Origin: Ktedonobacterales bacterium
GTDB taxonomy: Bacteria; Chloroflexota; Ktedonobacteria; Ktedonobacterales; DATBGS01
NCBI GenBank assembly: GCA_036557285.1
Contig: DATBHW010000032.1
Span: 1-64,000 of the forward strand
Length of the DNA: 64,000 nt
Direction: 5' to 3'
Shown in pieces: positions 1-64,000 of the stretch. Each line of letters starts with the position of its first letter. The stretch's first letter is position 1. Below the pieces are notes generated by a model, which saw only the letters and a list, made by a program, of their open reading frames with translations, was not told the origin of the DNA and did not search any database. The position numbers and the translations under genes are program-made.

Positions 1-78
1 TACAACCAGCGCCGACCACATCAGTCATTGGACTATCAGACTCCTGCTGAAGTGTATTTCACAGGAAGTAGCCGTTGA
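1..78 (+). CDS. IS3-family transposase, C-terminal end (cut by window edge)
   Basis: Frame 1 reads YNQRRPHQSLDYQTPAEVYF and stops with TGA at 76-78. The pattern Y-N-x-x-R-P-H-Q-S-L-x-Y-x-T-P-A-E is the signature of the last 25 or so residues of the integrase-core (DDE) transposase OrfB of IS3-type insertion sequences. The catalytic core lies upstream of the window. The next open frame, in the same phase, begins directly after the stop and looks truncated, so the element probably interrupted it. I could not see the right terminal inverted repeat with certainty. Confidence 0.85.
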   Translation, partial: YNQRRPHQSLDYQTPAEVYFTGSSR

Positions 79-120
79 AGAACAGGGGGGACACACCTTC
101 AAGACACCTTCTCCAGTGTC

Positions 121-813
121 TTGACTTTGGGGTCCATCTTATTTCTCTCCAGGCGTCCTCAGCCGGGGAATGCTGGCGCCTTCCAGCCAACCAGCGCCAG
201 CGCCCCGAAAGAGACGCCAACAGCCACGCCCGAAAACCAGCAATCTTACTTTGCCGTTACGCCTGGGCCTGATTGCGATTCCGGTTCAGGAGACTGGTCC
301 TTCAAAGAAGACTATAGTGCTCTAAGCTGTACTCCGAGTGGGCTGAAGGTAAGCAGCCGCGTTGAAGGGAAGAACGGGCAAGTGTTTTTTAGGTGGCCTG
401 GGCATGCATTTCCGCAGAACTACAGCATCGAGGCGGATGCCAGTAATTTGACAACCTCCGGCTTTGCTCTTCTTACGTGTGCAGGTATTGACGTGCGCGA
501 CACCTCCTCCGGGTCTTATGGGTTGTTTATTTGTCAGGGAGGTACCTGGAAGATTGATCGATATGACGCCCCGGATTTTAATGCTAAAGAAATCGCCAGT
601 GGCAGCGATGCGAAGCTTTTCAATCTTTCTTCTTATCACTTGAAAGTGTCTGTGAACGGAACGATGCTGGAGATCAGGATTAATGGAGGAGCCACCTATA
701 TGGTGAATGACACGACCTACCTCGACACTGATAACATTGGTTTTACTGTTGATCCGCTCCAGGGCAATACCGGCTCTGCTGTGTTCAGCAATTTTTCGTA
801 TACGCCGGGGTGA
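121..813 (+). pseudogene. Truncated exported-domain protein next to IS end
   Basis: An open frame runs from just after the transposase stop (79) to TGA at 813; the first usable start is TTG at 121, about 230 aa. The N-terminal part is Pro/Ala/Thr-rich and linker-like. Residues 50-230 form a beta-rich domain (W-S-F-K-E-D-Y, then FSNFSYTPG at the end) resembling the concanavalin-like 'DUF1080/laminin-G-like' domains found at the extracellular end of Chloroflexota kinases and exported proteins. There is no signal peptide, transmembrane segment or convincing ribosome binding site. I infer that this is the 3' half of a larger membrane-anchored gene cut by the upstream IS element. Whether it is still expressed cannot be seen. 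Confidence 0.55.
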
Positions 814-915
814 TTTCCAGGATAGAGAGTATTCACGCAGAGGCGGGCGCTCGCTCTCAAATGCTCCGTTTGCGCGGCGTTGGCCGCCTGGAAGGCGGCG
901 CTATCAGTGGCGGCG

Positions 916-1311
916 CTACGAGCCAGGAGGAGTGGGAGAGGGTGAGGGCTGCGGGGTGGGCGAGGGTGTGGGGGAAGGCGATGGCTGGGTTGTTGGCGAG
1001 GGCGAGGGGGAAGGCGATGGCTGGGCTGTTGGCGAGGGAGATGGCTGGGCTGTTGGGGCGAAGGTTGGCGCGAGGGTGGGCGTGGGCAGCGTTGGGGAAG
1101 GGGTCGTTACGGCGGGGGATGTGGTTGGCAGGGCGAACCCTGGGAGATATTTGATGAGAAGATAGGCCCCGCCGACGATCAGCGCCAGAGCCAGCGCCAG
1201 ACCAATGAAGACTTTGAGCGTGTTGCCAAAACCTTCCTGGGGGCCGGGGCCGCTCCGCGTGGAGGTTGACGGCTCGCGGTAGCGATCATCTCCCCATATG
1301 GGATCACTCAT
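916..1311 (-). CDS. Small single-pass membrane protein with Pro/Ser/Thr-rich tail
   Basis: 131 aa. Residues 1-30 are polar and probably cytoplasmic, residues 33-55 form one transmembrane helix (VFIGLALALALIVGGAYLLI), and the remainder is a low-complexity PSPTP/PTAQP tail ending at PPGS. The tail resembles an extracellular stalk. The ATG at 1311 is preceded by GAGGA at suitable spacing. No catalytic domain is present. It lies about 100 bp from the next minus-strand gene and may be cotranscribed with it. The repetitive tail is encoded by near-identical ccatc/gggcgag-type repeats, so its length is likely to vary between strains (inference). Confidence 0.7.
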   Translation of the reverse strand: MSDPIWGDDRYREPSTSTRSGPGPQEGFGNTLKVFIGLALALALIVGGAYLLIKYLPGFALPTTSPAVTTPSPTLPTPTLAPTFAPTAQPSPSPTAQPSPSPSPSPTTQPSPSPTPSPTPQPSPSPTPPGS

Positions 1312-1411
1312 GCGTTCATTCCTCAGTTCATGCCTTGCCGCCAGATGCGAGGAGGCGGCGAAACAGCCTCACCGCCTCCTGGGGTACATCCGGGTCGCCG
1401 CCAGCCAGCCC

Positions 1412-1807
1412 CTAGCGATCTACGACAGGGGGTGGGTTCTCTGGCGGGGGCATCTGGATGACTTCGCCCTCGGCCACGACGGGGCCGGGCGCGGGGGTAC
1501 TGGGAGGAACAGTGGGCTGGGCCGATGGGCCGCTTGCGCTTTCGCGTGGCGGCTGTTTCCATTGCTCCTGTTTCAATTCCTCTTTCGAGAGTCTGAGAGT
1601 GATTCCCATTGCGTTGCGCGCTTGAATGGCCGTACCAGGGAGAAAGAGTTCGTGGGTGAAGAGTCGGCCTTGCTCCACCACGAAGTAGCCGTCGCGCAGC
1701 GTGGAGAGGGTGACATGCCCTATTTTGTCTCCGTTGACATCGTAGACAGATGTCCCTTTGAGAATCTCCTCTGTTGGCGGGTTTGCGCCCGATGGTGTGT
1801 TCATCAT
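1412..1807 (-). CDS. PRC-barrel/DUF2171-like small protein
   Basis: 131 aa. Residues 15-80 contain a short beta-barrel pattern (GTSVYDVNGDKIGHVTLS, then GYFVVEQGRLF and a repeat of small strands) typical of PRC-barrel or DUF2171-type domains, whose hallmark is 'V-x-D-x-x-G-x-x-I-G-x-V'. The rest is a Pro-rich tail with no membrane segment. The start is ambiguous between two adjacent ATG codons at 1807 and 1804; GGAG lies about 11 bases upstream. PRC barrels often bind partner proteins or RNA, but the partner here is unknown. It sits between a membrane protein gene and an antirepressor-like gene on the same strand. Confidence 0.65.
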   Translation of the reverse strand: MMNTPSGANPPTEEILKGTSVYDVNGDKIGHVTLSTLRDGYFVVEQGRLFTHELFLPGTAIQARNAMGITLRLSKEELKQEQWKQPPRESASGPSAQPTVPPSTPAPGPVVAEGEVIQMPPPENPPPVVDR

Positions 1808-1985
1808 AAAACAGCGGTCTCCTTTGCCTCTGGCCTTCCCTGGCTCGCCATTCCTATCTTACCACAGGTGTTGCACGTAGGATGCCAGGGAGATCGCGTT
1901 CAGGAGCCAAAGACGCTCTCGAACCAGGCGAGGACGGCAGGCCAGGCGGTATCGGGCAGGTCGAAGGCTTCATCTGGAGGCAGCA

Positions 1986-2741
1986 TCATTCTTCAAGCAG
2001 GCTGGCAAACCAGTCGAGGACGGCGGGCCAGTCCTTTTCAGGGAGATCGTAAATGTCGGCGACTCGAAAGTGGGCAGCCAGCCCAGCAAGTACGTCGGCA
2101 ATGGGATAGCCCTGGGCCTGGCGTAACTTGTCGGCGCGCTGATAGATATACGCCAGTCGTTGCCCTGACAAGCCTTTTGCCGGGCTGGCATTTCCCGCTT
2201 CAAGCGCGGTGATACGCAGCGCCTGACTCTGCTGGTCGTATTGCACCACCGCCACCTGGTTCTGTGTTTCCTCATACAAGGCTTTTAGATGGTCAATGAA
2301 GGTATATGCGTCCTGCCACACCGATTGAGGGAGAGGGGACGGATCGGGAGGAGGCGGGGCGCTCGCATTGTTCTCGCGCTCGGCAAAGGCTCGTTCAATC
2401 TCAGTAAACGCTTCGCGCTGCAACACCAGAGCCACTGGCCGTTTTGCCTCCGGCAGTCGGGAAATGTGCAGCCCAGTAGCCCAGACAGAAATTGCCCACG
2501 TATGCAGGATGTCTGTCGGTTGTGGTCCGCCTGGTGTATCCACGACGATAAGGACCAGCGCCTCTGACAATGCAGGGTTACGCTTAATGCGCGCCACCTG
2601 CCTGCCTTTATCAATGTCTAGCAAGGCACAGAGGGAACGCAGCGTAGCGCCTGTACGTCCGTCAGGCAGCCGCAGCGCGTCAATGGGTGGCTCGTTCTCC
2701 ATAATCCGAACGGAAATGATACCAGGAAGATTTGTTTGCAT
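1986..2741 (-). CDS. Phage antirepressor N-terminal (P22_AR_N-type) protein
   Basis: 251 aa. Residues 15-130 match the layout of the P22 antirepressor N-terminal domain: a conserved LRLPDGRTGATLRSLCALLDI segment, then RQVARIKRNPALSEALVLIVVDTPGGPQ. The C-terminal half is polar and predicted helical, without the DNA-binding half of classical antirepressors. In phages such proteins bind repressors and release lysogeny; here no prophage surrounds it. It is paralogous to the protein at 10339-11127, and the alignment with that paralogue supports the long start (2741) over the internal ATG at 2702. GAGAGG sits 10 bases upstream. The leader holds a striking array of hairpins (2763-2887). Confidence 0.75.
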   Translation of the reverse strand: MQTNLPGIISVRIMENEPPIDALRLPDGRTGATLRSLCALLDIDKGRQVARIKRNPALSEALVLIVVDTPGGPQPTDILHTWAISVWATGLHISRLPEAKRPVALVLQREAFTEIERAFAERENNASAPPPPDPSPLPQSVWQDAYTFIDHLKALYEETQNQVAVVQYDQQSQALRITALEAGNASPAKGLSGQRLAYIYQRADKLRQAQGYPIADVLAGLAAHFRVADIYDLPEKDWPAVLDWFASLLEE

Positions 2742-2762
2742 TGTGTGTACACCTCTCTTCTA

Positions 2763-2889
2763 TCAAGGGGGTGATGTTATGTCACCCCCTTTGCCAAAGG
2801 GGAGGACGTTATGTCACCCCCTTGGATAAAGGGGGGACCATAATGGTCCCCCCTTGGATAAAGGGGGGACCATTATGGTCCCCCCTTGG
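2763..2889. repeat. Array of four palindromic hairpins upstream of antirepressor
   Basis: Four consecutive imperfectly repeated palindromes of about 32 bp. Units 3 (2829-2855) and 4 (2861-2887) each have perfect 13-bp arms, AAGGGGGGACCAT and its complement, around a single central base, and unit 4 is the reverse complement of unit 3. Units 1 and 2 (2763-2822) are diverged versions with TGATGTTATGTCA-like centres. The array lies about 20 bases upstream of the minus-strand start at 2741, so it is either in its promoter or in its transcript leader. Confidence 0.85.
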
Positions 2890-3243
2890 GGCAACCAAAA
2901 AACTTGGGGCAGGGGTATCCCCAGACATGTTCTCTGCCTCCTTGATGTGATCTCGCGCAGGCGGCGCGAGAAATGCAGCGGCCACCTCCTGATGCGCGCG
3001 GTCCGGGCGATGCTGTTCGCTCCGGGCTGTCAGGAGGTGGCCGTTGGGAGTCTATCGGGTGATAAAATGCCCACAGCCACATGTCCTGGCGACACCAGGA
3101 GTGGGGTGAGTGGCGCCGCCAGCGAATGTGACTGGCGGCGTCACACGGTATGGGGTTGTGTTAAGGTGCGATGGGTGTTTTCGTCGAACGCTAGATAGAG
3201 TATACCGATGGCTTCCTAGATTGTCAAGGCTTGTGGGCTATGG
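2890..3243. other. Intergenic region with two hairpins, no gene seen
   Basis: No open frame with a ribosome binding site or recognisable product. Two inverted repeats are visible: CGGCCACCTCCTGA at 2979-2992 pairs exactly with 3030-3043 around a 37-base loop, and GCCGCCAG at 3115-3122 pairs with CTGGCGGC at 3132-3139. The first could be a regulatory or terminator-like RNA structure; no T tract follows it. Confidence 0.5.
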
Positions 3244-3418
3244 GGTTCTAGCAAACATGAGGTGTTGGCAAGCGAGGCATGGTACTTGTAGCGCCGCCAT
3301 CCTGGCGGCCAGCGTTGGCCTGCTGGTCCGCTGGCCTGGAGGGCAAACGCTCGCCAGGGCGCAGCGTTGGCCGCCAGGAAGGCGGCGCTACAAGTGACCC
3401 CCGATAATTGGTGGAACC
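3244..3418 (+). mobile_element. 175-bp MITE-like element, copy A
   Basis: The ends are inverted: GGTTCTAGCAA at 3244-3254 faces TTGGTGGAACC at 3408-3418. The interior carries an inverted pair of GTAG-CGCCGCC hairpins (3288-3308 and 3371-3391). A second copy of exactly the same length, in opposite orientation, lies at 50381-50555. It has no coding capacity. The right end sits 2 bp beyond the stop codon of the glycosidase gene (stop at 3421-3423). Confidence 0.75.
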
Positions 3419-3420
3419 GG

Positions 3421-6174
3421 CTATGGGCGTTCGAGGAAGCGAAGGAGGCGGTAGCCGCCTTCTTCGATGTCAACGGCGAGTTCTTTGAGGTCTTCGGCGC
3501 GGCTGGTTTCGCCTTCGACCCAGGCGCTGCGCTCGCTGTTGTAGACCTCGGTGTGATAGGTTTTGCCCGCTTCTAGGGCTGAATCGAGGCGAAGCGGAAC
3601 GAGCATGGTCTGGCGGGAGGCGGAGCCGAGGCAGACCATGATTTCGCCAGGGCGCTTGAAGGCGACGTGATGGGCGAGGGCGTGGAGGGCATAAATCTGT
3701 TCGGAGATGTCCTGGTGATAGACGTGTTTGGTATCGCCTTCGGAGGTTTCACAGTCGGCGGTGCAAAAGACGTGGAAGAAGTCTTGCTGGCGGGCGGCGA
3801 AGAAGGCGAGTTCGCGGCCATGATAGAAGAGGCGGCGGATGCCGACCCAGTGCCAGTCGCGGGGGAGGAGGGGGCTGAGGCGGATGGGGCCGACGCCGAG
3901 CATGACACCGCAGACGCCTTCGACGGCGGCCCAGAGGAAACGCGGTGGTTCCCAGGGGGAGAGGCGCATGCCGCGATTGACGAGAGATTCACCATCGATC
4001 CATTCGCTGAACTGGCCGGGGACGGTGTTATTTTTCTTGGGGTCGCGGAGGTAATGCTCGAAGCTGGCGCGCAGGGCGCGCACCATGAATTCGGGGTGGT
4101 AGGCTTTGGCGGCGAAGGCGTACCACCAGGTCACGCCGGGCCAGACGCCGCCCATGAGGCCATATTGCCCGTAGGGGTCGTAGTCGGGGCTGTCGCGGCT
4201 GACGGTGCGAATGCCGGCGGGGGTCCAGAAGTCGGGGCTGTTGAGGCGGCTGATGATGCGATAGGACACGTCGTCGGGGGCGACGCGAAAGATGACGGGG
4301 AAGAGTTCGTCGGAGGTGACGTCGGTGCGGCGGTTGCCATCAAGGTCAATGGTGAGGTAGTAGAGGCCGGTTTCAGGGTTGAGCAGGTTGACGTTAATGG
4401 CGGCGGTGAGCGCCTCGGCTGCCTGGCGGAAGTCGCTGGCGTCTTGCTGGCCCTGGCGCGTGCCGACTTCCGCGCCAAGGTGAGCGGCGGCGCGGAGCGC
4501 GGCGGCGCATTCGGCGTTGACTTCGGTGACAGCGCCGTTGAGGGTGTAGCCTTCGATGATGTTGCGCCAGCCGCAGATGCCTTCGACGCTTGTGCCGCGC
4601 GCGGTGCAGACGACGAGGCCGTATTTCTGGTCGGCGGGGATTGCGGGCAGTTCGGTGTCGCGCTGGCTGAGGATGTAGCGGGCGGCGCGGCGCACAGCGG
4701 GATACATCTGGCGCAGATAGGCGTCGTCGCCCGTTTCGCGGTAGTGATGGTTGACGGCGAGGATGAAGAGCGGGGTGTCGTCGTTGATGTTGAGGCCGTC
4801 ATCGAATTGTTCGTTGGTGACGGCATGGTAGTATTCGATGATTTTGCCGCTGGGCTGCTGGCGCTGGGCAAAGGCGTCGAGCAGCCGCCGCGAGAACTCC
4901 GGGAGCAGGTGATCGCAGCCATAGACAAACCAGGCGGCATCGCGGCCCACGACGGCAGAGGAGCGGCTGGGGTCGTTGGTGAAGGCGGGGCCGGTGGGGT
5001 AGTCGGACATGACGCGCAGCATGTTGACTTTGGCCCAGGTGACGCCCTGGTTGATGATAGGGTCGGGGGTCATGACTTCGGTGACGCCGATGGCCCTGGT
5101 GTAGTATCTGGTGGTTTCGCGCAGGGCGCGCTCGTAGTTCCAGGCGTGGTCAAAGGTCTGGCGGGCGGCGGCTTCTCCCTGGGATGAAAAGGCGGTGATG
5201 AAGGCGAACTCGACGCGCTCGCCAGGCTCCAGGTCTACATCCACTTGCAGAGCGCCCAGGACATCGCCAGTGGCGGCGGTGTCGTTGTCGAGGGGGAAGA
5301 CGTGGGTGGTTTCGTAAATCTGGCTGGCGTCGAAGGTGGTTTCCCAGCCGGAGACGTGGACAGTACGCCCGGAGATGCCGAAGACGCGCACCCAATCTGG
5401 CTGGCTGGCGTTTTTGGCGATGAGCGCGCCCTGGCAGAGATCAGGGTCGTAGGCGCTGGTGATGTCGGCAGGGGTAGCGCCGCGCAGGCGGGCATAGCCG
5501 TAGATGCGCAGCCGCCGGGTGAGGGTGGCGTGGTTGTGGAGAGCGACGATGTGATAGAGCAGGGGGGCTTCCAGATCGGGATGATGCCTGGCCTGGGCTG
5601 GCGCGGCGACGTGAGGGACGAAGACGGTTTCTTCTGCCTTGAGGCTGCCCGACAGGTCATAGAGATGGCGCTGGTAGGCGGGGTGAATCTCGAACTGGCC
5701 GCCCATTTCCTGGCGCAGATGGATAAAGGCGGTGGTGGGTTCGTCGTGGAGGGCGTATTGTTGGGCTTGCGGGGGGATACCTGGCAGCGGAATTGCTTCT
5801 TCGTTGGTGGTGGAGGCGTCGCTGGCTTGTGGGCTGGCGGATTGATTCGCCGCCAGGGACGGCGGCGGTACAGGCGGGTCGGCGGCTTCTTCGTGGCGGC
5901 CAGGGCGAATGATGCGATGGCCGACGCCGCTATAGCGCAGGCAGATGGAGCCAACGACAGTTTTGCCCAGGTGTCTGCTGAAGAGGGATTCCACGTCTCC
6001 GCTGCCTTTGGTTGTGACCCAGCAGCAGGTGTTGCCCAGGCTGGCGCCCATTTCAAGGTCGGTGTCGGGGACGAAGTAGGCGGGCAATTCTTCCAGATGG
6101 CGCGGCCTGGGGATGACGTGGTGACGCAGGGGTCCGGCGTCGTGGGCGTGAGAGGGAACGGCATGGGATTCCAT
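3421..6174 (-). CDS. Large six-hairpin glycosidase (debranching-enzyme/GH94-like)
   Basis: 917 aa. The start is ATG at 6174, preceded by GGAGGA at 7-8 bases; the open frame extends further upstream without a better start. The N-terminal 330 residues are beta-rich, like the supersandwich domains of these enzymes. Residues of about 380-760 form an (alpha/alpha)6 barrel with the typical NINDDTPLFILAVNHHYRETGDD and GRDAAWFVYGCDHLLPEF segments seen in glycogen-debranching and related glycosidases, and a C-terminal beta domain follows. The expected role is hydrolysis or phosphorolysis of an oligo- or polysaccharide; the exact substrate cannot be read from the sequence. There is no signal peptide, so it is probably cytoplasmic. 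It is monocistronic and divergent from the gene at 6364. Confidence 0.75.
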   Translation of the reverse strand: MESHAVPSHAHDAGPLRHHVIPRPRHLEELPAYFVPDTDLEMGASLGNTCCWVTTKGSGDVESLFSRHLGKTVVGSICLRYSGVGHRIIRPGRHEEAADPPVPPPSLAANQSASPQASDASTTNEEAIPLPGIPPQAQQYALHDEPTTAFIHLRQEMGGQFEIHPAYQRHLYDLSGSLKAEETVFVPHVAAPAQARHHPDLEAPLLYHIVALHNHATLTRRLRIYGYARLRGATPADITSAYDPDLCQGALIAKNASQPDWVRVFGISGRTVHVSGWETTFDASQIYETTHVFPLDNDTAATGDVLGALQVDVDLEPGERVEFAFITAFSSQGEAAARQTFDHAWNYERALRETTRYYTRAIGVTEVMTPDPIINQGVTWAKVNMLRVMSDYPTGPAFTNDPSRSSAVVGRDAAWFVYGCDHLLPEFSRRLLDAFAQRQQPSGKIIEYYHAVTNEQFDDGLNINDDTPLFILAVNHHYRETGDDAYLRQMYPAVRRAARYILSQRDTELPAIPADQKYGLVVCTARGTSVEGICGWRNIIEGYTLNGAVTEVNAECAAALRAAAHLGAEVGTRQGQQDASDFRQAAEALTAAINVNLLNPETGLYYLTIDLDGNRRTDVTSDELFPVIFRVAPDDVSYRIISRLNSPDFWTPAGIRTVSRDSPDYDPYGQYGLMGGVWPGVTWWYAFAAKAYHPEFMVRALRASFEHYLRDPKKNNTVPGQFSEWIDGESLVNRGMRLSPWEPPRFLWAAVEGVCGVMLGVGPIRLSPLLPRDWHWVGIRRLFYHGRELAFFAARQQDFFHVFCTADCETSEGDTKHVYHQDISEQIYALHALAHHVAFKRPGEIMVCLGSASRQTMLVPLRLDSALEAGKTYHTEVYNSERSAWVEGETSRAEDLKELAVDIEEGGYRLLRFLERP

Positions 6175-6363
6175 GAAAACTCCTCCAGATGGGGGTGAGC
6201 AACCTGCTACCAAAAGTCGTCCTGGCTCGTATAGTAAAAGAGATTCTTTAGAAGAGCTTGAGAAGCACTGAAAATATGTTTGAGCGGTTGAAGGTGTTAC
6301 TCTTGAACAGTGTAACATATCCGCTCGCCCGGTCTTATGCTCCCGAAAGGAGGGATGGTTTCT

Positions 6364-8268
6364 ATGGCATCATCAAGTGGCCCGGTTGGGCCGGAAGCCC
6401 GGACGTTTTGTGGTTTCTGTGGATTTGGCGATAGACAGCCATTTACGTTCTGCCCGCGCTGTGGACGGCCCGCAGGTACGTTGAGCGAGCAGATGACGAT
6501 GAATGAGCAGACACGGCCTTCGGGGTTGATGCCCCGGGGGACGGGGACGTTTGGGGAAGCGCCGACTCAGGCTGGCTCATATCCGTCCGGGTCTGTGGGC
6601 GCTGCGGCTGGGCTGATCAATGCGCAGACCATGACAGGGGCTGCGACGAGGCAGGCGCGGAGGGGCAGAAGGCGGGTGAGTGTGCTGACGGCGGCGCTGC
6701 TGGCGCTGCTGGTGGTGGGGTCGGCGAGCGCGTACTTTGTGTATACGGCGTTCTTTGCGTATAGTCCTACGGACTCGGCGCGCTATCTCCCCGCGACGAC
6801 GCTCTTTTATTCGTCCTTCGACTTGCAGCAGGTGGAGCAGAATACGCATAACGTGAGCGAGGCGGATCTTTCCGGCGCGACGAATACGAGTGGCTTTGAG
6901 CAGATGACGGGGCTGGATTTCCATACCGATGTCGCGCCCTGGATTAAGCGGAGCTTCAGCTTCTCGCTGGTGGACATCACGCAGCAGCCCGCGCCAGGGG
7001 GGTTTGGGACGCGCACGATCTTTGAGACGGTGTTTTTGATTTCGACGCATGATACGAATGCGTCGAATGCGGCGATCCAGAAGATCATTACGAATCAGCA
7101 GCGGCAGTATGGGGTGAAGTTCAGGACGATTACCTATCAAAGCGTAACGCTCCAGAGCGATGTGGATTCGGTGGAGAGCCAGCAGGGCAATGGTTTTGGG
7201 AATCCGGCGAACAGGGCTGTGCCGCTGGTGCTGGGGATCGTGAAAGATCAGGTGATTATTGCCAATACGGTTGCGGTGGCGGAGCAGGTGGTGGATTACG
7301 CGAATGGGAAGAACGGGACGCTGGCGCAGGATTCGACGTTTACGGCTGCGATGGGGAAGCTGCCCGCTGATCGGTTTGGGACGCTGTATATCAATGTCAG
7401 CCAGGTAATGAATGATCTGCTTCATACGGGCGCCACTGGCGTTGCCGGGGTGGGGGCGGCGAATAATTATCCGGTGGGGTATGGTTCGCTGCAATTTACC
7501 AATGCGGGGATGCGCCTGAGCTTTACGCTGGAGGCGAAGGCTGGCACGCATGTGACGGAGCATCTGAACGGCGATACGAATGCGAGCGCCGGGGTGGTGC
7601 CTGCTAACGCGCTGCTGTTTGCGGGGCTGGGGAATCTGAACGGGTTCTATCATCAAGTGAAGGATGCGAGCAATGGGGCGGTGACAGATGAGAGCTTTAC
7701 ACGGGCAGTGGGCCTGGGGCCGGATGATCCGCTCTTCAATGCGCCGGTGAGTGTGGCGCTGCTGCCACCGAAGGCTGGTTCGGATCAGGTGGTTGAGCCG
7801 CTGGTGCTGCTGCACGCGACGGTGGATGCGACGACGGCGAGCGCGAAGGTGCAGCAGGCGGTGCAGAACCTGGGATATACGACGACGAGCAGCACGATCA
7901 GTGGGACGACGGTGACGGCGATTCACGCGCCGTCGCAGACGGTGTATTATACGCTGCTGGGACAAGACCTGGTGTTCGCGGGTGATAGCTACGGGATAAG
8001 TCAGGCTATTGATACGTTCCAGGGGCGGCTCTCCAGCCTGGCAGGGCTGTCAACGTTCAAGGAACTGGTGGCGCAGGCGCCGAAGGATAATGCGCTGACG
8101 GTGTTTATCGGTCTGGATACGCTGTCGAAGGCGACGGGGCCACTGGGCGATTTCTATCGGAATCTGGTGAAGCAGAGTGGGCTGCTGGCGAAGGCGACGG
8201 CGGCTTATCTGACCTATAGCTCGGATGACAGCGGGATTACGATTACCCAGGATCTCGCGCTGAAGTAG
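6364..8268 (+). CDS. Zinc-ribbon membrane protein with DUF3352-like exported domain
   Basis: 634 aa from ATG 6364, chosen because AAGGAGGG at 6347-6354 is correctly spaced for it and overlaps the earlier in-frame ATGs. The N-terminus has a zinc ribbon (CGFCGF...CPRCGRP). A linker of about 70 aa follows, then one transmembrane helix (VLTAALLALLVVGSASAYFVYTAFF), then a 480-residue exported region opening with RYLPATTLFYSSFDLQ, which is the pattern of DUF3352 proteins. The topology is therefore an inside zinc ribbon and an outside large domain. Its function is unknown. It shares the zinc-ribbon plus helix design with the genes at 22082, 42953 and 45428, which suggests a lineage-specific cell-surface sensing or assembly theme (inference). 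Confidence 0.8.
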   Translation: MASSSGPVGPEARTFCGFCGFGDRQPFTFCPRCGRPAGTLSEQMTMNEQTRPSGLMPRGTGTFGEAPTQAGSYPSGSVGAAAGLINAQTMTGAATRQARRGRRRVSVLTAALLALLVVGSASAYFVYTAFFAYSPTDSARYLPATTLFYSSFDLQQVEQNTHNVSEADLSGATNTSGFEQMTGLDFHTDVAPWIKRSFSFSLVDITQQPAPGGFGTRTIFETVFLISTHDTNASNAAIQKIITNQQRQYGVKFRTITYQSVTLQSDVDSVESQQGNGFGNPANRAVPLVLGIVKDQVIIANTVAVAEQVVDYANGKNGTLAQDSTFTAAMGKLPADRFGTLYINVSQVMNDLLHTGATGVAGVGAANNYPVGYGSLQFTNAGMRLSFTLEAKAGTHVTEHLNGDTNASAGVVPANALLFAGLGNLNGFYHQVKDASNGAVTDESFTRAVGLGPDDPLFNAPVSVALLPPKAGSDQVVEPLVLLHATVDATTASAKVQQAVQNLGYTTTSSTISGTTVTAIHAPSQTVYYTLLGQDLVFAGDSYGISQAIDTFQGRLSSLAGLSTFKELVAQAPKDNALTVFIGLDTLSKATGPLGDFYRNLVKQSGLLAKATAAYLTYSSDDSGITITQDLALK

Positions 8269-8302
8269 GCAGCCTCACCCGGCGCGTCTTCAGGAGTCGT
8301 TT

Positions 8303-8553
8303 CATGAGACATCCCGAATGTTATGAGATGCGGCTCGGCAACGCTGCTGGCTGGTGGCGCCGCTGGCGAGCAGCGGGAGCGTCCCCGGCGGAGCGCCGCC
8401 GTCCCGGCGGCTGAACGCTCCGCCAGCGATCACGCTCACCATGAGCGGCTCGGCTTGCCAGCGATGGCCGCCGGGACGGCGGCGCTCCGCACGAGGCGTT
8501 CGCTCGCCCTGCCAGCACACGCTCTGGCAGGATAAAATTCGGGATGTCTCATG
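8303..8553. mobile_element. 251-bp element with 22-bp terminal inverted repeats
   Basis: The left end, starting CATGAGACATCCCGAAT at 8303-8324, matches the reverse complement of 8532-8553 at 21 of 22 positions. The interior is filled with GCCGCC/GGCGGC hairpins but holds no gene. It sits between two plus-strand genes. No target-site duplication is obvious. It is MITE-like in structure; no related transposase is in the window. Confidence 0.7.
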
Positions 8554-8579
8554 GTTATCGTGTGTGAAGGGGGTAACGT

Positions 8580-9995
8580 GTGTTGGGAATGTCTGCTCAG
8601 CCGCCAGAGGGAAACCCGGACCGCCAGCAGGGCGGTGGAAACGACAATCAAGCGCCGGGTCAACTGCCGGGCCAGCCGCCCGCGCTGCCGCCGGGGGGGC
8701 ATCCTGGGGAACTGGCTTTGCCGCCGGGGTCCGGGCCTGCGGCGCTGCCCCCAGGCGATACGCCGTATCTTCTGCTGCCCGCCCCCAGCGCCACGCCTTC
8801 ATTTCCGCAGACAGGCCCGGCTGCGCCGCAGCCAACGAGCGCGGCGAATCCCTGGCTGGAGAGCCGTCGCTGGACGCTGCTGATTCTTGGGGCGTCGCTG
8901 GCGCTGCTGGTGGTGTGCGCTGTGCCGGTGTGGGGGTTCGCGTTCTGGTCGGTGTGGGCGAGCCACAGCCATGAGCCGCCGTCGGTGGTGGCGAGGCTGG
9001 ACCCCGGCGGGCAAGGGGCAAGCGAGGCGCAGTGGTCGCCGGATGGGCGCTATCTGGCGGAGCAGGTGACGCTGGCCGGGGCGAAGGCTGGCGATCCGAA
9101 GGGGTCTGCGGTGGCGCTGTGGGATGTGGAGACGCGGCAGGAGGTGCGCCGCCTGGCGGGGGCGGATGGCGGTCTGGCGCCTGCGTGGTCGCCGGATGGG
9201 CTGTGGCTGGCAACGTCGGATGGGACACACGCGCTGCTGTGGCCGACGGTGGAGGTGGTTGCGCCGGGGGGGAATGCGCCGCCGTTTGCGCGGCTGGATG
9301 CGCCTGATCCGAACGAGGCGATTACGAGCCTGGCCTGGGCGAAGGATGGGCTGACGCTGGCGGTGGCCGATGAGGAGGGGCTGGGTATCTGGCAGCCTGT
9401 CGGGTCGGACTGGAAGCAGGCGCTGTATTTTCGGGATGGGGCATGCGCGACGGTTGTGTGCGGGCGCAGGCTGCTGTGGTCGCCGGATGGGCAATGGCTG
9501 CTGGCGGCTCCCTGGCATGGGAAGGATGGGGTGAGCGGGGTGGGGGTGTGGGATGCGCAGACGTGGAGCGAGGAACCGCTGCTGAAGGCTGCGGCTCCGC
9601 TGGCGTGGTCGCCGGATAGTTCGCTGGTGGTGGTGCGCAGCGGCGATGAGACGAAGCTGAGCGCGGTGCGCGCGGGAAGCTGGACGGTGGCGTGGACGCT
9701 TGACCCGAATGAGTATCTGCATCAGAGCTACGCGGTGTTTCCAGAGGCGGCAGGGTGGTCGCCGGATGGGCGCTGGCTGGTGGAGAGCGCGGATGGCTGG
9801 GTGAATCTGTGGAGGATGGATACGCGCGAGTCAATCTGGGTGTGGGAGGAGCAGCAGCGCAGCCAGGGCGTGTATACGGCTACGAGTGTGGCGTGGTCGC
9901 CGGATGCGCAAACGCTGGCGGTGACGACGGATGGGCTGGGGCGCGTGACACTGTATGATCTGAGCAATCCCGCGCCTCCGGTGTCTGCGCCGTAG
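8580..9995 (+). CDS. Membrane-anchored WD40/TolB-like beta-propeller protein
   Basis: 471 aa. GTG at 8580 is used because AAGGGGG lies 5-11 bases upstream; an ATG at 8589 is the alternative. Residues 1-95 are Pro/Gly/Gln-rich and cytoplasmic, residues 99-125 are one transmembrane helix (LLILGASLALLVVCAVPVWGF), and residues 135-470 contain at least seven repeats of the W-S-P-D-G-x-W/Y-L type, the hallmark of WD40/PD40 propellers. The propeller would face outside. Such proteins are protein-interaction platforms; no enzyme domain is present. A similar design recurs at 61778. The codon pattern is ordinary for the window. Confidence 0.8.
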   Translation: MLGMSAQPPEGNPDRQQGGGNDNQAPGQLPGQPPALPPGGHPGELALPPGSGPAALPPGDTPYLLLPAPSATPSFPQTGPAAPQPTSAANPWLESRRWTLLILGASLALLVVCAVPVWGFAFWSVWASHSHEPPSVVARLDPGGQGASEAQWSPDGRYLAEQVTLAGAKAGDPKGSAVALWDVETRQEVRRLAGADGGLAPAWSPDGLWLATSDGTHALLWPTVEVVAPGGNAPPFARLDAPDPNEAITSLAWAKDGLTLAVADEEGLGIWQPVGSDWKQALYFRDGACATVVCGRRLLWSPDGQWLLAAPWHGKDGVSGVGVWDAQTWSEEPLLKAAAPLAWSPDSSLVVVRSGDETKLSAVRAGSWTVAWTLDPNEYLHQSYAVFPEAAGWSPDGRWLVESADGWVNLWRMDTRESIWVWEEQQRSQGVYTATSVAWSPDAQTLAVTTDGLGRVTLYDLSNPAPPVSAP

Positions 9996-10287
9996 GGTTG
10001 ACTTTTCTGCCTGGTTCTGGTACACTTGCTTGCATACAATACTGCAATAGCCGCAGCCGCGAATAACAGCTACGGCTATTATGACCCAGGCGCCGGAGAG
10101 ACCGACGCGCGAGGCTATTCTGCATTCTATGCCCCGCCTCGCTCCTCTGTCCAGCGCCTCAATGCAAACAGGAGGCGATCACGATGGACTCCCCCGACGC
10201 TTTGCCCGCAGGCCACCAGGCGGTATGTGAGGTACCCCCGCTGATTCGCAGCGTGACTCCCATCTTCGATAGGAGAAAACAGGACGG

Positions 10288-10315
10288 ACGCACGTACACG
10301 TGCGTGTACGTGCGT
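10288..10315 (+). promoter_or_regulatory. Perfect 13-bp-arm hairpin in antirepressor leader
   Basis: ACGCACGTACACG at 10288-10300 pairs exactly with 10303-10315 around TG. It lies in an alternating purine-pyrimidine tract (10288-10325), directly upstream of the AAAGGAG ribosome binding site of the gene at 10339. It could form an RNA hairpin near the translation start, or a cruciform or Z-form DNA segment. Confidence 0.7.
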
Positions 10316-10338
10316 GTGCGTGCGTAAAGGAGCGCCAG

Positions 10339-11127
10339 ATGGACAATAACGTTTTGGTGCCAGTAGAACAAGCATTAGTTCCATTTTACGGGAGCGAAAT
10401 TTTAGCAGCCCGTTTGCCTGATGGACAGATCGCCGCCAGCCTTGGCTCACTCTGTAGTATGCTCAAGCTGGCGAAACACGGGCAAATGGAACGCATTCGC
10501 AGAAATAAAGGCTTAGCTGAGCATTTACTCCTTATCCTCGTGAAAACGCCCGATGGGCCACAGCGGATAGAAGCCCTCGTAGGAGAGGAAGCTATTCGCT
10601 CCTGGGTGATGGGAATACAGATTAACCGGATCGCACCAGAAAAGCTCCCACTGATTCGCGTGTTGCAAGAGGAAGCCTATGAGACGCTTTTGCGCGCCCT
10701 CCTCAAGCCAGAAGCCGAGCAAACCACCAAGCCGTCGGAACCACAAGCAGCGCCTCTGCCCCCGCCGCCACACAGCGGGGCGGGGGCGGCGCAGGATTCG
10801 CCCTGGGAGCGACTGTTTGAGGTGCTGCATGATATTCGGCAGGAAGAGCAGATAAAGGATGAGCAACTGGCGCGCTATCAACGCGCGCAGGCTGAGCGAT
10901 ACGCGCTCGTTGAGGAGCGGCTTACGTCGCTTGGTGGCTTGGTCGAAGCGCCAGCGCAGGATGACGCTGCCGAATTGAGTCGGCTGTCGGCGTTTAGTGA
11001 AACGCATGTGGCAAATGTGAGAGAATTCTTCCGCTTGCTGGAGAGGGTGACAGGACGCACTCTGGCTCAGCTTGAGCAAGGGGTGAGTGACCCCTTTGGC
11101 GTGCCAACCTATCAACGCTCTTCCTGA
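10339..11127 (+). CDS. Phage antirepressor N-terminal (P22_AR_N-type) protein, paralogue 2
   Basis: 262 aa from ATG 10339, behind AAAGGAG at 10326-10332; upstream in-frame codons merely read through the GTGCGT tract. Residues 10-125 resemble the antirepressor-like protein at 1986-2741: ILAARLPDGQIAASLGSLCSML, MERIRRNKGLAEHLLLILVKTPDGPQRIEAL. A Pro/Glu-rich linker leads to a coiled-coil-like helical tail (about 165-255). Antirepressors bind and inactivate repressors; with no prophage genes nearby this may be a domesticated regulator (inference). Like its paralogue, it has strong palindromes in front of the gene, although the two palindromes differ in sequence. Confidence 0.75.
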   Translation: MDNNVLVPVEQALVPFYGSEILAARLPDGQIAASLGSLCSMLKLAKHGQMERIRRNKGLAEHLLLILVKTPDGPQRIEALVGEEAIRSWVMGIQINRIAPEKLPLIRVLQEEAYETLLRALLKPEAEQTTKPSEPQAAPLPPPPHSGAGAAQDSPWERLFEVLHDIRQEEQIKDEQLARYQRAQAERYALVEERLTSLGGLVEAPAQDDAAELSRLSAFSETHVANVREFFRLLERVTGRTLAQLEQGVSDPFGVPTYQRSS

Positions 11128-11274
11128 TGAGCAGTGGTCGGATGTGCTGGCGTGGGGTAAGGGGCTGGCGAGCGGGCCACAGGAAGGCAGCGGGGTGAAG
11201 GCCGCAGCGGTGAGCCGCCGAGACGGCGGCGGTACAGGCGGCGGCGTTCGCTGCGGCGCTGGTTTGGATGGGAA

Positions 11275-11601
11275 TTAGCCGCGCAGGTTGAAGGCGAGGT
11301 TGATCCCCAGCACGACGAATCCAACGACGATGAGCGCCGCCAGGCCACTGTTGGCGGTGGTGATGGCGGATAGGGGGATGAGAAAGACGAGCGAGAGGAT
11401 CGCCAGGAGCAGACGCAGCCCAAAGGCCGTATTCGGCAGGGGCGGCTCCTGGTGGGCGGCGGGAGAGAAGGGCTGCTGGTTGACCTTCTGCATGAAGGCT
11501 TCGATCAACTGGCGGTCATAGTCCGGGCCGATTTCGCGCTGGGCGGAGAGGGTGGCGCGGAGGTCGCGTTCAAGTTCGCGCGTGTCCACAAGCTTTTCCA
11601 T
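11275..11601 (-). CDS. Small two-helix membrane protein
   Basis: 108 aa. ATG at 11601 follows AAGGAG at a spacing of 9. Residues 1-55 are polar and helical (LVDTRELERDLRATLSAQREIGPDYDRQLIEAFMQKV), and residues 63-105 hold two transmembrane helices. The N-terminal helix, with 'ERDLxATLxARxELGxxYDxxLIxxF', resembles the membrane-associated small proteins found beside stress or envelope regulators in Actinobacteria and Chloroflexota. I do not recognise a named family. It is monocistronic and convergent with the antirepressor gene. Confidence 0.65.
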   Translation of the reverse strand: MEKLVDTRELERDLRATLSAQREIGPDYDRQLIEAFMQKVNQQPFSPAAHQEPPLPNTAFGLRLLLAILSLVFLIPLSAITTANSGLAALIVVGFVVLGINLAFNLRG

Positions 11602-11775
11602 GATGGCTGGCTCCTTCTGGTATCCAGGGGAACGGCTGCTCTGTTTTTATGGGGCGGCGCTGGCAGTGGCAGCCGCTCGTATGCAACAGGATTTGTTATA
11701 AGTATAGGGGGAAGCTGTGGCAGAAGTATGCCAAAAGTGTAGCAAGTTTGTGGCGGGCGGCTAGCTTTTGGGCGA

Positions 11776-12933
11776 TCAGGCGCGGGCGGCGGAAAGGCCA
11801 CAGCCGCAGGAGTCGCGGATGATGAGTTTGACGGGCAAGCGGATACGGTTGATGGCTCCTGGTGCGGTGGTGGCGCTGGCAGGCGCGGTTGATTCGTGCG
11901 GGAAGGTCCATCCTCTGGGGCGATAGACGCTGTAGGAGGTTTCGAGCAAGGTGAAAAGCTGCTCCATAGCGTAGCGGCCCATTTCGTAGAAGTCTTGCTT
12001 GATGGTGGTGAGCGGAAGCTGGCCGGGGGCGACGACGACGACGGATTCGGCCATGTCGGCGAGGTCGTCGAAGCCGACGAGGGCGACCTGGTCGGGGATG
12101 GAGATGTGGCGCTGCTGCGCAGCGGCGAGGACGCCATAGGCCATGAGGTCGCTGCTGGCGAAGATGGCGGTGGGGCGCTGTTCGGGTGGAAGAGAGAAGA
12201 GCTGTTCTGCGGTGCTTTGCCCGGTGACGGCGGTGAAGTCTCCTTCCAGAATGAGGGCGGGATCGAGGGGCAGGCCCGCTTCAGCGAGAGCCTGACAATA
12301 CCCTTCGTGGCGTTCGCGGGAACAGAGCCATTTCATCGGCCCCTGGAGGTGGGCGATGCGCTGGTGTCCGTGTCCGATGAGGTGGCGAACGGCTTCGTAA
12401 GCGCCGGTGGTGTTGTCGGAGGTGATCCAGGGGATGGGGATTTTGCCCCAGGGAAGCTCAGTGGGGTGATACTGGTCGTCTATGACGACGAGTGGGATGG
12501 CTTTTTGGGTGAGGTGGGCGAGGTGGGCTGAGGCTTGCCCGGGAAAGACGGCGAGGACTCCGGCGGTCAGGTTGGCGCCGAGGAGACGGCTGATGGCTGG
12601 GATGCCGTCTTCGTCGGGAAGCTGGTCGTTCATGCGATAGAGGACGAGTTCGTAGGGGGTCAGGTCTATGCGGTCAGCGACGGCGCGCATGATTTCGGGG
12701 ATGAAGAGCCAGGTGTAGGAGCGGACTAACATGCCGATGAGGTGGCTGCGCCCGCCAGCGAGGTTGGTGGCGCTGGCGCTGGGTACGAAGCCCTGTTCGT
12801 TCATGAGGCGCAGGATGCGCTCGCGGGTGGCGGGGTCCACGTCGGGTTTCGCGTTCAGGACGCGCGAGACGGTTGCTTTGGAGACGCCAGCCTGGCGGGC
12901 GATGTCGGCGATGGTGAGATGTTTTTCGGACAT
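11776..12933 (-). CDS. LacI-family transcriptional regulator
   Basis: 385 aa. Start at ATG 12933 because GGGGGGAG is 2-9 bases upstream and the protein then begins MSEKHLTIADIARQAGVSKATVSRVLN, the canonical LacI helix-turn-helix (residues 6-28) and hinge. Residues 60-330 form the periplasmic-binding-protein-like effector domain (LIGMLVRSYTWLFIPEIMRAV, then IDDQYHP, SDNTTGAYEAVRHLIGHGHQRIAHLQGP). A Ser/Ala-rich insert precedes a C-terminal LIIRDSCG segment; the protein is slightly longer than the usual 330-350 aa. The sugar is unknown, and no sugar operon adjoins. A seven-unit 16-bp tandem repeat array (12980-13091) occupies its upstream region and may contain operators. Confidence 0.9.
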   Translation of the reverse strand: MSEKHLTIADIARQAGVSKATVSRVLNAKPDVDPATRERILRLMNEQGFVPSASATNLAGGRSHLIGMLVRSYTWLFIPEIMRAVADRIDLTPYELVLYRMNDQLPDEDGIPAISRLLGANLTAGVLAVFPGQASAHLAHLTQKAIPLVVIDDQYHPTELPWGKIPIPWITSDNTTGAYEAVRHLIGHGHQRIAHLQGPMKWLCSRERHEGYCQALAEAGLPLDPALILEGDFTAVTGQSTAEQLFSLPPEQRPTAIFASSDLMAYGVLAAAQQRHISIPDQVALVGFDDLADMAESVVVVAPGQLPLTTIKQDFYEMGRYAMEQLFTLLETSYSVYRPRGWTFPHESTAPASATTAPGAINRIRLPVKLIIRDSCGCGLSAARA

Positions 12934-12979
12934 GGCTCCCCCCTCTCTGTTCACTTGGAATAAGTGTAGCAGATTGGGG

Positions 12980-13091
12980 GTACTTCAATCCAGGGGTATT
13001 TTCATCTAGATGTACTTCAATCCAGGGGTACTTCAATCTAGATGTGCTTTAATACAGATATATTTCAACCTAGATATACTTCACTGTATGC
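12980..13091. repeat. Seven tandem 16-bp repeats upstream of LacI-type gene
   Basis: Units start at 12980, 12996, 13012, 13028, 13044, 13060 and 13076. The consensus is close to GTACTTCAATCTAGAT. Units 1 and 3 are identical; units 5-7 are progressively diverged. The AT-rich array contrasts with the GC-rich surroundings, ends inside the last codons of the gene at 13070-13438, and lies 47 bp upstream of the LacI-type start. A 16-bp period is not codon-compatible, so it is a DNA-level repeat: an operator array or slippage product. Confidence 0.85.
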
Positions 13092-13438
13092 AGAGGGTTT
13101 TTCAGGTGATGCAGCATGCGCCGGATATGTCCGTGTTTCTGCTGCCTGGACAGTGAACTGATAGCCCTCTGTGTGGTCTGGGAGTGCGCAGGAGGCTGAA
13201 ACAGCCAGGCTTCAGGCATCAGGGTTTTCACCAGACCGTGTACCGAGAGAAAGCTGAGAACAGCGCGTATCTCAGGATGGGTGCAGCGGGTTGCGTCTGC
13301 GAGGTCGGCAATGGTGACGGTCCCGTCACAGCGGTAGAGAATATCCTGCTGTAAGAGGGAGAGGGGTCGGGCGTGGTATTTGGCAAACGGGGTGCGCTGG
13401 TAGCGCAAGGTGAAATCAAAGCTAACGTCGGGGCGCAT
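13070..13438 (-). CDS. Hypothetical protein with winged-helix-like N-terminal half
   Basis: 122 aa from ATG 13438; AAAGGAG is 8 bases upstream, whereas the ATG at 13444 is too close to it. Residues 20-85 (PLSLLQQDILYRCDGTVTIADLADATRCTHPEIRAVLSFLSVHGLV) have the helix pattern of a winged-helix or MarR/PqqD-like domain, which is tentative. The C-terminus is basic (RQQKHGHIRRMLHHLKNP), and the last codons run into the 16-bp repeat array. It is probably cytoplasmic and possibly regulatory. It lies between an XRE regulator and the LacI-type gene on the same strand. No family name can be given with confidence. Confidence 0.55.
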   Translation of the reverse strand: MRPDVSFDFTLRYQRTPFAKYHARPLSLLQQDILYRCDGTVTIADLADATRCTHPEIRAVLSFLSVHGLVKTLMPEAWLFQPPAHSQTTQRAISSLSRQQKHGHIRRMLHHLKNPLHTVKYI

Positions 13439-13565
13439 GAACATGGCTCCTTTCATCACTTGCCATGCCCATACGCCAGCGAGTACAATAGCCGTACCGG
13501 CGTATGGGTTTCCTATAGCTTGGTTCCCTATGGGCTGGTACTTTTGCCTGCCGTCCTAGTTCGCT

Positions 13566-13799
13566 CTAGGCGGCGGGCTGTTCTTTTTGTTCTCTCCTTT
13601 CTCTTGCTTCTTTCAAGGTAGCAAGAAGTTCATCGCGTGTGCATTGCAGCACTTCCACAAGCTGCTTTTGGTGAGCGAGACTTGGAAGCGCCAGACCATT
13701 CTCCCAGTACCAAACAGCCTGCTTTTTGACACCGCATTGTTTGGCTAAGTCGCTTTGTGAGAGATACAAACGCTCACGCAAGTCCTTAAACGTAGACAT
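13566..13799 (-). CDS. XRE-family helix-turn-helix regulator
   Basis: 77 aa. Residues 4-58 form a complete Cro/C1-type helix-turn-helix: LRERLYLSQSDLAKQCGVKKQAVWYWENGLALPSLAHQKQLVEVL. The C-terminus is a charged helix (KEARERREQKEQPAA). The ATG at 13799 has GGAG about 9 bases upstream, and a TATACT-like -10 sits about 50 bases upstream on the minus strand. Solitary single-domain XRE proteins usually repress their own or a neighbouring gene; no toxin gene is adjacent here, so an antitoxin role is not supported. Confidence 0.8.
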   Translation of the reverse strand: MSTFKDLRERLYLSQSDLAKQCGVKKQAVWYWENGLALPSLAHQKQLVEVLQCTRDELLATLKEARERREQKEQPAA

Positions 13800-13904
13800 G
13801 GTGACGACTCCTTACAGCCAGATAGTCAACTCTTGTTAAATGAAGTATAGCACAGCCAAGAGAAGTGTGCCAGTTCTGGTACTTTTGGGGTTATTGGGGT
13901 TGTC

Positions 13905-14307
13905 ACTTGTAGCGCCGCCTTCCAGGCGGCTCAACGCTGGCCTGCTGATGCGTTGGCCTGGAGGGCGAACGCTCGCCCTGGCGAATCGTTGGCCGCCAGG
14001 ATGGCGGCGCTACAAGTGGCGTTGGTCTGGAGGGCGAACGCTCGCCCGGGCGAAGCGTTGAGCCGCCAGGATGGCGGCGCTACAAGTGGCGTTGGCCTGG
14101 AGGGCGGCGTGCGCGCGTGCGCAGCGGTGCGCCGCCAGGGACGGCGGCGGTACAGGCCCCCTCAGCCCCTTGCTGCCAGGGGGTGGCGGTACACGCAGAC
14201 GGCGTTCGCGTGTACCGCCGGGGTTCGCCCAGGCGCAGCGTTGGCCGCCAGGATGGCGGCGCTACCAGTGGCGTTGGCCGCCAGGAAGGCGGCGCTACAA
14301 GTGATGG
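13905..14307. repeat. Cluster of GCCGCC-hairpin (REP-like) repeats
   Basis: It begins with an inverted pair: CACTTGTAGCGCCGCC at about 13905 faces GGCGGCGCTACAAGTG at about 14003-14018, separated by a CGCTGGCCTG...TTGGCCTGGAGGGCGAACGCTCGCC core that also recurs in the 175-bp elements. Four or more further single hairpins follow with loops AGGAT, AGGGAC and AGGAA. No gene is seen here. It fills the gap between the XRE gene and the patatin gene. Confidence 0.85.
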
Positions 14308-15348
14308 TCAGGTGGATATGGTCTCGCTTATGAGGTCGCGGCGGGACGGCGGTTCTTTCTGGCGGTATTCGGCGATATATCGCTCGAAGTTCCAGGTTTG
14401 CAGGAACTTTTCTGCTGCCTTGCGCCCGGCGTTATATAAGGCGAGGGCTTTTTCTGGAGAGAGGGTGAAGTCGGTGGTCTGGATGCCCAAGGTGGGGAGC
14501 ATGATGGTGCGCACGAAGCTGTCGTTCTCCAGGTAGTAGCGGTCGTGGGCTTCCATCAAGGTTGCCAGGAGGCTTTTGAGGTAGTCAACGATGCTGAGGC
14601 GGGAGACCTGTCTGGCGGGGAGCCAGCCGTCGGGCGAGCGGCGCGGTTCGTCTTCGACGAGGCGCATGCCGAAGGTGGGCCATTCGGGAGTGGGGCCGGA
14701 GTCGAAGAGCCAGACGGGGAAGTCGGAGAGCATGCCGCCGTCGGTGATGAAGGCGGATGATCTGGTCTGCGGGTTGCGCCAGATGACGGGCTTGAAGTAG
14801 AGGGCGAGGCTCATGCTCATGCGCACGGCCCAGGCGACTTCGAGGTCATCGGGGTTGGCTATGCCCAGCTTTGGCGCGTCTTGTGGAAGGACGAGCATGC
14901 GCCGCCCCATGAGGTCTGAGGCGATCATCTGGACTTTGTAGCGGTAGCGCGGTTGATCGGCGAAGTCTGGGTGGATGAGGTCGCGGAAGGTGCGCACGCC
15001 TTTTTTTTCGAGCATCTGACGCATCCAGTTGAGAAAGGCGTCGCCTTTGTAGATGCCGCGCTGGAAGACGATGCTTAAAAAGTTGCCCGCGAGGGGGATG
15101 TGGGAAAGCCAGGTGCCATCGAGGAACTGAGAAAAGTCATGCTGCTTCAAGATGGTGTAGAGTTCCTGGTGGGGGTAGCCAGCGGCATAGAGGGTGGCGA
15201 CGATGGCCCCGGCGGAGGTTCCGGCGAGGTTTTGGGGTTGGTAGCCATGTTCTTCGAGGACGGCGAGGCCGCCGACGAGGGCGATGCCTTTGACGCCTCC
15301 TCCTTCAAGGACTAAATCTACTCTTTTCTGATTGGTTGGGCTGGACAT
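14308..15348 (-). CDS. Patatin-like phospholipase
   Basis: 346 aa. ATG 15348 follows AGGAGG at a spacing of 6. The anion-hole motif GGGVKG is at residues 16-21, the nucleophile elbow GTSAG at 43-47 with Ser45, and the catalytic Asp is in the DGG of ITDGGMLSDFP around residue 200. These are the Ser-Asp dyad of the patatin family, which hydrolyses acyl chains of membrane lipids. There is no signal peptide or membrane helix, so it is a cytoplasmic or peripheral enzyme. The C-terminus (FLQTWNFERYIAEYRQKEPPSRRD) is predicted helical. It is monocistronic, with its 3' end abutting the repeat cluster. Confidence 0.9.
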   Translation of the reverse strand: MSSPTNQKRVDLVLEGGGVKGIALVGGLAVLEEHGYQPQNLAGTSAGAIVATLYAAGYPHQELYTILKQHDFSQFLDGTWLSHIPLAGNFLSIVFQRGIYKGDAFLNWMRQMLEKKGVRTFRDLIHPDFADQPRYRYKVQMIASDLMGRRMLVLPQDAPKLGIANPDDLEVAWAVRMSMSLALYFKPVIWRNPQTRSSAFITDGGMLSDFPVWLFDSGPTPEWPTFGMRLVEDEPRRSPDGWLPARQVSRLSIVDYLKSLLATLMEAHDRYYLENDSFVRTIMLPTLGIQTTDFTLSPEKALALYNAGRKAAEKFLQTWNFERYIAEYRQKEPPSRRDLISETIST

Positions 15349-15438
15349 GGCGCGCCTCCTGATGTACAGATGCGCTCTTTTGGTTTCCCCTCTTTCAGTA
15401 TACTGCCGGTGTCAAGCGAGCGTGGGAGCGTGCCAGGT

Positions 15439-16392
15439 TCAGGATTGGTTCTGAACGGTTTTTTCGAGGATGACATAGGCGAAGAGGCGGTGGAAGCCAA
15501 GTTTTTCGTTGAGGGCGAGCGTGATGGGTTCGCTGTGGTTGGTGAAGGTGGTGAGGGTTTTGTAGCCGAGGCGCAGGGCGGCGTCTATGGTGCAGAGGCG
15601 CAGGGCGGTGGCGATGCCTTGTCGGCGGAAGTCGGGCAGAACGCCGGTCCAGTGTTGCAAGGCTTGTTCGGGGTCGCCTTCGATGTAGGCAAGGGCGCTG
15701 AGGCCGATGAGGCGATCATCTTTCCTGGCGATAAAAAAGCCCTGGGGCATGATGCGGGGGCGGTCCAGACGCTGTACGAAGTCCTGAAAGGTGAGGGGGG
15801 TGTAGACATCATCAAGGACGGCGTTATACAGGTCGTGGAGCCGCCGGGCGATGTTGCGGCTGCGCAGGCGTTCTTCTTCGAGGCTGCTGATGATGATGCC
15901 GCGCGCGGCGACTCTATCTACGATGGAGACCATCTGGGTGATGTTGGCTTTTGCCAGGGTGAGGCGCAGTTCTCTGATGAGGCTGGTTTGGACGAAGCCG
16001 CGCTCCTGAACGAAGCCGAGCAGTTCGGTGTCTTGTTGATATTCTTGCATCCAGAGGCTGGAGACTTTGAGGGTTTCTACGTCGCTCATGAGGCGGCCAT
16101 AGAGGGCGCGCCCGACGCCGCTGCGCAGGTAGCCGGGCAGGACGATGAGATAGAGTCTGAGGCGCTGGGGTGGGTCTGATCCCTGTTGTTCGATGGCGCC
16201 GTAGCCGACGATGTCGTGGGTGTCGGTGTCAACGACGACGTAGTGCCGTCGGCGGAACAGTTGCTCGTCAATCTGTTTGCGTTCGCGCAGCCAACGCTGG
16301 TTGCCTTCGGGGTCGTAGGGGATGGCGGCGTGTGCAATAGCCAGAACGGCTTCGCTATACTCTTCAATAAATGGGCGCAATACGAATGCCAT
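15439..16392 (-). CDS. Tandem double GNAT N-acetyltransferase
   Basis: 317 aa. Two GNAT folds lie in tandem: residues 1-150, with LIVLPGYLRSGVGRALYGRLM as motif A (acetyl-CoA pyrophosphate loop), and residues 160-317, with GVLPDFRRQGIATALRLCTI as motif A and NEKLGF near the end. Both loops keep the Q/R-x-x-G-x-G/A signature, so both may bind acetyl-CoA. The layout resembles mycothiol-synthase-like double GNAT proteins, but the substrate is not predictable. It probably acts in the cytoplasm. The start is ATG 16392 and the ribosome binding site is weak (GGGAGC upstream). It is divergent from the sensor-like gene at 16703. Confidence 0.85.
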   Translation of the reverse strand: MAFVLRPFIEEYSEAVLAIAHAAIPYDPEGNQRWLRERKQIDEQLFRRRHYVVVDTDTHDIVGYGAIEQQGSDPPQRLRLYLIVLPGYLRSGVGRALYGRLMSDVETLKVSSLWMQEYQQDTELLGFVQERGFVQTSLIRELRLTLAKANITQMVSIVDRVAARGIIISSLEEERLRSRNIARRLHDLYNAVLDDVYTPLTFQDFVQRLDRPRIMPQGFFIARKDDRLIGLSALAYIEGDPEQALQHWTGVLPDFRRQGIATALRLCTIDAALRLGYKTLTTFTNHSEPITLALNEKLGFHRLFAYVILEKTVQNQS

Positions 16393-16702
16393 GCGCGTTT
16401 CGCTCCCTGGGGTTGGTTGCTGCTGGCGCGGGGTTGTGTAACTCAGAGTGATAATAGACCCAATGGAGACTCGGTGTCAAGTCCTGTTAGGATTTCTGGA
16501 TACATCTGACCTATTTGGGGGGATGGTGATTGCTAGAAGGGTACACCACCTCCGTACAGGTAGTTAGGATTGGGGCTGAATCGCTATTTATCCTGATTAC
16601 GTGGGGGCTTCGTAACACCCTTCGTAACGTTTTCGAGACGGGGGTATGGTACGATAGGCGCATGGAAAGCGTCTGCCATATCTGGTGCAAAGGGGCCTGC
16701 CT

Positions 16703-18091
16703 ATGAGTCTTTCCCCTGGTTCAGCAGGAGCCATCACAGGCGCCAGCCCATCCAGGGGCGACGAGCCGCGCCTGCATGGGGTCATGCTGTTCCTGGCGCG
16801 CGGCGTCTGGCTCTTGCTGGCCGCAGGGCTGCTTGCCAATTTCATTGCCAGCATTCCTGCCTATTATGCCCAGCAGCATGTCATCTGTGACGCTCCAGTC
16901 CACTGCCTCGAAGCCGATCAAGCGACCCCAGGCAAGCTGCTGGCGCTTCAGCGGCTGGGCCTCTCACTGGATGATTTTGCCTTCTCCACCGTTGGTTTAC
17001 AGATCGCCGTTGCGCTGGTCTTCCTGATGATGGGCGCGCTGCTCTTCTGGCGCAAGTCGAATACCTGGCTGGGCCTCTCGGCCTCCTTCTTTCTGGTCCT
17101 GCTGGGCTGCTCTGGTACCTTGGAGAGCCTGGCAGGCGCTTTTGCCACAGCGGACTCACCGCTGGCGCTGCGGCTGCTGGCCTTGCTGGTTCACGGCGCG
17201 GAACTCCCGGCGCTGGGGATATTTCTGCTGATCTTCCCCACCGGGCGTTTTACTCCGCGCTGGACCTGGGTCGTGAGTGTGTGGTGGACCGCGCACATCC
17301 TGTCCTTCAACCTCCCAGCGCCGTATAACTTCAACTACTGGCCGCCTGTGCTTGAAGCAGTTGACCTGCTGCTGCTGCTTGGCAGTGCGATTGCCATCCA
17401 GATCTATCGCTATCGTCGCGTCTATACGCCCACGGCGCGCCAGCAGACCAAATGGCTGGCCTCTGGCTTTACGGGCGGCGCGCTGCTCTTTCTGTTCTTC
17501 AGCTTTGGGCTGCCCATCGTTCCAGGACTCAACGCGCCCGATTCGCCCTTGCAACTGCTGGATTCGGTGAGTGGGGCGCTGCTCTTTAGCAGCATCCCGG
17601 TTGGGGTCGGTATCGCCATCATGCGCTATCGCCTCTGGGACATTGACACCCTCATCAGTAAGGTGCTGGTCTATGGCCTGCTGACAGTGCTGCTGGGCGC
17701 GCTCTACGCGGGTCTCATCATCGGGTTGACGAGCCTGGCCGGGGCGATTACTGGCGGTCAGGCAACAAATCAGCCAGTGGCGCTGGTCATTTCCACGCTG
17801 GCAATCGCCGCGCTGTTCCAGCCCGTGCGCAGGCGCATCCAGAATATCATTGACCGCCGCTTCTATCGCAAGAAGTACGACGCTGAAAAGACGCTGGCCG
17901 CCTTCAGCGCCACGCTGCGCCAGGAGACAGATTTAGATCAGTTGCGTGAGCAGCTCATCGCTGTGGTGCAGGAGACCATGCAACCAGCGCACGTCTCGCT
18001 GTGGCTGCGCCCGCCGGAACGACCAAGGGCAGCCATGCCCCACCACCTGAAGCCACCCGGGCCAGTGTCCGCTGAGCCAGGCGATGGCTGA
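16703..18091 (+). CDS. Multi-pass sensor-like membrane protein (histidine-kinase-type N-terminal module without kinase)
   Basis: 462 aa from ATG 16703, behind AAAGGGG. It has eight or more hydrophobic segments, including LLIFPTGRFTPRWTW between helices, then SIPVGVGIAIMRYRLWDIDTLISKVLVYGLL, and ends in a cytoplasmic helix, RRIQNIIDRRFYRKKYDAEK, followed by about 60 residues (TLAAFSATLRQETDLDQLREQLIAVV...SLWLRPPE). This is the architecture that precedes the kinase domain in many Chloroflexota histidine kinases, but here the reading frame ends after the first GAF/helical segment. No H-box or ATPase domain follows. Two paralogues lie at 46417 and 47766. It is likely a receptor for a separate partner or a truncated family (inference). 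Confidence 0.75.
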   Translation: MSLSPGSAGAITGASPSRGDEPRLHGVMLFLARGVWLLLAAGLLANFIASIPAYYAQQHVICDAPVHCLEADQATPGKLLALQRLGLSLDDFAFSTVGLQIAVALVFLMMGALLFWRKSNTWLGLSASFFLVLLGCSGTLESLAGAFATADSPLALRLLALLVHGAELPALGIFLLIFPTGRFTPRWTWVVSVWWTAHILSFNLPAPYNFNYWPPVLEAVDLLLLLGSAIAIQIYRYRRVYTPTARQQTKWLASGFTGGALLFLFFSFGLPIVPGLNAPDSPLQLLDSVSGALLFSSIPVGVGIAIMRYRLWDIDTLISKVLVYGLLTVLLGALYAGLIIGLTSLAGAITGGQATNQPVALVISTLAIAALFQPVRRRIQNIIDRRFYRKKYDAEKTLAAFSATLRQETDLDQLREQLIAVVQETMQPAHVSLWLRPPERPRAAMPHHLKPPGPVSAEPGDG

Positions 18092-18124
18092 GGAGAAGCT
18101 CAACTTGAAGAGCAGGCGCGGCGT

Positions 18125-18293
18125 CTGTACCTGTAGCGCCGCCTTCCAGGCGGCTCAACGCTGGCCTGTTGGCGCGGTGGCCTGGAGGGGCGGCGTGCGC
18201 GCGGGCGTAGCGGTGGCCGCCAGGATGGCGGCGGTACAGGTGGCCGCCTGGAAGGCGGCGGTACAAGTGGCGCCTGGAAGGCGGCGGGACAGG
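18125..18293. repeat. REP-like hairpin cluster
   Basis: It opens with the reverse-oriented CCTGTAGCGCCGCCTTCCAGGCGGC and continues with three forward hairpins (GCCGCCAGGATGGCGGCGG, GCCGCCTGGAAGGCGGCGG and a shortened GCCTGGAAGGCGG copy) ending in GTACAGG/GTACAAG. It lies between two convergent genes, and the last copy abuts the PhzF stop codon. Confidence 0.8.
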
Positions 18294-19085
18294 TCAGGCG
18301 AGGAGTTCGCCGCGCAGGACGGTGACGGCCTGGCCGCTGATGGCGATACGCTCGCCCTTGAGGCGCACGAGCAGTATGCCTCCACGCGCCGAAGCCTGAT
18401 AGGCGCGCATGGCTGTTTTGCCCAGCCGCTGGCCCCAGAAGGGGGCGAGCGTGCAATGGGCCGAGCCGGTTACGGGGTCTTCTGGCACTCCGGCCCCTGG
18501 CGCGAAGAAGCGCGAAACAAAGTCGTACTCTGGCGAGGCGCTGCGGCAGGTGACGATGACGCCGCGCATGGGTACGCGCTCCAGCAGGGTGATGTCTGGC
18601 GCAAGGGCGCGCAGGGTGTCTTCTGAGTCTACTTCGACGAGATAATCGAATTGATTCTGGGCGACGGAGACGAGAGCGACGCCCAGCGCCTGAGCGAGAT
18701 CGGCGGGCGCTTCGACTGGATGGGCGGGGGTGGCGGGGAAGTCAAGCTCGATCCAGGGGTCTTTCTGCTCAGCCGTGAGCAGACCGCTGCGCGTATAAAA
18801 GCGGGCCTGTTCCCCTGGCCGCAGATGGCCCTCTTCCCACAGGACGTGGGCGCTTGCCAGTGTGGCATGGCCGCAGAGGTCCACTTCTAGGGTTGGGGTG
18901 AACCAGCGCAGGCTGAAGCCGTCCTCCTGGCGATGCAGAAAGGCGGTTTCGGCCAGGTTCATTTCGCGGGCGACGAGCTGCATCCAGCGGTCCTCGCCTG
19001 GTTTGGGCAGGATACAGACTCCTGCCGGATTGCCCGTAAAAGCGGTGTCGGTAAAGGCATCCACCTGCGTGATCTTCTGTGCCAT
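18294..19085 (-). CDS. PhzF-family isomerase
   Basis: 263 aa from ATG 19085 (MAQKITQVDAFTDTAFTGNPAGV); the upstream in-frame extension only translates repeat DNA. The fold is the PhzF/diaminopimelate-epimerase type, with the catalytic Glu46 in MNLAETAFL, the DLCGHATLASAH motif around residue 75 and GVPEDPVTGSAHC near residue 205. Known members catalyse isomerisations, as in phenazine biosynthesis, but most homologues have unknown substrates, and no phenazine genes adjoin. It is close to a RidA gene on the same strand, separated by REP-like repeats; both could act on reactive enamine or imine metabolites (inference). Confidence 0.9.
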   Translation of the reverse strand: MAQKITQVDAFTDTAFTGNPAGVCILPKPGEDRWMQLVAREMNLAETAFLHRQEDGFSLRWFTPTLEVDLCGHATLASAHVLWEEGHLRPGEQARFYTRSGLLTAEQKDPWIELDFPATPAHPVEAPADLAQALGVALVSVAQNQFDYLVEVDSEDTLRALAPDITLLERVPMRGVIVTCRSASPEYDFVSRFFAPGAGVPEDPVTGSAHCTLAPFWGQRLGKTAMRAYQASARGGILLVRLKGERIAISGQAVTVLRGELLA

Positions 19086-19137
19086 GCTCTGCTCACTTTT
19101 TCTAGGGCTGGTAGGGACGGACGTGGCTCTCTGGAGC

Positions 19138-19255
19138 GAGCGTTGCGCCGCCAGGGACGGCGGCGGTACACGCCCCTTCAGCCCCCCTTCTGCCGCCAGG
19201 GACGGCGGCGGTACACGCGGCTGGCCGCCAGGGACGGCGGCGGTACGCAGCATGC
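19138..19255. repeat. REP-like hairpins, GGTACA subtype
   Basis: Three copies of GCCGCCAGGGACGGCGGCGGTAC occur within 118 bp, each with a GGGAC-type loop and a GGTACACG or GGTACGC 3' flank. This flank distinguishes them from the CTACAAGTGG subtype. No open frame with coding character is present. They lie between the RidA and PhzF genes. Confidence 0.8.
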
Positions 19256-19265
19256 GGCCTGGGTC

Positions 19266-19751
19266 TCACTCGCTGGCGATCTCTACTTCGGCCTCGATCT
19301 CTACGGGAATCCGCACAGGTAGCTCGGCCAGGCCAACTGCCGAACGGGCGTGCGCGCCGACCTCTGGCCCATAGAGTTCGATGATGAGATCGGAAAAGCC
19401 GTTGATGACCGATGGCATCTGGACGAAGCCGGGGGCAGCGTTGACCATGCCGAGGGCGTGTATCCAGGCGACTACGCGGTCCAGGTCGCCCAGTTCGCGT
19501 TTGAGGGCGGCCAGAATCGCCAGCCCGGTGAGCCGGGCGGCTTGATACCCTTGCTCCAGCGTGAGATCGGCCCCGACTTTGCCCAGCGGCTCGGCCAGGG
19601 AGCCATCAGGGTTGAGTGGTCCGACGCCAGAGATATAGGCGCGCGTTCCACGCACGCGCACAGGGGCAAACGGCAGCCGCATGTTTGGCGGAGCCTTCAT
19701 TGGCTCTGGAAGGATCAGACCTCGCTCCTGCAACTTTGCTTCGATGTGCAT
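19266..19751 (-). CDS. RidA-family (YjgF/YER057c/UK114) protein
   Basis: 161 aa. The RidA fold is apparent: RGTRAYISGVGPLNPDGSLAEPLGKVGADLTLEQGYQAARLTGLAILAAL, then GDLDRVVAWIHALGMVNAAPGFVQMPSVINGFSDLIIELYGPEVGAHARSAVGLAELPVRIPVEIEAEVEI. The conserved Arg in the canonical 'P-x-R-x-A-V' motif sits here as HARSAVGLAELP. RidA proteins hydrolyse reactive 2-aminoacrylate enamines; this longer variant (usually about 130 aa) belongs to the YjgF-like subgroup with an N-terminal extension. The start at 19751 has AAGGAG-like sequence upstream (agtaaggagtaagtaATG). It is cytoplasmic. Confidence 0.88.
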   Translation of the reverse strand: MHIEAKLQERGLILPEPMKAPPNMRLPFAPVRVRGTRAYISGVGPLNPDGSLAEPLGKVGADLTLEQGYQAARLTGLAILAALKRELGDLDRVVAWIHALGMVNAAPGFVQMPSVINGFSDLIIELYGPEVGAHARSAVGLAELPVRIPVEIEAEVEIASE

Positions 19752-19860
19752 TACTTACTCCTTACTAAATGGCTTGTTCCCTGAGTATAGAAAGAGTCTA
19801 GCACCTTTCCGCTGGCTGCTCAAGTCTGCCGAGGTTGATGATTTTTGATTCGTAGAGGGG

Positions 19861-19927
19861 CTGGCGATTGAAATCGCGCCTGGAGGCGTCTGCGGACGCC
19901 ACCAAGCCTGTCTGCACAGGCTCCCCC
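19861..19927 (+). repeat. Multi-hairpin covarying element, copy 1
   Basis: Hairpin 1 is GCGATT-GA-AATCGC, hairpin 2 is GGCGTC-TGCG-GACGCC and hairpin 3 is AGCCTGT-CTGC-ACAGGCT. Other copies in the window replace both sides of stems 1 and 3 with complementary bases. The copy is followed immediately by the 93-bp tandem array. Confidence 0.8.
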
Positions 19928-20320
19928 CGGCTGGGTAGGCGCGGCGGTGGCATGGGAGGGCGGCGTGCGCGCGGGCGCGGCGTTGAGCCGCCAGGATGGC
20001 GGCGCTACAGGTGGCCTCCCCGCCTGGGTAGGCGCGGCGGTGGCGTGGAGGGGCGGCGTGCGCGCGGGCGCGGCGTTGGGCCGCCAGGATGGCGGCGCTA
20101 CAGGTGGCCTCCCCGCCCGTACTGGCGCGGCGGTGGCGTGGAGGGCGGCGTGCGCGCGGGCGCGGCGTTGGGCCGCCAAGATGGCGGCGCTACAAGCGGC
20201 CTCCCCGCCTGGGTAGGCGCGGCGGTGGCGTGGAGGGGCGGCGTGCGCGCGGGCGCAGCGTTGAGCCGCCAGGATGGCGGCGCTACAGGTGGCCTCCCCA
20301 CCCGTACTGGCGCGGCGCTA
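19928..20320. repeat. 92/93-bp tandem repeats, four copies plus partial
   Basis: Copies begin at 19928, 20021, 20114, 20206 and 20299 (spacings 93, 93, 92, 93). Each contains CGTGCGCGCGGGCGC, a GCCGCC-loop-GGCGGC hairpin and a GCTACAGGTGGCCTCC end. Copies alternate between CCTGGGTAGG and CCCGTACTGG at their start. The fifth copy is truncated. Open frames across it read low-complexity Ala/Arg/Gly and are not genes. Confidence 0.9.
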
Positions 20321-20587
20321 CAGGTGGCGGCGGGGTGGGTGGTGGGCAGGGACGGCAGCGATACAGGCGGATGGCCGCCAGGTAGGATGTTTCTCCCATT
20401 CCTTGCAGTGTTTTGGAGGAACATGTATGCTTGTGATGCGTCTATAATAAAAAGGGGTGGACTGAAAATTGCGCGTTGTATCCCTCTAGAGAATGTCTAT
20501 GTAGCCTATGGGGAAATGGGACGCGCCCAAAGGGAACGGGTGATTGACGATTCAGTACCCGGCTATTGCTGAGGGGAGCATAGATAT

Positions 20588-22015
20588 ATGGCAGCCTATC
20601 ATTCAGATCACCATGCCGCAGAAGGCAACGGCGCTGTCCCTGAAGATCCCACCGCTATGGCGCAGCGCTATATCGATCAAGGCAATCAGGCCATTGAAGA
20701 CGATGATTATGAGGTTGCCGCTGAAGCGTTCAGCCAGGCTGTGCAGCTTGCCCCCGACGATGCTCACGCCCATTATAATCTGGCCCTGTCCCTGCAATAT
20801 CAGGGTGAGACGGAGGCGGCAGCGGCAGGGTATCTGCGGGCTATTCAGCACGATCCGCATCTGGTGGAGGCGCATATTAATCTGGGCCATCTCTACGGCG
20901 AACTGGGGCAGCACGAAAGCGCGCTGGAAACCTTCCAGCGGGCCATTGAACTGCGCAGCGATGATGCTGATCTCTATGTGAGTGTTGGCGACGCTTATCG
21001 CAACCTGGGCCTGACCGATGACGCGATCCAGGCGTATCGCCAGGCGCTGATCATCGATCCGGCGCATACGCTGGCCGCCGATATGGTGGCGGTGGGGCGC
21101 GAGCGGGTCGCGCAGGAGTGGAAGCGTATCCTTGACGCTGAGCGTCAGGTTGATGCTGCGCCCGCTGATATTACGCGCTATCCAACGGCTGTCGCTGCCT
21201 ATGTCGCCGCGCGGCGCTATCAAGACGCTCTTTCTGTGTGTAATCAGATGCTGGCCCTGGAGCCGGAGAATCCGCGCTGTTTTGCGGCGCTGGCCGAAGT
21301 CTACGAAGCGATGGATGATGCTCCGCAGGCCATTGAGAACTGGGGCAAGGTTGTCGAGCGGGAGCCGGAGAACGTGGAAGCCTGGGAGCATCTTGGTACG
21401 TGGCACACGGCGCAGGGGCAGGTGGAGGAGGCCGCCAATGCCTACGCGCGGGCGGTCGCGCTCGATCCATCTAATGTTGCCGCGCGCTTCAGCCTGGCCG
21501 AAGTCTATACGGATGCGGATCGTTTCGATGAGGCTGCGCTCATTTATCAGGCTGTGATTGATGAGGTGAGCAACGCGCCGGGTTCGCTGGAGATGGGCGA
21601 TGATACGTTGGCCGACGCTTACGTGGGGCTGGCCGAGACGTATAACGCTGCGGGGCAGTATGAAGAGGCAGCCAAAACGGCCCGGCTGCTTTTGGAGCAA
21701 TCGCCAGATGATCCGGTGGGCCTGTATCAGCTAGGCGCGGCCCTGGATGAGTTGGGGCAGCGCGATGAGGCGATTGCGGCGTATGAGGGCGCTCTGGCGG
21801 GCGATCCATTGAATGCGGATGTTATGAACGATCTGGCCGACACGTATCTTGATGCTGGCCGTGTGGAGGAGGCTATTGACATAGCTCACAATGCCGTAGC
21901 CGTTGACCCCAGGCTTGGCGCAGCCTGGGAAACGCTGGCAGAGGCTCTGCGGTCTGCTGGCCGTCTGGATGAGGCGACCAGGGCTGAACAACGCGCCAGA
22001 GAGCTTGAGGATTGA
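20588..22015 (+). CDS. Tetratricopeptide repeat protein
   Basis: 475 aa. At least nine TPR units are visible, for example AYRNLGLTDDAIQAYRQALIIDPAHT, CFAALAEVYEAMDDAPQAIENWGKVVEREPEN and AWEHLGTWHTAQGQVEEAANAYARAVALDPSN, with the W/L-G-Y-A-F-A-P spacing of the 34-residue repeat. The N-terminus is polar, and no signal peptide or membrane helix is present, so it is a soluble scaffold. GGGGAG lies about 11 bases ahead of ATG 20588. The zinc-ribbon membrane protein follows 66 bp downstream on the same strand, and the two are probably one transcription unit. The partner proteins are unknown. Confidence 0.88.
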   Translation: MAAYHSDHHAAEGNGAVPEDPTAMAQRYIDQGNQAIEDDDYEVAAEAFSQAVQLAPDDAHAHYNLALSLQYQGETEAAAAGYLRAIQHDPHLVEAHINLGHLYGELGQHESALETFQRAIELRSDDADLYVSVGDAYRNLGLTDDAIQAYRQALIIDPAHTLAADMVAVGRERVAQEWKRILDAERQVDAAPADITRYPTAVAAYVAARRYQDALSVCNQMLALEPENPRCFAALAEVYEAMDDAPQAIENWGKVVEREPENVEAWEHLGTWHTAQGQVEEAANAYARAVALDPSNVAARFSLAEVYTDADRFDEAALIYQAVIDEVSNAPGSLEMGDDTLADAYVGLAETYNAAGQYEEAAKTARLLLEQSPDDPVGLYQLGAALDELGQRDEAIAAYEGALAGDPLNADVMNDLADTYLDAGRVEEAIDIAHNAVAVDPRLGAAWETLAEALRSAGRLDEATRAEQRARELED

Positions 22016-22081
22016 GTAGCGAGTACGGGTATATCTTGAGCAGGGCCGCCTGCTGGAGCCATTTACGGAGGCATACACATT

Positions 22082-23263
22082 ATGTTCTGCCAGAACTGCG
22101 GGGCCGAGCTTCGTCTGGAAGAGGGTTTCTGTGCTGTCTGCGGCGCGGGTATCCCTAAACCTGCGCTGCACCAGGAGCCAGAAACCCGGCGTAACAAGGG
22201 GCAGCGCCTGAAAGCAGAGACCGAGGAGAAGAAGACGTACAACAGCGCGCAGTATTCCCATCAGGGGTCTTCGCTGCTTGATCCCACTCCGACCAGCCAT
22301 GCTGCTCAGCCCGACCCCCGGCAGATACGCTCGTTCCAGGCCATTCGCCAGGCATCCAGTCAGCGTGGCAGTATGCGCAGCCTGCCCCCTGTTGCGTCGC
22401 TGGCGGTTCCGGCATCTGCGCCCCGACGGGACGCGGCTCAGGAAGAGGTGACGCCGCCGCTGCCGACGGCGTTTGCGCGGGGGCAAGATGATCTGGTTGA
22501 GGCAGAGGCGTCAGCGCCGCTGGCTGCTCCCAGCGCGCCCGCTGCCACCAACGGCCACGCGCCAACTGCGCAGGGCGACATCCGGGCGATTCTGAACGGC
22601 TATCATGCGGTGAACGCGGCTGCGCCTGGCGGTCCTGGCGCGAACGGCCACGCTGATCCTGGTTCGGCCAGCGATTCAGTCGGCGATTCTGCTGAGCAGC
22701 CGGACACGGCCAGCGTTTCGGCGAGCGGTTTGCTTCTGCCGGGTGATGTTCCTGGCCGCGTGGCGCTGAGCGCGCTCTTATGTATGTTGCTGAGTTTTGC
22801 GCTGCCCTGGGTTATTATCGGCGGCGAGCGGGCGACGCCGCTGAGCCTTGGCTGGCCGGTGCTTGTGCCGCTGGCCGTTTTGATTGCCGTCGGCCTGACG
22901 CTGGCGCTGCCGGAGCGCACGCGCTATACGCGCTTTGTCCCCGCGCTGCCGTTCGCGCTCGGCTGTTTTTCGCTGGGCAGCGCGCTGATTATCTTTCTGA
23001 TCAGCAGCGCGATTGCGGCGAACAGTGTGGGTATCGCTTTCCTGGGCGTGGACATTGGCTATGTGTTGTTTGCGCTGGCGTCGCTGGTACTTGCCAGCGC
23101 GGGCTATGTCAAGCTGCTCCGCGAACTGCCGCTGCTGCTGGCGGGGCGTCTTCGTCTGGTTCCGCTGCCCGGTATGCTGGGCAATCTGACCGGCGTCCAG
23201 GCGGGGCGTCGGACCACGCCGCCAGCTACACAGCCAGCCGCAGCGCCCGACGACGCCAGTTAG
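22082..23263 (+). CDS. Zinc-ribbon protein with C-terminal multi-helix membrane domain
   Basis: 393 aa. The N-terminus is a zinc ribbon (MFCQNCGAEL...CAVCGAG, residues 1-24). A long Ala/Pro/Ser-rich disordered linker (25-215) follows, then about five hydrophobic helices from residue 220 to 360 (VALSALLCMLLSFALPWVIIGG, LVPLAVLIAVGLTLALP, ALPFALGCFSLGSALIIFLISSAIA, IGYVLFALASLVLASAGY). GGAGG is 12 bases before ATG 22082. It has no enzyme motif. Its position after the TPR gene suggests that it anchors a complex at the membrane (inference). It is one of four zinc-ribbon membrane proteins in this window. Confidence 0.8.
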   Translation: MFCQNCGAELRLEEGFCAVCGAGIPKPALHQEPETRRNKGQRLKAETEEKKTYNSAQYSHQGSSLLDPTPTSHAAQPDPRQIRSFQAIRQASSQRGSMRSLPPVASLAVPASAPRRDAAQEEVTPPLPTAFARGQDDLVEAEASAPLAAPSAPAATNGHAPTAQGDIRAILNGYHAVNAAAPGGPGANGHADPGSASDSVGDSAEQPDTASVSASGLLLPGDVPGRVALSALLCMLLSFALPWVIIGGERATPLSLGWPVLVPLAVLIAVGLTLALPERTRYTRFVPALPFALGCFSLGSALIIFLISSAIAANSVGIAFLGVDIGYVLFALASLVLASAGYVKLLRELPLLLAGRLRLVPLPGMLGNLTGVQAGRRTTPPATQPAAAPDDAS

Positions 23264-23319
23264 GCGAGGGGGCAGGGATAGCAGGATAGGAAACTGGATG
23301 TCTGGAGCGGGCGCTCGCG

Positions 23320-23408
23320 CAGGCGGGCGGTGTCGCCGCCAGGGACGGCGGCGGTACAGGCAGCCACCCCACCCCGCCAGGCCGCCTGGAAGGCGGCGGT
23401 ACAAGTGG
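23320..23408. repeat. REP-like hairpin pair
   Basis: GCCGCCAGGGACGGCGGCGGTACAGG is followed within 55 bp by GCCGCCTGGAAGGCGGCGGTACAAGTGG, one of each loop subtype. This gap lies between two convergent genes, where a terminator would be expected; no T tract is present. Confidence 0.75.
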
Positions 23409-23451
23409 CATGCGCCTTTCCCGCCAGGCTCCGCCAGTGCGGAGTGTTCTG

Positions 23452-23814
23452 CTAGTGCGCTGCGGCCTGGTCTATGAGTTCGTCGAGTCCGGCGTTCTGT
23501 TCGCGCTCCAGGGTGCGCTCGCTGATGCCATGCAGGTAGTCCTGGGTGGCGCGGCGGGTGCGCCGCTCCTCCAGGGAGAGCCGGATGATCTGGCGCACCT
23601 GTGGGCGCAAGTCTTCGATGGCTGCCGTGATCCAGCGGCGCGTGACGATGATGGGGGGCGCGGTTTCTGTGAGGCCCAGCAGTTCCAACCGGCTTTCAGG
23701 CTCGTCGCGCGGCGTGGCGCGCAGGAACTCGCGCAGCCGACGGCGGTTTTCTGCCCGCCGCGCATCGGCTGGCGCGGTGGGTGGACGGCTGATACGTGGT
23801 AGATGCTGGCCCAT
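23452..23814 (-). CDS. Small helix-turn-helix/sigma-like protein of the terminase operon
   Basis: 120 aa from ATG 23814; GAGAGG is 10 bases upstream. The protein is strongly charged. Residues 60-118 (WITAAIEDLRPQVRQIIRLSLEERRTRRATQDYLHGISERTLEREQNAGLDELIDQAAAH) have the pattern of a sigma-70 region-4 or phage ArpU-type helix-turn-helix, with LHGISERTLEREQNAGL as the probable recognition helices. It is the third gene behind the Cys-rich and terminase genes (43-bp gap). A role as late regulator or DNA-binding packaging partner is possible (inference). Confidence 0.6.
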   Translation of the reverse strand: MGQHLPRISRPPTAPADARRAENRRRLREFLRATPRDEPESRLELLGLTETAPPIIVTRRWITAAIEDLRPQVRQIIRLSLEERRTRRATQDYLHGISERTLEREQNAGLDELIDQAAAH

Positions 23815-23857
23815 TGTCGTTTTTCCTCTCTTCAGCAAGCATAGATAGTAGAGACAC

Positions 23858-25387
23858 TCAATAACTCCCGTCTCGATAGCGGCGCTGGGGGATGATGAGT
23901 TCGCTGGCAGCGGGAGCCGCGATAGCCGCCGCAGCCCGCACGCACAGGGCCGCCGACATGAGATAGTCATCATGGCCTTTATCAAAAGGGACAAAGAAGT
24001 TGAGCTTCTGGCCGGGCAGATGGACGCTGCGCGCCTGGCGCGCTTCATCCCAAAAGTGGCGGCTTTCCGGCGAGCCATCGTCGGCGTACATCTTGAGCCG
24101 TCCGGTATTTACTGCGGCGAGCATGTCCCAGCCGAGTTTTGATTTGCTGGAGCGGGTGAACTGAAAGCCCTCGATGAGTTTGTCGCCCAGTTCTCCTTGC
24201 AACCAGGCCGCTACGCCAGCGCCAATGCCGCTGGCGTCAATTACGATGCGGGCGCACTGCCAGAGGTCGCGCAGCAAATCGCGCAGGCGCATATACTGCT
24301 CTTGATACCCCAGGCCAACCCACTCGTGCTGTTCGACGATCTGCATGAAAACGAAGCCCGGCATCTGCTGGTCGCGCTCGACCTCGGCAATGGTGATGAC
24401 GGTGGCGTCTCGCTGGGGATTCGCCAGCTTCTGGTATCCATCAAGACCTTCCTGGCCCTCGTCGGCTCCGGCTATGTCGATCCCGGCGACGTAGAGCGCG
24501 GGGCGCGCGCCAATCACGCGAGGGCTATGCAGCCGGGCATGCGCGCCGCGAAGCTGCTCTAGCTGGGCTGCTGTAAAGAGCCGATCTTTCTCGGCCACCG
24601 GCTCCAGCAGGTACTGGGTGCGGATGATGGGATGCATAAGGCCGAGTCGCTCGATCTCTGCTTCGACATACGCGCGGTAGTCGGGATTGAGCGCGGCCAG
24701 GGTGGTCCAGGGGAACTCGAAGTGCCGTCTGGTTGGCCCTACGGGGGCGCTGCGTGTCCCGGCCTGGCGCGCGGATCGCGCTTCCAGTTCCAGGTTCTGC
24801 TGCTTCTGGTGTTCCAGCAGGGTTTCGCCGGTCCAGGGAGTTCCGTAGAGGACGGTGGTGGCGTTGGAACTGGCGCACATGGGGCGAAAATCGCGCAGGT
24901 ATTTTTCTTCTACGACTTCCTGGGCTTCGTCAATTTCCAGCAGGGGATGAGCGGTTGCCCCGATGACATTTGCCGCCTTGTTCGCCGAGTAGAAGGCGAT
25001 CAAGGCGTGGCCGATCTCAATAATATGCCCTTCGCGCTCGCGCCATTCCAGGCCGGATGGGCTGGTGTCGCGGGCGGCGGTGAGTACTTCGCGCAGGCGG
25101 CGTTTGCTGAGCATCCCCTGTGGGCGCAGCGTTGGGCTGGCTTTGATGAGACTGACGCCCTTGTATTGCAGCAGGCGCAGCAGCCAGGCTTCGAGCTGCG
25201 CCGAGAGTTCGTTTTTGCCCATCTGGCGGGCCATCATTACCGTAAAAATCGCGCCATCGCGCCGCTCAATCGAGGCGAAAATGGCGCGCGCCACTTCCAT
25301 TTGATATGCTCGCAGCGAGCGTCCGATCAGTTCGCGGCTGAACCGCTCGAAGCGTTCCACTTGCAGGGAGATTACTGGCTTATCCAC
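23858..25387 (-). CDS. Phage-type terminase large subunit (ATPase-nuclease)
   Basis: 509 aa from GTG 25387 (VDKPVISLQVERF), a better start than the long upstream extension, which overlaps the previous gene. The ATPase half has a Walker-A-like MARQMGKNE (residues 52-60), Walker B LLEIDEAQEV, and coupling motif YGTPWTGE. The nuclease half is RNase-H-like with its acidic residues present: GIDIAGAD, RIVIDASGIG, and GHDDYLMS near the C-terminus. Terminases cut and pump DNA into phage or GTA capsids. All catalytic motifs look intact, yet no portal, protease or capsid gene occurs within 20 kb on either side. It is the middle gene of a three-gene operon with its own promoter. Confidence 0.85.
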   Translation of the reverse strand: MDKPVISLQVERFERFSRELIGRSLRAYQMEVARAIFASIERRDGAIFTVMMARQMGKNELSAQLEAWLLRLLQYKGVSLIKASPTLRPQGMLSKRRLREVLTAARDTSPSGLEWREREGHIIEIGHALIAFYSANKAANVIGATAHPLLEIDEAQEVVEEKYLRDFRPMCASSNATTVLYGTPWTGETLLEHQKQQNLELEARSARQAGTRSAPVGPTRRHFEFPWTTLAALNPDYRAYVEAEIERLGLMHPIIRTQYLLEPVAEKDRLFTAAQLEQLRGAHARLHSPRVIGARPALYVAGIDIAGADEGQEGLDGYQKLANPQRDATVITIAEVERDQQMPGFVFMQIVEQHEWVGLGYQEQYMRLRDLLRDLWQCARIVIDASGIGAGVAAWLQGELGDKLIEGFQFTRSSKSKLGWDMLAAVNTGRLKMYADDGSPESRHFWDEARQARSVHLPGQKLNFFVPFDKGHDDYLMSAALCVRAAAAIAAPAASELIIPQRRYRDGSY

Positions 25388-25413
25388 TCCACACCCTCTC
25401 TCTCCCCCAGACC

Positions 25414-26193
25414 CTACTGGTAATCGTCCGTTTGTTCCTCCCTGGGGGTCAGGATACCCATCTTGCGGCGGCGGGCGGTTGCGCGCAGGTGTTCTACCGC
25501 TGGATGGGGCGCGTCGGTTTCGGTATAGCCTGGGCAGGGCAGGACGACGTTGAGTGCGATTTTGTTGCGGGCAAAATCGCGCACGGTGGTGCGCCCATGC
25601 CAATAGCCCAGGCGGCATTCCATGAGCCGTACCTGGCGGCCATTGAGAACGGCGACTTCGCCGCGCACTTCGCGGGCATAGACGCAATCGCGGCATGGCC
25701 CGCCGGTTGGCTTTTCGACGCGCACCAGGGCTTCGCGCTCGCGTGGGCGCGGCGACCAGCACAAGACGCTGCATTGGTCGTAGCCAATGCAGCCGGTATA
25801 GTGAGCGCCGCTGCGCATGCAGGGAAAGACGCGCCCGGCGCGCTCGGCCTGGAGATCGCGCACTTCTACTTCGCGTGGCCTGGCGCGCACGCGCAGGGGC
25901 GCGGCGATCTCCTGGGGTTGACACGAAGCGGCCTCATCCTCAAGGTCTTCCTGGGCGACATCGGCGACATCGGCGCCGGGTGGCAGGGCGGCGTCGGGCG
26001 CGTAGGGAACTGCAAGGGTGGCCCGCCCGTTCTGTATCACGATCCGTCGCGGGCGGCCCCCTGCGGGGAGCGGCCCTTGCGGGAACCCGGTTCCCGCATT
26101 CTCGCCAGCTTTGCTGGCTCGCGGGCCGCTATCTGCGGAGTTGAGGCTGTGTTGAGACCCCTTGCCTTCATCTACCAAACCATCCCCAGCCAT
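25414..26193 (-). CDS. Cys-rich protein, first gene of the terminase operon
   Basis: 259 aa from ATG 26193; AAAGGAGG with 8-base spacing favours this over the GTG at 26202. The N-terminal 110 residues are low-complexity and polar. The C-terminal region (about 125-240) contains at least eight Cys in PCMRSG, TGCIGYDQC, LCWSPRP, GGPCRDC, MECRLGYWHGR and LPCPGYTE contexts, a possible metal-binding fold. It occupies the slot where a small terminase subunit would be expected but does not look like a known one. I do not recognise the family. The gap to the terminase start is 26 bp. Confidence 0.7.
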   Translation of the reverse strand: MAGDGLVDEGKGSQHSLNSADSGPRASKAGENAGTGFPQGPLPAGGRPRRIVIQNGRATLAVPYAPDAALPPGADVADVAQEDLEDEAASCQPQEIAAPLRVRARPREVEVRDLQAERAGRVFPCMRSGAHYTGCIGYDQCSVLCWSPRPREREALVRVEKPTGGPCRDCVYAREVRGEVAVLNGRQVRLMECRLGYWHGRTTVRDFARNKIALNVVLPCPGYTETDAPHPAVEHLRATARRRKMGILTPREEQTDDYQ

Positions 26194-26231
26194 AAGCTCC
26201 ACCTCCTTTTCGGCAACAACAAGAACAAGCC

Positions 26232-26266
26232 TGTTCTAATATAGAACAAAAGTTCCACTTTGTCAA
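26232..26266 (-). promoter_or_regulatory. Consensus promoter with 17-bp palindromic operator for terminase operon
   Basis: On the minus strand TTGACA (26261-26266), a 17-bp spacer, and TATATT (26238-26243) form a near-consensus vegetative promoter. The -10 is embedded in the perfect palindrome TGTTCTATATTAGAACA (26232-26248). A GTTCTA half-site lies at 26271-26276, just upstream of the -35. The layout suggests tight repression by a dimeric phage-type or LexA-type repressor. The leader to the ATG at 26193 would be about 38 nt. Confidence 0.8.
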
Positions 26267-26310
26267 TGGTTTAGAACGGGCAATCTGTGTGAGGGGTCAC
26301 AAAGCTCAGG

Positions 26311-26580
26311 CTGGCGGTTAAAACCGCGCCTGGAGGCTGCGCCGCCAAGTCCGTCTACACGGACTCACCGCCCGTGTCGGCGCGGCGTCTGTACCTGTAG
26401 CGCCGCCGTCTCTGGCGGCTCGACGTTGGCCTGCCGGTACGGTGGCGTGGAAGGGCGGCGTGCGCGCGGGGGCGGCGGTGGGCCGCCAGGATGGCGGCGC
26501 TACAAGTGGGGTGGCGTGGAGGGGCGGCGTGCGCGCGGGGGCGGCGGTGGCCGCCAAGATGGCGGCGCTACAAGTGGCTG
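26311..26580 (+). repeat. Multi-hairpin element copy 2 followed by REP-like hairpins
   Basis: Stem 1 is GCGGTT-AA-AACCGC (26316-26329) and stem 3 is AGTCCGT-CTAC-ACGGACT, a compensated variant of the usual AGCCTGT/ACAGGCT. Next comes a reverse-oriented CTGTAGCGCCGCC hairpin (26395 on), then two forward GCCGCC(AGGAT/AAGAT)GGCGGCGCTACAAGTGG copies. No gene is seen between the terminase promoter and the promoter at 26648. Confidence 0.8.
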
Positions 26581-26647
26581 CGCGCTGGGTGTTTGTGTCC
26601 CTGGTCTGAGCAGCAGGGGAGGGGCGGTTTTAACTCCAGCAGCAGAG

Positions 26648-26677
26648 TTGACAAGGGTTCGCGCTTCCGCGTACTAT
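26648..26677 (+). promoter_or_regulatory. Probable promoter for the 26.8-28.1 kb genes
   Basis: TTGACA at 26648-26653 and TACTAT at 26672-26677 are separated by 18 bp. It lies about 160 bp upstream of the small ORF at 26835 and about 530 bp upstream of the methyltransferase gene. Confidence 0.55.
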
Positions 26678-26834
26678 CAGCGAGGGAGCGAGTAAGGGTG
26701 TGTCGCTCAAAGTGTTCAGGTGTACCAGGCGATCTACCAGGCGATTGCTCTCGACAGGTATTGGGTCAGGACGTACAATACGATCAGCATCGGACGCAGC
26801 AAGCACACACGTTAAGAGGAGGCTTCAGCATTCT

Positions 26835-27155
26835 ATGGGTGACGCAGCGAACTGGACCCCGGACCGGAGCTTGTTCCCAACAGCGCCAGGCGCGCCTGCT
26901 TCAGACTCTCTGGTGATGCGGCTGCGCTGGCGGCTGATGACTCGGCCAGAACGCGCGCAGCGAGGGCGCGCCGATTTGCGCATCAATGGGGTGGTGCGGG
27001 CAGTGGATCAGCAGGCGCTGTTGGGGCGCTGGCGACCTCTGAGTGCGCCAGCGCAGCCGGTGCCGCCCTGGCGGTGGCCGGGGAGGGCGCGGGCGGAGCG
27101 CGCATCGCGCCGGGCTGCTATCAGTGAACGCTGGAGGCCGATTACCGCGCGATAG
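26835..27155 (+). CDS. Small Arg-rich hypothetical protein, doubtful
   Basis: 106 aa. GAGGAGG lies about 14 bases ahead of ATG 26835. The sequence (MGDAANWTPDRSLFPTAPGAPASDSLVMRLRWRL...) is rich in Arg, Pro and Trp, with no recognisable domain, no signal peptide and no membrane helix. Composition alone cannot exclude a chance frame, since GC-rich DNA produces Arg/Ala-rich frames easily. It lies between a plausible promoter and the methyltransferase gene, 48 bp from it, so a real short leader gene is possible. I have low confidence. Confidence 0.35.
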   Translation: MGDAANWTPDRSLFPTAPGAPASDSLVMRLRWRLMTRPERAQRGRADLRINGVVRAVDQQALLGRWRPLSAPAQPVPPWRWPGRARAERASRRAAISERWRPITAR

Positions 27156-27203
27156 GTGGGCGCGGCCTTTCGGATGGCTGGCGGTTGATTTGGAGAAGGG
27201 ATT

Positions 27204-28079
27204 ATGAAGAGAGGCAATGCACAGGGCGCTGAGCAGAGGGGGCAGCAGGCTTCGGGGGGGATGGTAGGTTGGCTGGCAGCGCCGGTGCGCCGCGCGCTCC
27301 CCGGACCGTACCACGTTTTGCGGATGACGCGCCATAAGATCAGGGCGCGGCGGCTGAGGCGTGTGCTGCGGGTGGTGCTGGCGAAGCATGGTCTGGTGGT
27401 GCAGAGCGGCCCTTTTGCGGGCATGCGCTATACGCCGGGTGTGATTGATAGCGCGCTGGGGACGCCGCGCGCGCTGGGAAGCGCGCTGATCCCGAAGCTG
27501 CTGGGATGTTATGAAGCGGAGTTGCAGGGTGTGCTGGAGGGCGCGCTTGAAAGAGGCTACGCCGAGGTTATTGATATAGGTTCGGCTGAAGGCTATTACG
27601 CGGTTGGGCTGGCGCTGCGACTTCCTGGCGCTCGCGTGCATGCCTTTGAGGTTGATGGGCTGAGGCGCAGGCTCTGCGCGGAGATGGCGCGGGCGAATGG
27701 GGTGGCTGAGCGGGTGGTGATGGCGGGGGCGTGCGATGGGGCGGCGCTGGCGGCGCTGGCAAGCGGCCACCCGCTGGTGGTCTGCGATTGCGAGGGGTAT
27801 GAACTGGACCTGCTCCAGCCGGATGTGATCCCCGGTCTGAGGGGATGCGATCTGCTGGTGGAACTGCACGATTCGGCCAATCCGATCATTTCAGAGACGA
27901 TTCTAGCGCGGTTTGCGCCAAGCCACGATCTGACGCTGATTCAGAGCGCGGAGATGCATCCGGCGGATTATCCGGCGCTGCTTTCGCTGGGGGCGGATGA
28001 TCAGCGTTTTGCGCTGAGCGAAGAACGCCCGCCGGGGATGCAGTGGGTGTTTATGCAGGCGAAAAGGGCTGGCAGTTGA
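27204..28079 (+). CDS. SAM-dependent methyltransferase (FkbM-like)
   Basis: 291 aa; GGAGAAGGG is just before ATG 27204. Residues 115-230 hold the Rossmann methyltransferase core: VIDIGSAEGYYAVGLALRLPGARVHAFEVD (motif I with the acidic residue ending beta-2), then GDGA-like ACDGAALAAL, and LVVCDCEGYELDLLQPDVIPGLRGCDLLVELHD, whose D-C-E-G-Y-E is typical of FkbM-like enzymes. The basic N-terminus (KIRARRLRRVLRVVLAKHG) precedes an FAGMRYTPGV segment. The substrate is likely a sugar, lipid or glycan; it cannot be specified. Repeats and a divergent permease gene follow. Confidence 0.8.
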   Translation: MKRGNAQGAEQRGQQASGGMVGWLAAPVRRALPGPYHVLRMTRHKIRARRLRRVLRVVLAKHGLVVQSGPFAGMRYTPGVIDSALGTPRALGSALIPKLLGCYEAELQGVLEGALERGYAEVIDIGSAEGYYAVGLALRLPGARVHAFEVDGLRRRLCAEMARANGVAERVVMAGACDGAALAALASGHPLVVCDCEGYELDLLQPDVIPGLRGCDLLVELHDSANPIISETILARFAPSHDLTLIQSAEMHPADYPALLSLGADDQRFALSEERPPGMQWVFMQAKRAGS

Positions 28080-28205
28080 TGAAGACGTTGGCTGGCGGGT
28101 GTGTGATCTGAGGGGGAGGCGCGCTCGCGCGCAACGGTGAGCCGCCTGGAAGGCGGCGCTACAGGTGGCTGCGCCTGGGAGGGATGGCGGTAGGGGTGGT
28201 GGCGT

Positions 28206-29195
28206 TTATGGTGAGCCGCTGGTCTGTTTCTGCGCGCTTGCCAGGACGATGCCTCCGGCGAGGACGGCGCCGCCCAGCCAGAAGGCGGGCGAGAGGGTTT
28301 CGTGGAGGAAGAGGGCGCTGAGCAGCCCACCCACGAGGGGCTGGGCGAAGAAGAAGACGGCGGCTACGGCGGCGTCGAGGCGTTCTACGCCTTTGTACCA
28401 GAGGAACCAGGCCAGGGCCGTTGCGCCCCAACCGAGGTAGAGGACGGCCAGCACGAGCGAGGGGGTGATGAGGCCGAAGGGGCGCTGCGCCAGCTCGAAG
28501 GGGACGAAGGGCGCGAGCAGGAGGATGCTCCAGAGGGTGGCGTAGGCGCTGGCGACGAGGGCCGAGCGCCGCCGCACTATTGGCGCGCCCAGGACGGTGA
28601 ACAGCGCCCAGCAGAGCGCGGAGATGAGCAGCAGGGCATCGCCCAGCAGCGAGGCGCTGGATGAGGCGCTGCCGCGCGCGCCGACGTTGGAGGCGACGAC
28701 GATGACGACGCCGATCAGGGCCAGGCCAGTGCCTGCCACGACGCGCCAGCCGGGGCGTTCGCCCAGCAGCGCCCAGGCGATGGGGACGACGAAGACGGGG
28801 GTGATCGTTGTGAGGAGCGCGCCGTCGTGGGCGCTGGCGAGGGCTGTCCCCCAGAACTGGGTGATGATGGTGGCTGCGAGCGTGGCCCCCAGGAGCAGAA
28901 AGCGCCACTGGTCTGCGGGCGCGCTGGCGCGCCGGACGACGCCAGCGGTCTGTGGGGCGCGCGGGACGGTCAGGCGGAGGGCGAGCCAGAGGGTCAGCCC
29001 GCCGATGATGACGCGCAGCAGGCCGAGGGTGATGGGTGGGATGGCGTCGAAGCTGGCTCGGCTGACGACGTACATGCCGCCCCATAAGCACGCGGCCAGC
29101 AGGGGGGCCAGCCCCACCAGGCCGACGCGGCGCGCTGGTTTTGTGGGGCTGGCCGGGATGGGTGTCTGTGCGGGGTGTTCGCGGGCAGTTTCCAT
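28206..29195 (-). CDS. EamA/DMT-family permease
   Basis: 329 aa with ten predicted transmembrane helices arranged as two EamA repeats (about 30-165 and 185-320). Typical elements are LLRVIIGGLTLWLALRL, TALASAHDGALLTTITPVFVVPIAWALLGERPGWRVVAGTGLALIGVVIV in repeat 1, and GWGATALAWFLWYKGVERLDAAVAAVFFFAQPLVGGLLSALFLHETLSPAFWLGGAVLAGGIVL in repeat 2. Members export amino acids, nucleosides or drugs; the substrate is unknown. Its ATG at 29195 overlaps the stop codon of the preceding gene, so the two are translationally coupled. Confidence 0.9.
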   Translation of the reverse strand: METAREHPAQTPIPASPTKPARRVGLVGLAPLLAACLWGGMYVVSRASFDAIPPITLGLLRVIIGGLTLWLALRLTVPRAPQTAGVVRRASAPADQWRFLLLGATLAATIITQFWGTALASAHDGALLTTITPVFVVPIAWALLGERPGWRVVAGTGLALIGVVIVVASNVGARGSASSSASLLGDALLLISALCWALFTVLGAPIVRRRSALVASAYATLWSILLLAPFVPFELAQRPFGLITPSLVLAVLYLGWGATALAWFLWYKGVERLDAAVAAVFFFAQPLVGGLLSALFLHETLSPAFWLGGAVLAGGIVLASAQKQTSGSP

Positions 29196-29647
29196 CAGCT
29201 TGTCTTTGGCGAGGAGTTCAGCCCTTGCCGAATGCCGAAAGAGAAGAGAATCAGGCCAAGGATGACCAGCCCCAGGGCAAGGCCATAGTACATATTGGAG
29301 GGCGCCAGCCCTTTGAGGCGCAGGAAGAACCAGAGGGAGACGGCAATGCCCAGGCAGATCAATCCCAAGGCTCCTAGTTTTGAGACGGAGCCGCGACTAA
29401 ACTGCCATCTGCCAAAGAAGGGCCAGATGATCTGCGGCCAGCGCAGATAGAGTAATCCGAGGACGATCAATAGCCCTCCCTGCAAGACTCCCAACCAGAT
29501 GATGGAGCTATAGGGGATGGCTCTGGTGAGCAGGTAGATGCTGAAGGTCAGGAGCAGGAGCAGTTGAAGCCCCATGAATAGACTTGCCAGGATGAGAGAT
29601 AAACGCTTGATCCAGAGGGGGTGCTCTGGCTTGTCTGCTGGCATCAT
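29195..29647 (-). CDS. Four-helix membrane protein coupled to the EamA permease
   Basis: 150 aa. Four hydrophobic segments cover the protein (LSLILASLFMGLQLLLLLTFSIYLL, SIIWLGVLQGGLLIVLGLLYL, LGALGLICLGIAVSLWFFL, YYGLALGLVILGLILFSFGI), with a basic N-terminus (MMPADKPEHPLWIKR). Its stop overlaps the permease start by sharing bases, indicating one operon. No family is recognised. It may be an accessory or assembly factor for the permease (inference). The first two codons are both ATG; either may start. Confidence 0.75.
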   Translation of the reverse strand: MMPADKPEHPLWIKRLSLILASLFMGLQLLLLLTFSIYLLTRAIPYSSIIWLGVLQGGLLIVLGLLYLRWPQIIWPFFGRWQFSRGSVSKLGALGLICLGIAVSLWFFLRLKGLAPSNMYYGLALGLVILGLILFSFGIRQGLNSSPKTS

Positions 29648-29814
29648 CTGAGTGCTGGCCTCCTCTCAGGAAGGGGTAGATGTCGGGTGGCGGCTCGAAA
29701 AAGTGGGGCAGTGCGCCTGATTTATCTGACCCTCTCTATCATACTATACAAAAAAGACCCTGCCAATCGCCCTTTTTTTTATTCAATTTGGCTGTCAACT
29801 TTTGACGCAGGTTG

Positions 29815-29823
29815 TGCTATAAT
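29815..29823 (+). promoter_or_regulatory. Extended -10 promoter for zinc-ribbon kinase
   Basis: TGC-TATAAT at 29815-29823 is a perfect extended -10, about 73 bp upstream of the kinase ATG. The -35 region is weak (TCAACT at 29795-29800, 17-bp spacing), as is common with extended -10 promoters. A T-tract at 29772-29781 lies upstream. Confidence 0.6.
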
Positions 29824-29895
29824 CGAGCGCATCAATAGAACTTGACTTCTTGCTTGGGCAAATCTTGTCAACCCTGCCAGGGAGGGTGAAAGCTC

Positions 29896-31137
29896 ATGGA
29901 GGGCTTTGAGGCGCTTATCGGGAAAAAGGTGGGGGGGTACCGCCTGGAGAAGCTGCTGGGGTATGGTGGCATGGGCGCGGTCTATCTTTCAGCGCACGAA
30001 CAATTGAATCGGACGGTGGCGGTTAAAGTGCTGCGGCCTTCGCTGCTGGATGGCCCGCCGCGCCTTTCGTTTCTGGATCGCTTTCGAGACGAGGCGCGGC
30101 TGGTGGCGATGCTGAATCATCCGAATATTTTACCCGTCTACGATTTTGGGATTGAGAAAGGGATCGCGTATCTGGTGATGCGGTACGCGGCTGGTGGTTC
30201 GCTGGATGCGCGGCTTGATCCGGCCAGAGGTGGGGGTGGGCTGCCTCTTCAGAAGGCGGCGAATTATCTGGGGCAGGCGGCTACGGCGCTGGATTACGCG
30301 CACAGCAAGGGTATTATTCATCGGGATGTGAAGCCGCAAAATCTGTTATTGGAGGGGGGGCGGCTGCTGCTGAGCGATTTTGGGCTGGCGAGGATGACGG
30401 GTAATCTGGACAAGCGAGGCCCGACCTCTGCGCCAACGGTTTCTTTCAATGGGGCGACGGTGCGCGGTACCCCATGTTATCTCGCGCCGGAGCAAGGGAA
30501 CAGCAATATGGTGGACTGGCGCGCCGATATTTATTCGCTGGGGGTGACGCTGTACGAGATGCTGACGGGTGAAGTGCCGTTTCAGGATTCTGGCGGTGGG
30601 TCGTGGTCGGTGATCTTGAAGCATATGTTGGAACTGCCACCGCCGCTGGTGGGCCAGCGGGTTGATCTGACGAGGGAGATTGAGGCGGTGGTGATGAAGG
30701 CGCTGGCAAAGGAGCCGAAGGAACGCTATCGCAGCGCGGGGGAGTTTGCGGTGGCCTTTCGCCGATCTATTAGCCGGGCGCGCATCCTGGCGCTGCCTGC
30801 GAAGTCGGCTGGCGTTCCTCAATTGCCCGCTCCAGAGCGGGCTATTGATGATAGCCCGACGATTGAACCCAGGCGCATTTGTCCGGTCTGCGGTACTATC
30901 AACCGCCCCACTGCGAAGTTTTGTATGAAGGATGGCACGAAGCTGTCGCTGCTGGATATAGTGGATGGGAAAAGAGTTGCTGCGAACGGGGGGCGCCAGG
31001 AGGGGCCGGGGGAGATGAAGCAGAGGGAGATGAAAGAGGAATATATCCTGGCGTGTCCGACGTGTGGGCATGTGAACCGTCCGGGGTCGCGGTTTTGTGT
31101 GCAGGATGGGACGCTGCTCTACAAAAAGGTTTTCTGA
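29896..31137 (+). CDS. Ser/Thr protein kinase with two C-terminal zinc ribbons
   Basis: 413 aa, with GGAGGG 9 bases before ATG 29896. Residues 13-275 form a complete Hanks-type kinase: G-loop LGYGGMGAVY (21-30), catalytic Lys44 in VAVKVL, HRDVKPQNLLL catalytic loop, DFGLARM, and APEQ in the activation segment. Instead of the usual transmembrane helix and extracellular sensor, the C-terminus carries two zinc ribbons, CPVCGTINRPTAKFCMKDG and CPTCGHVNRPGSRFCVQDG, about 45 residues apart. It is therefore probably a soluble kinase whose ribbons recruit targets. No cognate phosphatase is adjacent. A small membrane protein gene follows downstream. Confidence 0.92.
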   Translation: MEGFEALIGKKVGGYRLEKLLGYGGMGAVYLSAHEQLNRTVAVKVLRPSLLDGPPRLSFLDRFRDEARLVAMLNHPNILPVYDFGIEKGIAYLVMRYAAGGSLDARLDPARGGGGLPLQKAANYLGQAATALDYAHSKGIIHRDVKPQNLLLEGGRLLLSDFGLARMTGNLDKRGPTSAPTVSFNGATVRGTPCYLAPEQGNSNMVDWRADIYSLGVTLYEMLTGEVPFQDSGGGSWSVILKHMLELPPPLVGQRVDLTREIEAVVMKALAKEPKERYRSAGEFAVAFRRSISRARILALPAKSAGVPQLPAPERAIDDSPTIEPRRICPVCGTINRPTAKFCMKDGTKLSLLDIVDGKRVAANGGRQEGPGEMKQREMKEEYILACPTCGHVNRPGSRFCVQDGTLLYKKVF

Positions 31138-31277
31138 AAAGGGTATGCTGAAGCTGGCCGTTGTGTGTCGGGCCTGAAAGGGCTGAGACGCTTCTCTCGC
31201 TGCTGGCGCGATTCGTGCAGGCTCAGAACACTGCCACGAGGTAGGCAGAGGTAGACTCACACGAGAGGAGCAGACTG

Positions 31278-31658
31278 ATGGCACAGGCGAACGAAACTGG
31301 AGGCGGTCTGGCGCGATTTACGCTTCGCACGATTGCTCTGATCATTGGAATTGTTGGGACAGTCCTCGCTTTGATTATCAACATCTTGTATTCGTTGTTT
31401 CATGTCCTGGGGACGGTGGCGGGATTTAACCCCGATCAGTCGCACTTCTTCTGGGGGTTGCTGGTGGTGCTGGTGGCGTTGTGCGGCTCGTTGTTGGCTC
31501 CGGTTCTGCCTATTCTGGCGGCGGTGATGCTGCTGGCGTCGGGCATTGCGTTTTTCTTTATTGTTGGCTGGTGGGCTATCATTGCCTCGGTGTTCCTCTT
31601 CGTTGCTGCTATTCTGACGTTCAGCAACCGCAGAGTAAGGGTACCTGGGGTGGCGTGA
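31278..31658 (+). CDS. Small four-helix membrane protein
   Basis: 126 aa from ATG 31278, behind GAGAGGAG. Hydrophobic segments at about 14-35, 52-75, 77-98 and 94-115 (IALIIGIVGTVLALIINILYSLFHVLG, FFWGLLVVLVALCGSLLAPVLPILAAVMLLASGIAFFFIVGWWAIIASVFLFVAAIL) cover most of the chain, and the C-terminus is basic (SNRRVRVPGVA). It resembles DUF4064-like small membrane proteins. The kinase gene is 140 bp upstream, and a very strong inverted repeat and a terminator follow. Function is unknown. Confidence 0.75.
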   Translation: MAQANETGGGLARFTLRTIALIIGIVGTVLALIINILYSLFHVLGTVAGFNPDQSHFFWGLLVVLVALCGSLLAPVLPILAAVMLLASGIAFFFIVGWWAIIASVFLFVAAILTFSNRRVRVPGVA

Positions 31659-31666
31659 AACGTTAC

Positions 31667-31718
31667 CGACACAGCCCAGGGGCTGGCGATCATAATTGCC
31701 AGCCCCTGGGCTGTGTCG
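31667..31718. repeat. 52-bp near-perfect inverted repeat
   Basis: Arms of 24 bp (31667-31690 and 31695-31718) flank CATA, with one G-T type mismatch. The left arm begins CGACACAGCCCAGGGGCTGG. It starts 8 bp after the stop codon of the gene at 31278, so the transcript would form a very stable hairpin. No T tract follows immediately; a conventional terminator comes 40 bp later. Confidence 0.85.
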
Positions 31719-31757
31719 AGTACCAGGCGCTATAACCGGGCCAGGCATGGTATAGCT

Positions 31758-31795
31758 GAAGGCCAGCACTGGGCGCAGAGCTGGCCTTCTTTGTT
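31758..31795 (+). terminator. Rho-independent terminator
   Basis: GAAGGCCAGC (31758-31767) pairs exactly with GCTGGCCTTC (31780-31789), followed by TTTGTT. It terminates the kinase and membrane-protein transcription unit and faces the convergent monooxygenase-like gene. Confidence 0.7.
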
Positions 31796-31806
31796 GGGAT
31801 CGGCGG

Positions 31807-32097
31807 TTAGTCTACGCTGATGTCGAAGATTTCGCGGGCTGGGGGGGCGGTGAGCATGGGGGCGATCTTGGCAATCTGTTCCTGGTAATAGCCGCTGGCC
31901 TCGCCCGCTTCCAGGTCTTCCTTGCTTTGCCAGCGTGTTACTGAAACGCCTTTGCCGGTGACGGGGTTGGTGAACAGCCTGGCCCCCATGAACCCCTTTT
32001 GCTGCCTGGCGGCTGGCACAATAGAGTCACGATAGATGGCGATCAACTCTTCGAGCTTGTCAACGTTTGCCTCGACGGTGACGATTCGCGCGTACAA
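31807..32097 (-). CDS. Antibiotic-biosynthesis-monooxygenase (ABM)-domain protein
   Basis: 96 aa from TTG 32097, chosen because AAAGGAG lies 7 bases upstream and there is no nearby ATG or GTG. The chain YARIVTVEANVDKLEELIAIYRDSIVPAARQQKGFMGARLFTNPVTGKGVSVTRWQSKEDLEAGEASGYYQEQI has the ferredoxin-like dimeric alpha-beta barrel pattern of ABM/YgiN-type proteins. Such proteins include quinol monooxygenases and heme-degrading enzymes, but many members are uncharacterised. It is cytoplasmic. The gene is convergent with the kinase unit. Confidence 0.75.
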   Translation of the reverse strand: MYARIVTVEANVDKLEELIAIYRDSIVPAARQQKGFMGARLFTNPVTGKGVSVTRWQSKEDLEAGEASGYYQEQIAKIAPMLTAPPAREIFDISVD

Positions 32098-32217
32098 GGC
32101 TGCGCTCCTTTCCTGGCTGCGACTCTTGTGTACAGGTTCCGGCCTTACAAGTTTCCTCATTCCAGTATAGCTTGCCCTGTCTACTGGCTGGCGCGGGAGA
32201 AGCCCCCGCCCAGGCGG

Positions 32218-32505
32218 GCAGGCGGTTAAAACCGCGCCTTGAGGCTGCGCCGCCAAGCCTGCCGACGCAGGCTCCCCCCACCCGCGTCGGCGCGGCGTCT
32301 GTACCTGTAGCGCCGCCTTCCAGGCGGCCAACGTTGGCCGCCAGGATGGCGGCGCTACAAGTGGCCTCCCCGCCCAGTAAGCACGGCGCTGGCGTGGAAG
32401 GGGGAGCGGGCGCGCTGGCGCGGCGGTGGGCCGCCAGGATGGCGGCGCTACAAGTGGGGTGGCGTGGAAGGGGGCGGTACAGGTGGCCGCCAGGGAGGGC
32501 GGCAG
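32218..32505 (+). repeat. Multi-hairpin element copy 3 followed by REP-like hairpins
   Basis: Stem 1 is GCGGTT-AA-AACCGC (32222-32235) and stem 3 is AGCCTGC-CGAC-GCAGGCT. A reverse-oriented CTGTAGCGCCGCCTTCCAGGCGGC copy (32306 on) is followed by two forward GCCGCCAGGATGGCGGCGCTACAAGTGG copies and a partial GCCGCCAGGGAGGGCGGC. There is no gene. Confidence 0.8.
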
Positions 32506-32534
32506 CACGCAGGCGCTAATTCAGTGGGATTTGG

Positions 32535-32591
32535 TATAATTTGTACAGATACCACCTGATGTGGGCGCATACAGGGCTGTGCGCCCTTTTT
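32535..32591 (+). promoter_or_regulatory. Extended -10 promoter and leader hairpin with T5
   Basis: TGG-TATAAT at 32532-32540 is an extended -10. The leader then contains GGGCGCA (32563-32569) pairing with TGCGCCC (32580-32586), followed by five T (32587-32591): a terminator-like attenuator about 50 bases before the start codon of the hydrolase gene at 32641. Confidence 0.5.
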
Positions 32592-32640
32592 CCTCTGGAG
32601 CATGCGAACGAGCATGCGCTGGCAGGCGAGGAGGCTGAGG

Positions 32641-33945
32641 ATGGCAGAAGGCGAACAAGATTTCGCGGCGCCTGTAGACGCTGCGCGAGTATGGGAAGAA
32701 GGCGCTGTGCCAGAAGGTGCGCCAGCGACGGCTGATGCTGCGTTGGCTTCTGCGCAGGCTGCGCCGAAGAAGCCCCGGCGCAAACGGTCGTGGGGCATGT
32801 GGCCGTCGCGTGTGGCGCTGGCGCTGCTGTTTCTGATCGGTTTTTTCGTTTCGATGACGCCGGATGGGCGTGTGCTGGTGCGCGGCGCTCTGCTGCTTTC
32901 GAGCGCGCTGACGGCTACGCAGCCAGGGCCGCTGGTGGAGGCGGGCGAGCCGATTTCGCATACGCAGCCTGTTCTGCCTGCGCAGACGGGGCAGATTTTT
33001 CTGGATGTTTACGTGCCGGTTGGCAAGCCACCGCCTATCCCCGGCAGCCGCGAGGCGGTCATCCTGATTACGGGCGTGGGGGATAACCGCACCGATCCGC
33101 AGCTTCTCAATCTTTCGGAGTCGCTGGCGCGGCTGGGCGTGGTGGTGGTGAATATGACGACGACGCAGCTGCTCAATGTGGTGATCGATCCTGCGGATAA
33201 AGAGTCGGTGATTCAGGTGTTCAATTATGCGGCGCATCTGCCGGGGGTGAATCCGCGAGACATCGGCATTGTGGGCTTCAGCGGCGGGGCTGCGCTGGCG
33301 TGCCTGGCCGCCGCCGATCCGCGCCTTCAAGATCGGTTGGCTTTTATCGCTACGTTTGGGGCGTTTTATAACGCGGCTGATCTGCTGCGCGACTTTGGGC
33401 GGCGCTCGGTGACGGCGGATGGAGTGGTCACGCCGTTTCATCCGGGGGCGCTGCCCATCCAGGCGCTGGCAAATATGGTGGGCGGCACGCTGCCGCCGGA
33501 CGAGGGGCAGCTTTTCATCAATGGCCTGACACCAGGGGGTACGCCGCTGGCCGACCCGGATACGCAGCTTACTACGCCAGGGGCGGCGGCAGCCTATCAC
33601 TTGATCGCGGGCGATGAGCCTGATCCGGCGCAGGTGGAGCGGAATATGGCGGCGCTTTCGCCAGCGGTGAAGCAGTTATTCGATGAGCTTTCGCCCAGCG
33701 AGGTGATTGCGCAGATTCGCTGCCCGATTTATCTGCTGCACGATCACGCCGATCCCTACGTTCCCTTCACTGAATCGCGGAACTTCGACGCGGCGCTGAC
33801 CCGCCTGGGGCATCCGCACGAGTACGCTGAGTTCGGCATTTTCCACCATACGGAGATTAGCTCTGGCTTTGGTCTTGGGCCGCTGCTGGGTGATGGAAGT
33901 AAGCTCTATCGCATTCTGGACGGCGTTTTGAGCGCCAGCGCATAA
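32641..33945 (+). CDS. Membrane-anchored alpha/beta hydrolase
   Basis: 434 aa from ATG 32641; GAGGAGG lies 6 bases upstream. Residues 1-50 are cytoplasmic and Ala/Glu-rich, residues 57-78 are one transmembrane helix (VALALLFLIGFFVSM), and the rest is an alpha/beta hydrolase: EAVILITGVGDNRTDPQLL, nucleophile elbow GIVGFSGGAAL (G-x-S-x-G form GFSGG), and PIYLLHDHADPYVPFTESRNF supplying the acid, with FHHTEISS carrying the His near the C-terminus. It resembles dienelactone-hydrolase or prolyl-oligopeptidase-like enzymes acting outside the membrane. The substrate is unknown. A three-helix protein gene follows 19 bp downstream in the same operon. Confidence 0.82.
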   Translation: MAEGEQDFAAPVDAARVWEEGAVPEGAPATADAALASAQAAPKKPRRKRSWGMWPSRVALALLFLIGFFVSMTPDGRVLVRGALLLSSALTATQPGPLVEAGEPISHTQPVLPAQTGQIFLDVYVPVGKPPPIPGSREAVILITGVGDNRTDPQLLNLSESLARLGVVVVNMTTTQLLNVVIDPADKESVIQVFNYAAHLPGVNPRDIGIVGFSGGAALACLAAADPRLQDRLAFIATFGAFYNAADLLRDFGRRSVTADGVVTPFHPGALPIQALANMVGGTLPPDEGQLFINGLTPGGTPLADPDTQLTTPGAAAAYHLIAGDEPDPAQVERNMAALSPAVKQLFDELSPSEVIAQIRCPIYLLHDHADPYVPFTESRNFDAALTRLGHPHEYAEFGIFHHTEISSGFGLGPLLGDGSKLYRILDGVLSASA

Positions 33946-33964
33946 AGGGGAAGGGGGCGCTGCG

Positions 33965-34249
33965 ATGTTTCTGCTTTCGTTGGTCTGGCTGGCGCTGGGC
34001 GTGATCGTGGGGGCGCTGGCGCTGGCTGCGCGGATGCGCCCGGCCCTGTGGGGGCGTTGGGGCTGGCTGCTGGTGTTGGCGCTGGGCGCGCTGGCGGGGC
34101 TGCTGGGCGGCTGGGTGGGTACGCTGCTGCTCAGTAAGCTGTTTGGGACGCCAACCGCGCTGTGGGTTGCTGTTCTGGCGGTCTTTCTGGCCTGGCTGGT
34201 AGATCGGCTGCGCTCGCGCGCGCGGGCCAGGAGGCAGGCGAAGCTTTGA
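33965..34249 (+). CDS. Small three-helix membrane protein
   Basis: 94 aa. AAGGGGAAGGGGG precedes ATG 33965. Three hydrophobic segments (FLLSLVWLALGVIVGALALAA, WGWLLVLALGALAGLLGGWVGTLLLS, ALWVAVLAVFLAWLVDRL) end in a basic tail (RSRARARRQAKL). The Gly-rich helix pattern resembles GlsB/YeaQ/YmgE-type (transglycosylase-associated) small membrane proteins, tentatively. It is 19 bp after the hydrolase stop and probably cotranscribed. A single REP-like hairpin (GCCGCCTGGAAGGCGGCGC) follows at about 34267. Confidence 0.65.
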   Translation: MFLLSLVWLALGVIVGALALAARMRPALWGRWGWLLVLALGALAGLLGGWVGTLLLSKLFGTPTALWVAVLAVFLAWLVDRLRSRARARRQAKL

Positions 34250-34355
34250 GGACGGCTCAACGGCTAGCCGCCTGGAAGGCGGCGCTATAAGTGGGCGCGG
34301 CGGTGCGCTGCCAGGGACGGCGGTACAGGCAATCACGCTTCAATAGGACAGGGTA

Positions 34356-35270
34356 TTAGATGCGATCCAGCGCCGCCAGCGCCTCCTCTTTGGTGACTGT
34401 TTTGTGTGGCATGGGTTGGACCTGCTCATCAAATGCCCTGGCCCACGCGGGCAACCTCATCATCGACTGGTCCGCAGAATGAGGAAGAAAAACGCACGGA
34501 ACTGCAATGAAGACTGGATGGCCCAGGATACCAGCCAGATAGCGGGCCAGCGGCGTATCATCATGCTCCTGTAGGGCCTTCAGCAAGCCTGTCCCACTCG
34601 CTCCCCAAAACCCCTCAAAGACATCTGCGCGTCCGGTCCCAACCAGCGGCCCCTCTTGCTGATCCAGCCACTGGCGAAAGGCTTCCCGATCAATCGAGAG
34701 ATCTTCAACAGATCGGCTGGGGTTCCTCCGAGGTAGCTGAGGTAGCTGAGAGAGGTCGGTTTTCTGCGTTTCGCGGACCTCAATGCTGTTGGCCTCCAGT
34801 TCCGCCTGAAAGCGCGTGCGAATCTGGACCAGGAGGTCATCCAGCGAGAGAGGCGCGATATGTGGCTCAGCAATCAACATAGGCGCTCTCGTCACCCCCA
34901 TGATGATCCAGAGAGGAAAGGTACGCACTAACGTGCGCACGCGCGTCATCTTGTGGCGCATCAAGAACGCTTCAGGGTCTTTGGGGATAATTGCCAGAAG
35001 CCGATGGGTAGGGCTGGTTTTTAGAAACCGATGCTTCCTGGGTGCTGGCGGGAAGGTCATTTCAAGCACATACATGGCCGCTATCTCCGGCCAGGTGATC
35101 TCCATCCGCCACTTGAAAAAAAGGAATCCTGGGGGGTGGGAAATAATTCCCCGGTCATTCACCAGCACCAGAGGAATGGGAACCAGCAATCGAAAGAGAT
35201 ATAGCCCCTTGAGCAGTCCCCATTTGTTGGGATAGAGCGCGATGGTCCGGTCTGTTGCATCGGCGTGCAT
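34356..35270 (-). CDS. PH-like (STM3941-type) domain protein
   Basis: 304 aa from ATG 35270; GGGGAGG is 5 bases upstream. Residues 1-150 contain two hydrophobic beta-rich stretches in a pattern typical of STM3941-like bacterial PH domains (LVNDRGIISHPPGFLFFKWRMEITWPEIAAMYVLEM, LLAIIPKDPEAFLM, APLSLDDLLVQIRTRF). Residues 170-304 are polar and of unknown fold (LSIDREAFRQWLDQQEGPLVGTGRADVFEGFWGASGTG, YLAGILGHPVFIAVPCVFLPHS). Such domains usually sit at membranes or bind lipids. No neighbour hints at a function, and the gene stands alone. Confidence 0.65.
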   Translation of the reverse strand: MHADATDRTIALYPNKWGLLKGLYLFRLLVPIPLVLVNDRGIISHPPGFLFFKWRMEITWPEIAAMYVLEMTFPPAPRKHRFLKTSPTHRLLAIIPKDPEAFLMRHKMTRVRTLVRTFPLWIIMGVTRAPMLIAEPHIAPLSLDDLLVQIRTRFQAELEANSIEVRETQKTDLSQLPQLPRRNPSRSVEDLSIDREAFRQWLDQQEGPLVGTGRADVFEGFWGASGTGLLKALQEHDDTPLARYLAGILGHPVFIAVPCVFLPHSADQSMMRLPAWARAFDEQVQPMPHKTVTKEEALAALDRI

Positions 35271-35412
35271 AAAGACCTCCCCTGGCAAAAGCAGCCCTTC
35301 TCAACCAGCATACGAGCTGGAAATGAAAAAGTCAAAGGGCTTTTTCCCCAGCGATTGCGCGCGGGCATGTGGTGATATAGAATAGGCAGGCATCACAAGG
35401 TTTGGAGGCTGA

Positions 35413-36735
35413 GTGAAAGGTTTGCCCTCTTTTTTGCGCGTAGTCGGTTGGGCGACGCTGCTGTGTGTCGGCGTGGGCGCGCTGACGCTGCAAGTGATCG
35501 GGGCGAGCCAGGGAGTGACTGATTTCTGCCAGGATTATTTTGCGGCGCGGTATGTGCTGCGCGGAGCGTCGCCCTATCTGGCGCTGCTGACGGGGAATGG
35601 CGAGGCGCTTTGTCCGGGGCTTGGATTCTACGATTCGCATCCGCCCTTCGTGGTACTCTTGTTTTTGCCGTCTGGCCTGGTTTCCCAGGCGCTGGCCGCA
35701 ACTGTTTGGGGGCTGGTTTCTCTGACCGCCTATCTCGTCAGCGGCCTGCTGCTTCTGCGGGAGTTGGGCTGGCGCTTGCTGCGCGGCATGGCGCTTTTCA
35801 CGCTGGGCAGCCTCCTGTGGACGCCCTCGCTTCTGGCGATAGGCTCGCATAACCTTGGGCAAGCGGTGACGGCGCTGCTGGTGGGTGCCTGGGCGCTGGA
35901 GCGCAGGCAGCGACCGGGGTGGGCGGGGGCGCTGATCGGCGCGGCGGGGCTGATCAAACTGTGGCCGCTGGCGCTGCTGGCGAACGCGCTGATCTGGCGC
36001 AAGTGGCGGGTTGCGCTGGGCGGGACAGTGACGCTGCTGGGAGGGCTGGCGCTGGGGCTGCTGGCGCTGGGTCCAGCGGCTTATGCTGTCTATCTGGGGC
36101 CGGTACAGGCAGCCGAACGTTTTGGGGTGCCAGCGTACTCCAATACGTCGTTGGTGGGCGATGTGGCCCGGCTCTTTATCGGCTATCCGGCGGATCCGCC
36201 GATGCCGCCGCTGATGCAGGGGTTGAGTGTGCCGCAGGCGGTGCTGCTTGGAGAGGGCATTGGCGGGCTGCTGCTGGCGGCAACCCTGCTCTTTCTCTGG
36301 CGGCTCAGTGGGCGGGTCAAGCCGGAGGTGGGCGAACTGCTGTCGCTGGGTTTGCTGGTGACGGTGCTGCTCGTCGTGTTCCCGCTTACGTGGTACTGGG
36401 GGCTGGTGACGCTGATCTTGCCCGCAGCTACGGTGTGGCTGGCGCTGCGGCAGCTTGCCAGGCCGCCGCGCTGGTGGTGGGGGCTGCTGGCGCTGAGCCT
36501 GGTCCCGCTGCTGATCCCCAGTGGTATTGTGGCTGCGCTGCCTGGGCGGCTGCTTGAATACGGGGGCGCGGGACTGGCCGGGGTGGCAAATGCGCTGACC
36601 TGGCTGCCAACGTGGGCGCTGCTGCTGTTTGCAGGATTGCAGGCGCAGCTTCTCTGGTGGGCCAGGATACCAGTGGAGCATTGCTCGCCAGAGAGCAGCG
36701 CGGTCGTCGAAGCAACTCATCCTATCGGCGAATGA
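35413..36735 (+). CDS. GT87/DUF2029-type polyprenol-dependent glycosyltransferase
   Basis: 440 aa from GTG 35413, with GGAGG 4 bases upstream. About 10-12 transmembrane helices cover the chain. Near the N-terminus, TDFCQDYFAARYVLRGASPYLALL matches the D-[FY]-x-x-Y-x-A-A-x-x-x-x-x-G-x-x-P-Y motif of GT87 (PimE/DUF2029) enzymes, whose Asp is the proposed catalytic base, and FYDSHPPFVVLLFLPSGL corresponds to the conserved loop after it. These enzymes transfer sugars from polyprenyl phosphates to cell-envelope glycans on the outer face of the membrane. The acceptor is unknown, and the gene appears monocistronic. Confidence 0.82.
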   Translation: MKGLPSFLRVVGWATLLCVGVGALTLQVIGASQGVTDFCQDYFAARYVLRGASPYLALLTGNGEALCPGLGFYDSHPPFVVLLFLPSGLVSQALAATVWGLVSLTAYLVSGLLLLRELGWRLLRGMALFTLGSLLWTPSLLAIGSHNLGQAVTALLVGAWALERRQRPGWAGALIGAAGLIKLWPLALLANALIWRKWRVALGGTVTLLGGLALGLLALGPAAYAVYLGPVQAAERFGVPAYSNTSLVGDVARLFIGYPADPPMPPLMQGLSVPQAVLLGEGIGGLLLAATLLFLWRLSGRVKPEVGELLSLGLLVTVLLVVFPLTWYWGLVTLILPAATVWLALRQLARPPRWWWGLLALSLVPLLIPSGIVAALPGRLLEYGGAGLAGVANALTWLPTWALLLFAGLQAQLLWWARIPVEHCSPESSAVVEATHPIGE

Positions 36736-36770
36736 ATTCGCCGCTAAAGGCGCAAGGCCGCGCAGCCCGC

Positions 36771-36952
36771 AGGCGGTTAAAACCGCGCCTATGGGCGGCA
36801 AGCCAGGCGACACGACCCTCTCCAGAGACTCCTCGCCCCAGGCGGGCGCGGCGTTGTGTTCAGAGGGGCGGCGTGCGCGCGGGCGCAGCGATGCGCCGCC
36901 AGGGACGGCGGCGGTACAGGCGGGTTGGCGACCAGGGACGGCGGCGGTATGG
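36771..36952 (+). repeat. Degenerate multi-hairpin element copy 4 and REP-like hairpins
   Basis: Stem 1 GCGGTT-AA-AACCGC is intact (36773-36786), but stem 3 is decayed. GCCGCCAGGGACGGCGGCGGTACAGG follows at about 36895, with a second AGGGACGGCGGCGGTA copy at about 36933. It lies just after the glycosyltransferase gene. Confidence 0.65.
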
Positions 36953-37005
36953 GTGCTACGTTTCGCTGTGAGGATCGGAAAGAATGTGATCAGGAGAGCG
37001 TTCGC

Positions 37006-37428
37006 ATGCCAGATGAGACGTTCCAGGTGGAAGATAGGATAGACGATCAGGATTACACGTTTCTGCAAGAGCAAATTCATGCCTACAATATGGCGGCTAC
37101 TGGCTATTATGATGGGCGCGATATTGCGCTGCTGGTTCGTGATGAGCAGGGGACCATCGTCGCGGGCCTTTGGGGCTGGACGTGGGGCGGTATGATGAAG
37201 GTGCAGTACCTGTGGGTGCGCGAGGAGGAGCGGGGCAAAGACTATGGGACGCGCATGCTTCAGGCTGCCGAGGCCGAGGGGCGGGCGCGCGGCTGCCGCC
37301 AGGTGGCGCTTGATACGCACAGCTTTCAAGCGCCACTGTTTTATCAGAAGTTGGGCTACGAGGTCTATGGGACGCTGGATGACGATCCGATAGGGTACAA
37401 GACCTATCACCTGAGAAAGCGGCTATAG
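37006..37428 (+). CDS. GNAT-family N-acetyltransferase
   Basis: 140 aa from ATG 37006, behind AGGAGA. The GNAT core is VQYLWVREEERGKDYGTRMLQAAEAEGRARGCRQVALDTHSFQAPLFYQKLGYEVYGTLDD; motif A is R-G-K-D-Y-G-T-R, and the C-terminal QKLGYEVYG is the typical motif B/C. It acetylates an amine substrate with acetyl-CoA in the cytoplasm, and the target is unknown. Its length is normal for a single-domain GNAT. It is convergent with the XRE/YgiT pair. Confidence 0.88.
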   Translation: MPDETFQVEDRIDDQDYTFLQEQIHAYNMAATGYYDGRDIALLVRDEQGTIVAGLWGWTWGGMMKVQYLWVREEERGKDYGTRMLQAAEAEGRARGCRQVALDTHSFQAPLFYQKLGYEVYGTLDDDPIGYKTYHLRKRL

Positions 37429-37507
37429 CAGGCGCATGTGCGCCACGAATACCGGCGGAATCCTTACAGAAAGCCCTGCGCTTTTAAGCCAGGGAGGGCG
37501 GTGCAGG

Positions 37508-37849
37508 CTAGGCGGAGGGTGGCGTTTCCTGGGAGATGGGGGCCGGGCGCAGTTCGAGCGTTTGGCCCAGGATGAACGCCAGGTGCATGATGAGAGAAAG
37601 CCTGGGATCGGACTCGCCACGCTCCAGGCTTTCCAGCGCGGATGCGCTCATGCCGAGGCGTTTAGCGACTTTGGCTCGTGAGAGGCCGAGCGCGATACGC
37701 TTCTCTGCGAGCGCCTCCAAAAGTTCATGTTTGCGCAGGTGAGCTTCAACCGCCTCTGGAAAAAGAGGGTCTTCCTTGGTAAACTCACGCATCATCTCTT
37801 CCAGGAAATCCTCTTCTTCCTCTGCCTCTTCGGCTTTCCTGTTATGCAT
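37508..37849 (-). CDS. XRE-family regulator (antitoxin-like)
   Basis: 113 aa. The N-terminal 35 residues are acidic (EEAEEEEDFLEEMMREF), and residues 43-100 form a Cro/C1-type helix-turn-helix (LAEKRIALGLSRAKVAKRLGMSASALESLERGESDPRLSLIMHLAFILG). Such proteins often act as antitoxins that bind their own promoter. It is 14 bp downstream of the YgiT-type zinc-finger gene, so the two form an operon. Together they supply the two halves (zinc finger and HTH) that MqsA carries in one chain. No canonical toxin gene (MqsR, HigB or DUF4258) was recognised next to them. Confidence 0.8.
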   Translation of the reverse strand: MHNRKAEEAEEEEDFLEEMMREFTKEDPLFPEAVEAHLRKHELLEALAEKRIALGLSRAKVAKRLGMSASALESLERGESDPRLSLIMHLAFILGQTLELRPAPISQETPPSA

Positions 37850-37863
37850 AAAGCCTCTGGAGG

Positions 37864-38139
37864 TTAGCTCTGCGGTGTGTAGTGGTAGACAGAGCCAGTA
37901 CGAGTCAATCCGGCAAGGATGCCCTGGCGCACCTTGCGGGTGGCTTCTTGTAGCTGTTGTGTTGCAGTGTCATCAAGCAGCCGCTCGCCGCAGTAGGTGC
38001 ATTCACCTACTGTCAGGGTGACAGTGACAACATCTCCGTCAACAGGAACCACCTGATCTACTTTACGAATCACGTAGGTATCTTCTCGCCCGCAGCGTGG
38101 GCAGGTAATTCCTTCAAGAAGTTCTGCAAGACTTGCCAT
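37864..38139 (-). CDS. YgiT-type zinc-finger protein
   Basis: 91 aa from ATG 38139; GAGGAGGAGCAG precedes it. Two CxxC pairs (ITCPRCGRED and GECTYCGERLLDD) flank a V-x-V-rich strand region, as in the N-terminal zinc finger of MqsA/YgiT antitoxins. The C-terminal 35 residues are helical (TQQLQEATRKVRQGILAGL). In toxin-antitoxin loci such proteins neutralise a small RNase. Here it is paired with an XRE gene instead. A regulatory role together with that gene is likely (inference), since no toxin is evident. Confidence 0.8.
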   Translation of the reverse strand: MASLAELLEGITCPRCGREDTYVIRKVDQVVPVDGDVVTVTLTVGECTYCGERLLDDTATQQLQEATRKVRQGILAGLTRTGSVYHYTPQS

Positions 38140-38203
38140 CTGCTCCTCCTCTCTGCCCTCATTATATAGTAAGAGCCTCAAAATCCACCGTTAGCCCTCA
38201 ACG

Positions 38204-39775
38204 CTAGTTGATGCGCTTTTCGTGCCCGGCCCATTCTTTTTCGCGCAGGACGTACTTTTGGACTTTGCCGGTGGAGGTTTTGGGCAGGTCGCCAAATTCG
38301 ACGGCGGCGGGACACTTGAAGTGGGCCATGTGTTCGCGGCAGAAGGCGATGATGTCGGCTTCGGTGGCTGTCTGGCCTGGCTTGAGGGTGACGAAGGCTT
38401 TGGGGCGCTCGCCCCACTGTTCGTCGGGGATGGCGACGACGGCGCATTCGAGGACGGAGGGATGGCGGGCGACCATTTGCTCGACTTCGATGGTGGAGAT
38501 GTTTTCGCCGCCGGAGATGATGATGTCTTTTTTGCGGTCGCGCAGTTCGATATAGCCGTCGGGGTGCCAGACGGCTACGTCGCCGGAATGGAACCAGCCG
38601 CCCTCGAAGGCGCGCGCGGTGGTGGCTTCGTCGTTGAAGTAGCCTTTGGCAGCGTTGTTGCCGCGCATGAGGACTTCGCCCATCGTCTGGCCGTCGCGGG
38701 GTACGTCGTTCATGTCGGGAGCGACGACGCGCAGGCCATCGGCGATGACGTAGCACTGGCCCTGGCGGGCGAGCAGGCGGGCCTGGTCGTCGGGGGAGCG
38801 CTCGGCCCATTCGGGGTGCCATTCGCATACGGTGTGCGGGCCGTAGGTTTCGGTGAGGCCGTAGACATGGATGGGGCGGAAGTTGAGCGATTTCATCTGG
38901 CCCAGCAGGGTGGGCGAAGGCGGCGCGCCCGCGACGGTGACGGTGACCTGGCGGTCCAGATGGTGCGCCTGGGGGGCGTTGACGAGCGAGATATGGACGG
39001 TGGGCGCGCCGTTGAAGTGGGTGACGCCTTCGCTTTCGATCAGTTCCCAGATGCGGGCGGGGTCGAGCTTGCGCAGGCAGATGTGTGTGCCCGCGACGGC
39101 GGTGACGCCCCAGGTGAAGCACCAGCCGTTGCAGTGGAACATGGGCAGGGTCCAGAGGTAGACGCTCTCGAAGGTCATGCCGGTTTCGATGACTTCGCCC
39201 AGCCCGTTCAGATAGCCACCGCGATGGGTGTACATGACGCCCTTGGGTTTGCCAGTGGTGCCGGAGGTGTAGTTGATGGAGATGGTTTCTTCTTCGTCTT
39301 CGAGCCAGCTTGTGACCAACTCTGGCGAGCCGCCCGCCAGAAAGGCTTCGTAGGGGTCGTCGGGCGCGCCACTATCGTCAATACGTACAAGCTGGATGCC
39401 TGCGGGGTCTTCGACGAGATGCTGAAGCTCGGCGTCAACGAAGAGGAAGCGCGCGCCGGAGAGTTGCAAGATGTAGCTGATTTCGGAGGCGGAGAGGCGG
39501 GTGTTGATGGCGACGAGGATGCCGCCAGCGGCGGGTACGCCAAAGTGGGCTTCGAGCATGGGCGGGGTGTTGAAGGCGAGGAAGGCGACGCGATCATGCT
39601 TCTGCATGCCAGCGGCGCGCAGGGCCGAGGCCAGGCGGTTGACGCGCTCCTCGAACTGGCGATAGGTGTAGCGGCGTTCTCCGTGGACGATGGCGATTTT
39701 GTCGGGGAAGACGGAGGCGCTTCGGCGAAGGAAGCTGACGGGGGTGAGTTCGCTGCGATAGACTTTCTCTGTCAT
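38204..39775 (-). CDS. AMP-forming acyl-CoA synthetase/ligase
   Basis: 523 aa from ATG 39775 (MTEKVYRSELTPVSFLRR), with GGAGG 9 bases upstream. All core ANL motifs are present: A3 P-loop SINYTSGTTGKPKGV, A5 VYGLTETYG, A7 HSGDVAVWHPDGYIELRDRKKDIIISGGENIS, and the C-terminal catalytic Lys in KTSTGKVQKYVL. It activates a carboxylic acid, probably a medium- or long-chain fatty acid, to its adenylate and then the CoA thioester. The class is that of the broad 'long-chain fatty acid/AMP-binding' enzymes related to DMSP/methylmercaptopropionate ligases. It is cytoplasmic and has no partner genes adjacent. Confidence 0.92.
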   Translation of the reverse strand: MTEKVYRSELTPVSFLRRSASVFPDKIAIVHGERRYTYRQFEERVNRLASALRAAGMQKHDRVAFLAFNTPPMLEAHFGVPAAGGILVAINTRLSASEISYILQLSGARFLFVDAELQHLVEDPAGIQLVRIDDSGAPDDPYEAFLAGGSPELVTSWLEDEEETISINYTSGTTGKPKGVMYTHRGGYLNGLGEVIETGMTFESVYLWTLPMFHCNGWCFTWGVTAVAGTHICLRKLDPARIWELIESEGVTHFNGAPTVHISLVNAPQAHHLDRQVTVTVAGAPPSPTLLGQMKSLNFRPIHVYGLTETYGPHTVCEWHPEWAERSPDDQARLLARQGQCYVIADGLRVVAPDMNDVPRDGQTMGEVLMRGNNAAKGYFNDEATTARAFEGGWFHSGDVAVWHPDGYIELRDRKKDIIISGGENISTIEVEQMVARHPSVLECAVVAIPDEQWGERPKAFVTLKPGQTATEADIIAFCREHMAHFKCPAAVEFGDLPKTSTGKVQKYVLREKEWAGHEKRIN

Positions 39776-39860
39776 GTGGCGTTTCCTCCTGACCTGGGGA
39801 TGACCTTCTATCGTACTGTAGGGATAGTCTAGCAGAGAAGTGGGCGCTTGACCAGTGCGG

Positions 39861-40165
39861 CTGGCGGCTAAAGCCGCGCCTGGAGGCTGCGCCGCCAAGC
39901 CTGCCGACGCAGGCTCCCCGCCCCTATGAGCGGGGTGATTGCGCTCTGGAGGGGCGTGCGCGCTGGCGCGGCGGTGAGCCGCCTGGAAGGCGGCGCTACA
40001 AGTGGCGCTGGCGTGGAAGGGGGGCGTGCGCGCTGGCGCGGCGGTGAGCCGCCTGGAAGGCGGCGCTACAAGTGGCCGCCAGGGATGGCGGCGGTACACG
40101 CGGCGGTGGGCCGCCTGGAAGGCGGCGCTACAAGTGGCCGCCAGGGATGGCGGCGGTACGGGCGT
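39861..40165 (+). repeat. Multi-hairpin element copy 5 and five REP-like hairpins
   Basis: Stem 1 is GCGGCT-AA-AGCCGC (39865-39878), a double compensated variant of GCGGTT/AACCGC, and stem 3 is AGCCTGC-CGAC-GCAGGCT. Five hairpins follow, alternating between GCCGCCTGGAAGGCGGCGCTACAAGTGG and GCCGCCAGGGATGGCGGCGGTAC. Two nearly identical 68-bp units (ending at about 40015 and 40073) show recent tandem duplication. There is no gene. Confidence 0.82.
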
Positions 40166-40747
40166 TCAGGGGTATATTTTCTGTTCGTTGGAGAGCATGG
40201 CGATGAACTTGCTGATGCGGGCGGCGCGGGTTTCGGGTCTTCTGGCGGTTTGGATTCTGTAGAGGATGGCGTAGCGGTTGACGCTGTTGAGTGTATTGAA
40301 GAACGTGTGCGCCTGGGGGTTGGTGTCCAGTTGGCGTTGAAAGTCGTCAGGGATGCTGATGCTGCTCTGCGAGTCGTAGGCGGCTTGCCAGCGGCCATCG
40401 GCCTGCGCGAGTTCTATTTGATGGAGGCCCGCTGGCTGCATGCGGCCCTGGGCGATGAGGGCGGTGGCTTTGGCGCAGTTGATTTTTGACCAGCCGCTCT
40501 TTGGGCCACGCGGGGTGAACTTTTGGAGCCAGTACTGGTCGTCAAAGGGGGCTTTTTGTCCGTCGATCCAGCCGTAGCAGAGGGCAGCATCGAGGGCTTG
40601 CGCGTAGTCTACGGAGGGGATGCCGGTTTCTTTTTTGGCGATTTTGAGCCAGATACCCCTGGCGCTGGTATGGTTTTCTTGAAGCCAGGCTTCCCAGCTT
40701 TGCGGGGTGTCGAAAGGTATGGTTGGGAGATGATCCGCATTACTCAT
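40166..40747 (-). CDS. YdeI/OmpD-associated family protein
   Basis: 193 aa. The segment SWEAWLQENHTSARGIWLKIAKKETGIPSVDYAQALDAALCYGWIDGQKAPFDDQYWLQKFTPRGPKSGWSKINCAKATALIAQGRMQPAGL is the conserved YdeI core (W-L-x-x-x-x-x-x-x-G-I-W-L, C-Y-G-W-I-D-x, Y-x-x-R/K-F-T-P-R). The C-terminus carries PQAHTFFNTLNSVNRYAILYRIQTARRPETRAARISKFI, the usual helical second half. The family is linked to bacteriocin protection or acid/organic-compound tolerance in a few species; its biochemical role is unknown. It is cytoplasmic, and its stop codon abuts the repeat cluster. Confidence 0.9.
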   Translation of the reverse strand: MSNADHLPTIPFDTPQSWEAWLQENHTSARGIWLKIAKKETGIPSVDYAQALDAALCYGWIDGQKAPFDDQYWLQKFTPRGPKSGWSKINCAKATALIAQGRMQPAGLHQIELAQADGRWQAAYDSQSSISIPDDFQRQLDTNPQAHTFFNTLNSVNRYAILYRIQTARRPETRAARISKFIAMLSNEQKIYP

Positions 40748-40779
40748 GTGTTGATTATACCTAACCTGCTTGAGAGTTG

Positions 40780-42678
40780 TCAGCTACATTTGTGTATGAC
40801 GACGGGGCAAGGAATGGTAGGGTAATCAACGGCGGCGATCAGGTCGGCCAGGAACCGGTCAGCAATGGGGGTTCCCCAACCGGAAGCGAGGTCGTAGCCA
40901 GACTGCGCTTTATAGCCGGTGATGCCGTGATAGGTGTTATTGCCGCTGGTGATGTCGTGCATGCTTTTGCCGCGCAGACTATAAAGCGCGGGGTGGATAA
41001 AGCCTAATGGTTTGCCGCGCATCTGGTTGGCGATGGCGATCAGCCCGGCCCAGCAAGGGGCGCTGGCGCTGGTCCCGCCGATGACATCCCAGTGTTTCCA
41101 CTTTCTGGAGTTGACCTGGCCCAGGACGCCAGTCTCAAATGAGGCGTAGAGGTCGAAGCTTGGTTCTGCGGGGAAAGCGACATCAGGAAGGCCACGTTTG
41201 CCTTTGAGCGTGCGTTGATTGAGCAAGCCGAGTTGATAGTCTGGCTCAGGGAAGACGGCGCTCAGGCCGCCGCCGGTAGCTCCGCCGTTCGAGTCATTCC
41301 AGACGCGCTCGCTGCTGTAGGTTCCGCTTGCATCGCGCACCTGGAGGGTGGTGCCGCCGACGGCCAGTACGTAGGGATCGGAGGCGGGCCAGGAGACGTT
41401 CGGCTTTCGCCAGACGGCGTTGGGATTGTTGGAGCCATCAGGGTTGGTGACGCCGTTGTCGCCGCTGGATGCCAGGACGGTGATGCCAGCCGTCACGGCG
41501 TCTTTCAGAATCGCGTCCTGGAACAGGTAGAACTGCCGATCTGAGGATTTCTCTGAGGCGGAGGCGCCGACTGCGCCGAGTTCGCTGCCGCCATAGCTGA
41601 TAGTGATGATCTGCCCTAACTGGTTGTACAGCGCGTAGTTGAGCGTATCTGCCATTCTCCAAAAAAGGCAATTATCTTCCCGCGAGCCGCTCGGCGACTT
41701 GTTGGAGCCAAGAAGCAGCACGATGTTGGCGCCTGGGGCGATGGCATGCGCCCATTCGACGTCGAGGGTGTTCTCAAGCTGCAAGTCATCTTCTTTATCA
41801 GGGCAGGTATAGGGAGCCGGGGGACCGGCCTGCTGGATAATCTTGAAGCTGGGCGGGTCGGGCAAGCCCCAGACTTTATCGAAGTGATGCAGATCGGCTT
41901 GCAGGGAGCTTGTTTTCCCGACGCCAAGGATGACGATGGTCTGGCCCGCGCCATTGTAGCCCTGCTTATAGAGGGCGGGCAGGTTGAATGCCCGTTGGAT
42001 TTGCTCCGGGCTATAACAGGGGTGGCCGAGCGCGATCAGGCATTGCTGGGTGGTTGGCCCGGTGCCGTCTGGTCGGAAGGGGTAGGTCTGTGGGGTGGGT
42101 GTAGGAGAGATGAAGGGGGTTGCCGTTGGCGTTGGGCTGGCCTGCGCAAGGGCTGTGGTTGTCGGCTGCTGCGCCGGGGTGGAACGCAGGGTCTGCCCCA
42201 GCGCCAGCGCGGTGAGCAGGAGCAGGGTCGCAGCGGCGCTGAGGGTCAGGATACGGCGGCGCTTCCTGGGCTTCCGGCGCGCGGGGTAAGGAGACGAACT
42301 GCTGGAGGCCGGGCGAACGCTGCCGGGGGCGCTCGTCTGCCTCAAGAGGTCAAGCTGTCGGCTGGTGATCTCTTTTTGGCGCGCGACGATGCGCGCCAAT
42401 TGCTCCTGAACCCTGGTTAGCTCTGGTTGCAATTGCGCGACTCTTGCCAGGGCTTCGTTCGCCAGGTCATGGCGATTGGCCTGGCGGGCGAGCGGCGCTT
42501 GCTCGGTATACCGAGTGATCTGGGTTTGGAGTTGAACGCGCCGGTTTTCGAGGTCGCGCTCGATGGCTGAGAGGTGATCCGATGCCTGTTTGAGGGAGGT
42601 GAGTTCTCTGGTGATGGCTTCGCTGTCCTGCGCCGAGCGACTGTTCCGGCTTCCCGCTGGCGGCTGCTGATCGTTCAT
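40780..42678 (-). CDS. Membrane-anchored sedolisin (S53) peptidase lacking a propeptide
   Basis: 632 aa. Residues 20-112 form a coiled coil, 143-160 a transmembrane helix (ILTLSAAATLLLLTALAL), 165-205 a Thr/Pro-rich linker, and 220-625 an S53 domain. The catalytic set is intact: Glu302 and Asp306 (LENTLDVEW), oxyanion Asp407 (ASSGDNG) and Ser537 (GGTSASAP). Most sedolisins carry an approximately 150-190-residue pro-domain that inhibits the enzyme until it reaches acidic conditions; only about 60 residues separate helix and catalytic domain here. The enzyme probably faces outside while the coiled coil stays in the cytoplasm. The gene is preceded by a terminal-inverted-repeat element (42772-42950). 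Confidence 0.9.
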   Translation of the reverse strand: MNDQQPPAGSRNSRSAQDSEAITRELTSLKQASDHLSAIERDLENRRVQLQTQITRYTEQAPLARQANRHDLANEALARVAQLQPELTRVQEQLARIVARQKEITSRQLDLLRQTSAPGSVRPASSSSSPYPARRKPRKRRRILTLSAAATLLLLTALALGQTLRSTPAQQPTTTALAQASPTPTATPFISPTPTPQTYPFRPDGTGPTTQQCLIALGHPCYSPEQIQRAFNLPALYKQGYNGAGQTIVILGVGKTSSLQADLHHFDKVWGLPDPPSFKIIQQAGPPAPYTCPDKEDDLQLENTLDVEWAHAIAPGANIVLLLGSNKSPSGSREDNCLFWRMADTLNYALYNQLGQIITISYGGSELGAVGASASEKSSDRQFYLFQDAILKDAVTAGITVLASSGDNGVTNPDGSNNPNAVWRKPNVSWPASDPYVLAVGGTTLQVRDASGTYSSERVWNDSNGGATGGGLSAVFPEPDYQLGLLNQRTLKGKRGLPDVAFPAEPSFDLYASFETGVLGQVNSRKWKHWDVIGGTSASAPCWAGLIAIANQMRGKPLGFIHPALYSLRGKSMHDITSGNNTYHGITGYKAQSGYDLASGWGTPIADRFLADLIAAVDYPTIPCPVVIHKCS

Positions 42679-42771
42679 AGACCAACCATGCCTCCTTACA
42701 CGACCCTTGAATTATTGCCTGCTATTTATTAAACGCATGGGAAGCCCGGGCGTATCGTTTCAGCGGCAGGT

Positions 42772-42950
42772 GTTTTAAGAATGCCTCACACAACCGACGG
42801 GTGGCCCCAACCCCTGCCGCCTGGAAGGACGGCGCTACAACCCCACCCCTGCCGCCTGGAAGGCGGCGCTACAACCCCGCCCCTGCCGCCTGGAAGGCGG
42901 CGCTACAGCCCCACCCCTGCTCGTGCGGAGGGTGTGTGAGGCGCTCTGAG
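42772..42950. mobile_element. Type-3 TIR element, copy 1 (CCTCACACAACC ends)
   Basis: The left end TTAAGAATGCCTCACACAAC (from 42775) faces GTGTGTGAGGCGCTCTGA at the right end. Inside are three tandem GCCGCCTGGAAGG(A/C)GGCGCTACAACCCC-like hairpins. Related copies are at 46151-46292 and 58639-58746. It lies between the zinc-ribbon gene and the sedolisin gene, probably in the leader of the latter. Confidence 0.75.
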
Positions 42951-42952
42951 GG

Positions 42953-43909
42953 TCAGGAGCCGAGCATCTCGACGTATACGTCGAACTGGCCTTGCGTGAC
43001 TTTGATGGGCGCGATGGTCCCGGAGCCGACCAGTTTTGGACAGTCGAAGCTGCCTTTGACTTCGTGGAGCGGCTTTTTCTGCGCCTGGAGGTTGAGGGGG
43101 GTGTCGCTGGCGATGGTGACGGCGCACTGCGCTGGTGGATGTAGGGACCAGGAGTTTTGCTGGTTGCTGATTCTTATGGTTCCGTTGAAGCTGCCAGGGG
43201 CTGGATTGGTCTGGAACGGCTGGAGGGTGTAGGAGCCAGGGCCAGGATAGGGCGAGAGGGTTAGCCCGAAGTTCAGGGTGCCGTTGTTGACGACGACCTG
43301 AAGGACGTTGGCGCTCGCGCCCTTTTGGATGGAGCTTGCGGGCGCTGCGGTGTTCTCGGGCAGGGTGATGGTGGTTGTGCCTTGCAGGCCGCCTGATGAG
43401 TTGAAGCTGACGCGGCCAATGATTTTGCCTGCGGGGCTGAGGTTCGGGCTGTTGGCGGCGGTGGTTGGTCCTTTGTGGACGAAGGCGAAGATGCCAATGA
43501 CGCCACCCAGGATGACGCCCACCAGCGCCGCCAGGATCAGGATCAGGCGCGGGTTGAGTTTTTTTGGTGTGGGCGCGGGCGTGGGCGCCACGCGTGGTCT
43601 GCCCGATTGGGACGACGCGCCTGGGCGCTGACGGGGCGCGGGTTTGCCTGGCTGCGCCGGGGTATGCTGGCGCGGGCGGGGCGCTGGCCCATCTGGCGGC
43701 TGAAGGGGAGGACGGGCGCGCGGTGTGGATGAGGCGGGCGGTCTGGTGCGCGCGGTAAATGGGTTGGTGGGGCCAGCGGGCGGGAAGGATGAGGAGGGGC
43801 GGGCGGGTGGTCGCTGGCCGGTAGGTTGGAACCTGAAGCCACAGTTCATGCAGGATGTGGCCTGCGCTGGTAGCAGACGCCCGCAGTTGGGACAGGTTCT
43901 CGGTTGCAT
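42953..43909 (-). CDS. Zinc-ribbon protein with single helix and exported domain
   Basis: 318 aa. The N-terminus is MQPRTCPNCGRLLPAQATSCMNCGF (zinc ribbon, residues 6-24), then a Pro-rich linker (30-115), one transmembrane helix (LILILAALVGVILGGVIGIFAFV, about 122-145) and a 165-residue beta-rich exported domain (IIGRVSFNSSGGLQGTTTITL, FGLTLSPYPGPGSYTLQPF, IRISNQQNSWSLHPPAQCAVTI). This domain resembles those of lipoproteins that bind small ligands, but I do not recognise it. Its Cys residues (AQCAVTI and FDCPKLVG) could form a disulfide outside the cell. GAGG upstream supports ATG 43909. Confidence 0.72.
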   Translation of the reverse strand: MQPRTCPNCGRLLPAQATSCMNCGFRFQPTGQRPPARPSSSFPPAGPTNPFTARTRPPASSTPRARPPLQPPDGPAPRPRQHTPAQPGKPAPRQRPGASSQSGRPRVAPTPAPTPKKLNPRLILILAALVGVILGGVIGIFAFVHKGPTTAANSPNLSPAGKIIGRVSFNSSGGLQGTTTITLPENTAAPASSIQKGASANVLQVVVNNGTLNFGLTLSPYPGPGSYTLQPFQTNPAPGSFNGTIRISNQQNSWSLHPPAQCAVTIASDTPLNLQAQKKPLHEVKGSFDCPKLVGSGTIAPIKVTQGQFDVYVEMLGS

Positions 43910-43990
43910 AGCCCGCGTCCTCTCATCTAAGGGCCATTTCAGGTGGAGATGAAGCTCTATAGCTCAGTATAGTCTCTGGCGTCAAGCAGG

Positions 43991-44182
43991 CTGGCGGTTA
44001 AAACCGGGCCTGCGGCGGGCGCTTGCCGCCCTGGCGATTGAAATCGCGGCTAGAGGCGTCTGCGGACGCCACCAAGCCTGCCGACGCAGGCTCCCCCGCC
44101 CCAGGAAGGCGAGGCGATTGCGACGAGGGGCGGGCGCGCGGGGGCAGCGGTGGCCGCCAAGATGGCGGCGCTACAAGTGGGG
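43991..44182 (+). repeat. Multi-hairpin element copies 6a/6b and REP-like hairpin
   Basis: Two stem-1 hairpins occur in series, GCGGTT-AA-AACCGG (one arm decayed) and GCGATT-GA-AATCGC, with GGCGTC-TGCG-GACGCC and AGCCTGC-CGAC-GCAGGCT after them. A single GCCGCCAAGATGGCGGCGCTACAAGTGG follows at about 44153. It lies between divergent genes. Confidence 0.78.
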
Positions 44183-44278
44183 CATGTGATACACTCAGCG
44201 GGGTGATTTTGGGAAGGTTGTTTGGCGATGGGATATGCCAGGGTGTTTTCTGTGCAGGGAGTGAGAGGAGCGTCTGTT

Positions 44279-44920
44279 GTGACGCATCTGTATTTGATTC
44301 GACATGGGGATTTTATGTTTGGGCTGAAGGATGGCCGGTATCTTGACCTGGGGCTGACGCCGCTGGGTGTGACGCAGGCAGAACGGCTGCGGGACCGTCT
44401 GGCAAGGACCGGTGAGATTCAGGCGGATGTGTTGATTGCGAGTACGCTGCCACGCGCCCGGCAGACGGCGGAGATTCTCGCGCCCGCGCTGGGTCTGCCG
44501 GTGGTGTTGGATGAGGAGGTTGAGGAGTGGCGTAACGAGGATGGGAGCCTGAGTCCTGGGGAGCTTGAGGAGCGGGCGCAGGCGATCCCGGAGGGTCAGA
44601 TGCCTTTTTTTCGCTGGGTTCCTGGGTGTGAGAACTGGCTGGAGTTTTCGATTCGGGCGGATGCTGCGCTGAATCGGATTGTGCGGGAACATGCAGGGAA
44701 GACGATTGTGGTGGTGTGCCACGGCAATGTGATCGAGGCGGCCTTTTCGTTTTTTCTGGGGGCGAGTGGCGCGCCGCTGCTGCGGTTCAATGTGCTGGCG
44801 GGGCATACTTCTATTAGCCACTGGCAGAAGGAGGTACCTTTTCCTGGTTTTCTGAGCGAGTGGCTGCTGGAACGCTTTAATGATCGGGTTCATCTGGTGG
44901 AGCCGGTGGGAGGCGATTGA
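44279..44920 (+). CDS. Histidine phosphatase (phosphoglycerate-mutase-like)
   Basis: 213 aa from GTG 44279, chosen because GAGAGGAG is 8 bases upstream and the protein then begins THLYLIRHGDF; earlier in-frame starts add an unsupported tail. The catalytic His9 lies in the R-H-G motif, and a second His is in VVVCHGNVIEAAF near residue 144. Conserved Arg residues occur in LPRARQTAEIL. The family removes or moves phosphate through a phospho-His intermediate; its substrates range from sugar phosphates to proteins. Residues 75-110 contain an acidic insertion (EEVEEWRNEDGSLSPGELEER). It is cytoplasmic and monocistronic. Confidence 0.85.
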   Translation: MTHLYLIRHGDFMFGLKDGRYLDLGLTPLGVTQAERLRDRLARTGEIQADVLIASTLPRARQTAEILAPALGLPVVLDEEVEEWRNEDGSLSPGELEERAQAIPEGQMPFFRWVPGCENWLEFSIRADAALNRIVREHAGKTIVVVCHGNVIEAAFSFFLGASGAPLLRFNVLAGHTSISHWQKEVPFPGFLSEWLLERFNDRVHLVEPVGGD

Positions 44921-44968
44921 GCGGGCGGTTCATGATTTTTGAGTTGTCCTGGGGGCTGCCAGGAGGCA

Positions 44969-45282
44969 GGCGGCTGAAGGCCGCGCCTGGAGGCGGCTGG
45001 CGGTTAAAACCGCGCCTGGAGGCTACGCCGCCAAGCCTGTCTACACAGGCTCCCCGCCCCAGGAAGGCGAGGCGGTTGCGACGAGGGGCGGGCGCGCGGG
45101 GGCGGCGCGGCGGTGGGCCGCCTGGAAGGCGGCGGTACAAGTGGCGTTCGCCTGGAAGGGGCGCGTGCGCGGTGGCGCAGCGTTGAGCCGCCTGGAAGGC
45201 GGCGGTACAAGTGGCCGCCTGGAAGGCGGCGCTACAAGTGGCCGCCAGGGATGGCGGCGGTACAAGTGGCGGCGGTACGGAT
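44969..45282 (+). repeat. Multi-hairpin element copy 7 and REP-like hairpins
   Basis: A partial stem-1 copy (GCGGCTGAAGGCCGC) is followed by GCGGTT-AA-AACCGC (45000-45013) and AGCCTGT-CTAC-ACAGGCT. Next come GCCGCCTGGAAGGCGGCGGTACAAGTGG twice, GCCGCCTGGAAGGCGGCGCTACAAGTGG, and GCCGCCAGGGATGGCGGCGGTACAAGTGG. The region from 45283 to 45427 has no gene that I can support. Confidence 0.8.
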
Positions 45283-45427
45283 GGGTGGGCCGCTGGCGTA
45301 TCCGTGAGTCCAGGGGTGTTGTTCTGGCGGGCGCAGCCAGCGGGAGACGTGCGCGGGCTGATACTCGTGAGCAGAGGCAGCAGGCCGCGAGCGTCTCCCA
45401 GGCGTAAGGGGCCATCATGCGTCATGT

Positions 45428-46108
45428 CTAGGTGACGTTAAAGGTGATGCTGGCTTCCAGGTCGTCGTTGTAATAGAGTTCGACCTGATGCTCGCCGGTG
45501 TTATTGATCTCAAAGCTGTTGCCGTAAAAGTTGGTTCGCTGGTGGATGAGCGCCGAGTGGGTTTGGAGTTCGTAGCGGCCATTGTTATACAGCTTGAGCG
45601 TTACCAGCGCGTCGGGGTCTGCATTGGTCACGGTATAGACGACCCAGACGGTAGCGCCACGGTTGAACGTCTCGGTTTCTCCGGTGACTTTGCCGGACTG
45701 ATCGTCAAAGCCGGTTCCGGTTTGGACCGTGGTGATGTGTGCGCCGGTCCTGACTTGTTGATGGAAAAAGAGCGACCGAACAGACAGGACGCCGCCAATG
45801 GCAGTGAGGACGAGCACCACCACCACGATGATTACGCCCGGTGGTAGCCTGCGTTTCTTCCGGGCAACCCCGACCGGGGCCAGCGGTGGGGGTGGGCCGT
45901 AGCCTGGCTGCGTTGGCGCCATGCCATAGGGGTTGGTCGGTGGTGGGCCATACGGTTGTTGACCGTAGTTGGCGCCTGGTGGCGTGCCTGCCCGGAGCGT
46001 AGGATCAGACGCGCCTGATCCGCCGCTAGCGACAGGCGCTCCACAGCGGAAGCAGGAGACGCTCCCTGGTTGAATCGGAGCGCCGCAATTGGCGCATAGT
46101 TGCTGCAT
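45428..46108 (-). CDS. Zinc-ribbon protein with single helix and exported domain, paralogous design
   Basis: 226 aa from ATG 46108, chosen because GAGG is 9 bases upstream; an in-frame ATG at 46138 is less well placed. The zinc ribbon CANCGAPIQPGSVSCFRCGAP opens the chain, then a Pro/Gly/Tyr-rich linker (35-90), one transmembrane helix (VIIVVVVLVLTAIGGVLSV) and about 110 exported residues. The exported part (RGATVWVVYTVTNADPDALVTLKLYNNGRYE...HQVELYYNDDLEASITFNVT) looks like a small immunoglobulin-like beta sandwich. Function is unknown. It has the same domain layout as the gene at 42953 but a different exported domain. A TIR element and a hairpin lie upstream. Confidence 0.72.
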   Translation of the reverse strand: MQQLCANCGAPIQPGSVSCFRCGAPVASGGSGASDPTLRAGTPPGANYGQQPYGPPPTNPYGMAPTQPGYGPPPPLAPVGVARKKRRLPPGVIIVVVVLVLTAIGGVLSVRSLFFHQQVRTGAHITTVQTGTGFDDQSGKVTGETETFNRGATVWVVYTVTNADPDALVTLKLYNNGRYELQTHSALIHQRTNFYGNSFEINNTGEHQVELYYNDDLEASITFNVT

Positions 46109-46150
46109 AGCATAAGACCTCATTCTTTCACTGCTCACGTGCTCGATCTT

Positions 46151-46292
46151 TAGAATGCCTCACACAACGGACGGTTGGCCCCACCCCTGCCGCCTGGAAG
46201 GACGGCGCTACAGCCCCACCCCTGCCGCCTGGAAGGACGGCGCTCCAACCCCGCCCCTGCTCGTGCGGAGGTCGTGTGAGGCGATCTTTAGA
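46151..46292. mobile_element. Type-3 TIR element, copy 2
   Basis: TAGAATGCCTCACACAACGG at the left faces GTCGTGTGAGGCGATCTTTA at the right. The interior holds two GCCGCCTGGAAGGACGGCGCT hairpins and the conserved CCCGCCCCTGCTCGTGCGGAGG tail. It lies about 45 bp upstream of the zinc-ribbon gene start at 46108 and may contribute its leader. Confidence 0.75.
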
Positions 46293-46331
46293 GGAACAAC
46301 GAAACGGGAACGTGCATTTCGTTGTTCCTCT
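46290..46331. terminator. Perfect 15-bp inverted repeat, terminator-like
   Basis: AGAGGAACAACGAAA (46290-46304) is the exact complement of 46317-46331, with a 12-base loop. It lies downstream of the sensor-module gene at 46417 on the minus strand and overlaps the end of the type-3 TIR element. No long T tract follows on the minus strand, so termination is only probable. Confidence 0.5.
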
Positions 46332-46416
46332 GGGGACTATTCATCGCAATTTCCAGCCGAGAGTACCGTCAAAACTGACGAGCCTGCCCAATGGGCGGGT
46401 CGCTGCAACCGATGTG

Positions 46417-47769
46417 TTACTGATAGAACCGCTCCTTCCCTGCCTCGTGATAGAGTGCCTCTGGCGGCCCACCCGCTCGCCTCTCAGGCGGGCGCAGCCA
46501 GAGGGAGACGTGCGCGGGCTGCATGGTTTCGGTGACGACGGCGAGCAACTGCTGCTGCACCTGCTCCAGATTGACTTCGTTGCGCAGGCTGGCGCTGAAG
46601 GCGGCCAGGGTCTTTTCGGCGTCGTACTTCTTGCGATAGAAGCGGCGGTCAATGATGGCCTGAATGCGTCGGCGCAGGGGCAGGGAGAGGGCAGCAATCG
46701 CCAGGGTGGAGAGGACCAGCGCCACCGGGTTTTGCGCGGCGGTCCCGCCGAAGAGGCCCAACAGATGCTCCAGGCCGATGATGAGACCGGCGTAGAGGGC
46801 CGCCAGCAGGGCGGTCAGGAGGCCATAGACCAGCGTTTTGTTGATGATGCTGTCAATGTCCCAGAGGCGGTAGCGCAGCAGGGCGATGCCCACACAGACG
46901 GGGATGGGCAGAAACAGGATGTTCCCCAGCGCATAACCCGCCAGGTCATAGAGTACACCGGCGGTTCCAGACTGTCCAAGCGCCGGAAGCGGCAAAAATG
47001 CCAGATTGGCGCTGAGCGTGACGCCGTAGCCGAAGACGATCCATTTGATTTGCTGGCGCTGGAGGGGGCTGGCGCGGCGTCGGTAGCGGTAGGTCTGGGC
47101 AAACAGCGCGGAGACCAGAAAGCTGACGAACCCCAGCAGCAGAGCCGGTGTATTATGACGCAAGGGCGGAACGAACGCCGAGAACACGGATGGCGCGACC
47201 AACACGATCCACCACCAGCGCATCCAGCGGGGAGCGAAGCGCCCATCAGGGAAGAGGAAGAAAAAAGCCGGCAGCAAGCACCAGGCAAACTGGTTCGTAA
47301 GCGCGAAGAGCCAGGACCAGGAGGGGTAGAGGAGGGCCAGGCCGTCGAGATTGGTCGGCCAGACGGCTCCGAAGGCCATGAGAAACAGGGCCACCAGGAG
47401 GGCCATCCAGTCGTTGGATTTGCGCCAGAGCAGCAGGGCCGCGACGAGAAAGCAGCAGAGGACAAAGAGGAGATCAAGGATGGTACGGTACATTTGATAG
47501 AAGGCGACTGAGAGGCCAAGCTGAGCCAGGGCGGCCTGGAAGGCGGCTGGGGTTCTGCCTTCAGACACGTCGAACGTGGTGAGGTTGTTCAGGTGGGCCA
47601 AGCGCAGCAGGAGGCCGAGCGTGAAAGGGACGAACGCCAGCAGCGCGCCTGCCCCGCAGGCTATCCGCGCGAGGAGGAGCCAGCGGCCAGCCAGGCGGGT
47701 CTCGGCGGCGCCGGAGGGAGGCAGGCTCGCCTGATTGGTGATGGTAGAAGGAACGGATGGTATGCTCAT
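46417..47769 (-). CDS. Sensor-like multi-pass membrane protein, paralogue 2 (kinase-less)
   Basis: 450 aa. The layout matches the protein at 16703: hydrophobic segments, the FPDGRFAPRWMRWWW loop around residue 170, LLRYRLWDIDSIINKTLVYGLLTALLAALYAGLIIGLEHLLG, then the cytoplasmic RRRIQAIIDRRFYRKKYDAEKTLAAFSASLRNEVNLEQVQQQLLAVVTETMQPAHVSLWLRPPE. It ends shortly after that segment, with no histidine-kinase core. Its ATG overlaps the last codons of the gene at 47766 (shared ATGA), so the two are translationally coupled. A sensor without output domain may pair with its neighbour or a separate effector (inference). Confidence 0.75.
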   Translation of the reverse strand: MSIPSVPSTITNQASLPPSGAAETRLAGRWLLLARIACGAGALLAFVPFTLGLLLRLAHLNNLTTFDVSEGRTPAAFQAALAQLGLSVAFYQMYRTILDLLFVLCCFLVAALLLWRKSNDWMALLVALFLMAFGAVWPTNLDGLALLYPSWSWLFALTNQFAWCLLPAFFFLFPDGRFAPRWMRWWWIVLVAPSVFSAFVPPLRHNTPALLLGFVSFLVSALFAQTYRYRRRASPLQRQQIKWIVFGYGVTLSANLAFLPLPALGQSGTAGVLYDLAGYALGNILFLPIPVCVGIALLRYRLWDIDSIINKTLVYGLLTALLAALYAGLIIGLEHLLGLFGGTAAQNPVALVLSTLAIAALSLPLRRRIQAIIDRRFYRKKYDAEKTLAAFSASLRNEVNLEQVQQQLLAVVTETMQPAHVSLWLRPPERRAGGPPEALYHEAGKERFYQ

Positions 47770-49079
47770 GATCGCTTGCCCTCACTTCGGTTCAGAACGG
47801 TCTCATCCATGCGTCGCCTGGGCGCGTGGTCGGGCGGGCGCAGCCAGAGCGAGATATGGGCTGGCTGCATGGTTTCCTGTACCACCGCGAGCAATTGCTG
47901 CTGCACCTGCTCCAGATTGACCTCGCTGCGCAGGCTGGCGCTGAAGGCGGCCAGGGTCTTTTCGGCGTCGTACTTCTTGCGATAGAAGCGGCGGTCAATC
48001 AGGCTTTGGATGCGCCGCCGCAGGGGCAAGACGAGCGCGGCGATTGCCAGCGTGGAGATGACCAGCACTATTGGCTGAGAAGTTTGCTCGCTGATCGCCC
48101 CTACCAGACTGGTCAGGCCGATGATGAGGCCCGCGTAGAGGGCGGCCAGCAGGGCGGTCAGCAGGCCATAGACCAGCGTTTTGTTGATGATGCTGTCAAT
48201 ATCCCAGAGTCGGTGGCGCAAGAGCGCGATGCCGACACACAGGGGTATCTGTAAAAACAGGGAATTTCCCAGCGCAAAACCCGCCATGTTATAGAGTACG
48301 CCTATGGGTCCAGGCTGATCAAGCACTGGGAAGAGCGCCTCAAGCGCCAAATATCCCAACGTGGCGCTGAGCGTGACGCCGAAACCGAAGACGACCCATT
48401 TGATCTGCTGCCGCTGGACGGGGCTGGCGTGACGGCGATAGCGGTAAATCTGGGCAAGCAGCACTAAGGCCAGAGAACCGAAAAACAACAGCACCCCCAG
48501 CGCATCAGGCAAGCCGGGTACGAACAACTGAAGCAAGCCTGACCCGATCCACCCGATCACCAGCCAGCGCATCCAGCGGGGGACAAAGCGGCCATCGGGA
48601 AAGAGAAAGAAAAAGGCGGCCAGGAAGGTGAGGGAGAGTTGGTTGGCAATGGTGAAGAGCCAGGACCAGGCAGGGTAGAGGGCGGCCAGGCCGTCGAGAT
48701 TGGTCGGCCAGATTGCGCCGAAGATGATCAGCACCAGCGCGACAAAGAGGGCCATCCATTCGTTGGATTTGCGCCAGAGCAGCAGGGCAGCAACGAGAAA
48801 GAAGCAGAGGGCAAAGATGAGATTTACCACAATCAGGTAGAGATGATAGAAGCTGACCGAGAGGCCAAGCTGAGCCAGGGCCGTCTGAAAGGCGGCTGCG
48901 CTCCAGCCGTTGGGGGCGTCTGAGAGACTGTTCAGGTGGTCAAAGCTCAGCACGAGGCCGAGCGTGAACAGCCAGATGGACAACAGCGCAGCAGCACCGA
49001 ACGTTATCCGAGCGAGGAGGAGCCAATGCCCCTGCAAGCGCGTCTCGGCAGACGCTGGCGAGGCAGCCGATTGGCGCAT
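47766..49079 (-). CDS. Sensor-like multi-pass membrane protein, paralogue 3 (kinase-less)
   Basis: 437 aa from ATG 49079; AAAGGAG is 7 bases upstream, whereas the ATG at 49106 lacks one. The same family as 46417 and 16703: LFPDGRFVPRWMRWLVIGW, PLCVGIALLRHRLWDIDSIINKTLVYGLL, and RRRIQSLIDRRFYRKKYDAEKTLAAFSASLRSEVNLEQVQQQLLAVVQETMQPAHISLWLRPPD. It is highly similar to the next gene, especially in the C-terminal third, which suggests tandem duplication or gene conversion. It overlaps the next gene by four bases. No kinase or cyclase domain is present. Confidence 0.75.
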   Translation of the reverse strand: MRQSAASPASAETRLQGHWLLLARITFGAAALLSIWLFTLGLVLSFDHLNSLSDAPNGWSAAAFQTALAQLGLSVSFYHLYLIVVNLIFALCFFLVAALLLWRKSNEWMALFVALVLIIFGAIWPTNLDGLAALYPAWSWLFTIANQLSLTFLAAFFFLFPDGRFVPRWMRWLVIGWIGSGLLQLFVPGLPDALGVLLFFGSLALVLLAQIYRYRRHASPVQRQQIKWVVFGFGVTLSATLGYLALEALFPVLDQPGPIGVLYNMAGFALGNSLFLQIPLCVGIALLRHRLWDIDSIINKTLVYGLLTALLAALYAGLIIGLTSLVGAISEQTSQPIVLVISTLAIAALVLPLRRRIQSLIDRRFYRKKYDAEKTLAAFSASLRSEVNLEQVQQQLLAVVQETMQPAHISLWLRPPDHAPRRRMDETVLNRSEGKRS

Positions 49080-49170
49080 CGTTTGGCTCCTTTCTGGACC
49101 AGGCACAGGGTATCTTCAGATTCCAGAATACCATGCCTCCGTGACGAAAGCGTTACGAAGGGCGTTACGG

Positions 49171-49398
49171 GGTTCCACCACACATGAGGTGTTGGCAAGC
49201 GAGGCGTGTGACTTGTAGCGCGTCCCTCCAGGCGGCTCAACGCTGGCGTGCTGGTACGTTGACCTGGAGGGCGAACGCTCGCGCTGGCGCGGCGTTGGCC
49301 GCCAAGATGGCGGCGCTACAAGTGAGGTTTGCCTGGAAGGGGAGGGTGCGCGCTGGCGCGGCGGCTGGCCGCCAGGATGGCGGCGCTACAAGTGGCCG
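49171..49398. repeat. 175-bp-type element, degenerate copy C, plus REP-like hairpins
   Basis: The left end GGTTCCACCACACATGAGGT (49171-49190) and following GTTGGCAAGCGAGGC match the 175-bp element at 3244. The inner hairpins are present (GTAGCGCGTCCCTCCAGGCGG; GCCGCCAAGATGGCGGCGCTACAAGTG), but the right TGGTGGAACC end is absent. A second hairpin, GCCGCCAGGATGGCGGCGCTACAAGTGG, follows. Confidence 0.75.
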
Positions 49399-49521
49399 CT
49401 GAGACGACGGTACGAGCGGTGGGCGAAGAGGGGGACTTGATTTTGGTGGAGTGTTTCGCTACAATAGCAACGCAGGATATATTCTGTCTCTTGGCACTGC
49501 TGCTATTCAGGAGTTATTTCT

Positions 49522-49917
49522 ATGATGAAAAGCCATCATATTACGGCGGGCAAGCCGGTGGTGAGTGTGGCGGTGACGCTGGCCTGGATTCTTGGGTTTG
49601 TGGCGATCCCTTCGATCTCCTGGCATATTCCCCCTGATCCGGTCAATTACGCGCTTTCGTTTAATCTGAGGTGGATCTGGATTATCGCTTTTGCGGTGAT
49701 CTGGCTGATGTTCCAACTGTTCTGGCGCGCGTCGTCGGAGACTACCAAGCTTTCGCTGGGTGTGTCGTATACGCTGGTCTGGCTGGCGCTGGCGTTCTTT
49801 TTCCCGTTCAAGGATCCGAATATCGAGAGCCAGGCGGGCGCGGTGGCGTTCTTTACGCTGGCCGGTGGGCTGGGGGTGGTGTTGATCTGGACGCGCTTTC
49901 TGGCCGACGAGTTTTAA
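49522..49917 (+). CDS. Four-helix membrane protein
   Basis: 131 aa from ATG 49522 (ATGATG), with AGGAG upstream. Hydrophobic segments at about 13-30, 48-68, 78-97 and 106-125 (VVSVAVTLAWILGFVAIP, LRWIWIIAFAVIWLMFQLFW, LSLGVSYTLVWLALAFFFPF, VAFFTLAGGLGVVLIWTRFL) span the protein. No catalytic motif is visible. It is followed by a good terminator, so it is a single-gene transcription unit. It has no close relative in this window; function unknown. Confidence 0.72.
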   Translation: MMKSHHITAGKPVVSVAVTLAWILGFVAIPSISWHIPPDPVNYALSFNLRWIWIIAFAVIWLMFQLFWRASSETTKLSLGVSYTLVWLALAFFFPFKDPNIESQAGAVAFFTLAGGLGVVLIWTRFLADEF

Positions 49918-49947
49918 GCCGGGCAAAGGCTGCAACTGAGCGATACA

Positions 49948-49980
49948 CATGACCGGGTATTTCACCCGGTCATGTTTTTA
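49948..49980 (+). terminator. Rho-independent terminator
   Basis: CATGACCGGGT (49948-49958) pairs exactly with ACCCGGTCATG (49964-49974), followed by TTTTTA. It closes the membrane-protein gene at 49522. Confidence 0.85.
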
Positions 49981-50002
49981 TGCTCGCGCGCCTATCTGCT
50001 AT

Positions 50003-50344
50003 TCAGGCGCGCGCTGTCGCTGCCGCGACAAACCCGCCTACGAGGGATTCTTTGATGGCGGCTGAGCCGCGCAGGTGGACCCAGATGGGGCCTTCGTTCG
50101 GCTCGAAGACTAACTCGAAGGTGAAGAACGGGCAGCAGCGGCGCTCGGTGAGGGTAAACTCCAGCAGCCTGCTGGCCCAGGTGTCGCCGCCGGGGAAACG
50201 AAAGGCATAGCCGTCGTCCAATTCGCGCACCTGCTCGACCTCGTGGAAGAGGGCGCGGACCTCTTCTCCTCGCTTGACATGTTCATCCCCGGTTAAGTTG
50301 CAGGCAATCGGGGTGTCTTCTACGGCGGGTGTTTGTTCAATCAT
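50003..50344 (-). CDS. Small Cys-pair protein beside MerR regulator
   Basis: 113 aa. The middle segment RLLEFTLTERRCCPFFTFELVFEPNEGPIWVHLRG contains an adjacent Cys pair (RCCPFF) and an earlier Cys (IACNLTG, residue 15). Small proteins with this 'ERxCCPFxxFxL' motif occur near mercury- or metal-related MerR loci in Actinobacteria and Chloroflexota, and I recall them only as uncharacterised. It may bind a metal through the Cys residues. It is divergent from the MerR gene with a MITE-like element between them. The start ATG 50344 has AGGG upstream (moderate). Confidence 0.65.
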   Translation of the reverse strand: MIEQTPAVEDTPIACNLTGDEHVKRGEEVRALFHEVEQVRELDDGYAFRFPGGDTWASRLLEFTLTERRCCPFFTFELVFEPNEGPIWVHLRGSAAIKESLVGGFVAAATARA

Positions 50345-50380
50345 CCTGAGAACCCTTTCTTGATCATCGCTCTTTCAGAC

Positions 50381-50555
50381 GGTTCCACCACCTATCGGGG
50401 GCCACTTGTAGCGCCGCCGTCTCGGCGGCTCAACGTTGGCCTGCTGGTCCGGTGGCCTGGAGGGCGAACGCGCGCCCTGGCGCAGCGTTGGCCGCCAAGA
50501 TGGCGGCGCTACAAGTACCACGCCTCGTCTGCCAACACTTCCTGTGTAGTGGAAC
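50381..50555 (-). mobile_element. 175-bp MITE-like element, copy B (inverted)
   Basis: GGTTCCACCA at the left end (50381-50390) faces TAGTGGAAC at the right end (to 50555). The interior is the reverse complement arrangement of copy A, including CCACTTGTAGCGCCGCC and GCCGCCAAGATGGCGGCGCTACAAG hairpins and GCCTCGTCTGCCAACACTTC. It is exactly as long as copy A. It separates the Cys protein and MerR genes. Confidence 0.75.
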
Positions 50556-50563
50556 TTTTTCAG

Positions 50564-50596
50564 GCGTTTGCAAACGCTCCATGCGTTCGCTATAGT
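50564..50596 (+). promoter_or_regulatory. MerR-gene promoter with 14-bp palindrome on the -35
   Basis: TTGCAA (50568-50573) and TATAGT (50591-50596) are spaced 17 bp. The -35 lies inside the perfect palindrome GCGTTTGCAAACGC (50564-50577), a likely operator. Classical MerR-activated promoters have 19-bp spacers, so this promoter may be autoregulated rather than of the activated type. Confidence 0.55.
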
Positions 50597-50647
50597 CTAG
50601 TGTAATTGTTAAAGTGTGCTTTAAGTCAAGGGGGAATAGGCGATCTG

Positions 50648-51037
50648 ATGGAAGAACTGACGATTAGTGAGGTGGCGCGGCGCGCGGGCGTGCGGCCTTC
50701 AGCGATCCGCTACTATGAGAGCGTCGGAGTCTTGCCCGCGCCCGCGCGCGCGAGCGGACGCCGACGGTATGATGTCAGCGTGCTGGAGCGGCTGGCGGTC
50801 ATTCAGTTGGCTCAGGAGGCGGGCTTTACGGTGGCGGAGATCAAGGGTCTGTTCTCTGATTTTGCGCCAGAGGTTCCTGCTTCGGCGCGCTGGCAGGCGC
50901 TGGCAACCGAGAAGCTTGCCGAGGTGGAGGCGCTCATTGCCAGGGCGCAGAACATGAGGCGGTTGCTGGAAGAGTGCTTGCTCCAGTGCCGGTGTCTGAG
51001 CCTGGAGGAATGTGGGCGGCTGATTGGAAGCCGGTAG
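50648..51037 (+). CDS. MerR-family regulator with Cys-rich C-terminus
   Basis: 129 aa from ATG 50648. Residues 3-70 form the MerR winged helix (LTISEVARRAGVRPSAIRYYESVGVLPAPARASGRRRYDVSVLERLAVIQLAQEAGFTVAEIKGLF), followed by the long dimerisation helix and LLEECLLQCRCLSLEECGRLIGSR. Four Cys near the C-terminus (CLLQCRC...C) could bind a metal or [2Fe-2S] cluster in the manner of SoxR/MerR; the SoxR spacing is similar but not identical. A palindromic operator lies at 50564-50577. The neighbouring divergent Cys-pair gene is a plausible target (inference). Confidence 0.88.
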   Translation: MEELTISEVARRAGVRPSAIRYYESVGVLPAPARASGRRRYDVSVLERLAVIQLAQEAGFTVAEIKGLFSDFAPEVPASARWQALATEKLAEVEALIARAQNMRRLLEECLLQCRCLSLEECGRLIGSR

Positions 51038-51049
51038 CCGCCCCGCTCA

Positions 51050-51533
51050 GCCCCACCCCGCTTGCCGCCAGGGACGGCGGCGGTACACGCGCCCCGCTCA
51101 GCCCCGCTCGCCGCCAGGGACGGCGGCGGTACGGGTGAAGGCGGCTCTTTACACAAGAGGACGCCGCGAAGGTTCTGGCGCAAAAAACGGTCAGGGGGGG
51201 AGCGGTCGGCGGGTGGGATGCCAGCCACCTGCCGACCGAGGAGGGAAAAGAGGGAAGAGGGAAAACTTCTTCTACGCAGACTATATGGCCCCTTTGTTAC
51301 GGTCTGGTGAACCTTCTGTTAAAGTTGAGGCCATTTCTCTTCGGGTTGATAGAGTGATGGTAATACGCCGGTGGTATGTTTGTCAGTGAAGCAGACCACA
51401 GCCGTTCTGTGAACCAGGACCATCTGGCACAGAACCTGCGGAAAATGGAGGAAGGAGTAGTGCAGCCCTTCCTTACTTGCATGCGCGCCTGATCAGGGCG
51501 TAATATGAGCGATGGCTGGAAAGGCAAAGAGCC
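51050..51533. repeat. REP-like pair and gene-free stretch with hairpin
   Basis: Two GCCGCCAGGGACGGCGGCGGTAC copies occur at about 51065 and 51112. Further on, CGGTCGGCGGGTGG (51203-51216) pairs with 51225-51238, a 14-bp stem with one G-T mismatch and an 8-base loop. The stretch 51240-51533 shows no convincing gene, promoter or RNA family. It could hold the leader of the small gene at 51534. Confidence 0.6.
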
Positions 51534-51767
51534 GTGAGAGGTCTGTATCATAGAGGCAGTGAAGAGCCGATTGGGTTTTCAGGCGTTTGGGAAGAAACAT
51601 GGTGCGCTCGCGCCCGGCTGGCATGGCAGGCGGAGCGTTATCGAGCCTGGCTGCGCGAGCAGGGGTGTTCGCGCGATCAAGCCGCAGAGATGGCTATACG
51701 TTTGCTGATGGCGAGCGAGCCGGATGCGCCGCCGCCGACCCCTTCACATCCCCCACTGATCCACTAG
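51534..51767 (+). CDS. Small hypothetical protein, uncertain
   Basis: 77 aa from GTG 51534. The chain MRGLYHRGSEEPIGFSGVWEETWCARARLAWQAERYRAWLREQGCSRDQAAEMAIRLLMASEPDAPPPTPSHPPLIH has a helical, charged middle with one Cys in EQGCSRDQA and a Pro-rich tail. No domain or membrane helix is recognised. The ribosome binding site is weak (AAAGGCAAAGAGCC). It runs convergently into the kinase gene at 51782, with a 14-bp gap. Coding is plausible but not proven. Confidence 0.4.
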   Translation: MRGLYHRGSEEPIGFSGVWEETWCARARLAWQAERYRAWLREQGCSRDQAAEMAIRLLMASEPDAPPPTPSHPPLIH

Positions 51768-51781
51768 GGGCATTGGTACCC

Positions 51782-53485
51782 TCAGCGCCCCATCAGTTTC
51801 ATTATCAACCATGTACCGACAGCCCCCAGGAATAAGAAGGGGGAGGCGGTCAGCACGAGGACGAAGATGCTGAGGTTGTGGAATAATCCTTCTCCCGCGC
51901 GCACGGCCTGGGCCAAGGGGAAGCCGATGGCGACGGTCAAGGTGGCGACGAGCAGGGCGAGCCAGGGCAGCCGCCCGCTGCGCCCGCGCGGCGAGGCAGC
52001 GCCGACGAGCAGGCCAGCCCCCCACAGGATGAGGCCAAAGACGAGCGCCTTGAAGATTACGTCCTGGATGTTTACCTGGGGAAGCTGCGCGTAGGTGAAG
52101 AAAAGCACGGCGGCGCTTGCTATGCCCACGAGCAGGCCAGCGATCAATTCTATTTCTGGCGCTGAGATGCCCAGCGAGCGCCTGCTCGTTGCTGTCGGCG
52201 CGACGCGGTTTGGCGGTTGGGGTGGGATTTGAGGAGGCTGTACCTGAACTGCGGGCGCCGGCGGATTCTGGAATCCAGCCGTTGGCCTGGGCAGCGGGGG
52301 GATGATGGCCGATGGATGGCGCGCCTGTTCTGGCGGTGGGGGCGCTTGCGGTGGGGGCGGTGGGAAGAACTGCTCCGCCTGAAGCGGCGGCTGGGCAGGC
52401 GCGGGAAGGGGCGCTGGCATCTGCGGTATGGGCTGGATAAGCTCTGGCCCAGGCGCGCGCTGCGCCTGGGCCAGCGGGGGCTGGGCGATCTGTTGTGGCG
52501 GCGGTGGCGGCGGTGGTACACGCTGCTGCTGGGCGCGCTGGGCGGGCGCGGCTCCCACTGGCGGGATCATGCTGGTCATGAGGCTGGGGAAGATGGCCGA
52601 GTCTTCGAGGCCAGGGTAGACCTGCGCGGGGCGGTGTTCAGCGATGGCGCGGAGTTCTTCGGCTACTTCGGTGGCGCGCCAGGGTTTGCGATCAGGTGAT
52701 GGCCGCCGGTCATTGGGGTCGTAGGCCATGAGGGTGATGATGAGAAAGTCAATGCGCCGCGCCTGGACGGCATCGAGGATGCCGGGCGTGAGGGCGGCGC
52801 TGGGCCGCGCGGGGAGGGGCAGGCCGAGGGAGGGGGGCCGCAGGCCGGTGAGCATGTGATAGAGCGTGGCGGCCAGGCCGTACATGTCGCTGCGCCCGTC
52901 GGCTCCTTTGCCAAGGGCCTGTTCGGGGGCGATATAGTCGGGAGTGCCCCATTGGGTCATGGCGCGCCTGCCGGTGAGGACGGCGGCGAGGCCAAAGTCG
53001 GTGACTTTGATCTGCCCATCGGAGGAGCGTATCAAGACGTTGTCGGGTTTGATGTCGCGGTGGATGATGGGCGGCTGGCGCGAGTGGGCGTAGGCGAGGG
53101 CGTCGGCGACGGTGGCGGCCATGCGCAGGCTCTCAAGGGGGCCAAGGCGCTGGCCGGGATATTTTGCCATGAGTTGGAGGATGGAGCCGCCTTCGATATA
53201 TTCCATGACGATGTAGGGGCCAAGCTGTGGGTCTTGCCCCCAGTCCTGGATGGCGATGATATTCGGGTGTTGCAGGGCGCTGAGGATGCCAATCTCTTTG
53301 AGGACGCGCCGCTCGTATTCAGCGCGCCAGTGGCGGCTGGCGGCTGGTACTTTGATGGCTACGCGCTCGTCGCTGCGCTGGTTATCTGTGGCGAGGAAGA
53401 CGGCGCCCATTGCGCCGCCGCCCAGGCGTTGGATGACTTTATAACGCTGACCAATCAAGGATGGCTGCGCGAATGATGGTATCAT
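51782..53485 (-). CDS. Membrane Ser/Thr protein kinase with Pro-rich linker
   Basis: 567 aa from ATG 53485; GGAAGG is 5-6 bases upstream. Residues 14-275 are a Hanks kinase: GGGAMGAVF glycine loop, VAIKVPA Lys, HRDIKPDNVLI, DFGLAAV, GTPDYIAPEQ. A 180-residue Pro/Gln/Ala-rich segment follows (PPPPPPPQQIAQPP, AQPPLQAEQFF), then four transmembrane helices at the C-terminus (about 455-565). The multi-helix C-terminus differs from the single helix plus sensor of PknB. It is 21 bp downstream of another kinase gene, in one operon. The signal is unknown. Confidence 0.9.
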   Translation of the reverse strand: MIPSFAQPSLIGQRYKVIQRLGGGAMGAVFLATDNQRSDERVAIKVPAASRHWRAEYERRVLKEIGILSALQHPNIIAIQDWGQDPQLGPYIVMEYIEGGSILQLMAKYPGQRLGPLESLRMAATVADALAYAHSRQPPIIHRDIKPDNVLIRSSDGQIKVTDFGLAAVLTGRRAMTQWGTPDYIAPEQALGKGADGRSDMYGLAATLYHMLTGLRPPSLGLPLPARPSAALTPGILDAVQARRIDFLIITLMAYDPNDRRPSPDRKPWRATEVAEELRAIAEHRPAQVYPGLEDSAIFPSLMTSMIPPVGAAPAQRAQQQRVPPPPPPPQQIAQPPLAQAQRAPGPELIQPIPQMPAPLPAPAQPPLQAEQFFPPPPPQAPPPPEQARHPSAIIPPLPRPTAGFQNPPAPAVQVQPPQIPPQPPNRVAPTATSRRSLGISAPEIELIAGLLVGIASAAVLFFTYAQLPQVNIQDVIFKALVFGLILWGAGLLVGAASPRGRSGRLPWLALLVATLTVAIGFPLAQAVRAGEGLFHNLSIFVLVLTASPFLFLGAVGTWLIMKLMGR

Positions 53486-53506
53486 GACACCTTCCAACTG
53501 ACCACG

Positions 53507-54883
53507 CTAACGCTGGTAGAGTGAGAAAAAGACGAGCAGCGCCAGTCCGATGCCAAAATAGCCCATGATCAGACCGGCGATGGCCGAACTATGTCCGCCG
53601 AGCCGCCCGCCGCTGCGCCGAATGTCGCCAAGGGCGAGGTGGCCGAAGATGACGGCCAGGATGCCCAGGAGGCCGCCCAACTCGATGAGCGCGAGGGCGA
53701 AGGCAAAAATGCCCAGCACCAGCGAGGCGGTGGCTTTGCCGCTGGAAGGCGGCTTGACGATTACCGGAACGACTGGCACAACTTGCACCACCGGGACGAC
53801 GGGAATGACCGGCCCTACCGGAACGACGGGGACCACGGGAATGACCTGTGGCTGCGGCGGCATAGATATGGGCATGGGTGGCCTGGCTGGCATAGGCGGC
53901 GGTACGCGGGGGGCGGGCATGGGTGGTGGTGGATACGCCCCATAGCTGGAGACCGGCGGTATGCTGCGGCGCGGGCCATCGGGCGCGGGAGGATAGGCAG
54001 AGGATGGCGGTCTGCTGGCGCGCTCGGTGGGGGCAAATGGCGAGACGTTGGAAAGCGAGGCGCTGGCGGGGTGCGCGGATGGCCCCTCCAGCATGCTGCG
54101 CAGTTCTCCGATGACATCGGCGGCGCGCTGTGGTCGGCGCAGGTTGGGGTTGCCTTCCAGCAGGCCGAGGGTGAGCCGGTCTACGCTGGCGGCCAGATCG
54201 GGCGGCAGCGGTTCTCTGCCCGGCCAGGCGCTGGGCGGGCTGGCGCGGTTGACGGCAAGCCGAGGCGGGCGCTGGCCGGTGAGCATTTCGTAGAGGAGGG
54301 CGCCCAGGGAGTAGAGGTCGCTGCGTTCGTCAGCGCCCTGACCCATCGCCTGCTCGGGGGCGACGTAGGCCATTGTGCCGACGGCGGTGGACCCGGCGCG
54401 TTCGGAGAGGACGGCGGCGATGCCGAAGTCGGTGACTTTGACGACGCCATCACTTTTGCGGATGAGGACGTTGCCGGGTTTGATGTCGCGGTGAACGACG
54501 CGCAAGGGGGGCTTGTGGGCGTAGGCCAGGGCTTCAGCGACGCCGAGGGCGATTTTGAGGGCCTGGCGCGGCTGTAGTCGCCCGCCTTGCTGGCGCAGGA
54601 GTTCTTCGACGGTGGACCCATCCACGTATTCCATGACGATATAAAAGGGCAGGTCGGGGTCGCTGCCGGAACCATAGACCTGGACGATGTGGTGATGCTC
54701 CAGTTGGGCGAGGACATCACATTCGCGCTGCAAGCGGCTGATAACCTGAGGGTCGGGTTCATTGGGGAGCTTGATGGCTACATCCCGATGGCGAACCTCA
54801 TCAACTGCCCGAACGACGGTTCCCATACCGCCGACGCCCAACTCTTCGGTGATGCGGTAGCGGCCAATGTACTGCCGTTCCAT
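53507..54883 (-). CDS. Ser/Thr protein kinase with PVVPV linker and DUF4190-like C-terminus
   Basis: 458 aa. Residues 9-265 are a complete kinase: GVGGMGTVV (16-24), Lys38 in [36 protein letters not shown] Pro-rich linker ends in an unusual run of [20 protein letters not shown]-type repeats (about 340-380), and residues 385-458 contain two transmembrane helices with [36 protein letters not shown], the DUF4190-type membrane domain. The C-terminus may be a membrane anchor coupled to signal input. It is the first gene of the kinase operon (51782-54883). Confidence 0.9.
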
Positions 54884-55014
54884 CCGGCCCTCCTTTGGGA
54901 TCGCTGCGCTTTTCCAGTTAACTGTACCGTTTTCCTATCCCTCCGTCAAGTGCGCACACATCCTTCCCAGTGTACCTGTTTAGCAAGGATACGTCAAGTG
55001 TGGTGGACGATTGG

Positions 55015-55250
55015 GGTTCACCAAACATGAGATGTTGGCAGGCGAGGTGAAGGCGGCTCAACGTTGGCCTGCTGATACGCTGGCCTGGAGGGCAAACGCT
55101 CGCGCTGGCGGATCGCTGGCCGCCTGGAAGGCGGCGGTACAGGTGGGCTTCCCGCCCAATAGGCGCGCAAGGGCAGCGTGCGCGCTGGCGCAGCGGTGGC
55201 CGCCAGGATGGCGGCGGTACAGGTGGCTCAAAGGCGGCAGGGGCGGTACA
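55015..55250. repeat. 175-bp-type element, degenerate copy D, and REP-like hairpins
   Basis: It starts with GGTTCACCAAACATGAGATG (55015 on) and GTTGGCAGGCGAGG as in the 175-bp elements, but the first hairpin and the right end are lost or diverged. Then come GCCGCCTGGAAGGCGGCGGTACAGG, GCCGCCAGGATGGCGGCGGTACAGG and a partial copy. It lies between the kinase operon and the gene at 55263; no gene is seen. Confidence 0.7.
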
Positions 55251-55262
55251 GATGGGTGGCTG

Positions 55263-55673
55263 TTATGGGCCGTCCATGAGGCCGTAGATGAGATAGCAGT
55301 TGGCGTCATCGAGGACGAGGAGGAAGGTCTGGCCGCTATCGGGTGGGGCGAAGATGGGGTGGGGTGGGCCAAAGAGTGTTGGGATGACGCCTACTTGTTT
55401 GAGGGGCCAGAGGCGCAGTTCCACGAGCTGCTGCTTTGTGGCGCAGCTTTTGTCGGAGGGCTGACACCAGGTATCTCCGGCGCATTCGTTGGGGTTGCCA
55501 TAATAGCGGCCATTATAGGAGATGCGATTGGGTAGGCGGTCGGGGCCGGGCAGGGCATAGCCAAAGTGGTTGGCTGCCCAGGGTTGGAAGGCGCCCCAGC
55601 CAAGCGCCGCGAGGATGACGCCTACCAGACCAATCCATAGGCCCAGCTGTATCAGGCGCGCTTTATTGAGCAT
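55263..55673 (-). CDS. Membrane-anchored small exported protein
   Basis: 136 aa. The N-terminal helix (LIQLGLWIGLVGVILAALGWGAF) anchors a 100-residue exported domain with four Cys (NECAGDTWCQPSDKSCATKQQ and DDANCYLIY), likely disulfides. The segment LRLWPLKQVGVIPTLFGPPHPIFAPPDSGQTFLLVLDD is beta-rich. Not a recognised family. It is divergent from the exported protein gene at 55906; the shared intergenic region holds both promoters, but none is clear. The start ATG 55673 has GAGAGG upstream. Confidence 0.65.
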   Translation of the reverse strand: MLNKARLIQLGLWIGLVGVILAALGWGAFQPWAANHFGYALPGPDRLPNRISYNGRYYGNPNECAGDTWCQPSDKSCATKQQLVELRLWPLKQVGVIPTLFGPPHPIFAPPDSGQTFLLVLDDANCYLIYGLMDGP

Positions 55674-55905
55674 GCAGGCCCCCTCTCTGCTGTGGAGAGC
55701 GCCCTTTCAATTGCCTACAAGATGTGTGCCGAGTGGTGGAGGCGTCTGGCACGAGTTGTCGCGCAACCTGGGGCCGATTCTATCACTGCCTGGCGGATAC
55801 GGGCATGAACCAGTTCACAGCGGGGATGTGAAGAAACACACATTTCTGCCGTATCTGTTCGGGAACTGTGCCTACCTTCTCTCTCTAAGCAAGCGGGTGA
55901 ACGCT

Positions 55906-56856
55906 ATGAAACCAACTGGAAAGAACGTATCGCGGAAGCGGTTTATACAAGGGGCGCTGCTTCTGCTGCTTGTAGTGGTTCTGATCACGGGGGTGTTTGT
56001 GGTGAAGGGGGTGCTGACGCACTCCAAGAAGTATACGCTGGCCTGGCATTTCTATAACATCGGCTTTCCTGACATCAGCATTTCGCTGACTCCGGTGCAA
56101 CCTGCCCGCCAATTGACTTCGCTGGGCCATTCGATTAGCCTGGATTTCAGCGTGCAGAAGACGTGGAGTTCGCTCAAGCTGGATACGACTGATCCCCAAT
56201 ATGCGTGCCTTCAGGGAGTTACGCCGCTGCTCTACGCGAATCAGCAGGCTTTCCCTGGTCGCTATCTGGCGGTTTTTGATGCCTGCGGGCAGCTTGCCCA
56301 GGCTCCTGCTGCTCAGGCCGGGAGGGGGCAGCCGCAGGTGGCGCCCCATTTTGCGGTGATGTTTACCTTTGAGCGGCCCCCGTGTTCGGTGTATGCAGGC
56401 ACGCGGCCTGGTGAGCAGCCCAATAATTCTATTTGTTTCCCATCCCTGAATGGGACGCCGGGCAATACGCCATCAGCCCTGTTTCAGTGGGATCTTGAGA
56501 ACGCGGCGTATGTCAATCAAATCATTCCACTGACGCCGATAAAGGCTCCGCGCCCCCTGAGTTCGTTTTCGCACCTGGTCGGTGTCAACCTGTACGTTGG
56601 CAGGCTCACTTTTGAAAGCACGGACCCCGCGTATCAATGCGATGTGGGTGTTCCTCCACTGCTCTTTGAGGATCAGGTTGCCTATCCGGCGCTGTTCATC
56701 GTCGCCTATCATCTCTGCGCCCAGGGCAAGACCAGCAGTGGCGCGAAGCTCTACGGGGTCTTTACCTTTGCTACGCCGCCTTGTTCGGTTGATGATTATG
56801 GCAAAGAACTCTGCTTCTTTTTTAAGGAAGTACCGGCGCAGCAGACTGGCGGTTGA
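55906..56856 (+). CDS. Membrane-anchored exported protein with internal repeat
   Basis: 316 aa from ATG 55906; GTG 55897 in the same frame is a close alternative, and both have a weak ribosome binding site (AAGCGGGTG). A single N-terminal helix (FIQGALLLLLVVVLITGVFVVKGV, about 10-33) leads to two similar exported halves, each with the pattern L-x-S-L/F-x-x-S-V-S/V-x-L-x-V, then 'Y-A/Q-C-x-x-G-V-x-P-L-L' and 'F-T-F-x-x-P-P-C-S-V' (about residues 105-165 and 225-285). The paired Cys suggest disulfides. Function unknown; it may be a surface binding protein. Confidence 0.7.
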   Translation: MKPTGKNVSRKRFIQGALLLLLVVVLITGVFVVKGVLTHSKKYTLAWHFYNIGFPDISISLTPVQPARQLTSLGHSISLDFSVQKTWSSLKLDTTDPQYACLQGVTPLLYANQQAFPGRYLAVFDACGQLAQAPAAQAGRGQPQVAPHFAVMFTFERPPCSVYAGTRPGEQPNNSICFPSLNGTPGNTPSALFQWDLENAAYVNQIIPLTPIKAPRPLSSFSHLVGVNLYVGRLTFESTDPAYQCDVGVPPLLFEDQVAYPALFIVAYHLCAQGKTSSGAKLYGVFTFATPPCSVDDYGKELCFFFKEVPAQQTGG

Positions 56857-56896
56857 TGGGGTTTGACGTTTTCATGGGGTCTGCGCAGGCCAGTGG

Positions 56897-57470
56897 GCTG
56901 GCGGCTGAAGGCCGCGCCTGGAGGCTGCGCCGCCCCGCCCTGGCGATTGAAATCGCGGCTAGAGGCGTCTGCGGACGCTACCAAGCCTGTCTGCACAGGC
57001 TCCCCCCTCCCGCAGCAGGGCGGGGGCTGAGACGAGGGGCGGCGTGCGTGGCGGAGGGAGCCACTTGTAGCGCCGCCATCTTGGCGGCTGGACGTCGGCC
57101 TGCTAGTCCGCTGGCCTGGAGGGCGAACGCTCGCCCTGGCGCAGCGGTGGCCGCCTGGAAGGCGGCGCTACAAGTGGCCGCCCCTCCCGCAGCAGCGCGG
57201 CGATTGCGACGAGGGGCGGCGTGCGTGGCGGCGCGGCGTTGAGCCGCCTGGAAGGCGGCGCTACAAGTAGCCGCCCCACCCAATAAGCGCGGCGTTGAGC
57301 CGCCTGGAAGGCGGCGCTACAAGTGGCGTGCGCCTGGAAGGGCAGCGGAAGCGGTTGGCGAAGCGGTCCGCCGCCAGGGAGGGACGCGCGAGCGACCAAC
57401 GGGAGCGAGCATGCCGAGGCCCAGCCAAGGCAAGCGGCCCTTCCCGAAGGGAGGGCGGCGGTACACGCGG
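56897..57470 (+). repeat. Multi-hairpin element copy 8 and long REP-like cluster
   Basis: A GCGGCTGAAGGCCGC stem, then GCGATT-GA-AATCGC, GCGTC-TGCG-GACGC and AGCCTGT-CTGC-ACAGGCT, are followed by a reverse-oriented CCACTTGTAGCGCCGCCATCTTGGCGGC copy at 57061 and forward copies at about 57150, 57246, 57300 and others. The CTGGCCTGGAGGGCGAACGCTCGCC core of the 175-bp elements recurs at about 57110. No gene is seen in this 570-bp stretch. Confidence 0.82.
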
Positions 57471-57486
57471 TTGGCCGAACGCTGGT

Positions 57487-58554
57487 TTACGCTTTGTGGA
57501 GGTAGATGTCGCCGCTGCTGGCCTGGATGGTGATGCGGGCGTAGGGTGCGCTGCCGACGCTGCCGTTTGCCACCGCGCCGCTGCTGCCAGGGAAGACGTT
57601 CACCCCTGAGAAATCGGAACTGATGTCGCCGCTGTCGGTGGTTGCCTGCACTTGAAACGCGGCGTCGTTCGGCAGGGTAAGGTCAATGTCGCCGCTGCTG
57701 GCCTGGAAACCGTAACTTCCATCGGGTTCGAGCGAGCCGTTGAAGGAGATGTCACCGCTGCTGGTCTGGAACGTCGAGTTTCCACGGGCGTTGGCATTGG
57801 CGGCGGTGATGTCGCCGCTGCTGGTGGTGAGCCGCATTTGTCCGTTGATGTTGCTGGCTTCGATGTCGCCGCTGCTGGTGGTGAGGGTGATCTGGCCGCT
57901 GCCGCCGTTCGTGGTGATGTCGCCGCTGCTGGCTGTCAAGGCTATCTGGCCGTTGACACCTGTGGAGGTGATGTCGCCGCTGTCGGTGTGGACCTCCAGG
58001 GAGGTCTGGCTGGGAACGGTTACGTCGAAGTCAATGCCGTTGTTGTAGGAAAACAAGAAAGAAAAGGTGGGCCGCTCATCTACGGTGACTGTCAGGGTGT
58101 TGGCATCGGTCTGCTGGTAGTGAACGGGTAGGGGATCGTTGTCCCCCCAAAAGACGCGCTGGCGCGCTGTGATGCTGATCGTTTGAGACGGGCCGCTGAC
58201 GATGTGGATATCGCCAGAGTTGGAGGAGAGGCGCAGTGTGGGCTGAGCGCCTACTGTGAAGGTTCTGCTGTTGGTGATTATGTGGGTCAGCAAGACGGAG
58301 GCGGATGCCAGGCCACCGAAGATGATCACCAGGATGAGGACGCTGACGCCCATCCAGGCCCAGGGGCTGCGGCCCTGGCGGGGCGGGCGCGCCATGATGG
58401 GGGCGGGCATGGGTTGCCATCGGGGCTGCTCGCGTGGGTCGAGATTCGCTGCGGGGAACGCGAAGCCCGGCTGCTCGCGTGGGTCGGTATTGATCGGGCG
58501 GCGGTCCCCGTAGGATGCTGCGGGGTCTGCGAAGCCCGGCTCGTGGTTGTTCAT
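57487..58554 (-). CDS. DUF4097-like membrane-anchored protein with repeated SSGDI units
   Basis: 355 aa from ATG 58554; AAGGAG is 6 bases upstream. Residues 1-65 are cytoplasmic with two copies of DPREQPGF/RW-type motifs, 70-95 form one transmembrane helix (WMGVSVLILVIIFGGLASASVLL), and 110-355 are an exported beta-helix-like domain with ten or so repeats of the type x-x-S-S-G-D-I-x-x-x-x (DSGDITSTGVNGQIALTASSGDITTNGGSGQ). This is the DUF4097 ('putative adhesin') pattern, in which strands alternate with turns. Likely a cell-surface protein of unknown partner. A type-3 TIR element lies upstream. Confidence 0.85.
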   Translation of the reverse strand: MNNHEPGFADPAASYGDRRPINTDPREQPGFAFPAANLDPREQPRWQPMPAPIMARPPRQGRSPWAWMGVSVLILVIIFGGLASASVLLTHIITNSRTFTVGAQPTLRLSSNSGDIHIVSGPSQTISITARQRVFWGDNDPLPVHYQQTDANTLTVTVDERPTFSFLFSYNNGIDFDVTVPSQTSLEVHTDSGDITSTGVNGQIALTASSGDITTNGGSGQITLTTSSGDIEASNINGQMRLTTSSGDITAANANARGNSTFQTSSGDISFNGSLEPDGSYGFQASSGDIDLTLPNDAAFQVQATTDSGDISSDFSGVNVFPGSSGAVANGSVGSAPYARITIQASSGDIYLHKA

Positions 58555-58638
58555 GGTTTGCTCCTTTTCTTGGATGCTGCTGCCTGCTGCGCGTGTTGCT
58601 GTGATTGCGCGCTCGTATTTCTGTGTGGTTCGGCTTTC

Positions 58639-58746
58639 CTTAGAATGCCTCACACAACCGACGGTTGGCCCCACCCCTGCCGCCTGGAAGGACGACGCTA
58701 CACCCCCGCCCCTGCTCGTGCGGCGGTTGTGTGAGGCGCTCTTAAG
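58639..58746. mobile_element. Type-3 TIR element, copy 3
   Basis: CCTTAGAATGCCTCACACAA (58639-58658) faces TTGTGTGAGGCGCTCTTAAG at the right end. Only one GCCGCCTGGAAGGACGACGCT hairpin is inside, so this 108-bp copy is the shortest. It lies between the PfkB and DUF4097 genes. It shares ACCCCTGCC and CCCCTGCTCGTGCGG with the other copies. Confidence 0.78.
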
Positions 58747-58829
58747 AAGAGTATACCTGGCAGGTATGGAGGAACTTTGCCGAAAGTGTGTCAAAACAAT
58801 GGCATTTCCGGCAGGGGTTGGTGTCTTGC

Positions 58830-59735
58830 TCATTCGTTAGGCTGGCTGCGGCGCAGGCGCGCTGTCACCTGCGCTGGTGTGGGGATGCCTGCTGCGCCGG
58901 GCTGTTCGACGACAAAGGAGGCGACGCAGTTGGCAAAGCGCATGGCGGCGTGGGGGTCTTGACCGAGGGCGTATTGGATGAGGAAGGCGGCGGCGAAGAC
59001 ATCGCCAGCCCCGGTCGGGTCTACTTCGGTGGTTGGGAAGGCGCGGAAATGGCGGTTGGTGTCGGCGTGGTAGAGGGTCGCGCCCCTGGAGCCTTCGGTC
59101 AGCGCGAGCAGGGGTGTGAGGCGCGCCCAGGCGTTGAGGAGGGCGTCAATTTGCTCCTGCTGCCCATTGCCCCGGTTGTGGGCGATCAAATCTTCGCGGC
59201 TGAGGATGAGGACGTGGAGATGGGGCAGCACCTGGGGCGCGGCGGTCCAGGTGGTGGGCGAGACGAGGCCATCGGCGCCCCACTGACGCAGCCAGCCCTG
59301 GGGGATGGCCCCCAGGAGCGTGTCTGTGAAGCTGGAGGCGAACTCCGGGGCTACTTCCTGGGCCAGCGGGCCAAGCAGGGCGATGCGGGCGCGCCGCCAG
59401 GCTGGGGGCAGATGTTCCGGTCGCAGGGGCGCGGCGCGCCCGCGAAGGTATTGGCGGCGATGTTCGCCTTCATAGATGTTCTCAAAGGTGGTGGATTGGG
59501 GCGCGGGAACCGCTGCTACGGCGATCCCAGGCAAGGCGTCTGGCAGCCGCTTCAGGAGGTCAGGAGAGGCGCTGGTGACGATGCCCGCGCGCAGGCCCAG
59601 GCGCTGCGCGGTGAGCGAGGCAAAGGTGGCGGCGCCGCCGATGGTGAAGCTGCCATCTGGCCGCAGGTCTTTGGTGACGTGGCCGATGACGAGGAAATCA
59701 GGCGGGGCAGTGAGGTCGGCGGGGGCTTCAGACAC
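58830..59735 (-). CDS. PfkB-family carbohydrate/nucleoside kinase
   Basis: 301 aa. The C-terminal signature is intact: VDPTGAGDVFAAAFLIQYALG contains the catalytic Asp of D-x-x-G-A-G-D (residue near 247). The N-terminus FLVIGHVTKDLRPDGSFTIGGAATFASLTAQRLGLRAGIVTSASPDL carries the G-G-A substrate loop. The family phosphorylates sugars, nucleosides or cofactors; the substrate is not predictable here, although 'IGHVTKD' and a short lid are also seen in PfkB proteins of cyclitol or nucleoside pathways. It is cytoplasmic and apparently monocistronic. Confidence 0.9.
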   Translation of the reverse strand: MSEAPADLTAPPDFLVIGHVTKDLRPDGSFTIGGAATFASLTAQRLGLRAGIVTSASPDLLKRLPDALPGIAVAAVPAPQSTTFENIYEGEHRRQYLRGRAAPLRPEHLPPAWRRARIALLGPLAQEVAPEFASSFTDTLLGAIPQGWLRQWGADGLVSPTTWTAAPQVLPHLHVLILSREDLIAHNRGNGQQEQIDALLNAWARLTPLLALTEGSRGATLYHADTNRHFRAFPTTEVDPTGAGDVFAAAFLIQYALGQDPHAAMRFANCVASFVVEQPGAAGIPTPAQVTARLRRSQPNE

Positions 59736-59775
59736 GGCGCGAGTCTCCCTGTGTTTCTCGTTATAAGCTACTGTC

Positions 59776-60300
59776 TCAAGCTGGTATATTCCCGGGCAAA
59801 GATTTGCTGGCTATCGCTCGTTCGCATTCGGCCAGCAGGGCGTTTACGCGCTTCAGCCAGGCATCGAATGGCTGGAGGCCCGCCAGGGCTGGCGGGAGGG
59901 CGACACCTTCTTGCTGGTAGAGCAGCACGCCATGCGCGCCGATGTTCTCCAGGAACTCGGAATCAATGTCGCTGCCCTGTGGATTGCCCACCACCCCTGT
60001 GAACGGCCAGCCGCACTGTTCCTCATCAGGTACGTCTTCAGCTTCGCCAAGGAGTCGAACAAACAACGACCTGCTTCTTCTATCGCGCGCCAGCCACCGC
60101 TGTTCGTGCAGCAGGATCACCAGATCAATATCACTCAAATCCCTTGGTTCAAGGCGCGCTATAGAGCCAAAGAGAGCCAGGAGTGCGACGTTAGGGTCTT
60201 GCTCACGCACCAGTTCTCTTAATTTTCCTACCTTCTGAAGCAAGCGCGGATACTCGCGCAAATAAAGCTGTGCGCGCTTCTGACTTATTTTCTGACTCAT
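59776..60300 (-). CDS. MNT-type minimal nucleotidyltransferase (antitoxin-like)
   Basis: 174 aa. The active-site motif LLALFGSIARLEPRDLSDIDLVILL has Gly45-Ser46 and the acidic pair Asp57/Asp59 of the DNA-polymerase-beta-like minimal nucleotidyltransferase fold. In HEPN/MNT toxin-antitoxin systems, this partner can block the HEPN RNase by AMPylation. The C-terminal half (DIDSEFLENIGAHGVLLYQQEGVALPPALAGLQPFDAWLKRVNALLAECE) is helical and larger than that of classical MntA (about 100-140 aa). The HEPN gene lies directly upstream with a 15-bp gap, so the two form one operon. Confidence 0.85.
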   Translation of the reverse strand: MSQKISQKRAQLYLREYPRLLQKVGKLRELVREQDPNVALLALFGSIARLEPRDLSDIDLVILLHEQRWLARDRRSRSLFVRLLGEAEDVPDEEQCGWPFTGVVGNPQGSDIDSEFLENIGAHGVLLYQQEGVALPPALAGLQPFDAWLKRVNALLAECERAIASKSLPGNIPA

Positions 60301-60315
60301 TGTTGTCTCCTGGTC

Positions 60316-60699
60316 TTAAAGCAGGGGTATGCTCTCTTTAAGAGAAGGACGACCCTTCTCAACCCATTCTTTGATTATCTTTAGCGCATCTCTTGCTTCA
60401 GAGCTTGCTGTTCCGTTCGTGTGCGACCCATAAATGCTGCCTGGACGTAGTAGTTCGAGATTTCGCCAGGCATCCTGAACTTCTGATGGCGCAATTGCTT
60501 TCTTCAGCAGACTTATATTGTCTCTGTGCGCGTGGGCCTGGGGATGAGGCACACCATGCCACTCTGTACCTGCTTCGATAAAGTGGTGCGCCGCCATGTA
60601 GCACGCTTCGATAATTGTTTCCCAATCTTCCGCTGGTTCCAGTTTGGCCTGGGTTCGCTCGAATCGTGCGCCCTTGTGGAAATGCTTCTCTGCGTTCAT
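60316..60699 (-). CDS. HEPN-domain protein (toxin-like)
   Basis: 127 aa. The sequence KHFHKGARFERTQAKLEPAEDWETIIEACYMAAHHFIEAGTEWHGVPHPQAHAHRDNISLLKKAIAPSEVQDAWRNLELLRPGSIYGSHTNGTASSEARDALKIIKEWVEKG has the all-helical HEPN pattern, with a conserved RPGSIYG segment and several His. The classical R-x4-6-H RNase motif is not obvious: the nearest candidates are HAHRDNIS and R84-PGSIYGS-H, with a seven-residue gap. It is followed by the MNT gene, an HEPN/MNT toxin-antitoxin arrangement. RNase activity cannot be assumed. Confidence 0.78.
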   Translation of the reverse strand: MNAEKHFHKGARFERTQAKLEPAEDWETIIEACYMAAHHFIEAGTEWHGVPHPQAHAHRDNISLLKKAIAPSEVQDAWRNLELLRPGSIYGSHTNGTASSEARDALKIIKEWVEKGRPSLKESIPLL

Positions 60700-60816
60700 G
60701 CGCCCCTCCTCGCCTCTGTCTTCCTGTATGATACCCTCTTTGTGTCACTGAGTCCAGATGATTGCCTGCTTCGGCTGAACTGAGGCTTTGCGCGCCTTTC
60801 CTGCAAGCTGGCCTCA

Positions 60817-60825
60817 TGGTATAAT
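60817..60825 (+). promoter_or_regulatory. Extended -10 promoter of MNT-HEPN gene
   Basis: TGG-TATAAT (60817-60825) is a perfect extended -10, about 128 bp upstream of the ATG at 60954. The intervening leader contains no other gene. It directs transcription away from the divergent HEPN/MNT operon. Confidence 0.55.
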
Positions 60826-60953
60826 GGCAAGAGGAGATGATTTGTTTTTCTCCTTCGGCCTTTTTCCCCCTTTGCTGTTATCCACACACAGAGACTGGAA
60901 GATACGAGGGGTGTCTTTCACCGCACGCGCTCTTGAAGACAGGAGGACCAGCG

Positions 60954-61790
60954 ATGAACCTGTTCGAGAAGCAAGCGAAGCTCAATCAATTGTTCACGCA
61001 AAATCCGGTCAATGCGGCGTATCTGGCGGGGTCGCTGACGGGGCGCGCTACGTTCGGGCATCTGACTGATGTGGATATTGCGGTTCTTTTGATGGAGCAG
61101 ATCAAGTCGGACCAGTTTCTGGACTATCAACTCTATCTGTTCACTGAGCTTGCCAAGCGCCTGGAGTCGGATACGATTGATGTGGTGATCTTGAACCAGG
61201 CGTCGCTGTTGCTGAAGCTCCAGGTGATTAAATACGGCCAGATCCTCTACTGCCGCGATGAGAAGAAGCGGGTGGCGTTTGAGACGAGGGCGGTGATGGA
61301 TTACCTGGACTTCAAGCGGATGGATGAGATGCAGCGTGACGCGCTGGCGAAGCGGCTGCATGCCAGCAGGCCGGTGGACCGCGAAAGCCTGCGCACTCAG
61401 ACGGAGCGCCTGCGGGCGGCGCTGGGGCATCTGGGCGAACTGGGCGAGGTGGAGCGAGAGGCGTTTGTCGGTGATTTCAGGCTGTATGGACTGGCGGAGC
61501 GTTATCTGCTGCTGGCGCTTGAGGCGTGTTTGCAGGCATGCAATGTGCTGGTGGCGTCGCTGGGGCTGCGTCGGCCAGAGGGGTATCAGGATTTGCTGGG
61601 GGTGGTGGCGACAGAGGGACTTATTCCGCGCCCGCTGGCCTATCGTCTGGAGGCGCTGACGAATCTGCGCGAGGCGCTGCTCTCTGAGCCGGATACGCTG
61701 GACCATGCTTTGCTTTACGATCATGTGAAGGAGCGTCTTGCCGCGCTCGAAGAGTTTGCTGAGGAGATGGAAACGCTGTGCAAGGAGTGA
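60954..61790 (+). CDS. Single-chain MNT-HEPN protein with degenerate HEPN active site
   Basis: 278 aa from ATG 60954; AGGAGG is 7 bases upstream. Residues 1-110 are a nucleotidyltransferase of the MntA type: AGSLTGRATFGHLTDVDIAVLL with Gly26-Ser27, Asp39/Asp41 and a third acidic residue Asp76 (DTIDVVILN). Residues 143-275 are HepT-like: DFRLYGLAERYLLLALEACLQACNVLVASLGLRRPEGYQDLLGVVATEGLIPRPLAYRLEALTNL then R239-EALLSEP. Canonical HepT has R-N-x-x-x-H-x-Y here, but this protein has Ser244 and Pro246 in place of His and Tyr. So the antitoxin half appears intact and the RNase half inactive. It is divergent from a separate HEPN/MNT operon. Confidence 0.8.
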   Translation: MNLFEKQAKLNQLFTQNPVNAAYLAGSLTGRATFGHLTDVDIAVLLMEQIKSDQFLDYQLYLFTELAKRLESDTIDVVILNQASLLLKLQVIKYGQILYCRDEKKRVAFETRAVMDYLDFKRMDEMQRDALAKRLHASRPVDRESLRTQTERLRAALGHLGELGEVEREAFVGDFRLYGLAERYLLLALEACLQACNVLVASLGLRRPEGYQDLLGVVATEGLIPRPLAYRLEALTNLREALLSEPDTLDHALLYDHVKERLAALEEFAEEMETLCKE

Positions 61791-63145
61791 ATCTGGTCCC
61801 CAGCGGCCCGGAGAGACCGGGCGGGCGCTGGCGTGTTCGCGTGGCGCTGAGTCTGGCGCTGGCGGCGCTGGTGGGGGCGGTGAGTGTGGCAGCCTGGCAA
61901 GCCTTTGTGCATTCCGGCTGGGGGGCGCGGCTGCGTGGGATGAATGAGATTGTGTTTGTGGGGGTGCAGAACTTTTCGGCGCGAAATGGATGGGAGTCCA
62001 CGACGGTAGGGTGCGTGACGATTATTTCAGGTTCACAAGGAGAGAGCCAGGGGAACTCGCCGGGGGCGTCGTCGTGCGCTTACACCAGTGGGTTTTCGCC
62101 GGGTCTGTTGAGCGCCGCAGCTTCGCCGCAGTTGTATGTCGTCCGGCCCGATGGTTCTGGCTTGCGCCAGTTGACGCATGGGTCGGATGGCTATTATTTT
62201 TCGCCAGTCTGGTCGCCCGATGGTTCGCAGATCGCGGCGTTTTTTGTGTCCAACCAGGGAGGGGCGGTTGCCCAACTGGTGGTGATGGATGCGGATGGCG
62301 CGCATGTTCATGAGGTTGGGGGGGTGCTGCTTCACCTGGATGCTTTTAGCCAGGCAGCCGGGCAGAGCTTTTCGCCCAACAGCAGGCTGATCGCGTGGTC
62401 GCCGACTGGCGATCAGATGGTGGCGCTGACAGGCGCGGGGCGATACGCGCTGGTGAAGGCGGATGGCTCCGGTCTGCGCAGATTCGACGCTTTTCTGCCG
62501 GCGTGGTCGCCGGATGGACACACGCTGGCCTATTATACGATTGATCCCAATGATCGAGCGGGGAGCGTCTTCTTTGGGAGACCCGTCTACCGGCTTGAAC
62601 TGCTGGATACGCGGACGCTGCATGCCAGGCGGCTGAGCAATCTGAAGCTGCTGAATAACGAGGCGCTGGCGTGGTCGCCGGATGGGCGCTTTCTGGCTGT
62701 GAGTGTCTTTCCAGGGGGCAATTTTCAGTCCCAGGCCAATGATGCTCTTCTGATCGTGAGCGCGGATGGGGGGGAGACGAAAGCGACGATACAATGGGTG
62801 GGGGCGCGTGTTCAGCAGATCGCGTGGTCGCCCGATGGCGAGAAGCTCGCGGTGGTTTTGCAACGCTTCAACGTGGTGACACAACCAGCGGATGCTGGCG
62901 CTCCTGTGGGGTCGGAAGTGTGGGTGATCAATCGGGATGGCGCAAACAATCACAAGATTGGGATGAGCGATGACGGGCAGCCGTCCTGGGCGCCGGATGG
63001 GAAACGGCTGGTCTTTGTGAGTGCGGATGAGTTAACCCTGATGATTGCCGATACCAGCGCCCAGGCTGAGGCTGCCGTCCATGTCGTCCCGCTCCCGCTG
63101 GCGTTTCTGCTGGCTCCATCCTGGTCGCCGCTGGCGGGGATATAG
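61778..63145 (+). CDS. Membrane-anchored TolB/WD40-like beta-propeller protein
   Basis: 455 aa from GTG 61778, overlapping the end of the MNT-HEPN gene by about 13 bases (a GTG at 61787 is also possible), so cotranscription and coupling are likely. One transmembrane helix (VALSLALAALVGAVSVAAWQAFV, about 20-43) is followed by an exported propeller with about six repeats of W-S-P-D-G (SPVWSPDGSQIAAFF, PAWSPDGHTLAYY, LAWSPDGRFLAVS, IAWSPDGEKLAVV, PSWAPDGKRLVFV). It is similar in design to 8580-9995, but it does not look like a direct duplicate. Ligand unknown. A large gap between repeats 2 and 3 contains YALVKADGSGLRRF. Confidence 0.82.
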   Translation: MQGVNLVPSGPERPGGRWRVRVALSLALAALVGAVSVAAWQAFVHSGWGARLRGMNEIVFVGVQNFSARNGWESTTVGCVTIISGSQGESQGNSPGASSCAYTSGFSPGLLSAAASPQLYVVRPDGSGLRQLTHGSDGYYFSPVWSPDGSQIAAFFVSNQGGAVAQLVVMDADGAHVHEVGGVLLHLDAFSQAAGQSFSPNSRLIAWSPTGDQMVALTGAGRYALVKADGSGLRRFDAFLPAWSPDGHTLAYYTIDPNDRAGSVFFGRPVYRLELLDTRTLHARRLSNLKLLNNEALAWSPDGRFLAVSVFPGGNFQSQANDALLIVSADGGETKATIQWVGARVQQIAWSPDGEKLAVVLQRFNVVTQPADAGAPVGSEVWVINRDGANNHKIGMSDDGQPSWAPDGKRLVFVSADELTLMIADTSAQAEAAVHVVPLPLAFLLAPSWSPLAGI

Positions 63146-63162
63146 GGAAAATCGGTCTGATT

Positions 63163-63609
63163 CTAGACTTTCAGGGCTTCCTTGACTTTCCCTGCGTCGC
63201 CCAGGTATCTGCGGTGTACCTCAAGTTCGAGGGCTGTGCCATCGGCCAGGCGCAGGTCGAGCGCGGCTGTCACCATCTTCTTCTCTAGCTCAAACTTGAG
63301 TACGTCTTGCCTGGGTACAACCAGAACAGGTGTCTTAAGCGAGTTGGTGAAAAATCCGGTGGCAACCTGGTAGATAGCGAATTTCGTCGGGCCGACAGCC
63401 ATGCACATCTGCGGAAACAACTGAATGTTGGGGTTATTGCTCTTGTTCTTGCTTGCCATGGCCCCGGCGATAGCTCCGCCGACTAATCCGCCGACTCCCC
63501 GGCCAATGGCCTGCCCCTTCAGGCCGCCTTTGGGCATGACAAATGAACTTGCCATCACTGGCTCCTGGAGCAGTTGGGTCGCCTGGTCATTCATACGTTT
63601 GCTTGGCAT
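63163..63609 (-). CDS. Small protein with Gly-rich hydrophobic segment and PH-like C-terminus
   Basis: 148 aa from ATG 63609; AAGGAG lies about 12 bases upstream. Residues 25-50 hold a Gly/Ala-rich hydrophobic stretch (GQAIGRGVGGLVGGAIAGAMAS) resembling glycine-zipper membrane segments. Residues 65-148 (MAVGPTKFAIYQVATGFFTNSLKTPVLVVPRQDVLKFELEKKMVTAALDLRLADGTALELEVHRRYLGDAGKVKEAL) have the strand-and-helix order of bacterial PH domains, tentatively. It may sit at the membrane. No operon partner. It is convergent with the propeller gene, 17 bp between stops. Confidence 0.65.
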   Translation of the reverse strand: MPSKRMNDQATQLLQEPVMASSFVMPKGGLKGQAIGRGVGGLVGGAIAGAMASKNKSNNPNIQLFPQMCMAVGPTKFAIYQVATGFFTNSLKTPVLVVPRQDVLKFELEKKMVTAALDLRLADGTALELEVHRRYLGDAGKVKEALKV

Positions 63610-64000
63610 TATGGAAAATGACTCCTTCTTTGGATGTAAGAGCGACTGTATCTGCTTTGCAAAGATCGCTCGCTCTCCGCGCGCCATTATGACATATGTT
63701 TCCTGGGTATACAAGAGCTTACGTCGGCCCTCACGGAGTTCTGCGCAAACCCCACCCAGCGGTTCATGCAGTTTAATTTTTACCTGGGATACGGTGCGCG
63801 GCTGGCGGCTACGCCGCGAAGCCTGCCTGCGGCAACGGGCGCTTGCCTCGGCTGGGCCTGCGGCCTGGACCGCTTGCGGGAACTGGGTTCCCGCACTCTC
63901 CCTCGCTGCGCTCGGTCGCGCGGTCCAGCCTCGGCACTCTCGCTCCCGTTGGTCGCTCGCGCACCCGTGTCTGCGCAGGCTCCCCGCCCGCATGGGCGCG
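63610..64000. repeat. Gene-free end of window with degenerate repeats
   Basis: 63610-63790 shows no gene. From about 63800 a degenerate multi-hairpin element appears (GGCGGCTACGCCGCGAAGCCTGCCTGCGG), then an interrupted block (CGCACTCTCCCTCGCTGCGCTCGGTCGCGCGGTCC) and CGTGTCTGCGCAGGCTCCCCGCCC, which matches the 3' end of the other copies. The block between the two halves could be an insertion. The window ends inside it. Confidence 0.5.

Follow-up and report, generated by a model that had tools for sequence, protein, structure and literature searches.

The window analysed here covers positions 1-64000 of contig C32 of a 5.1-Mb genome of 82 contigs (G000). On its minus strand lie three co-directional open reading frames, which encode a Cys-rich protein of 259 aa (P0001, 25414..26193), a protein of 509 aa present in a single copy in the genome (23858..25387), and a protein of 120 aa (23452..23814). 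Upstream of this trio, on the same strand, are found a ribosome-binding site (AAGGAGG, 26202..26208) 5' of the first gene and a consensus promoter, TTGACA-17-TATATT (26238..26266), with its −35 hexamer TTGACA at 26266-26261, its −10 hexamer TATATT at 26243-26238 and a spacer of exactly 17 bp. A 17-bp palindrome, TGTTCTATATTAGAACA, with arms of 7 bp and a centre of 3 nt, overlies the −10 (26232..26248). Both the promoter and the palindrome had been described in a sequence-only reading of the locus, and they were confirmed from the sequence.

The 509-aa protein is a terminase large subunit (TerL) with intact ATPase and RNase-H-like nuclease motifs, as that reading had proposed. Indeed, it matches the PHROG terminase large subunit (E 2.5e-8), and its AlphaFold model (mean pLDDT 84) finds its best PDB matches in the TerLs of phages D6E, T4, Sf6 and HK97, with E values from 1e-14 to 1e-15. 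The Walker A (ARQMGKNE) and Walker B (LLEIDEAQ) motifs and the three acidic motifs of the nuclease are conserved across 36 relatives, and the replacement of K-S/T by K-N in Walker A is likewise found in most of them. Relatives of this TerL are present in 29 of the 61 Chloroflexota genomes searched. For the Cys-rich protein, no homologue was found in Pfam, PHROGs, NCBIfam, phages or viral contigs. Searches with the 120-aa protein did not retrieve any homologue either; its match to NCBIfam sigma70-ECF, resembling sigma-70 region 4, is marginal (E 0.04) and below the cut-off. The earlier description of the flanking proteins therefore holds for the Cys-rich one and only marginally for the sigma/HTH-like one, which may be a small terminase subunit or a regulator.

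Among the genes called in the remainder of the window there is no capsid, portal, integrase or lysis gene, in agreement with the sequence-only reading, and profiles of the capsid, portal, adaptor and tail proteins matched contigs other than C32 only. Scanning the window for Rfam families and tRNAs gave no match. The window also contains interspersed, REP-like palindromes of the form GCCGCC-N2..8-GGCGGC at 59 places, where about 0.5 is expected in shuffled sequences. They are clustered in many stretches, including both flanks of the trio (for example 13914-14277, 19987-20265, 23335, 23381, 26402-26550 and 40048-40137).

A LexA-type box in the terminase promoter

Between the −35 and the −10 of the trio promoter lies a LexA-type box, TGGAAC-TTTT-GTTCTA (26242..26257, minus strand), with one mismatch to TAGAACN4GTTCTA and whose right half, GTTCTA, is common to the palindrome. 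The combined promoter-operator pattern TTGACA-N5-GAAC-N4-GTTCTAT occurs in this genome well beyond chance, with 31 matches against 2 for the reversed control when up to three mismatches are allowed, and 15 sites with at most one. The exact box TAGAAC-N4-GTTCTA is found at nine genomic places only, among which are lexA and a scattered tail gene. Furthermore, the box reads TAGAACGTGGGTTCTA at lexA and, with one mismatch each, TAGAACATTTGTTTTA 5' of dinB (DNA polymerase IV) and TAGAACGCCCGTGCTA 5' of a Cho-like exonuclease/GIY-YIG gene, and GAAY-N4-GTTC is retained at the same position of the lexA promoter in about 20 genomes of the order. Since the same box is common to lexA and classical SOS genes and is conserved at lexA across the order, the operator of the terL promoter is predicted to be a LexA binding site, that is, an SOS box. 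The repression proposed by the sequence-only reading is thus supported; the operator overlaps the palindrome that it had singled out without being identical to it.

Of the roughly ten transcription units in the phage-derived gene set described below, two carry the LexA box, namely the TerL operon and the tail gene; the chance probability of this lies between about 0.0006 and 0.004, according to how many promoters are assumed. No LexA box was found at the capsid, portal, adaptor or other head genes of this genome, so that the predicted SOS control spans packaging and tail only. The set genes of sister-family relatives display no convincing copy of the same operator, and the predicted SOS control of the set is seen in the lineage of the window genome only.

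Promoters with LexA-type boxes are also found in the window genome at C80:1662, C37:46781, C7:10061, C45:37922 and C77:10235. Behind such further boxes lie a DnaB-like helicase operon and several genes unrelated to repair, along with dnaX at a distance of 520 nt, which hints that the SOS regulon may be unusual in content. The scattered tail gene of genus g5 is preceded by a conserved inverted repeat, TATAGAC-N4-GTCTATA (L096:9618, L167:6169, L093:9294, L168:3672, L169:12787), which is another operator sequence with the same N4 geometry. The TerL leader of this genus (L050, L053, L051) carries upstream of TerL the conserved inverted repeats AAGGACCGGTC...GGCCGGTCCTT and GAGCGGGCCAGG...CCTGGCCCGCTC; an Rfam scan of the TerL leaders of the relatives gave no match.

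Dispersed head and tail genes and an interrupted portal

Clustering of the genes neighbouring TerL in relatives yielded a portal, a capsid-protease fusion, a head-tail adaptor, a tail protein, a holin and an amidase, of which four were then searched back in the window genome. Each of the four is present in one copy: the capsid-protease fusion at C38:12502-14529, the head-tail adaptor at C47:120114-121175, the tail gene at C24:18997-21006, and the portal in two halves at C38:27624-28454 and C47:129439-129828. The trio had been called isolated, which is wrong at the scale of the genome, as the capsid, portal, adaptor and tail genes reside on three other contigs. C38 holds the capsid gene, whose product is a protease fusion of the Phage_capsid_4/Mu gpT kind, together with three more small set genes, and genes unrelated to the set are interspersed among them in the opposite orientation. 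An AlphaFold model of the tail protein was discarded because of its mean pLDDT of 33.

The portal gene of the window genome is interrupted by an element, with a large serine recombinase of 675 aa at the break (Pfam Resolvase and Recombinase; PHROG integrase, E 1.8e-48). In G036, a recombinase 68% identical to it is located at the same place of the portal, and in G010 a different serine recombinase adjoins the portal break a few codons further on. By inspection, the portal halves of the window genome and of G036 join at the same conserved codons, so that excision of the element could be clean. Moreover, an amidase of the window genome carries an in-frame stop. Given the split portal and this stop, the copy of the system in the window genome may be silent, conditional (switchable) or decaying. 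Broken genes are met in several relatives too, for instance the capsid gene in G040 and TerL in G044.

At least five genomes have a split portal, for which integrative elements appear to be responsible, and related large serine recombinases (68% identical) target the same portal codon in two families. The corresponding loci are L082:7450-10456 and L084:4433-4828 in the window genome, L175:6436-9415 and L170:6892-7275 in G036, L092, L182 and L094 in G010, and L176-L179 in G043 and G046.

Conservation and inheritance in the order

TerL and the capsid strictly co-occur in the order: both are found in all 24 genomes with TerL and both are absent from the 23 others (Fisher 6e-14), and the portal, adaptor and tail genes track nearly the same genomes. 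The 24 genomes, each with single copies, span about a dozen genera; six genomes of the sister family, which was identified as Ktedonobacteraceae from the identity of one contig (L034 and G027:C295), lack both TerL and the capsid. More broadly, the capsid gene was found in 58 of 400 Chloroflexota genomes, nearly always in one copy. Such strict co-occurrence makes the lone domesticated nuclease that the sequence-only reading had also considered an unlikely identity for TerL.

The layout of the set varies widely. It is near-contiguous in one genus (G001, G036, G039, G040) and in G044, with a single cluster of 13.6 kb from portal to TerL in G039, and holin and amidase domains are found in the clusters of relatives. 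No integrase or replication gene was seen around the compact clusters. In other genera, the set genes are up to megabases apart, complete contigs included. For instance, on the single 5.6-Mb contig of G010, the adaptor lies at 1.03 Mb, the portal at 1.03-1.04 Mb, the capsid at 1.04 Mb, TerL at 1.49 Mb and the tail gene at 3.26 Mb. Host genes intervene between the phage genes in single-contig genomes, and within a genus the one copy per genome occupies conserved places.

The set genes of the relatives evolve under purifying selection: ten set genes compared among six species of genus g5 mostly have dN/dS between 0.05 and 0.15, which resembles that of a host gene nearby. Because no relative of the same genus or family as the window genome was among the genomes searched, these values concern the copies of the relatives only, and the case for a maintained system rests mainly on them. 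In the capsid and tail trees, the window genome is sister to the sister family, and genus clades recur across the TerL, capsid and tail trees. The TerL tree places the window TerL beside other classes, which suggests a TerL swapped in from another lineage; this scenario found no support in the AU test, where grouping with the order was not rejected (p 0.30). Distances of TerL and capsid correlate with those of the host LexA (Mantel r 0.87 and 0.85, respectively; p 0.06 and 0.02 with one genome per genus), and under the latter sampling the adaptor, tail and portal are not significant. Signs of recombination are present within genus g5.

Two pairs of genes stand apart in this comparison, namely the tail genes of G004 and G007 and the TerL genes of G013 and G023, with dS of about 0.01, when other genes of the same pairs have about 0.2-0.9, suggesting that single GTA-like genes may recently have been transferred between species. 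As to neighbours, TerL is followed in eleven sister-family genomes by a conserved HEAT-repeat-like protein of 549-560 aa (cluster 2; L047-L054, L056, L061, L062), which is replaced in genus g25 by a different repeat protein (cluster 31).

A probable GTA-like system and its alternatives

Taken together, we consider that the trio is probably (with a probability of roughly 0.7) the operon for DNA packaging in a system of this Chloroflexota order that resembles a gene transfer agent (GTA), is fixed in the chromosome at dispersed places and is partly under SOS control. The proposal of a maintained and repressed packaging module, possibly a GTA component, is thereby supported by the single-copy set elsewhere in the genome, the purifying selection in relatives and the tail gene with the same operator. 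Several findings sit less comfortably with this assignment: the split portal and the amidase stop of the window genome, the broken genes of some relatives, the position of the window TerL in its tree, the presence of a LexA box on no more than two of the roughly ten transcription units, and the lack of homologues for both partner proteins of TerL. In such a system, LexA bound between the −35 and the −10 would block the terminase and tail genes as long as DNA is undamaged; the head genes have no LexA box. Upon damage, RecA-driven cleavage of LexA would release the terminase and tail genes, TerL would dock on the portal and fill capsids with host chromosomal DNA, as there is no replicating phage genome to serve, and the holin and amidase genes would then lyse the producer cell.

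Other explanations have to be weighed against this GTA-like system. The set could be an old prophage remnant that entered the ancestor of the order and is now breaking up, the terminase promoter being intact by chance. The split portal and the amidase stop of the window genome, the broken capsid or TerL genes of some relatives and the six sister-family genomes devoid of both genes are in line with such a decay. However, it fits poorly with the low dN/dS of ten genes in six species, with single copies kept across 24 genomes from a dozen or so genera, with the loss of TerL and capsid jointly rather than piecemeal, and with the retention of the LexA box on two unlinked genes, and we regard it as unlikely. 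That the trio would instead be an SOS-induced nuclease/ATPase for chromosome cutting or repair, acting independently of the capsid genes, would account for the LexA box, the unlinked location, the two orphan, non-phage partners and an ancestry of TerL possibly other than that of the capsid genes. Yet the genome encodes no other TerL, and in the order TerL co-occurs strictly with the capsid and nearly strictly with the portal and adaptor, which leaves little room for this function.

A live temperate phage or satellite, whose genes would have been assembled onto separate contigs, is largely refuted and the least probable of all. TerL and capsid relatives do occur in contigs catalogued as viral and, with 25-32% identity, in isolated phages. 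Against it stand the scattering with intervening host genes in single-contig genomes, the occurrence of each gene once per genome at places conserved within a genus, and the fact that no contiguous element with integrase or replication genes was seen in the window or around the compact clusters. For want of integrase or satellite genes around the trio or the compact clusters, the phage satellite evoked by the sequence-only reading is likewise disfavoured. The nearest TerL of an isolated phage, that of Bacillus phage vB_BboS-125, shares 32% identity over 86% of TerL, but belongs to a 58.5-kb phage genome and not to a dispersed chromosomal set; the nearest capsid, 30% identical over 95% of the protease-capsid fusion, is that of Microcystis phage Mae-JY22, also a free phage. 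The adaptor has no match among isolated phages.

The definition of GTAs comprises six defining features (Kogay et al. 2022, PMC9662315). Two of them are recognizable here: proteins derived from tailed phages, as judged from the TerL, capsid-protease, portal, tail, holin and amidase matches, and full endogenisation, often at several loci, with single copies on C24, C32, C38 and C47 and scattered genes in complete relatives. A third, vertical inheritance with co-diversification alongside the hosts, is suggested by the recurrent genus clades and by the correlation of TerL and capsid with host LexA distances, more weakly so with one genome per genus. The other three are particles that mostly carry random host DNA, a genome that does not fit entirely into its own particles, and delivery of the carried DNA to other cells. 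Where the loci are up to megabases apart, packaging of the set in one piece is implausible. A close precedent is BhGTA (VSH-1) of Brachyspira hyodysenteriae (Brachygtaviriformidae), which has a single terL outside its structural cluster, is induced by DNA-damaging agents including mitomycin C, and has lost synteny between species (PMC9662315). The likeness is one of features, and the phylum is different; in addition, the present system scatters even structural genes in many genera and has a LexA box inside the terL promoter itself. The alphaproteobacterial type I GTAs, RcGTA and the Caulobacter GTA, combine a head-tail cluster, multiple loci and vertical inheritance with stress-tied regulation, controlled by GafA/GafYZ and, in Caulobacter, by the LexA-like repressor RogA, which lacks key catalytic residues (PMC10883770, PMC9632790). 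Compared by description, the present system shares with them head-tail genes and multiple loci, and may also share vertical inheritance and stress-linked regulation. It differs in that its operator is the box of the host LexA itself and its capsid is a protease fusion of the Phage_capsid_4/Mu gpT kind. The system is GTA-like on present evidence, and it would be premature to classify it as a GTA.

A more far-reaching proposal, which we put forward tentatively and hold to be rather doubtful, is that of a production-competent GTA lineage, domesticated independently in Chloroflexota, with motor and tail gated directly by LexA. The portal would then be a preferred landing site of serine integrases, whose elements would switch particle production off and whose excision could restore it.

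The literature searched contains no report of a GTA in Chloroflexota, and recent papers listing known GTAs name none there. The present system looks like a previously unreported GTA, that is, a domesticated virus moving host DNA, in soil-type Chloroflexota. Few lineages have formally characterised GTAs, to which a Chloroflexota set would add an independent origin. Mobile elements have entered the portal repeatedly, which suggests that these elements and a host-owned capsid are linked by a conflict or a switch. With a LexA box on the terminase, a link from DNA damage to gene transfer can be put to a direct test. With compact and fully scattered layouts of the same genes side by side in one order, a virus dissolving into the chromosome can be watched.
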